IMG/VR virus record: IMGVR_UViG_3300031857_001373
Span: 1 to 24,026 of that record
Source: a virus
DNA: 24,026 nucleotides
Direction: 5' to 3' (one strand)
Below the pieces are notes generated by a model, which searched no databases, was not told where the DNA came from, and saw nothing but the letters and a program-made list of their open reading frames with translations. The position numbers and the translations under genes are program-made. Numbering within the stretch: position 1 is the stretch's first letter; each line of letters opens with the position of its first letter. Shown here one piece after another: positions 1 through 24,026 of the stretch.

Positions 1-138
1 CCCTATGGTAATCAAAACGCCGAAAAAATCTACGTCCCGGGAAGACCATGGCTGGATTCGGTTGTTTTGGGTGGAGGACCTGTACCTAAGTTTGATTTCG
101 AGAGCATATATGAGCAGGCAATCGAACAAGCCTTCTGA
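1..138 (+). CDS. C-terminal end of a probable head-tail joining protein (partial)
   Basis: Frame 1 is open from the first base and ends at TGA 136-138, giving 45 residues of the C-terminus of a gene that starts before the window. It contains YVPGRPWLDSVV and ends in an amphipathic stretch, FDFESIYEQAIEQAF. An arginine-proline-aromatic-leucine motif followed by a short helical tail is common at the end of HK97 gp10-like tail completion proteins, and the place just before the tail chaperone suits that role. The family assignment is inference from this short motif and position. A gap of 30 bases, containing GTACACTATT (141-150), separates it from the next gene. Confidence 0.4.
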   Translation, partial: PYGNQNAEKIYVPGRPWLDSVVLGGGPVPKFDFESIYEQAIEQAF

Positions 139-168
139 TGGTACACTATTGCACTTGTTTTGAAATAA

Positions 169-747
169 GTGGCGAATCTACCCTTTGTCGTAAAGCCTCG
201 ACTTGAGCCGATTATCGAGGAGATTGGAACGCCGGAATCGGGGATTCTTCTTGTCGAGCGACGTGGATATTTAACTGCCGGAGAGCGTAATACGGTTCAG
301 CAATATTTGCAGTCCGATTCAAGTGCAACTATAATGATAAAACTAGCCAGGGATGTCGCCCGTCAGTATGATGTCCCTCTAGAAAAAGCTTATAATAGCG
401 TCTCTTCCGCGATGGCTAGCACATGCCGCGATGATGACGATTTGTGCCTGCGTGTCACGAGTGATTTCGCCGAGGAATTACAGGATGTACTGTCTCAAAT
501 GCTGCAGGTACAGGCACGAGTAGAAATGGTGCAGGCACTTGCATTAATTACGCAACGAATTGACCCTGATTTTGACATTGCCGAAATTACTAAAGTGCAT
601 CCTGATATCATCAGCCAGCTTTCTGAATTGTACCAAGACGAAGAAAACAAATCAGTAGAAAAGCTGGAGGCAATGATAGGAGAGAGCGAAAAAGTAACGA
701 TTGAAGAACTCGAAAAAAAGCCAGTACGAAAGAAGGCGGATGGATAA
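169..747 (+). CDS. Tail assembly chaperone, G-like (upstream frame of a frameshift pair)
   Basis: 192 residues, GTG start at 169 with no clear Shine-Dalgarno site. The protein is acidic and mostly helical, with DDDDLCLR near residue 90 and a lysine/glutamate-rich tail (EELEKKPVRKKADG). I call it the G-like chaperone mainly from what follows. The heptamer A AAA AAG lies at 714-720 in the register required for -1 slippage, nine codons before the stop. The -1 frame is open from 705 to 1349 and has no ATG, GTG or TTG codon before 918. This is the layout of lambda G/GT and its many analogues, whose products coat and load the tape measure protein during tail assembly. Sequence similarity to a named family could not be tested. 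The position ahead of the terminator and tube genes, not between tube and tape measure, is less usual. Confidence 0.65.
   Translation: MANLPFVVKPRLEPIIEEIGTPESGILLVERRGYLTAGERNTVQQYLQSDSSATIMIKLARDVARQYDVPLEKAYNSVSSAMASTCRDDDDLCLRVTSDFAEELQDVLSQMLQVQARVEMVQALALITQRIDPDFDIAEITKVHPDIISQLSELYQDEENKSVEKLEAMIGESEKVTIEELEKKPVRKKADG
714..720 (+). promoter_or_regulatory. Programmed -1 ribosomal frameshift site (A AAA AAG)
   Basis: In the reading frame of the 169-747 gene the codons are GAA (712), AAA (715), AAG (718), so bases 714-720 form A AAA AAG. This is the classic bacterial -1 slippery heptamer, the same as in E. coli dnaX. Slippage lets both tRNAs re-pair one base back, and the next codon is GCC at 720. 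The product would join residues 1-184 of the first frame to 209 residues of the second, 393 in all. I see no strong stem or pseudoknot just downstream and no Shine-Dalgarno-like stimulator at the usual distance, so efficiency cannot be judged. Confidence 0.8.
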
Positions 748-1349
748 TTCCGTTTCATGAATACTTTTGGACGTTAAAATACAGATTCCCGGGATCAACT
801 GAATTCGACGGCGACAATTTCTGGAATCAACCATACGAATACATCATCGTATCGGTACAGGCAAGCGAAGAACTGTATCGTCGTAGCCTGCATGACCAAG
901 AAAGGCCTATTGCATTAATGATGATGCAAACAGCCGAGTCCAACAGGGACAGGAAGAAAAACAAAATCCCGTATTCGATTCAGGATTTCTGCCTTTATGG
1001 AGATCCAGAGGAGACCAAGGGACCGGCTGGCAGGTATGGTGCAGCGGCAATGAAACTGGTAGAGATGGGACTGATGCCATCGTGGGCATTGTTCGTCTAC
1101 AAGGAGCTGAAAGTAAATGCAGAAAAGGCAATGCCACCGGAACCATTAGCCCTGATTGGCGATTCTGTCGTGATCCTTGCGCCTTCTGTATCGGAGGGCT
1201 ACTGTACGGGCATGTTAATCGCCAACATGGACGCTTCCGACAGCGTTGTCGAAGTCAGGTCCCTATGCGGCAAATCACTAAGGGTTCGCGTGCCCAAGTT
1301 CAAGGAAGCAGTTTACGCGGCAGAAGACATATCGCTAGCAGTGAAATAG
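720..1349 (+). CDS. Tail assembly chaperone, T-like extension made by -1 frameshift
   Basis: This frame is open from 705 (after TGA 702-704) to TAG 1347-1349. Between 705 and 917 it has no ATG, GTG or TTG codon, yet it reads as a well-formed protein sequence (WIIPFHEYFWTLKYRFPG, then FDGDNFWNQPYEY). This argues that it is expressed as the extension of the upstream gene, join(169..720, 720..1349), a 393-residue GT-like fusion. A simple gene caller would give only 918-1349 (143 residues), cutting off the aromatic-rich part. By analogy with lambda gpGT, the extension should bind the tail tube protein while the G-like part holds the tape measure. Its last 37 bases overlap, tail to tail, the end of the HNH gene on the other strand. 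Confidence 0.65.
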   Translation, partial: ASTKEGGWIIPFHEYFWTLKYRFPGSTEFDGDNFWNQPYEYIIVSVQASEELYRRSLHDQERPIALMMMQTAESNRDRKKNKIPYSIQDFCLYGDPEETKGPAGRYGAAAMKLVEMGLMPSWALFVYKELKVNAEKAMPPEPLALIGDSVVILAPSVSEGYCTGMLIANMDASDSVVEVRSLCGKSLRVRVPKFKEAVYAAEDISLAVK

Positions 1350-1684
1350 TCATCTGTTTCAAGCGGAGCCATTGGTGGCACAACCATCCCTGACAGCAGC
1401 CAATTTTTTATTCTTAACTCATTTTCTATATTGTAAAATTGCTGTTCTTGGTACCACTTTAACCAGTCCTGGGAGGACCCTTTATCAAGATTGCAGCTAA
1501 CACATGCTGGAATCACATTACTTCTACGATCTTCACCTCCTCGACAGCGGGGTTTAACATGATCAATTGTCAGACTGTTGTCATCAATGGGTGGCTGGCC
1601 GCAGTATGCGCAACGATTAGACCAAGCTTCTTTTATTGAGCTACGCCAAATACGTCGCGCCTCCTTGCTTGTGAGGGCAGACAT
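1313..1684 (-). CDS. HNH endonuclease, probable free-standing homing nuclease
   Basis: This is the only gene on the - strand. From ATG at 1684 it encodes 123 residues with a clear zinc-bound HNH fold: CAYC (Cys25, Cys28), then TIDHVKPRCRGG carrying the Asp-His pair (41-42), Asn56, and CVSCNLDKG (Cys61, Cys64, Asn65). Such genes are common mobile passengers in phage genomes and nick or cut DNA near their insertion point. The frame stays open upstream, with an ATG at 1753 and a TTG at 1777. I prefer 1684 because MSALTSKEARRIWR is a typical HNH beginning, but the longer forms remain possible. The orientation, the convergent overlap with the chaperone gene and the unusually large gap on its 5' side support an insertion between chaperone and terminator genes. 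A packaging-linked HNH role is less likely here, because no terminase gene is adjacent. Confidence 0.85.
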   Translation of the reverse strand: MSALTSKEARRIWRSSIKEAWSNRCAYCGQPPIDDNSLTIDHVKPRCRGGEDRRSNVIPACVSCNLDKGSSQDWLKWYQEQQFYNIENELRIKNWLLSGMVVPPMAPLETDDYFTASDMSSAA

Positions 1685-1768
1685 GTTAAGTAAGTAATCA
1701 GAGGAGCGTTCATACGGTGGCCAAACTGTTAAGTCCGTGGCTCGAACAAGCATCCGATTACAGATTCT

Positions 1769-1833
1769 TTTGAACAATCACGGAAAGCGCAGATAACTGT
1801 AACCTAGACATAGTTACTATGCGATTGTTCGAA
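1769..1833. repeat. Nested inverted repeat in the HNH/terminator intergenic gap
   Basis: The left arm TTTGAACAATC (1769-1779) pairs with GATTGTTCGAA (1823-1833), 10 of 11 bases complementary. Inside lies a second inverted repeat, GTAAC (1799-1803) and GTTAC (1813-1817). The right arm also contains the palindrome GTTCGAAC (1827-1834). The structure sits in the 196-base gap between the divergent HNH start and the start at 1881. It has no T-run, so it is not an obvious intrinsic terminator. It could be an operator, an RNA structure or a trace of the HNH cassette's insertion. Confidence 0.45.
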
Positions 1834-1880
1834 CTAGTTTACCTTCTGTAGGCAAGCTATTATGATGCTTTTAGGCGGTT

Positions 1881-2318
1881 GTGACACAAACTTTTGCCAC
1901 CACCCCCGATGTAATATTTGATACACTGACTGGCGACTCAACATTCATGTCGCTTATCGGATCATATACTTTTGCAAAGAATGCAACGGCAATAGATTCA
2001 ATTAGCATTTTAACGCCAGGGGCTGATCTGCCCAACCTAAAATCACAGAGCGGTCTAGAAGTGGTTATACATGACTCCGGAAATATTACTAATATAAAGT
2101 ATGTAACCGATGCGAGTGATCCAATTATCATGTGGAAGGTATTTTTAATAGTATGGCCGCCTGCAACAGGTACCACAATGGTGAATGCAGCGAAAAGGAT
2201 GGTCGAAATATTTGGCAAGGCAACTACTGTGGAAACAGTGGCAACATCTGATGGCCTTGGCAGCTTAGTTCAAACCCTTGTACTGATACCGAGTGATTCG
2301 CCAATCCTGACAGCCTAA
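1881..2318 (+). CDS. Probable tail terminator / minor tail protein (gpU-like role)
   Basis: 145 residues, GTG start at 1881. The N-terminus TTPDVIFDTLTGDSTFMSLIG looks like the helical opening of tail terminator proteins. A central part with alternating beta-type segments (EVVIHDSG, IIMWKVFLIVWPP) is followed by a helix (TTMVNAAKRMVEIFGKAT) and a final strand ending in LVQTLVLIPSDSP. Size, predicted alpha/beta order and position immediately before the tail tube gene match terminators that cap the tube and join it to the head. The assignment rests on position and shape, not on a recognised motif. Confidence 0.5.
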   Translation: MTQTFATTPDVIFDTLTGDSTFMSLIGSYTFAKNATAIDSISILTPGADLPNLKSQSGLEVVIHDSGNITNIKYVTDASDPIIMWKVFLIVWPPATGTTMVNAAKRMVEIFGKATTVETVATSDGLGSLVQTLVLIPSDSPILTA

Positions 2319-2407
2319 AAATTGGAATAACAATAGTTTGGCAAAATAATAATAGCGGGGTAACCGCTTTATCGTTTCGCTTGGGTTCAACCCGCTAAAT
2401 CAGTCCC
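2319..2407 (+). promoter_or_regulatory. Leader of the tail tube gene with competing hairpins
   Basis: This 89-base untranslated stretch precedes a very highly biased gene. AGCGG (2354-2358) can pair with CCGCT (2364-2368) around a five-base loop. AGCGGG (2354-2359) can instead pair with CCCGCT (2391-2396), and GGGTT/AACCC forms a third small stem at about 2383-2393. The alternatives exclude one another. An A/T-rich part (AAAATAATAATAG, 2343-2355) with TTGGAA at 2322-2327 could hold a promoter, but the spacing to a -10-like hexamer is not ideal. No Shine-Dalgarno sequence precedes ATG 2408. Confidence 0.35.
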
Positions 2408-3040
2408 ATGGCAAACTTTTCAGCGGCCTTTGGCTATAATGTTTACATGATGCCTTTGGCTTCTGCCGATGTGGATACCTCCTTCACTGGTATCACCACC
2501 GGCACCGGCACTGCCGGTACTGCCTTCATCAACCTTGGCACCACCAACGCTAACGTGCTCAGCCCGAGTGCCTCGGTCTCTTACGCTAACGGCGTCTTTA
2601 CGGTTGCCGGCACCCCCTTCGACATGGACGGCCTGGACAAGGTTGCCCGCCTCTACGGTCTGACCAACGCTGCACTGGAAACCGATACCAACTCGGAAGA
2701 AATCGTCACCTATGACGACGAAACCAAGGGTTTCAACCTGTCTATCCCCACATCCAAGACCTGGAGCATCTCCCTTTCGGGCGTGGCTGACTTCAAGGAT
2801 GCCGGTTACCAGATTCTGCGTCTGGCTGAGCAGAACACTGTGGCTGACAGCCTGCGGGTGAAGTTCGCTCGCGTGGGCCCCACGGGTACGGATGAGACCA
2901 TCTACGGTTACGGCACGCTGTCGGGTTACACTGAATCGATCGAGGCTGGCGCGATCGTTTCTTGGGAAGCCACCCTTCAAGGATATGGCGCCTATAAGAT
3001 TGACCTTGACGCCAATCCGGCTCCCAGCCCCACCCCCTGA
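2408..3040 (+). CDS. Major tail tube protein
   Basis: 210 residues from ATG 2408. The sequence is rich in Gly, Thr, Ser and Ala with strand-like segments throughout (GFNLSIPTSKTWSISLSG, then GYGTLSGYTESIEAGAIVSW), ending in a flexible proline tail (NPAPSPTP). This fits the single-domain beta-sandwich tube proteins of siphoviruses that stack into hexameric rings. Codon use is strongly biased to C-ending codons (ACC, GCC, GGC, ATC), unlike the adjacent terminator and tape measure genes and like the capsid gene, as expected for a major virion protein. The gene lies just before the tape measure and is followed by its own strong terminator. The product call rests on position, size, composition and expression bias together. 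Confidence 0.75.
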   Translation: MANFSAAFGYNVYMMPLASADVDTSFTGITTGTGTAGTAFINLGTTNANVLSPSASVSYANGVFTVAGTPFDMDGLDKVARLYGLTNAALETDTNSEEIVTYDDETKGFNLSIPTSKTWSISLSGVADFKDAGYQILRLAEQNTVADSLRVKFARVGPTGTDETIYGYGTLSGYTESIEAGAIVSWEATLQGYGAYKIDLDANPAPSPTP

Positions 3041-3064
3041 GTTAGACAACATCCAGAATCAACG

Positions 3065-3087
3065 ACCCCCGGAAACGGGGGTTTTTT
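3065..3087 (+). terminator. Intrinsic terminator after the tail tube gene
   Basis: ACCCCCG (3065-3071), a GAAA loop (3072-3075), and CGGGGGT (3076-3082) form a perfect seven-pair stem with a stable GNRA-type tetraloop. The T-run continues from 3082 to 3087. It lies 25 bases after the tube stop codon and 31 before the tape measure start. Partial stopping here would lower tape measure expression relative to the tube. Confidence 0.9.
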
Positions 3088-3118
3088 CTTGGCAGTCTAA
3101 ACAAGATATTTAAGCTCA

Positions 3119-6100
3119 ATGGCCCCAAAGATCGGCTTTGAATTAGAGCCTACTGTTAACCAGGCGGCACTTCGGCAGGTCTTTGATGCACTAAAAGCTG
3201 GCGGCAAGCCTGTAGCCAATGAGCTGGCAAAATCCTTTGGGTTTACGGCTACTGCCAGTGTAGTAGTCGAGGTAAAAGACGGCAAGCTCGTACAAACACT
3301 GAAGGAATCAGTAAGAGAAGTAGACCTGCTTAATTCTGAGCTACAAAGATCAAACAGGATCCAAGCGGGCAGTAAAACCAATTTACAGCAAGCATTAAAT
3401 ACCTACAAACAACAAAGAGATGCCATTAGCAAATTCGCCCAAACGACTAACGAATATGGTAAAAGGGTCGTAAGCGTAAACAAAGAATGGGAGGTTCAAA
3501 ACCAAAAGGTACAGCAGGTAAACAGGGCTTTACAGCTAGCGAGCGCTAACTCGTTCTGGGACCGTGTCAAAGTAGGGCTGAATTTACAGGGGCTGCAATC
3601 TTTCGCTCAAGGTATCAGTAATATTGTTAACGGATTTCAAAGCCTGTCTATCATTGTCCAGCAGGTAAGTGCTGTTGTTAATACACTTATCAATGCATTG
3701 AAAGGCGTTGAACAGATAGGCCTAACTTTCCAGGCTATCGGCCAAGGGGCCGCAGGGGGGCAGAAAGCATTAGAGGAATCTAGTCGCATTGCCTTAAATC
3801 TTGGTGTTGATCTTAATACCGTCAGGGAAGGATTCCTCAAGCTTTCGCCTGTAATCTTACAGTCTGGTGGCTCTTTAGATGAGGTATCAAAGATTACCCA
3901 AGCGCTATCTTCGCGATTTGCGGCATTCGGCAAGTCTGCCGATGAAGCAAAAAGGGTTACCAATGCGGTCATCCAAGCATTTGGTAAAGGCGCCCTTAGG
4001 TCAGAAGAACTAAACCAGCAGATCGCAGAAGCTGACCAAGCTTTCCGTGTTGATTTTGCCAATGCGCTTGGCGTTACGGTACAAAAGTTTGGCGAAATGG
4101 TCGAGGCGGGTGAAATCACCAATGCCGTACTGCTCAAGACGCTGCCACTACTCGATAAATCTACACTGGTCTATGGTAAACTTGGCACCAGCGCCCTCGA
4201 TGCAGCTAGTGCATTTGGGACTCTTGGAGTAACGACCCAGCAAATTCAGTCAAAAATAGCAACCATCAATCAGTTATCCTTAGAACAGCTCGCGAATACC
4301 TTCAAGCCTGTAACTAAAGTCATACTTCAACTGCAGGGCGTTGTCACTGATCTGTTTGCCTCATTAGCAAAAAGTGAGACTGCAAAAGCACTTGCAGGAA
4401 TCCTTGCCACGATTGGCGGAGGTTTCCTTGAATTCCTGAAAGTACTAACAAAATTAATTCAAATACTTCTCAAAGTCATCGATCCGCTTGCTGATTTACT
4501 CAATCGCTTGCTGGCTATCGAGCCAGTGGCCAAGGCTCTTGGCGTTATAATTGCTGGCTTACTGGTCGCCGCTTTAGCTAAGGCGACAATATCGGCAATA
4601 TTGTTCTCGGTTTCGCTTGGCAATTCGGCAAAAGCTCTATTGGGCCTCGGTACGGCGGCGGGGTCGACTTCTGCACGATTGGCCGCGTTTGCAGCGGGTG
4701 GTGGCAAGGGTGCGGGTGTATTGGGTGTTGTGGATGCGATCAGCACGGCTGCGTTAGGGGCCGGGGGCAAGGTTCTAGGATTTGGTAAGTCCCTGATAAC
4801 TGGCAAAGTTTCCTTGGGCGCATTTGTCCAGGGCGCAAAGGGTGCAGCCGGGGGCCTGAAGAACGTTGGTAGTGGTATCGTTAGTACAGCCCAAAATTGG
4901 AAAATTTATGCGAAGGCAGCGCAAAATGCTGGCGGCCGGGCGGCTGCATCAGCGAAATTATTGGAGCCATTTAACCGAGGGCTGGTCAACTCTGGCCAGG
5001 CGGCAAGGACCGCTACTAGCGCGACAGCATCTTATACGCAAAGACTGGGGGCTGCTTATATTAATTTAGCAAAATTTGGCAAGGTTGCGGCAATAGCAGG
5101 TAAATTAAGCCTTGTTACAACCGCAATACAAACCACTTACGGGGCTATTGAAGATTACACTAAGTCAACCGCTGCAGCCAATGCGGTAAACGAAAGGACC
5201 AAGAAGCAATTGGCGGATGCTGCGAGTGTTTACAAGACTGTGGAAACAGCGCTGGGGGCCACTGCAAAAGCAACCGAAAAGACTGCGGATAGGCAGGGTG
5301 GTCTCTCCAGGGCCATACAAGGCACGGTGAACTATTTCGGCCAGTTAATTCCCGGATGGCAGAATTTAAATTCTGAGGCAGCATCATATAACATGGAGAT
5401 CCTTGCCACCATCGAAGGGCAAGATAAGTTTAATACAGCGATGGCTAAAAATATAAAACTTTTTCAAGAATATGCAGCCAAATCTAAAGGAACTGCGGAG
5501 GACAATAAGAAACTTGCAGACACTACGGATATACTGCTCCAGCAATATGACGCGAACGGAACAGCCCTAAAAGCACAGCTCGTAGCGCTACAAAACGAAA
5601 AGGCCGCCAGGGCAGACTCAAACGATGAGAGAGAGACTGCTATAGCAGTTATACAGGCTGAAATAAATGCTAATAATGCAAACAGAGTCGCACTTCTCGC
5701 CGTTGCAGCAGCAGCGGGCGTGGATGTTTTCAAGTACACCGAAAGGGGCAAGCAAGCGACGGCAATGGTAGAAAGACTAAGAGAGGAAGTAAAGGCAATA
5801 GAAGAGAGAAATAACGCCCTTATCAAAAAAGCAGAGGAGACTAGGGATGAAGAAATAGCAAAGATAGACAAGGCGGCTGAAGCCATTACGAAGAAAAACG
5901 ACAGGGAGATAGGTGGGTACGAAAGGACAATTGCCGCTGCGCAAAAACGCTATGCTGCGGAAGACCAAGCACTTGAAAGAACCCGTCAACTAAGGGATCG
6001 AGCCTATAACGAAGAAATAGCAAAACTGGACAAGCTGGCTGCTGCCGTTTCAAAGGTATATGACGCTAGGGTTAGAGATCTACAGGGCCCCACTGCGGCG

Positions 6101-7150
6101 GAATCCCAACTGGCCGCGATGGACAAGGCCGAGCTGCAAAAACAGGCTGCTAATGCAGAAACGCAAAGGGAAAGACTGCAAGCCCAGGCTCAGCTTCAGA
6201 GGCTGGAAAGAGAAAAGCAAATTGCAGCAATTCAAGCCCAGAAGGAGAAAGAGCTTGAGGCAATAGCCCAAGAAAAAGCAAGGAAAGAGGAAGCACGGGC
6301 CGCTGAACTGCTGCAGAGAGAAGAGGCTGATTACGCCCGCAAGATACAAAGGCAGGAGGAAATCGGAGCCAGTCAAGATGAGATAGATAAGCGTCGCGAA
6401 GAAAACAGAAAAGCAGAGGAGAAGGCAGAAGATGACAGGGAGGCAGCAACCAAGAAGTACGAAGCTATCATCCTTCCGCTGCAGGACGAGATAAAGGCAA
6501 AAACAAAGGAGCTAAAAACCGCCGAAGTAGAACTGCAAAGAGAAAGAGATACCTACAATGATAAGATGGCACGCTCGCTGGCGATTGCGAATAATATTTT
6601 AACAACCGAAAGATTGATAAATCAAGAGCTGCGGAACAGGCCTGGCCCCAAGCCTAGCTCTAGCCCTTCGCCCACCTACAGAAATAGCACTGGTACCGGA
6701 GGCGCACCCTCGACATACCGTCAAGGCGCCGGGACAACGCCATCAGTTCCTAAGTTTGCTGGCGGTCCCGTGGGAGGTGGCATGAGGTACACGGTTAACG
6801 AACTTGGTCAGGAAGCATTCCTTAGCAATGCCGGTAAACTTTCGCATATCAATGCCCCCGCCTGGGGACAATGGACAGCCCCTGGTGCTGGTACTGTTAT
6901 TCCTGCACACATTACTGCGGGCCTCGATATACCCAGCGGCGGTGTGCGCGTCAATAGTGGCGCTACAGCGGCTGTAAGGAGCTCCTCGACCAGGTCGGAC
7001 AACTCTCTCGCCAAAGCCCTCGGTATAGCCCTTGGGGGCGCACAGGGGCGCGTTACAAACAACGTGACGATACAGTCTGAAAACCCGACAAGGTCAGCTT
7101 CTGATATTCTGGTACAATTAACTAAAATCAAGCGCAACAGGTACCGGTAA
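3119..7150 (+). CDS. Tail tape measure protein
   Basis: 1,343 residues from ATG 3119, the longest gene in the window. An N-terminal coiled-coil region (about 60-140) leads to a block at about 205-345 that resembles the tape-measure N-terminal domain (SLDEVSKITQALSSRFAAFG, FGKGALRSEELNQQIAEADQ). A hydrophobic, glycine-rich stretch at about 420-560 includes likely membrane segments (GVIIAGLLVAALAKATISAI), and a very charged coiled coil runs from about 870 to 1175. After a Pro/Ser/Thr linker, the C-terminus carries the familiar phage module FAGGPVGGG, YTVNELGQEAFLS, GTVIPAHI (about 1213-1267). The protein sets tail length, and is probably ejected with the DNA, where its hydrophobic part would meet the host membrane. 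At roughly 0.15 nm per residue the tail would be near 200 nm. No lytic enzyme domain was recognised. Confidence 0.93.
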   Translation: MAPKIGFELEPTVNQAALRQVFDALKAGGKPVANELAKSFGFTATASVVVEVKDGKLVQTLKESVREVDLLNSELQRSNRIQAGSKTNLQQALNTYKQQRDAISKFAQTTNEYGKRVVSVNKEWEVQNQKVQQVNRALQLASANSFWDRVKVGLNLQGLQSFAQGISNIVNGFQSLSIIVQQVSAVVNTLINALKGVEQIGLTFQAIGQGAAGGQKALEESSRIALNLGVDLNTVREGFLKLSPVILQSGGSLDEVSKITQALSSRFAAFGKSADEAKRVTNAVIQAFGKGALRSEELNQQIAEADQAFRVDFANALGVTVQKFGEMVEAGEITNAVLLKTLPLLDKSTLVYGKLGTSALDAASAFGTLGVTTQQIQSKIATINQLSLEQLANTFKPVTKVILQLQGVVTDLFASLAKSETAKALAGILATIGGGFLEFLKVLTKLIQILLKVIDPLADLLNRLLAIEPVAKALGVIIAGLLVAALAKATISAILFSVSLGNSAKALLGLGTAAGSTSARLAAFAAGGGKGAGVLGVVDAISTAALGAGGKVLGFGKSLITGKVSLGAFVQGAKGAAGGLKNVGSGIVSTAQNWKIYAKAAQNAGGRAAASAKLLEPFNRGLVNSGQAARTATSATASYTQRLGAAYINLAKFGKVAAIAGKLSLVTTAIQTTYGAIEDYTKSTAAANAVNERTKKQLADAASVYKTVETALGATAKATEKTADRQGGLSRAIQGTVNYFGQLIPGWQNLNSEAASYNMEILATIEGQDKFNTAMAKNIKLFQEYAAKSKGTAEDNKKLADTTDILLQQYDANGTALKAQLVALQNEKAARADSNDERETAIAVIQAEINANNANRVALLAVAAAAGVDVFKYTERGKQATAMVERLREEVKAIEERNNALIKKAEETRDEEIAKIDKAAEAITKKNDREIGGYERTIAAAQKRYAAEDQALERTRQLRDRAYNEEIAKLDKLAAAVSKVYDARVRDLQGPTAAESQLAAMDKAELQKQAANAETQRERLQAQAQLQRLEREKQIAAIQAQKEKELEAIAQEKARKEEARAAELLQREEADYARKIQRQEEIGASQDEIDKRREENRKAEEKAEDDREAATKKYEAIILPLQDEIKAKTKELKTAEVELQRERDTYNDKMARSLAIANNILTTERLINQELRNRPGPKPSSSPSPTYRNSTGTGGAPSTYRQGAGTTPSVPKFAGGPVGGGMRYTVNELGQEAFLSNAGKLSHINAPAWGQWTAPGAGTVIPAHITAGLDIPSGGVRVNSGATAAVRSSSTRSDNSLAKALGIALGGAQGRVTNNVTIQSENPTRSASDILVQLTKIKRNRYR

Positions 7151-7152
7151 TC

Positions 7153-7512
7153 ATGTTTCTTTTCGGATCGCCAGAAGATATTGCAGCGACGATGTGGGAT
7201 GGGGCCTTAGCGGAGAAAGGCCCCCTTCTGCCCGATTGTCATCCAGAAGAGATGAATGAAGAGGACCTATTGAATTGCCTCACCTATTGCAGGATGGCGG
7301 CGGAAAGAGCTATGGCTGAAGAAGTCATGGATTATTCTGCATTAGAGATGCTGGTTGACCAGTTTGATGAAGTCTTTGCAATTGCCGTCAATAGGGTTAG
7401 TGCCTTTAGGGCTAATTTCATCAGGGGCACCCATATATACCTCGGCGGTTATGCGGTCGAAAATATTAACAAGTATCGAGCGCTAGCAAATCTTCCTCCT
7501 TTGGCAAACTAG
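7153..7512 (+). CDS. Small acidic protein of unknown function, downstream of the tape measure
   Basis: 119 residues, starting at ATG 7153, two bases after the tape measure stop, so probably translated together with it. The sequence is acidic and helical in its first two thirds (HPEEMNEEDLLNCLTYCRMA, EEVMDYSALEMLVDQFDEVF), then IRGTHIYLGGYAVENINKYR and a short PPLAN end. I do not recognise a family. In many siphoviruses small genes at this point help assemble the tail tip, and the tight link to the tape measure suggests a similar part, but nothing in the sequence shows it. Confidence 0.75.
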   Translation: MFLFGSPEDIAATMWDGALAEKGPLLPDCHPEEMNEEDLLNCLTYCRMAAERAMAEEVMDYSALEMLVDQFDEVFAIAVNRVSAFRANFIRGTHIYLGGYAVENINKYRALANLPPLAN

Positions 7513-7530
7513 CCAAGTGCTGTTCCGAAG

Positions 7531-7929
7531 ATGTCAGTAATCGCTGTATCTTTTACCTCTTCGGAGTCTGATGTTTATAATTTTGTATTTGACAAATTTA
7601 TAGACGACAACCTTCCTCGAACTTGGGCGGAATCTACTAATTTCTCCTTTTCTGTTAACGGAAGTGCGATTCTCACCGGTCCTGCCAGATCTCAGCGCCA
7701 CATATGGGCGATCAGTTCCCCTGTTGCCAATGCAGTTGCTGCTGACTTTGATGACATGTACAAGGCATGGGACTTGGACCGGAGTGCGGGCCTATCTGTA
7801 GCTTTGGGAGTGATTGATCAAACGTTTGGGGCTACCCTGAGCACTAACGCAGTCTTCAGTACCGCTCCATCATATTCAAAATTCGGCGGGGCTGACATGC
7901 TGGTCTCGTTTGGCCTGACAGAGGTTTAA
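7531..7929 (+). CDS. Probable minor (distal) tail protein
   Basis: 132 residues from ATG 7531. Strand-like segments (NFSFSVNGSAILTG, HIWAISSP), a helix around DFDDMYKAWDLDRSAG, then paired strands ending ADMLVSFGLTEV resemble small distal tail proteins such as lambda gpM, which sit between tape measure and tail-tip hub and form a ring at the end of the tube. Position fits: tape measure upstream, large hub gene four bases downstream. The call is from size, pattern and order; no signature motif was identified. Confidence 0.45.
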   Translation: MSVIAVSFTSSESDVYNFVFDKFIDDNLPRTWAESTNFSFSVNGSAILTGPARSQRHIWAISSPVANAVAADFDDMYKAWDLDRSAGLSVALGVIDQTFGATLSTNAVFSTAPSYSKFGGADMLVSFGLTEV

Positions 7930-7933
7930 AGAA

Positions 7934-10900
7934 GTGGCGTATCTTGTCAACCAAACAAGGGTATCCTCTCTTACTATTGGTGGTGTAGACTATACAGATA
8001 ATTTAATTTCATTTACAGTAACTGATTCTTCTGCAAATAAGAATGGTATTATTCAGACAGCCGGTTCCTTAATTCTTGGCGAGATCCCTAACGGCAACAG
8101 CCTAGGCGATTATAACCGCAATGCCTTCAAAAGGGGAACTATCATACTCCTTGATCTGGAGGATCCAGAGACCAGTGTGGTCACACGACACCCTAGGGGG
8201 TATCTGTATGTCATATCTGGCGGCTACAGTGCCGAGAGCGGGTCCCTAGAGCTTAGTATTGGTTGCAGGCTAACCCTGTCCGCCCTTACAGAAGAAGTAG
8301 ACGAAATATTACCACTTGTTCCGGTCCCGCTAGAACTGGAGCGGCAAGATTTTGGAAACTGCGCAGCGTCCTTTGCTTCTGCTGGGCAATGCCTCTATCA
8401 GGACAACCAAGGTGTTTTGCAAGTTGTAACTTTTTTTGATGGCGATGTAAATGATACGGCAGCGCCTGGCGAATGGACATCCGTCCTAGGCGTCACTGCA
8501 TTGACCGCATCACCAATGCTCGGCGGCAGCGCTATCCCTGATACATTGCTCCTATCCTTTCAGGTACCACAAGGAGCCATTGGATCAAATGAACTTGGGA
8601 AGATAGACGAAACTGTAACCGATTCCTATTATTTCTTAAATTACCCGACGACATTATTTAGGAGAATTACAACCGGACTATCTGCCGTAAGTGGCAGTAG
8701 TTCAAGTAGTACTGGGATCGGAGTAACTAGCGGTTGCGGAAACTCGCCTGGTGAGCCAGGGGACAATCCTGACCTTATCACCTGCAACGAAGGTTACAGA
8801 ACCGAGCAGGAGCCCTCGATACTGCCAGCTCAATCTCAGGAAATATCAAGGACTTATTACTCTGGCCCTGCATCCCAAGGCGAGAAAACCATAACGGAGA
8901 AATGGGGTCCCGCAGTTGAATTGAATGGTCAGTACTTCTCAGACCTTTTTGCCTATTGTCGATACACCTGGGCCACTCGTTGTCTTCCGAATGGAACTTG
9001 TGCCTTTGAAGGCATGGAACAAGTCCTGCAATCGTATAATGAATCTTATAATTATTACGGCCCCTCGGGGGAAGTTGTTCAAACTGTGCAAGACAGTTAT
9101 TCAAATATATTAAGTGCTGCCCAACCATTTGACTGGAGAGCTGGAGTCGTAGATGGTCTACCTCAAGAGTTTAGGCCAATTAACTATATCAATGGTACTA
9201 CGCAAAGTTATATCCGGCAAGGGAGTGGGCTTGGTTTGGTTTATAGAAACAAAGCTACGACATTAAAGGAAATAGAAACCCAAGATGGTTTTTACTATAC
9301 CAATGGCAACCTGATTTATTTATCAAAACGTGACTCAAATGGAGTATTAACAACTTCGAATTCCGTTGGCTTGCCAGCAATAATGGGTATAGCCGCAGGA
9401 CAGTACCCTGTTTGCGTTTGGCAATACAACGCATCGATTAAGGGACGTGAACTTGTATGCAACTATCCTGTTATATATATCTCCACGCAAGAGGGCAACG
9501 TTTGGCCTATTGAAGCCAGTATAAGCCAGTGGGGGCTGTATATTGTGGGCTACACCACGGTAGGAACGCAACCCTATATCGTAAGGAACGATTTCGACGA
9601 TTTACCAGACGGTGATGTTCTTTATATCAATGATGCTGTCGCAACCGTTGCCGTAACCTCGCCAAATGGAGTCTTCTTCAGAGATCAAAGAACTGTAACA
9701 GACTACCTGTATTCTGGAGATGGTAATATTCAGACGACTACAACCTACAGCTCAGTCGCCTCCAATAGTGTTGGAATCTACAGGTCTTCACTGGATGCGC
9801 TTAATGGAATTGTAACGGTTCAAAGGAGGACATCTAGGACGATTACTGCAAATCCCATAGCCCCAGACCGGATAAGTCCATCCAATAGTTCAACAGTTGA
9901 ACAATCGTCCGAATATCCGATTTTTACGTCAACATACCAAGAATCCGTAGACAGGGCTGGTCCTTATATATTGAGAGATGCAATACCCGTACCGCTACTA
10001 TTTGCTAACAAAGATACGTTGGCGGGCATAGTTAATACCTATAGTAATTATTTAATTAGATTCATAAAAGGAGATGCGCTTGGATATACGATTGCCGAAT
10101 CGTTAAGGCCCGAAATTATTGAAAACTGGCGCCCCGGAATGCCGTTCAGGTATTGCGACCAAGAAAAGAATAGAATCCTTGCGCTTCGAATGGATGGCTG
10201 CTCCTGGGGCGTAACAGCGACGGAGACTGGCGTCGTAACCAATGGTATCTGGATAGGCAATTCAGATGGCGCACTGGTCCTGTCGAGTAATCTTTCCGGT
10301 AATTCAACGCCAAGCCTAGACGGCGACCCGCCGACACCTCCTGTCGGCCCCGCAGCACCGCCATCTATAGCGAATGAAGTCTATGTAAGCTCTGGTCCAA
10401 TCAGCCTTGTTATTCAGGTGGACATTGGGACAAAGATTCTACTGCCGTTTGACGAATCTAGATCGATAATAAGTGTTATTGAACCATTGGAAGTTGATCT
10501 TTATACGACTTTCATGTGTTTCGTTTCCGGGTTGGTGGTAGCACCCGGAAATCTGCTTGGGACTACTTCTACTGGGTCCGTCCCGATCGACGCCAATGGA
10601 TCGCTGGTAACGGCGGGCGCAACTATTATAATTAGTGAGCTGTTCCCGAATTTCTTTACAGCTCCAATAGTCAGTGTTTCGGTGTCGATACCTAATACTA
10701 TTATTAGCGTGCCGCTACTGAACCCGACTGTTATCTCGGGCGCCTCGGTTTCGCCTCCTTCCGCGAGCATTGAAACTAACGGCTTGGCACCTATCCTGAC
10801 CGGCGCCGGAGCCGTTGTCGATCCGCTGCCCCTAGTAGCTACTCAGGTTGACGCCCCAACGCCAGGGGTTTCCATAGGTGATGTTGTATTCCTGCCGTAT

Positions 10901-11626
10901 CCGGCCAATACCGACCTTGTGCCGCTGGCACCTTCTTTCGTCGGCGGATGGCAAGATCCTTACTGGAGTAGTACTAACTTAATGCTGACTCTTGACACCA
11001 ATTTCACCGATAGCAGCCAGAAGGCAATCGCCACGAGCGTAATCGGCGCAAACGCTACAATATCTACGGTAACCAAGAGGTTTGGGGCGGGTTCAGTCTA
11101 CCTCAGTAATACCACTAATGCTTATTTCACTTACAGCGACCCTTCCGGACATCTGTCCCCCGGCCTTGGTGATTTCACGGCAGAGTTCTGGTGGTATCCA
11201 TTCGAAACCGAAACCACCCGTCTTTGGGCGAGCAGCACTGCTGGATGGCGCATTAGTCAAACCCTGTTCTCGGGCGTAGCCATTCCAGATCTTCTCTTGA
11301 ATGGCACTCTTTACTATCCTGGAACCAATACCGGTACAGCAACTGGAACTTTTACCTACACATTGCTAAGCTGGCACCACGTTGCCCTGACGCGAAACAG
11401 TGGTGTTTATAGACTTTTCCTTAATGGCACCCTGACTACTACCGTAACGAATCAAACTGGTACTAATCAGACGAGTTCGTGGAACCAGTTTGGAAGGGAA
11501 GGCGTTAGTACTACCAACAGCCCATATGGCTACATGGATGAATGTCGCTTTACCAAGGGAATTGCTAGATATACCAGCAACTTTACTCCACCCACTACTG
11601 CCTTCCCGAATCCGTTCCCACGGTAA
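7934..11626 (+). CDS. Tail tip hub protein with C-terminal LamG-like lectin domain
   Basis: 1,230 residues, GTG start at 7934, four bases after the previous stop. Residues 1-130 (LTIGGVDYTDNLISFTVTDS, GYLYVISGGYSAESGSLELS) have the look of a tail-hub N-terminal beta domain, followed by a long mostly beta region to about 790. A Pro-rich linker (DGDPPTPPVGPAAPP, about 797-810) leads to valine- and proline-rich repeats of beta type (about 815-1000). Residues 1010-1225 form a concanavalin-like LamG domain, with GDFTAEFWWYPF, SWHHVALTRNSG, YRLFLNGTL and MDECRFTKGIARYTSNFTPP. The same signature recurs in the two fibre genes downstream. The hub should close the tube tip, and the lectin domain probably binds a host glycan. 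Hub function is inferred from order and size; the LamG call is strong. Confidence 0.75.
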   Translation: MAYLVNQTRVSSLTIGGVDYTDNLISFTVTDSSANKNGIIQTAGSLILGEIPNGNSLGDYNRNAFKRGTIILLDLEDPETSVVTRHPRGYLYVISGGYSAESGSLELSIGCRLTLSALTEEVDEILPLVPVPLELERQDFGNCAASFASAGQCLYQDNQGVLQVVTFFDGDVNDTAAPGEWTSVLGVTALTASPMLGGSAIPDTLLLSFQVPQGAIGSNELGKIDETVTDSYYFLNYPTTLFRRITTGLSAVSGSSSSSTGIGVTSGCGNSPGEPGDNPDLITCNEGYRTEQEPSILPAQSQEISRTYYSGPASQGEKTITEKWGPAVELNGQYFSDLFAYCRYTWATRCLPNGTCAFEGMEQVLQSYNESYNYYGPSGEVVQTVQDSYSNILSAAQPFDWRAGVVDGLPQEFRPINYINGTTQSYIRQGSGLGLVYRNKATTLKEIETQDGFYYTNGNLIYLSKRDSNGVLTTSNSVGLPAIMGIAAGQYPVCVWQYNASIKGRELVCNYPVIYISTQEGNVWPIEASISQWGLYIVGYTTVGTQPYIVRNDFDDLPDGDVLYINDAVATVAVTSPNGVFFRDQRTVTDYLYSGDGNIQTTTTYSSVASNSVGIYRSSLDALNGIVTVQRRTSRTITANPIAPDRISPSNSSTVEQSSEYPIFTSTYQESVDRAGPYILRDAIPVPLLFANKDTLAGIVNTYSNYLIRFIKGDALGYTIAESLRPEIIENWRPGMPFRYCDQEKNRILALRMDGCSWGVTATETGVVTNGIWIGNSDGALVLSSNLSGNSTPSLDGDPPTPPVGPAAPPSIANEVYVSSGPISLVIQVDIGTKILLPFDESRSIISVIEPLEVDLYTTFMCFVSGLVVAPGNLLGTTSTGSVPIDANGSLVTAGATIIISELFPNFFTAPIVSVSVSIPNTIISVPLLNPTVISGASVSPPSASIETNGLAPILTGAGAVVDPLPLVATQVDAPTPGVSIGDVVFLPYPANTDLVPLAPSFVGGWQDPYWSSTNLMLTLDTNFTDSSQKAIATSVIGANATISTVTKRFGAGSVYLSNTTNAYFTYSDPSGHLSPGLGDFTAEFWWYPFETETTRLWASSTAGWRISQTLFSGVAIPDLLLNGTLYYPGTNTGTATGTFTYTLLSWHHVALTRNSGVYRLFLNGTLTTTVTNQTGTNQTSSWNQFGREGVSTTNSPYGYMDECRFTKGIARYTSNFTPPTTAFPNPFPR

Positions 11627-11662
11627 CTTTATAGGAAATCTATACGCAAAAGTAACAATTCC

Positions 11663-12088
11663 GTGGCACCATCTATCTCGCTGTATAACCATACTTCTAG
11701 GCTTTTTGCCAATGGTTCCAACGAGTCGAGTGATAACTATCGGGTGATGCTTTGCACCGCTGCAACATTTAACGCAACGGACGCAACCCTTGCCGGTATC
11801 ACGAAGACAGAAGTTGCATCTGGAACGGGATACACCTCGGGTGGCGGATTACTGGCCAACGTGACGGTGACCAGCAGCCTGAATGATGCCAAGTTTGATG
11901 CTGATGATGTCACCTGGACCGCCTCGGGTGGATCGATCATTGCATCATTCGGAATTCTTTACAATCAAACGGCTGGCGATCTACCTTTAGCATTTATCAA
12001 CTTTGATGGCGTGCAAACTGCGGGGGATGGGACACAGTTCAAGGTTATATGGAACTCAGGTGGAATCTTCACCTTTAACGTTGGCTAG
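11663..12088 (+). CDS. Small tail accessory protein (paralogue of 18960-19397)
   Basis: 141 residues, GTG start at 11663. It shares start, core and end with the protein at 18960-19397: ISLYNHTS against ISVYDHTI, WTASGGSI in both, and NSGGIFTFNVG against NANGIFRFNLT. The core DDVTWTASGGSI with a following YN-T-D-PL-FINFDG pattern is, as I recall it, common in small phage proteins encoded among tail fibres. It is strand-rich, has no cysteine beyond one near the N-terminus, and carries no signal peptide. A structural role at the tail tip or fibre base is likely but unproven. Confidence 0.7.
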   Translation: MAPSISLYNHTSRLFANGSNESSDNYRVMLCTAATFNATDATLAGITKTEVASGTGYTSGGGLLANVTVTSSLNDAKFDADDVTWTASGGSIIASFGILYNQTAGDLPLAFINFDGVQTAGDGTQFKVIWNSGGIFTFNVG

Positions 12089-12131
12089 TAATATTCCGTT
12101 AGGAATCCTACGCTGATTGTATTCGGGCAAG

Positions 12132-12860
12132 ATGGCAATTTCGGCCAAGGTATCAAGCGCTGAATTGACCGCTCAGGTTACGAATCGCTTTGTCGACAAT
12201 ATCTTTGAAATTAGACTGATTAACGCCCCCGGTACTTCGTATACTCCGGGCGTCACGATTGACTCAAGTCTCTTGGGCCAAGAAGTGGTTTATGGCACCG
12301 GTGGTTATGTAAGGCAAACTTTTAAATTTGTATCGGCTGATGTTGCTGGCTATTCGGATGATGGCATTGGACTCGCGAGGAAGGCTGCAGTATTTACGCA
12401 CAATGGCTCGGCTACGCCTACGGTATTCTCTCATGCCGTGATGTGTCGCGGAGATGGTAACGTCTTGACGCTCAACCCAGTTTCTTCAGCACCTCCTTCT
12501 GGTGTGAATGGAACCTACACAAATGTTCCGACGATAACAACCGGCACAGGAAAAGGGCTAACAGTGAACTTAGTTGTTACTAATTCCGGCGCCTCTACTT
12601 CAGATTGGGCTGTCGCAGCTAACAACTTTGGATATGACTATACTGTTGGCGATACGATTAATATCACCGCAGCCACTCTAAATCAGGTTGGTGCAACCGT
12701 GGCGGGGGTTAACAATCTTGTGTTTTCCGTGGCAACAGCTACGAGTGGCGGTGGGCAAATTGTTGCAGTTGCACAAACCACCAGTACGATTAATCTTGGT
12801 GGAGGAAATCAGGCTGTTCTTTATTTTGACCTAAAACAATTCGGCTATTATTCTGTCTGA
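12132..12860 (+). CDS. Tail-tip accessory protein with an inserted beta-rich module
   Basis: 242 residues from ATG 12132; a TTG 15 bases upstream in frame is a weaker choice. The start (MAISAKVSSAELTAQVTNRF) and VVYGTGGYVRQTFKF recall proteins I associate with marine phage tail clusters. Residues about 120-200 look like a separate module (GTYTNVPTITTGTGKGLTVN, then GYDYTVGDTINI), a pattern also found in cyanophage fibre proteins. The frame then returns to the base protein (GGGNQAVLYFDLKQFGYYSV). A domain insertion into a loop would explain this. Its stop codon overlaps the next start (TGATG at 12858). Confidence 0.7.
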   Translation: MAISAKVSSAELTAQVTNRFVDNIFEIRLINAPGTSYTPGVTIDSSLLGQEVVYGTGGYVRQTFKFVSADVAGYSDDGIGLARKAAVFTHNGSATPTVFSHAVMCRGDGNVLTLNPVSSAPPSGVNGTYTNVPTITTGTGKGLTVNLVVTNSGASTSDWAVAANNFGYDYTVGDTINITAATLNQVGATVAGVNNLVFSVATATSGGGQIVAVAQTTSTINLGGGNQAVLYFDLKQFGYYSV

Positions 12861-13123
12861 TGGAAATGTTAGAAGCGCTACTGGAGGAGAATGCCGCCGC
12901 TAGGGTCGTGGAGATTGAGCGCAGGGAAACCGGACCGGCCATCAAGGGTGATTTCGAGGGAAGCGTGACCGGGACATGGGTAAAGCTCAATGAATTAGGC
13001 CTTGGGGTTGTGTCGTATAATCAAAAGGAATATATAACGAGACCGCTTGGGTTCATGTCCATAGCGGCTGGTCAAAAGATATTCCTGAGTTATGCGGCTG
13101 GCGTTTACTATTCTAGCTGGTAA
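12860..13123 (+). CDS. Small conserved-type tail cluster protein, unknown function
   Basis: 87 residues, with ATG 12860 sharing its A with the stop of the preceding gene, which suggests coupled translation. An acidic/basic helical N-terminus (LEALLEENAAARVVEIERRE) is followed by a beta-rich part, GVVSYNQKEYITRPLGFMSI, AGQKIFLSYAAGVYYSSW. The second half looks like a small barrel and resembles short proteins of phage fibre clusters. No catalytic or binding motif is visible. Confidence 0.7.
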   Translation: MEMLEALLEENAAARVVEIERRETGPAIKGDFEGSVTGTWVKLNELGLGVVSYNQKEYITRPLGFMSIAAGQKIFLSYAAGVYYSSW

Positions 13124-13125
13124 TT

Positions 13126-13338
13126 ATGGCGATCCAGCCTTCGTTTATTAGTTCGCAACCGATATCCGAGAACACGGATACTACTATCTCTCTCTTGAGC
13201 ACTAGGCCGACTGGCGATACGGTGATAAGCCCACCACTTAGCCCTGGGCTGCTTGTCGGTTTTTATAATGGATCACTGGATTCTGTAGAGCTTTACATCG
13301 TAAGTGGCGATGGAACAAAATATATCAAGGCTTTATAA
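13126..13338 (+). CDS. Very small tail cluster protein, unknown function
   Basis: 70 residues from ATG 13126, two bases after the previous stop, with its own stop overlapping the next start (TAATG at 13336). After a Ser/Thr-rich N-terminus, the part LLVGFYNGSLDSVELYIVSG ends in TKYIKAL. This short strand-turn-strand pattern is similar to the C-terminal parts of some fibre-associated proteins. The unbroken coupling with its neighbours is the best evidence that it is real. Confidence 0.65.
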   Translation: MAIQPSFISSQPISENTDTTISLLSTRPTGDTVISPPLSPGLLVGFYNGSLDSVELYIVSGDGTKYIKAL

Positions 13339-14225
13339 TGGTAATCGAAAATCCGATAATTTCAGCCTCTTCCATAGAGAGGACTAAGGCTAGGACGGTT
13401 GCCATTCCGATAGTATATAGCCTCCCGGTTACCGATCCCGTACTGGTGACCTCGTCGACTACGTCAGTTTTCACGGAAACTACAGTTATAAATTATGTTT
13501 TGGCTTCCGAAAATTTTCTCACTTGGACTGTTCCTTCTTCTGGTCAAATAGCTTTTTTTACATTTAGCGAGAATTCAGTTGCGTCGCCAATTGGCACGAT
13601 GACCGCAGATAGAGTGACCTCAAATCCCAACTATTACCCTCTTTATCTAAGAAAGTATTTCGGAGACCCAAATGGGCTGGGAAGGGTTACACCTCATACT
13701 TTTTCGGTTTACCTAAAGGTCCCTTCTGCAACTCTAAATGGCTTCAAGATATCGATGAAGACAAGCGATCTCTTTGCTGGCGAAACAATAATCAGCCAAT
13801 CTACCGTTAGTCTAACCACGTCATGGCAGCGATTTAGTATAACCGGAACCCCTCCGGATGAAAACAAGATCATGATTGAGATAGGCGGTGAGAATAGCTG
13901 GCCGCTAAATACGGCGGTAGATATGTGGGGAGCTCAACTGGAGGAGTCACCTACCATGGGCCCATATGTGTCTACCGAGAATGCTTCTCCAGCGCAGCCC
14001 GTCAGTCAAACTTTCACTGAATTTCAAGAAATTAGCTCAGCACCGGCGAGGGAGGGGCAGATAGTATTTTATGTAAATGGTAGCGTAGGTAGAACCTATG
14101 TAGCCGTGGATATTGATGGAGTAATTACATGGAAACCTTGTATTAGCATTACTGGGTATCTAGACCCTAACACAGGACTGCCGCCAGATTCCAACATTCT
14201 ATTATACTCTCCATCGTCAGGCTAA
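13338..14225 (+). CDS. Carbohydrate-binding jelly-roll tail protein
   Basis: 295 residues from ATG 13338. Residues about 55-213 look like a CBM4/9-type jelly roll as found in phage tail proteins: SENFLTWTV, MTADRVTSNP, HTFSVYLKVPS, TTSWQRFSITG and the closing DMWGAQLEESPTMGPYVST. A second small module follows at about 234-268 (APAREGQIVFYVNGSVGR, then ITWKPC), which recurs in both fibre genes downstream. The likely role is binding of a host surface polysaccharide, or trimer-tip attachment in a fibre. The module calls rest on recognised sequence pattern; the ligand is unknown. The stop overlaps the next start (TAATG at 14223). Confidence 0.7.
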   Translation: MVIENPIISASSIERTKARTVAIPIVYSLPVTDPVLVTSSTTSVFTETTVINYVLASENFLTWTVPSSGQIAFFTFSENSVASPIGTMTADRVTSNPNYYPLYLRKYFGDPNGLGRVTPHTFSVYLKVPSATLNGFKISMKTSDLFAGETIISQSTVSLTTSWQRFSITGTPPDENKIMIEIGGENSWPLNTAVDMWGAQLEESPTMGPYVSTENASPAQPVSQTFTEFQEISSAPAREGQIVFYVNGSVGRTYVAVDIDGVITWKPCISITGYLDPNTGLPPDSNILLYSPSSG

Positions 14226-15241
14226 TGAGTAGTCTACTTAACTTTTTTGAGCGAAATGACATCCAGCAGCAAAGGGAGAAAGCTGCGCAAGTATTTCTGG
14301 ATAAGGGGATCGTACTTGGAACTTTTGGCGGAACTAAGTGTTATAATAGCAATGATTGTGCCTCTGGTTGGTGGTGCAGAGACAATAAGTGCGTCAATCC
14401 GGCATCAAAGGAAACAGATGAAGGAGAAGGAGGGTGTGGCGTAGGGCCTGCCGGCAGTGGCGGTTGTGGTGGAAGTGGTGGTTGCGGCACTTCAACCCCG
14501 GGTACAGACTGCGGCATCGCTGCGGACTGCTGCGGAAGCAGGTGCTGCCGCTATACGGCCGTTACTGCTGGCTTTGCCGCCACAACCTCAGTATTTGTAC
14601 AGTGCTATTGCGGCGATTGCCCAGCGCTAGGGACCTGTACGAGCTTTTGCGATTCCTTTTACAAGAACGCTGGGAAAAACGCAGAGGGTTGCGATGACAA
14701 CACTAAGTGCGATGAATGTTCTTACTGTAATAATAACGGGGAATGCGTCATTCAAAGCGGCGGCCCATGCTGGTGCGACGAAACTCGAGATTGTCAACTC
14801 TGCCAAGATAATGGATCATGGACTGAAAATCCAATTTGCTGGCCGTGTAGAAATTTTACCAAATGTGGAGTCATAACTGGCGAGAGGTATTGCAGTCCCG
14901 GACTGAATGGCAGCCTTGCCCTGCTAGTATCAGTAAACGGTCGACTGATAGACGAACCATGCGAGGTGGACTGTGTATCGGATAATTGCACAACTCATTC
15001 CGTTACAGTATCCGGCGCTGGATCAACAGCGGTTTCTGGGTCATCGCTTTACCCTAGCTGCTGCCCCACATGCACTTGCACTAATACTGGGTTCATAACC
15101 GCTGGTGGTTCTACTACTTATCTAGTAGAGGAGTGTAACGTGGGAGGTCTACCAGATGCGTGCTGTAAAGTTGAATGCAATTGTCATTCTGAATGCGCAA
15201 GCGGTAAGTGCAACCCCGATGGAACGTGCTTTGGCGGTTAA
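14225..15241 (+). CDS. Cysteine-rich protein (45 Cys in 338 residues) of the tail fibre cluster
   Basis: 338 residues from ATG 14225. A helical, charged N-terminus without cysteine (SSLLNFFERNDIQQQREKAA, about 1-38) is followed by a domain in which more than one residue in seven is cysteine. A small unit with spacing C-x5-C-x5-C-x4-C appears near residue 39 (CYNSNDCASGWWCRDNKC) and a related one closes the protein (CNCHSECASGKCNPDGTC). A glycine-cysteine linker lies at about 76-94, and pairs such as DCCGSRCC and SCCPTCTC recur. No signal peptide is present. The pattern resembles secreted disulfide-rich repeat proteins more than single zinc fingers. Disulfide-stabilised adhesin and metal-loaded virion part are both possible. 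Operon position between lectin-type genes points to the tail tip. Confidence 0.8.
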   Translation: MSSLLNFFERNDIQQQREKAAQVFLDKGIVLGTFGGTKCYNSNDCASGWWCRDNKCVNPASKETDEGEGGCGVGPAGSGGCGGSGGCGTSTPGTDCGIAADCCGSRCCRYTAVTAGFAATTSVFVQCYCGDCPALGTCTSFCDSFYKNAGKNAEGCDDNTKCDECSYCNNNGECVIQSGGPCWCDETRDCQLCQDNGSWTENPICWPCRNFTKCGVITGERYCSPGLNGSLALLVSVNGRLIDEPCEVDCVSDNCTTHSVTVSGAGSTAVSGSSLYPSCCPTCTCTNTGFITAGGSTTYLVEECNVGGLPDACCKVECNCHSECASGKCNPDGTCFGG

Positions 15242-15287
15242 GATTCGGGAGTGTAAGTAGGGCATACTATTGAAGCGCAATTGACCG

Positions 15288-16769
15288 ATGGCTGTATTCC
15301 CGGAAAGAATTATATTAAAAAATGCGACGGACTCTGGTTCTTATATAACATCGGCTATTGCTCCAGGGGGCCTAGCTGCATGCGTACCCGGGGAGATAGT
15401 CATACAGAGGCTGAATGGATCGGTACGATTGTATACGCTTGACAGCACAAGTGTCCCCAGGCAGGTAACTACTGGACTGGTCAATGAAGACAAAGGATCC
15501 TTGACTGTTAGCAACTATGGAGATGGATCCTCTAGTTTTATATTAAATGCTGCAAGTGTTAATACGAATGAGCTTGCGGCTAATAGTGTTACTGATGCAA
15601 AAATACTGGGACCAATCAGTATCGCCAAAGGTGGAACCGGACAGACAACGGCCAATGCTGCGCTGAATGCTCTACTGCCATCACAGTCTGGGAATAGCGG
15701 GAAGAGCCTTCTGACCAATGGAACAAATACAAGCTGGGGGATTGTATCTTACTCAATAAATGATTTGAATGATGTTGAAACTATAACTGAAGCCGCGCCT
15801 GTCCCTTTGAACAATCAGTGTCTAAAGTGGGACTCCTCTGTAACCCAATGGAAGGTTCGTGAAGACATAACTACCGATCCGCCTATCAGACCGAATTCTC
15901 CCTGTCGGCTAGGGCAGATCGCATTTGATGAAGAGTATCTATACTGCTGCGTAGCCACAGATTTATGGAATAGAGCTCCCCTTAGTTATTGGAATTCGGC
16001 GGAAGTTTACCCAAGAGCGATTACGTCTTCTGTAAATACTTACAAGCCAGAAGAAATCGGACGACCCCCGGACCCCTATATCAGCTCTGTCAGTCTTCTC
16101 ATCCGAGGAGACGGAGTAGATAACGGCACGATATTTTCTGATGCAAGCACTAATAACCTTACTGTTAGCAGGCGCGGCACTGGCCCTGTTACCAAGACCG
16201 CGATTAAGAAATTTGGCACTGCTAGCGCTTATTTCGATGGATCTTATAGTAATGGCTTAACAGTAGCAGCAAATTCACTGTTTGCATTTGGAGCTGGTGA
16301 CTTCACAATTGAGGCATGGATGTATGTAATTAACACGTCAGTAGGTGCTGCGATAATAGGCCAATACGGCTTCACATTTAACCAATCGTATGATTGGTGG
16401 TTCCATATGGCGGATGGTGGTACTTTTCTACAAGGGCCCTACATTAATCTGGGCACCGGCATTACCAGCTCCGTCCAGTACTCTGGAGGATTGACTAACA
16501 TACCCAAGAATGCATGGAATCACGTAGCGGTATCAAGGAATGGAACCAATATGAGAATCTTTGTAAATGGTGTGCAGGCTGGGGCAACTCATAACGTTGG
16601 AACACTGTCTCTTTACCCTTCAGGCGGACCACTTGGTCTTGGTGAGCTAGGAGGAGGGGCTTACAGTTTCGGTGGCTATATGGATGAAATTAGGATAACG
16701 AAGGGGGTTGGAAGGTATACGTCTAATTTTGCGGTCCCGACCGAACCATTTAACAGCTTTGTTATTTAA
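15288..16769 (+). CDS. Tail fibre protein 1, with a C-terminal LamG domain
   Basis: 493 residues from ATG 15288. The N-terminal ~145 residues (CVPGEIVIQ, then SVTDAKILGPISIAKGGTGQ, TNGTNTSW) are of common phage fibre type and align along their length with the next gene. A small module at about 201-235 (PNSPCRLGQIAFDEEYLYCC, LWNRAPLSYW) matches a shared fibre insert. Residues about 264-490 are a LamG-like lectin domain: SVSLLIRGDG, GAGDFTIEAWMYV, NAWNHVAVSRNG, MRIFVNGVQAG, GYMDEIRITKGVGRYTSNF. It probably attaches by its N-terminus and binds a host glycan through the lectin. It ends exactly where the next gene begins. Confidence 0.85.
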   Translation: MAVFPERIILKNATDSGSYITSAIAPGGLAACVPGEIVIQRLNGSVRLYTLDSTSVPRQVTTGLVNEDKGSLTVSNYGDGSSSFILNAASVNTNELAANSVTDAKILGPISIAKGGTGQTTANAALNALLPSQSGNSGKSLLTNGTNTSWGIVSYSINDLNDVETITEAAPVPLNNQCLKWDSSVTQWKVREDITTDPPIRPNSPCRLGQIAFDEEYLYCCVATDLWNRAPLSYWNSAEVYPRAITSSVNTYKPEEIGRPPDPYISSVSLLIRGDGVDNGTIFSDASTNNLTVSRRGTGPVTKTAIKKFGTASAYFDGSYSNGLTVAANSLFAFGAGDFTIEAWMYVINTSVGAAIIGQYGFTFNQSYDWWFHMADGGTFLQGPYINLGTGITSSVQYSGGLTNIPKNAWNHVAVSRNGTNMRIFVNGVQAGATHNVGTLSLYPSGGPLGLGELGGGAYSFGGYMDEIRITKGVGRYTSNFAVPTEPFNSFVI

Positions 16770-18905
16770 ATGACAAAAGATAATATTGCGATAAAATACA
16801 CGACAGACTCCCTAGAAACGGTCATGTCAGACATCTCGGAGGGGCAGCTAGGGGCATGCCTGCCGGGCGAACTTGTACTATCCGCGCAGAGTAGCTCAGC
16901 CCGACTGGCTGCGGTGGACGCCAATGGTACCGGTGCGCGAGTCATGGGCGTTTTGTCCAATGGAAACAAGGGTTCCGTTACCGTATCTTCACTGGGAGAA
17001 GGTCCAACCAGTATACTGTTAAATGCTAATAGCGTTACTGAAAGTGTTCTTGCCAGCAACAGTGTAAGCAGTGAAAAAATTGCAACTCCTCTACTAATCA
17101 CAAAGGGCGGAACAGGGCAGAGCACTGAAAATGCTGCACTAAATGCTCTACTGCCGTTACAGACTAGTAACAATAATAGATTGCTAACCAGTAATGGAAC
17201 CAATACTTCTTGGGTTAGGGACACCCTGGGGATCGACCAGCTCAACGATGTCAATACTTCGAGCGCTACTAGATTCAAAGATCAAGTACTGAAGTGGGAC
17301 AGTTCAACCCTTCAATGGAGGCAAAACGAAAGTATCACTACTTTTAGCGATCAGTTGCTGACAAACCAAGCGCCCGGGAGAGAGGGGCAGATAGGCACTG
17401 GAGCGGAGTATTTTTATGTATGCCAAGGTACCAATAAATGGTCAAGAACTGCATTACAAACATGGAATGATGGCGCAATAATCAGGTCCCCGACAACTTC
17501 CGGTATTGCATATACCTATGAACCATTGGTTACATCGGGCGATATATATTATTCGAACGTCTCACTTTTGCTCCACATGGATGGAGCAAATGGCAGTACT
17601 ACGTTTACGGATAGCAGCCCAAATCCTGTCGTCGTGTCGCGGGGAGGGGGTGGTAATACTTCCATTCAAAGCACCCCCAGCAAGTTTGGCGGTGGCAGTT
17701 GTTACTTTGATGGCAATGGAGACTACCTTGGTGCCAGCATAAACAGCAGTCTCGATCTAATTGGATCTATTTTTACCATTGAGGCATGGCTGTATCCTCT
17801 TACTTATAAAGTAAACGGAATGCGTATTATCAGCGCCGGTGGTGGCCTTGTTGTCTGGAATAGCACTAACGGTATTCATTGGTTGATGCAGCTCGATGGC
17901 AGCGGGCGGCTAAACTTTCAGTATTGGACAGGGACGGCGTCTGCAGGTGCGACAACGACGGCAACCGTCCCACTTTCTTCCTGGGGGCATGTGGCGGCCT
18001 CCTTCAATGGCTCTACTCTGTTTTTGGCTGTGAATGGTGTTGTTCAGTCTTTTGCAGTAGCCAGCATCTCCAGGCCCTCGTCAAATCCTGCGGTACAAAT
18101 TGGCACGATTAACGACGAGATCGGGAATGCTACCTATGCCTATAATGGATACATGGATGAGGTCAGGATAACAAAAGGAGTCGCACGCTATACTTCAAAC
18201 TTTAGCGTACCTGCTGCAGCATTCCCTGAACGTGGTTATATATCAGATCCTTATTTCAATAACACTTCCTTGCTGTTACATGCTGATGGAAATAACGGAG
18301 ATACTTTGATCAAAGATTATAGCCCAAATGGCTTAAATGTTATAACGACTGGCATCGCCAGTATCAGCACAGCTCAAAGCAAATTTGGGGGCTCCTCTAT
18401 TTCCTTGCCTAGTACTACAAGTTTCGTAACAGCTCCTGTCACTGGTAGTCAGTATTCCTTCGGATCAGGCAACTTTACCATTGAATTTTTCGGATATTTT
18501 ACTCATGCTGCCAGTCAATACTCAAGATGGATTACATTCAGCGGAACAACAGGCGGCTATGGAGAACTGACCATCAGACAAGAAAGCAATAATTCATATG
18601 CCTTCTTTTACTATATAAATGGGGTACTGACTGGTCCGTTCGGAGGAGGCACGGTAATAAGAAACGCATGGACGCATATCGCACTTATTCGCAACGGCAA
18701 TGCCTGGGAGCTTTATGCAAACGGCAGTCTCCAAGTCGGGCGCTTTCTATCGGCAACACTCCCGTCGTTCAGTCAGGTTACCTTGGGCGGCTCTTCAAGT
18801 GAGCACGGAACAGGCTTCTACGATGAGGTTCGCATTACCAAAGGCGTTGCTCGCCACACGACTAACTTCACACCGCCAACTGCTCCATTCCCTAACTTCT
18901 TATAG
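16770..18905 (+). CDS. Tail fibre protein 2, with two tandem LamG domains
   Basis: 711 residues from ATG 16770, with no gap after fibre 1. The N-terminus repeats the fibre 1 plan (CLPGELVLS, GSVTVSSLGEGPTSILLNAN, ITKGGTGQSTENAALNALLP), as does the small module at about 200-232 (APGREGQIGTGAEYFYVC). Two LamG domains follow: about 261-487, with FTIEAWLYPL, SSWGHVAASFNG and YMDEVRITKGVARYTSNF; and about 491-708, with FTIEFFGYF, NAWTHIALIRNG and FYDEVRITKGVARHTTNF. Relative to fibre 1 a whole lectin domain has been added, probably by duplication. Two binding heads on one chain could raise avidity or widen host range. Confidence 0.85.
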   Translation: MTKDNIAIKYTTDSLETVMSDISEGQLGACLPGELVLSAQSSSARLAAVDANGTGARVMGVLSNGNKGSVTVSSLGEGPTSILLNANSVTESVLASNSVSSEKIATPLLITKGGTGQSTENAALNALLPLQTSNNNRLLTSNGTNTSWVRDTLGIDQLNDVNTSSATRFKDQVLKWDSSTLQWRQNESITTFSDQLLTNQAPGREGQIGTGAEYFYVCQGTNKWSRTALQTWNDGAIIRSPTTSGIAYTYEPLVTSGDIYYSNVSLLLHMDGANGSTTFTDSSPNPVVVSRGGGGNTSIQSTPSKFGGGSCYFDGNGDYLGASINSSLDLIGSIFTIEAWLYPLTYKVNGMRIISAGGGLVVWNSTNGIHWLMQLDGSGRLNFQYWTGTASAGATTTATVPLSSWGHVAASFNGSTLFLAVNGVVQSFAVASISRPSSNPAVQIGTINDEIGNATYAYNGYMDEVRITKGVARYTSNFSVPAAAFPERGYISDPYFNNTSLLLHADGNNGDTLIKDYSPNGLNVITTGIASISTAQSKFGGSSISLPSTTSFVTAPVTGSQYSFGSGNFTIEFFGYFTHAASQYSRWITFSGTTGGYGELTIRQESNNSYAFFYYINGVLTGPFGGGTVIRNAWTHIALIRNGNAWELYANGSLQVGRFLSATLPSFSQVTLGGSSSEHGTGFYDEVRITKGVARHTTNFTPPTAPFPNFL

Positions 18906-18959
18906 GCTGCCGCTTGTAAGGAGTTAGGGAAGCTATCTAGTAAGAAACAACCCCTAGAA

Positions 18960-19397
18960 ATGGCCGTAACTATTAGTGTATATGACCATACCATTTCGAA
19001 GTTACTTGCTGGAACTTTTTCTACTAGCAACACTTATATAATAAATCTATACTCAGCATTCACCTTCGGCGCTGCTCACACCACGAAGGCTCAAGTCGAT
19101 GCCGCAGCTACTCAGCTACCCACTGCTTTTGGCTACACACAAGACGCATATGCATTGACAAATGTTACGGCAACCCAAGTTACTACAAACGATGCCATGT
19201 GGGATGCGGACAATGTCCTTTGGACAGCTTCTGGCGGATCCATATCGGCTACTCATGCAATGGTTTATAATGATACAGTAACAGATGATCCCCCGTTATT
19301 TGTCGTTAATTTTGGAGAAACCGTCACCGTACAAGATACACTTGTATTTCGAATAAATTGGAACGCAAATGGAATCTTTAGATTTAACTTAACCTAA
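18960..19397 (+). CDS. Small tail accessory protein (paralogue of 11663-12088)
   Basis: 145 residues from ATG 18960, 54 bases after fibre 2. It repeats the plan of the 11663-12088 protein: ISVYDHTISKLLAG at the start, DADNVLWTASGGSI in the core, then MVYNDTVTDDPPLFVVNFG and a final NWNANGIFRFNLT. The middle parts differ, so the duplication is not recent. Its place at the far side of the fibre genes, with its paralogue at the near side, means the pair brackets the receptor-binding block. Function is not shown by the sequence; a structural or assembly role with fibres is likely. Confidence 0.72.
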   Translation: MAVTISVYDHTISKLLAGTFSTSNTYIINLYSAFTFGAAHTTKAQVDAAATQLPTAFGYTQDAYALTNVTATQVTTNDAMWDADNVLWTASGGSISATHAMVYNDTVTDDPPLFVVNFGETVTVQDTLVFRINWNANGIFRFNLT

Positions 19398-19428
19398 GTC
19401 GGTACCATATCTCAGACATGTATTTTCT

Positions 19429-19803
19429 GTGATAAAGACTATCGAAGACTTGAGGAGCGGGGGAGCGCTGCCCACTGGCCCTTGTTCTGCTTGGCCAAAA
19501 TCAAGGAACATAGCGGCCCCTTCGATGGCGCAGAATTTCAAACCCAAGATCGAGCACGATACAAAAGTAAAACCCAGCATTGCGGCAATGGCGCAAGGTT
19601 TTCTCCGGACAGCAGGCCAAGCCGTGACTCAAGGAAAGGTCTCCGAGGAGATAAGGAATCAGCGATACGAAGTGTGCAAGACTTGTCCACATTTTATAGA
19701 AGATTCAAAAAGATGCTCAGAGTGTGGATGCTTCATGGAAGCAAAGACCTGGGTTGCTGGAGATCCAAAAAATCTCTGCCCTAAGAACAAGTGGGTTAAG
19801 TAA
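19429..19803 (+). CDS. Zinc-ribbon-like small phage protein
   Basis: 124 residues, GTG start at 19429. The first 70 residues are low in features. The C-terminal 45 hold six cysteines in a tight pattern: YEVCKTCPHFI (Cys83, Cys86), KRCSECGCFMEAK (Cys96, Cys99, Cys101) and LCPKNKW (Cys117). This C-x2-C...C-x2-C-G-C plan with a closing CP-x2-KW is a familiar small metal-binding protein found near structural genes of many tailed phages. It most likely binds one zinc ion. Its function is unknown to me. Its stop overlaps the start of the next cysteine-rich gene (TAATG at 19801), so the two are probably made together. Confidence 0.75.
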   Translation: MIKTIEDLRSGGALPTGPCSAWPKSRNIAAPSMAQNFKPKIEHDTKVKPSIAAMAQGFLRTAGQAVTQGKVSEEIRNQRYEVCKTCPHFIEDSKRCSECGCFMEAKTWVAGDPKNLCPKNKWVK

Positions 19804-20579
19804 TGGGAATATGCCCCCCTGATATGAATTCTTGCGTTCCCAAATGCAAGCAATGTGGTGGCGTGAATGATGGAAAGGTTTACAATTGTGAAAGTCCGTG
19901 TTCCTGTTATAGCAGTAATAATATAAATCTATATTCATTCAATGGCTACGATTGCGTAAAGGAGGGCAGTTGTGGGCCAATGACGGGCACATTCTGCGCA
20001 GGAACAATAGGCGCGGTAATTGGGTTTCGCACAGAATGCACAAATACTGGGCCTGGTAAAACGACCCCGGGAATATTTGACACCACGCCTCAGGTAAAGG
20101 CAATTCTCGGCACGCAAAACGCGTCACCCTTTAGCACTTTGTCTTACCTTTATCATGAGCTTGGTATAACCAGCAATAGCGACCCCGATATCCCGGTCGG
20201 ATACGGCTGGATTACTTACACTCCCTTTCGAGTTCCAACAACTGCTACTGACGAAGGAAGCTTTGTATTTAGTCCATTTGGCGGTGACGGAATTCGTGCT
20301 GCCTTCTTCTTTAGGTTACAGGGTGGAGGCATAACTTCCACTGGTCCCAGTACCCTTTACTGGTTCAATACTTCACAGGCTAGCTGTGTACTGCCTTGCT
20401 GCGGCTGCACTCCATGTACGATTAGTAGTGGCTGTCCTGGGCCCTTCCAGTGTTGCCCAGTACCGGCGTCGAGTACTGAGCTATACGGATCAGGTCAATG
20501 GGAGTTAAAGGAGATCGTAGCTGCCGTTAGGTGGATCAATGGCGCAAATGCTGCAACCTCGGTTTGGACAAGGCTGTAA
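19803..20579 (+). CDS. Second cysteine-rich protein, unknown function
   Basis: 258 residues from ATG 19803, overlapping the previous stop. Cysteines are confined to two ends: eleven in residues 1-79 (MGICPPDMNSCVPKCKQC, PCSC) and eight in about 195-218 (CVLPCCGCTPC, CPGPFQCC). Between them lies a cysteine-free beta-rich domain (YGWITYTPFRVP, GIRAAFFFRLQGGG) that could be a jelly-roll. The end (WELKEIVAAVRWINGANAAT) looks helical. There is no signal peptide. Together with the 14225-15241 gene it makes cysteine-rich proteins a recurring theme in this cluster. A disulfide- or metal-stabilised virion part is possible; I do not recognise the family. Confidence 0.7.
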   Translation: MGICPPDMNSCVPKCKQCGGVNDGKVYNCESPCSCYSSNNINLYSFNGYDCVKEGSCGPMTGTFCAGTIGAVIGFRTECTNTGPGKTTPGIFDTTPQVKAILGTQNASPFSTLSYLYHELGITSNSDPDIPVGYGWITYTPFRVPTTATDEGSFVFSPFGGDGIRAAFFFRLQGGGITSTGPSTLYWFNTSQASCVLPCCGCTPCTISSGCPGPFQCCPVPASSTELYGSGQWELKEIVAAVRWINGANAATSVWTRL

Positions 20580-20607
20580 TCGTAAATAGGCACACTATTT
20601 CGCCCTA

Positions 20608-20622
20608 TAGGCGTGACGCCTA
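20608..20622 (+). promoter_or_regulatory. Hairpin covering a rejected GTG start of the scaffold gene
   Basis: TAGGCG (20608-20613), TGA loop, CGCCTA (20617-20622) form a perfect six-pair hairpin. It buries the in-frame GTG at 20613 and leaves ATG 20628 six bases downstream, so it helps choose the start. CGCC (20601-20604) could compete for GGCG (20610-20613). There is no T-run, so it is not a terminator. Confidence 0.4.
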
Positions 20623-20627
20623 GCACA

Positions 20628-21365
20628 ATGCCTGAAGACAACGCACAGTCGCTTGAGACAAGCGCGATGCCTAATACCAGCCCCGACAACATTGATGTTG
20701 CCGAAGGCAAGGCTTATAGCGAAGATGAAGTTCAGAACCTGCTGAAGGCGCTGAAGTCTGAACGCGAAGCTCGTAAAATTTACGAAAAAGAAGTAAAAGA
20801 AAAAGCTGCGCAACTAGAAAAGTTTGCACAGATTAACCCTGACGAATACCGCAAGCTGCAGGAGGAGGCTTCTATCGCTGCTCGCGAAAAAGCTGCTGCT
20901 GATGAGCGTACTGCTCTGCTTGAAGAGAAGTATGGTGGTCAGGCTGCAGAAGCTGCCAAAAAGGCTGATGCTGCTAATCGCGAACTCCAAGAATTCCGCA
21001 AACGTTATGCACTTGAAAAGGTATTCTTTGCTGCTGGCGGCCGTACTGATTCTGCCGATGGCGTGTCCTTCTTCGACATGTTGGCAAACCAAATTGGCGG
21101 CCAGTTCCGCCTTGAGGTCGACGGCAGCGTGACCGTGGTCGACAGTGCTGGTGATCCGATTCTTGACAAGGATTCGGGTCGTCGCGTCAACCCCGAAGAT
21201 TACTTGGGTCAATTCAAGACCCATCCGATCTACGGTACCTTCTTCAAAGGTAACAAAGGATCAGGTGCTGGTATCGGTTATGGCGGTACCGACTCCAACG
21301 GTGTCACCGGTGAGGACCTTTCTTCGCTCAGTCGGGACGAGTTGTTCCAGCGTGCATTCGGCTGA
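20628..21365 (+). CDS. Capsid scaffolding protein
   Basis: 245 residues from ATG 20628; GTG 20613 would add five residues but lies inside a hairpin. A Ser/Pro-rich N-terminus is followed by a long charged coiled coil at about 25-130 (KSEREARKIYEKEVKEKAAQ, ADAANRELQEFRKRYALEKV). Next comes a compact part (FFDMLANQIGGQFRLEVDG), a glycine-rich stretch, and a short C-terminal helix (SLSRDELFQRAFG). This is the usual plan of phage scaffolds: helical rod, flexible tail, small capsid-binding end. It sits directly upstream of the capsid gene, as expected. It would fill the procapsid and guide shell assembly, then leave. No protease motif was seen in it. Confidence 0.85.
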   Translation: MPEDNAQSLETSAMPNTSPDNIDVAEGKAYSEDEVQNLLKALKSEREARKIYEKEVKEKAAQLEKFAQINPDEYRKLQEEASIAAREKAAADERTALLEEKYGGQAAEAAKKADAANRELQEFRKRYALEKVFFAAGGRTDSADGVSFFDMLANQIGGQFRLEVDGSVTVVDSAGDPILDKDSGRRVNPEDYLGQFKTHPIYGTFFKGNKGSGAGIGYGGTDSNGVTGEDLSSLSRDELFQRAFG

Positions 21366-21378
21366 TCGGCATAATAAT

Positions 21379-21421
21379 GTGGACTGACCTGATTCGGATT
21401 ATTTCGGGCAGTCCACTTTTT
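21379..21421 (+). terminator. Intrinsic terminator between scaffold and capsid genes
   Basis: GTGGACTG (21379-21386) and CAGTCCAC (21409-21416) form a perfect eight-pair stem around a 22-base loop, followed by TTTTT (21417-21421). It would end part of the upstream transcript and set the capsid gene apart as a separate unit. Confidence 0.75.
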
Positions 21422-21553
21422 GGTAATATAGATTGAAGTACCCAGCCCTGGCCTGGTTGTGATGACCTAGCGGGGAGGGTCTAGCGCTATAAGGAATGTG
21501 AAATTCCGAAGGCGATTTTCCTCTCCAAATCATCCAACCTTTCCTTAAACACC
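21422..21553 (+). promoter_or_regulatory. Capsid gene leader, probable promoter region
   Basis: These 132 untranslated bases lie between a terminator and ATG 21554, so a promoter is expected. CTATAAGG (21487-21494) contains TATAAG, one base from the -10 consensus, but no good -35 at normal distance was found (TTGTGA 21457-21462 is too far). Just after it, GGAAT (21493-21497) and ATTCC (21503-21507) form a five-pair hairpin with a five-base loop. A pyrimidine-rich stretch precedes the start, and no Shine-Dalgarno site is present. Confidence 0.4.
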
Positions 21554-22453
21554 ATGGCTCTTACTCTCGTTGAGGCCAAGAAGCACTCAACCAATCCCCA
21601 GGAACTGGCGATCATCACCGAGCTCGCCGCTGGTCCCCTGCTCCAAAACCTGCCCTTCCGTGAAGTTCAGGGCAACGGTCTGTTCTGGAAGCGTGAAGAG
21701 TCCCTCGGTGACGTGGGCTTCCGTGCTTTCAACGATGGCTATACCGAAAGCTATGCCACCGTCAAGCAGCAAAGCGAAGCGCTGAAGCTGTTCGGTGGTG
21801 ACATCAAGGTTGACCGCGCCATCGTTGATCTGGAGGGCCCCGAGGCTCGCGCTTATCAGATCCAAGCCAAGACCCGCGCAATGCGCCTGGCCTTCGAGGC
21901 TCTGTTCATCAACGGCGATTCCAACGGTAGCGCCGCTGAGTTCGATGGTCTGGCTAACCGGATCCCCTCCACCTCCAGCCAATACATCGAGAACGCCGCC
22001 ACCCCTGGCGCTCTCGACCTGGGCGCTCTTGACGAAGCCCTTGATGCTGTGGACGCCCAAGGCGGCCAGAAGTATCTGGTGATGTCGAAGTCTGCCCGTC
22101 GTCATCTGAGCAAAGTGGCCCGTGCCAACAGCCAGATCGACATCGAGCGTAACGATTTCGGTTATCAGCAACTGTTCTACGGCGGTGTGCCCGTGCTGGA
22201 GATCGACCGCGATCATCAGAACGTTGCCATCCTCGATAGCGATGCCTCTGATCAGTCCATCTATGTGGTGGCCTTCGGCAATGATCTGCTGACTGGCATC
22301 CAGAACGGCGGTCCTCAAGTCCGCGATCTGGGTGAAGCTACCGATTCCCCCACCCTGGTCACCCGGGTTGAGTGGTACTGTGGCCTGGCTCTGATCAATG
22401 GCCGTGCCGCTGCTCGTCTCGCCAACGTCGACGCTACCGCAGCCCTTCCCTGA
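21554..22453 (+). CDS. Major capsid protein, HK97 fold
   Basis: 299 residues from ATG 21554. The start MALTLVEAKK, an extended-loop-like part near 45-75 (LFWKREESLGDVGFRAFNDG), a long helix with AYQIQAKTRAMRLAFEALFI, GDSNGSAAEFDGLANRIP, a second helix (GALDEALDAVDAQGG) followed by KYLVMSKSARRHLSKV, and GGVPVLEID with a closing strand set match small HK97-fold shell proteins. Codon use is extreme: Ile is nearly all ATC, Leu is CTG or CTC, Arg is CGT or CGC, while neighbouring genes use TTA, AGA and AGG freely. The gene stands alone between two terminators with its own leader, so it should give an abundant one-gene transcript. Scaffold upstream confirms the role. Confidence 0.92.
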   Translation: MALTLVEAKKHSTNPQELAIITELAAGPLLQNLPFREVQGNGLFWKREESLGDVGFRAFNDGYTESYATVKQQSEALKLFGGDIKVDRAIVDLEGPEARAYQIQAKTRAMRLAFEALFINGDSNGSAAEFDGLANRIPSTSSQYIENAATPGALDLGALDEALDAVDAQGGQKYLVMSKSARRHLSKVARANSQIDIERNDFGYQQLFYGGVPVLEIDRDHQNVAILDSDASDQSIYVVAFGNDLLTGIQNGGPQVRDLGEATDSPTLVTRVEWYCGLALINGRAAARLANVDATAALP

Positions 22454-22472
22454 CCATTAACAGGATAAAGAT

Positions 22473-22498
22473 GGGGGCCCGAAAGGGCCTCCTTTTTT
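22473..22498 (+). terminator. Intrinsic terminator after the capsid gene
   Basis: GGGGGCCC (22473-22480), GAAA loop (22481-22484), GGGCCTCC (22485-22492) form an eight-pair stem with one G-U pair, followed by six T (22493-22498). It starts 20 bases after the capsid stop. It has the same GAAA tetraloop plan as the terminator behind the tail tube gene. Confidence 0.9.
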
Positions 22499-22522
22499 AT
22501 TATCTGCGGGTAAACTATTCTA

Positions 22523-22867
22523 GTGACATCATTGCCAGTGGTCCCCGGAAGGTACGACATTACCATATATCAACGGGCCACTTTTAAGCAGCAGGTTACG
22601 CTGCCGATTGACCTGACTGGCCATCAAGTATTTGCCCAAATCTGGGACAAGAAAAGACGCAACAAAGTATTAGATATCGAAATCGAGATGCTCGATGCTG
22701 CGGCAGGCGAATTCAATATGATTGTTGACTGGCCGGAAACCACTCCGCTGAAGAAGGCTGCAGAGTGGGACCTGATGGTTGACTATGCCAGTGGCGACAG
22801 GGATTATTGGCTGGAAGGTCTGGTTACGATTGACCCCGGCCTCACCGCTCCTGAGGATGCAGACTGA
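22523..22867 (+). CDS. Small beta-rich virion protein, possible base of the collagen-like fibre
   Basis: 114 residues, GTG start at 22523, three bases after the motif GTAAACTATT. The pattern [35 protein letters not shown], then [14 protein letters not shown] and a closing [15 protein letters not shown] recalls small immunoglobulin-like or baseplate-N-domain-like proteins that often precede phage fibre genes. Its stop overlaps the start of the collagen-like gene (TGATG at 22865), which suggests the two proteins act together, for example as anchor and fibre on the head. Role is inference. Confidence 0.55.
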
Positions 22868-24026
22868 TGCCAGATCTTAACGTACAAATCGTTACGAACG
22901 TTGCTGCCGTAGAACTTGGGGCTATCCCTATTGTTGAAACGGTAGAACTTGGGGTCATCGGTGCGCAGGGGCCGCAAGGCGCAACTGGTGTCCAGGGTGC
23001 TACCGGCGCTCTGGGCTCCACTGGCGCAACTGGTGCTACTGGTACGGGCGGTGTGCTGGGTCTGTATGGCAACTTTATCGACACCACTGACCAGCCACTG
23101 ATCAGTACGTCGGCAGCTCAGCCGATCACGATTAATACGACTCTAGAGGGCAGTGGAGTTACCGTTGCCTCTAATAGCCGTATTACTTTTTCATCGGGTG
23201 GAACATATAAACTGCTTGCGTCTGTACAGGTTACAAACAGTGGCGCACAGACTTCGGAGGTTGACTTCTTTATTAAGAAAAATGGCTCAACTGTACCGGA
23301 TAGCAATACAAGGATTGATATACAGCAACGTAAATCAATAAGCTCACCATATCACGCATGCTTTACATTTGAATTCCAAGCAACCGTCGCCGCCAATGAT
23401 TACCTAGAACTTTGGTGGTTTGCTGATCATATCGATATATCAGTTGATACTATCGCGGGTGACGGCATTCATCCGCAGGCTCCGAGCGTTATCTTAAACG
23501 TTGCCCAGGTGATGTACACCCAAATAGGTCCCAGTGGTGCCACGGGTGCAGTCGGTGCAACGGGAGCGGTCGGCGTGACTGGTGCTACTGGTGTAGCTGG
23601 CACTATTGGTGTAGATGGCAGCACTGGCCCCACTGGCCCGCAGGGTGCTACTGGCGTCGAGGGCCCTACTGGCGCGACCGGGCCGCTCCCTTACAACTAC
23701 AGGGGAGAGTGGAGCGGCGCCACTGTTTACTATCTATATGATGCGGTTACCTTTGAGGGGTCCTTGTATTGGCTGCCCAATACTGGGGGCTGGACCATCG
23801 GCGGACCGCCTCCGAATTTTAACTGGCAGCTCCTTGTATCTGCTGGTGCAACTGGCGCAGGCGTGACTGGCGCTACTGGTGTCGAGGGACCAACCGGCCC
23901 TGAGGGTGCAACAGGCGCTGGCGTTACCGGCGCTACTGGAGTTGAAGGACCTACGGGTGCAACTGGCGAGACAGGTGCTACCGGCCCCGAAGGTGCTACT
24001 GGCGTTGCGGGTCCTACTGGCGCCAC
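22867..24026 (+). CDS. Collagen-like fibre protein with C1q/TNF-like and chitin-binding-like domains (partial)
   Basis: The frame is open from ATG 22867 to the end of the window, 386 whole codons. Residues 1-32 hold a duplicated VELGxI unit. Then come three collagen-like Gly-x-y runs (33-61, 221-273, and 327 onward, mostly Gly-Ala-Thr). Between runs one and two lies a C1q/TNF-like jelly roll (about 64-220, [24 protein letters not shown]). Between runs two and three is a CBM5/12-like module (about 277-325, [25 protein letters not shown]). Collagen-like runs trimerise, so this should be a trimeric fibre displaying sugar-binding heads. Its place behind the capsid gene points to a head fibre; a tail fibre cannot be excluded. 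Confidence 0.85.
23845..23964 (+). repeat. 60-base imperfect tandem repeat in the collagen-like gene
   Basis: Two copies of a 20-residue unit, [20 protein letters not shown] and a close variant ending in TGAT, start at 23845 and 23905. The DNA copies differ mainly at third codon positions (GTC/GTT, GAG/GAA), so the protein repeat is kept while the DNA has drifted. Such repeats can change length by recombination. Confidence 0.7.

Follow-up and report, generated by a model that had tools for sequence, protein, structure and literature searches.

A conserved cysteine-rich protein in the tail gene cluster of S-CBS2-like cyanosiphoviruses, proposed as a disulfide-stapled tail-tip adhesin

The window, a stretch of 24,026 nucleotides that forms positions 1 to 24,026 of the IMG/VR virus record IMGVR_UViG_3300031857_001373, carries a gene for a Cys-rich protein within its tail gene cluster (Table 1). 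The first-pass annotation of this DNA had singled out the extreme Cys content of the product, and this was borne out by the counts: Cys makes up 13.3% of its residues, with 2 His, versus 61 Cys in 7134 residues (0.86%) for the other 22 genes taken from the window; the tape measure (1343 aa) and the major tail protein lack Cys altogether. The gene was also described as lying just before the fibres, and two LamG fibre genes indeed follow directly downstream. Its stop/start overlap with the preceding gene is present as well, as 1 nt in the sequence TAATG; this overlap is not conserved, and gaps of 17-30 nt were found in most relatives where it was measurable. The upstream product had been called carbohydrate-binding, which is plausible from its matches to the GTA/phage head-spike fibre domain NF048003 (E 4.7e-17) and to a PHROG tail protein, but no Pfam CBM matched it; its counterparts are about 104-119 aa long in several relatives.

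Two further features attributed to the Cys-rich protein did not hold. The unit C-x5-C-x5-C-x4-C, described as repeated, occurs as a single exact copy in the window protein, where shuffling gives an expectation of 0.08 (p ~0.08), and a looser four-Cys pattern also occurs once; the unit is repeated only in some relatives, such as L021, which has three copies. CC pairs, which had also been pointed out, are no commoner than chance, with 4 observed versus 6 expected from shuffling.

Table 1. Genes of the tail region around the Cys-rich gene and parts of its product, with positions in the window.
Feature	Position	Strand	Basis
Conserved pair of small genes of the tail region (87 and 70 aa), marking the slot	12860..13338	+	
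Upstream gene, 295 aa, head-spike-fibre (GTA_spike_fiber) domain at residues 48-216	13338..14225	+	
Cys-rich tail protein, 338 aa, 45 Cys	14225..15241	+	ORF and composition; positional counterparts in 20 related loci
Conserved helix at the N-terminus, without Cys (residues 2-27; AAxxFLxTG motif); candidate for docking	14228..14305	+	AlphaFold2; alignment
Four-Cys unit A, C-x5-C-x5-C-x4-C, residues 39-56, family-invariant	14339..14392	+	
Variable linker rich in Gly/Ser, with additional Cys, residues 61-100	14405..14524	+	Alignment; pLDDT <50 at residues 62-99
Conserved Cys core, residues 127-223	14603..14893	+	Invariant Cys columns; residues 141-180 with pLDDT 75-78
Unit B CDECSYCNNNGEC, C-x2-C-x2-C-x5-C, residues 162-174, within the Cys core		+	
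C-terminal Cys module, residues 318-335	15176..15229	+	Degenerate version of a unit, CNCHNDCPSCQLCGADGKC, seen in relatives
Pair of fibre genes with LamG domains (493 and 711 aa), downstream	15288..18905	+	Pfam Laminin_G_3; PHROG baseplate/virion structural families

A tblastn search of phage records identified homologues in the Synechococcus siphophages S-CBS2, S-CRES1 and S-CRES3 (E 2e-5 to 3e-14), and S-CRES2 was also matched by the relative L019; the phage records matched did not include P-SS2, the other well-known marine cyanosiphovirus. The cultured homologues, S-CBS2 gp029 (ADF42385.1), S-CRES1 gp85 and S-CRES3 gp92, share the gene slot and the Cys framework of the window protein, and all are annotated as 'hypothetical protein', in line with the earlier statement that no function had been described. 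They differ in length: at 500-539 aa they have extra modules and a C-terminal domain, whereas the window protein is a short form that ends after the C-terminal Cys module. A single-sequence scan of viral contigs returned no relatives. Relatives were gathered only by means of alignments and the neighbouring 87-aa gene, yielding 20 distinct members, including that of the window, plus a divergent one, L020. The window protein had no match in Pfam, PHROG, NCBIfam or PADLOC, and the family profile had none in the PDB by sequence. Two pattern scans of ~85,000 prokaryote genomes revealed no cellular or prophage relative at the sensitivity of such scans, leaving the earlier suggestion of a mimic of a host surface protein without support; an alignment of 15 members was too divergent to serve the pattern search.

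The 20 aligned members are 321-659 aa long and contain 41-67 Cys (9.6-13.5%), the lowest share being that of L021 (63 Cys in 659 aa with the start taken at 10787). The Gly, Cys and Ser composition of the window ORF looks low-complexity, as might be expected of a chance or non-coding open reading frame or a frame artefact, but such a reading is already refuted by conservation: homologues are 30-44% identical in the alignment, and 25 of the 27 columns that are invariant across 15 members are Cys. In addition, L011 and L014 share 42 of 42 Cys at an overall identity of 69%. Together, the invariant columns and this complete retention show that the Cys residues of the window protein are under real constraint. 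Its invariant framework comprises Cys 39, 45, 51 and 56 and the core at residues 127-223.

The members share one order of parts, in which a Cys-free N-terminus is followed by a four-Cys unit, a Gly/Ser linker, the Cys core and a C-terminal Cys module. Many members add a variable C-terminal domain, which consists mostly of beta strands in the L031 model; the alignment showed that this domain of the long members is absent from the window protein and from L006, L010, L011, L014 and L018. The AlphaFold2 models of the window protein and L031 are of low confidence (pLDDT 58 and 62), and only local secondary structure was taken from them, namely an N-terminal helix and short two-strand modules. The helix, which is kept in most members, has a pLDDT of ~66 over residues 11-30, and a central segment of the Cys core is among the better modelled parts. 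Foldseek searches of both models against the PDB gave nothing significant, and their only significant match in BFVD was F4YCL0 (500 aa), an entry whose length makes it likely to be S-CBS2 gp029 itself. The positional counterpart L020 (7322-11503) lies outside the alignment and, at 1393 aa, is far longer than the other members found. Cys enrichment in L020 is confined to the N-terminal part and a short C-terminal module, and between the Cys-rich core and that module stand six VCBS repeats (E 1.7e-74) together with cadherin-like/Ig domains. Repeats of the VCBS type are characteristic of extracellular adhesins; none is present in the window protein, which in this differs from VCBS/cadherin-repeat adhesins.

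The genes of the window are collinear with those of each of the 20 loci compared, and the major capsid protein is 72-73% identical to those of S-CBS2 and S-CRES3, indicating that the window is a fragment of an S-CBS2-like cyanosiphovirus. A Cys-rich counterpart occupies the same slot in 20 of 20 related loci, downstream of the tail-tip genes and ahead of the LamG-type fibres, and wherever both flanks were covered it lies between the 70-aa/spike gene and the fibres. The genes around the fibres vary across loci, and the slot of the Cys-rich gene does not.

The pattern of Cys change across the family bears on whether these residues form disulfides or bind metal. In the 20-member alignment, variable Cys columns fall into matched pairs (524/546, 551/592 and 648/703, r=1; 587/608, r=0.9), and columns 648 and 703 changed together in 6 of 6 inferred events. 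When the 19 variable columns were simulated on the tree, 0.03 pairs were expected and no more than one arose in 500 runs, versus the four observed, three of which are each supported by one or two evolutionary events in an alignment whose method favours matching Cys to Cys. In the clade of L003, L006, L010 and L027, Cys 107 and Cys 132 were lost together; Cys 103 was also lost, and a nearby Cys was gained in three of the four members, resembling a swap of partners. Four-Cys units were inserted whole in L005, L017 and L021. Substitutions at majority-Cys positions include a single His, His accounts for 0.7% of residues, and HxH motifs are absent from 19 of 20 members. Judged from the sequences, the paired gain and loss, the rarity of Cys-to-His change and the insertion of whole units suggest a disulfide signature and speak against a metal-loaded part; Cys changes in pairs with few His and HxH fit intramolecular disulfides and not tetrahedral metal sites or HxH fibres. 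The parity of Cys number was also considered as a test of disulfide bonding and proved uninformative, odd totals being common.

We propose that the product of the Cys-rich gene is part of the virion, in the tail tip or fibre region of S-CBS2-like cyanosiphoviruses, as an exposed, disulfide-stapled arm or adhesin that would be made reduced and oxidised after lysis, and we assign this reading a probability of roughly 0.58. In its favour, the genes that directly follow in S-CBS2 carry structural annotations. The Cys-free N-terminal helix would dock the protein to the tail tip, and the remainder would be a string of small modules, stapled by disulfides and poor in regular secondary structure, that serves as a stiff adhesive arm or spacer resistant to proteases. 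In many relatives, the arm may end in a variable, probably receptor-binding domain, which the short window member lacks. No signal peptide-like N-terminus was evident on inspection by eye, so the protein would be made reduced in the cytoplasm, and its disulfides would most likely close in oxidising water after lysis. Presence in the virion, docking through the N-terminus, the timing of oxidation and contact with a host surface or receptor are points that we infer. A disulfide-rich adhesin maturing after lysis had been among the suggestions of the first-pass annotation; of these, it is the one favoured by the paired and unit-wise Cys changes, the lack of an evident signal peptide and the VCBS-bearing relative. 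A glutaredoxin-like gene lies upstream in S-CRES1 and none is annotated in the parts of the S-CBS2 record viewed, and a linked redox helper gene was accordingly dropped as a candidate.

An alternative reading, raised at first pass for iron or zinc, is a tail part loaded with zinc, iron or copper thiolates and folded around metal in the cytoplasm, in the manner of a zinc knuckle, a metallothionein or a 'Trojan/Ferrojan horse'. The 4-9 C-x2-C pairs per member would suit it, as would cytoplasmic synthesis, which is better matched to zinc than to disulfides, and a DUF6171 Cys protein is encoded nearby (19429-19803). However, the scarcity of His noted above, including at replaced Cys positions, and the near absence of HxH stand against metal, Cys residues were lost in twos rather than as whole four-ligand sites, and no zinc or metallothionein family of Pfam matched; we therefore disfavour this reading and regard it as improbable. 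HxH motifs are the proposed iron ligands of phage fibres, as in the tail fibres of T4 (gp37) and of Alteromonas phage R22Y, proposed metal-loaded tail parts with paired His (PMC11705849), whereas the Cys-rich family is nearly free of both His and HxH.

Disulfides could also serve stability only, if the protein were a non-adhesive cement whose intermolecular bonds cross-link tip proteins and fibres after lysis. An odd Cys total, found in several members including the window protein, requires that at least one Cys be free or intermolecular, so that at least one is left partnerless within the chain, and the fixed position among tip genes would also suit a cement. Partners would nevertheless be few, since most neighbouring products contain 0-5 Cys and the tube proteins none, and the paired covariation falls within the Cys-rich protein itself; an exposed adhesin accounts better for the variable C-terminal domains and the VCBS repeats, and we consider a cement unlikely. 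A protein outside the virion, such as a chaperone or a lysis-released or host-acting factor that merely lies in the tail operon, would agree with the S-CBS2 record, in which gp029 is annotated 'hypothetical' and gp030-032 just downstream 'structural', but sits poorly with a slot that stays invariant within the tail module of 20 loci even as the fibre-flanking genes vary, and with a size of up to 1393 aa with adhesin repeats. We regard it as very improbable.

Returning to the disulfide-stapled arm or adhesin, its position and adhesin-like architecture match those of tail fibres and tip proteins already known. Modular proteins dense in disulfides are well known in the extracellular matrices of animals, but not in phage tails, and in bacteria the oxidation of such proteins normally takes place outside the cytoplasm. 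Eukaryotic extracellular disulfide modules of the EGF-like, EB and Dickkopf types resemble the family in their short four-Cys units, inter-Cys Gly and little secondary structure; Pfam gave no match to any of these modules, no test gave a match in Cys spacing, and no secretion route is evident here. Only one of 15 members, L021, matches DUF7107 (PF23416), along a single four-Cys unit and 24 of 48 positions, with E 4.6e-4 and a score of 20.9 bits that falls short of the curated cut-off of 24.6; the window protein does not match DUF7107. A more specific possibility, which we put forward tentatively and hold to be doubtful, is an adhesin of EGF-like disulfide modules built without a secretory pathway, in which oxidation at lysis would make the tail tip competent only outside the cell. 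No Cys-rich cyanophage tail protein was found in open papers, which cover part of the literature, and a tail part that combines dozens of disulfides with the lack of a secretion signal seems to be undescribed in that same part. If the proposal is correct, a cytoplasm-made phage family with 41-67 Cys in its aligned members would represent another route to extracellular-type folding, would provide a redox handle on when cyanophage tails turn infectious and would constitute an uncharacterised candidate determinant of host range for Synechococcus viruses.

Several other genes of the window were recorded. LamG domains are present in three of its proteins, one being the 1230-aa tip protein at 7934-11626 (+), which has a C-terminal LamG domain at residues 1061-1206 and a counterpart of 756 aa in S-CBS2. 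Another protein rich in Cys (258 aa, 19 Cys, 7.4%) is encoded at 19803-20579 (+), adjoining the DUF6171 gene; the whole protein had no match among phage records, a stretch of ~33 residues is conserved in S-CBS2, L010, L018 and L027, and similar Cys-rich ORFs occur in L003 and L021. The 141- and 145-aa proteins encoded at 11663-12088 and 18960-19397 (+), the first of which matches phrog_644 (unknown function), match the same places in L011 and L014 and are therefore probably duplicates flanking the fibre region. At 1313-1777 (-), a 154-aa ORF contains an HNH-like Cys motif, and the corresponding position in S-CBS2, S-CRES1 and S-CRES3 is taken by annotated HNH endonucleases. Downstream of the major capsid gene, at 22867-24024 (+), lies a gene for a protein of collagen-like G-x-y repeats, and one gene in the structural region of S-CBS2 is annotated as collagen triple helix repeat.
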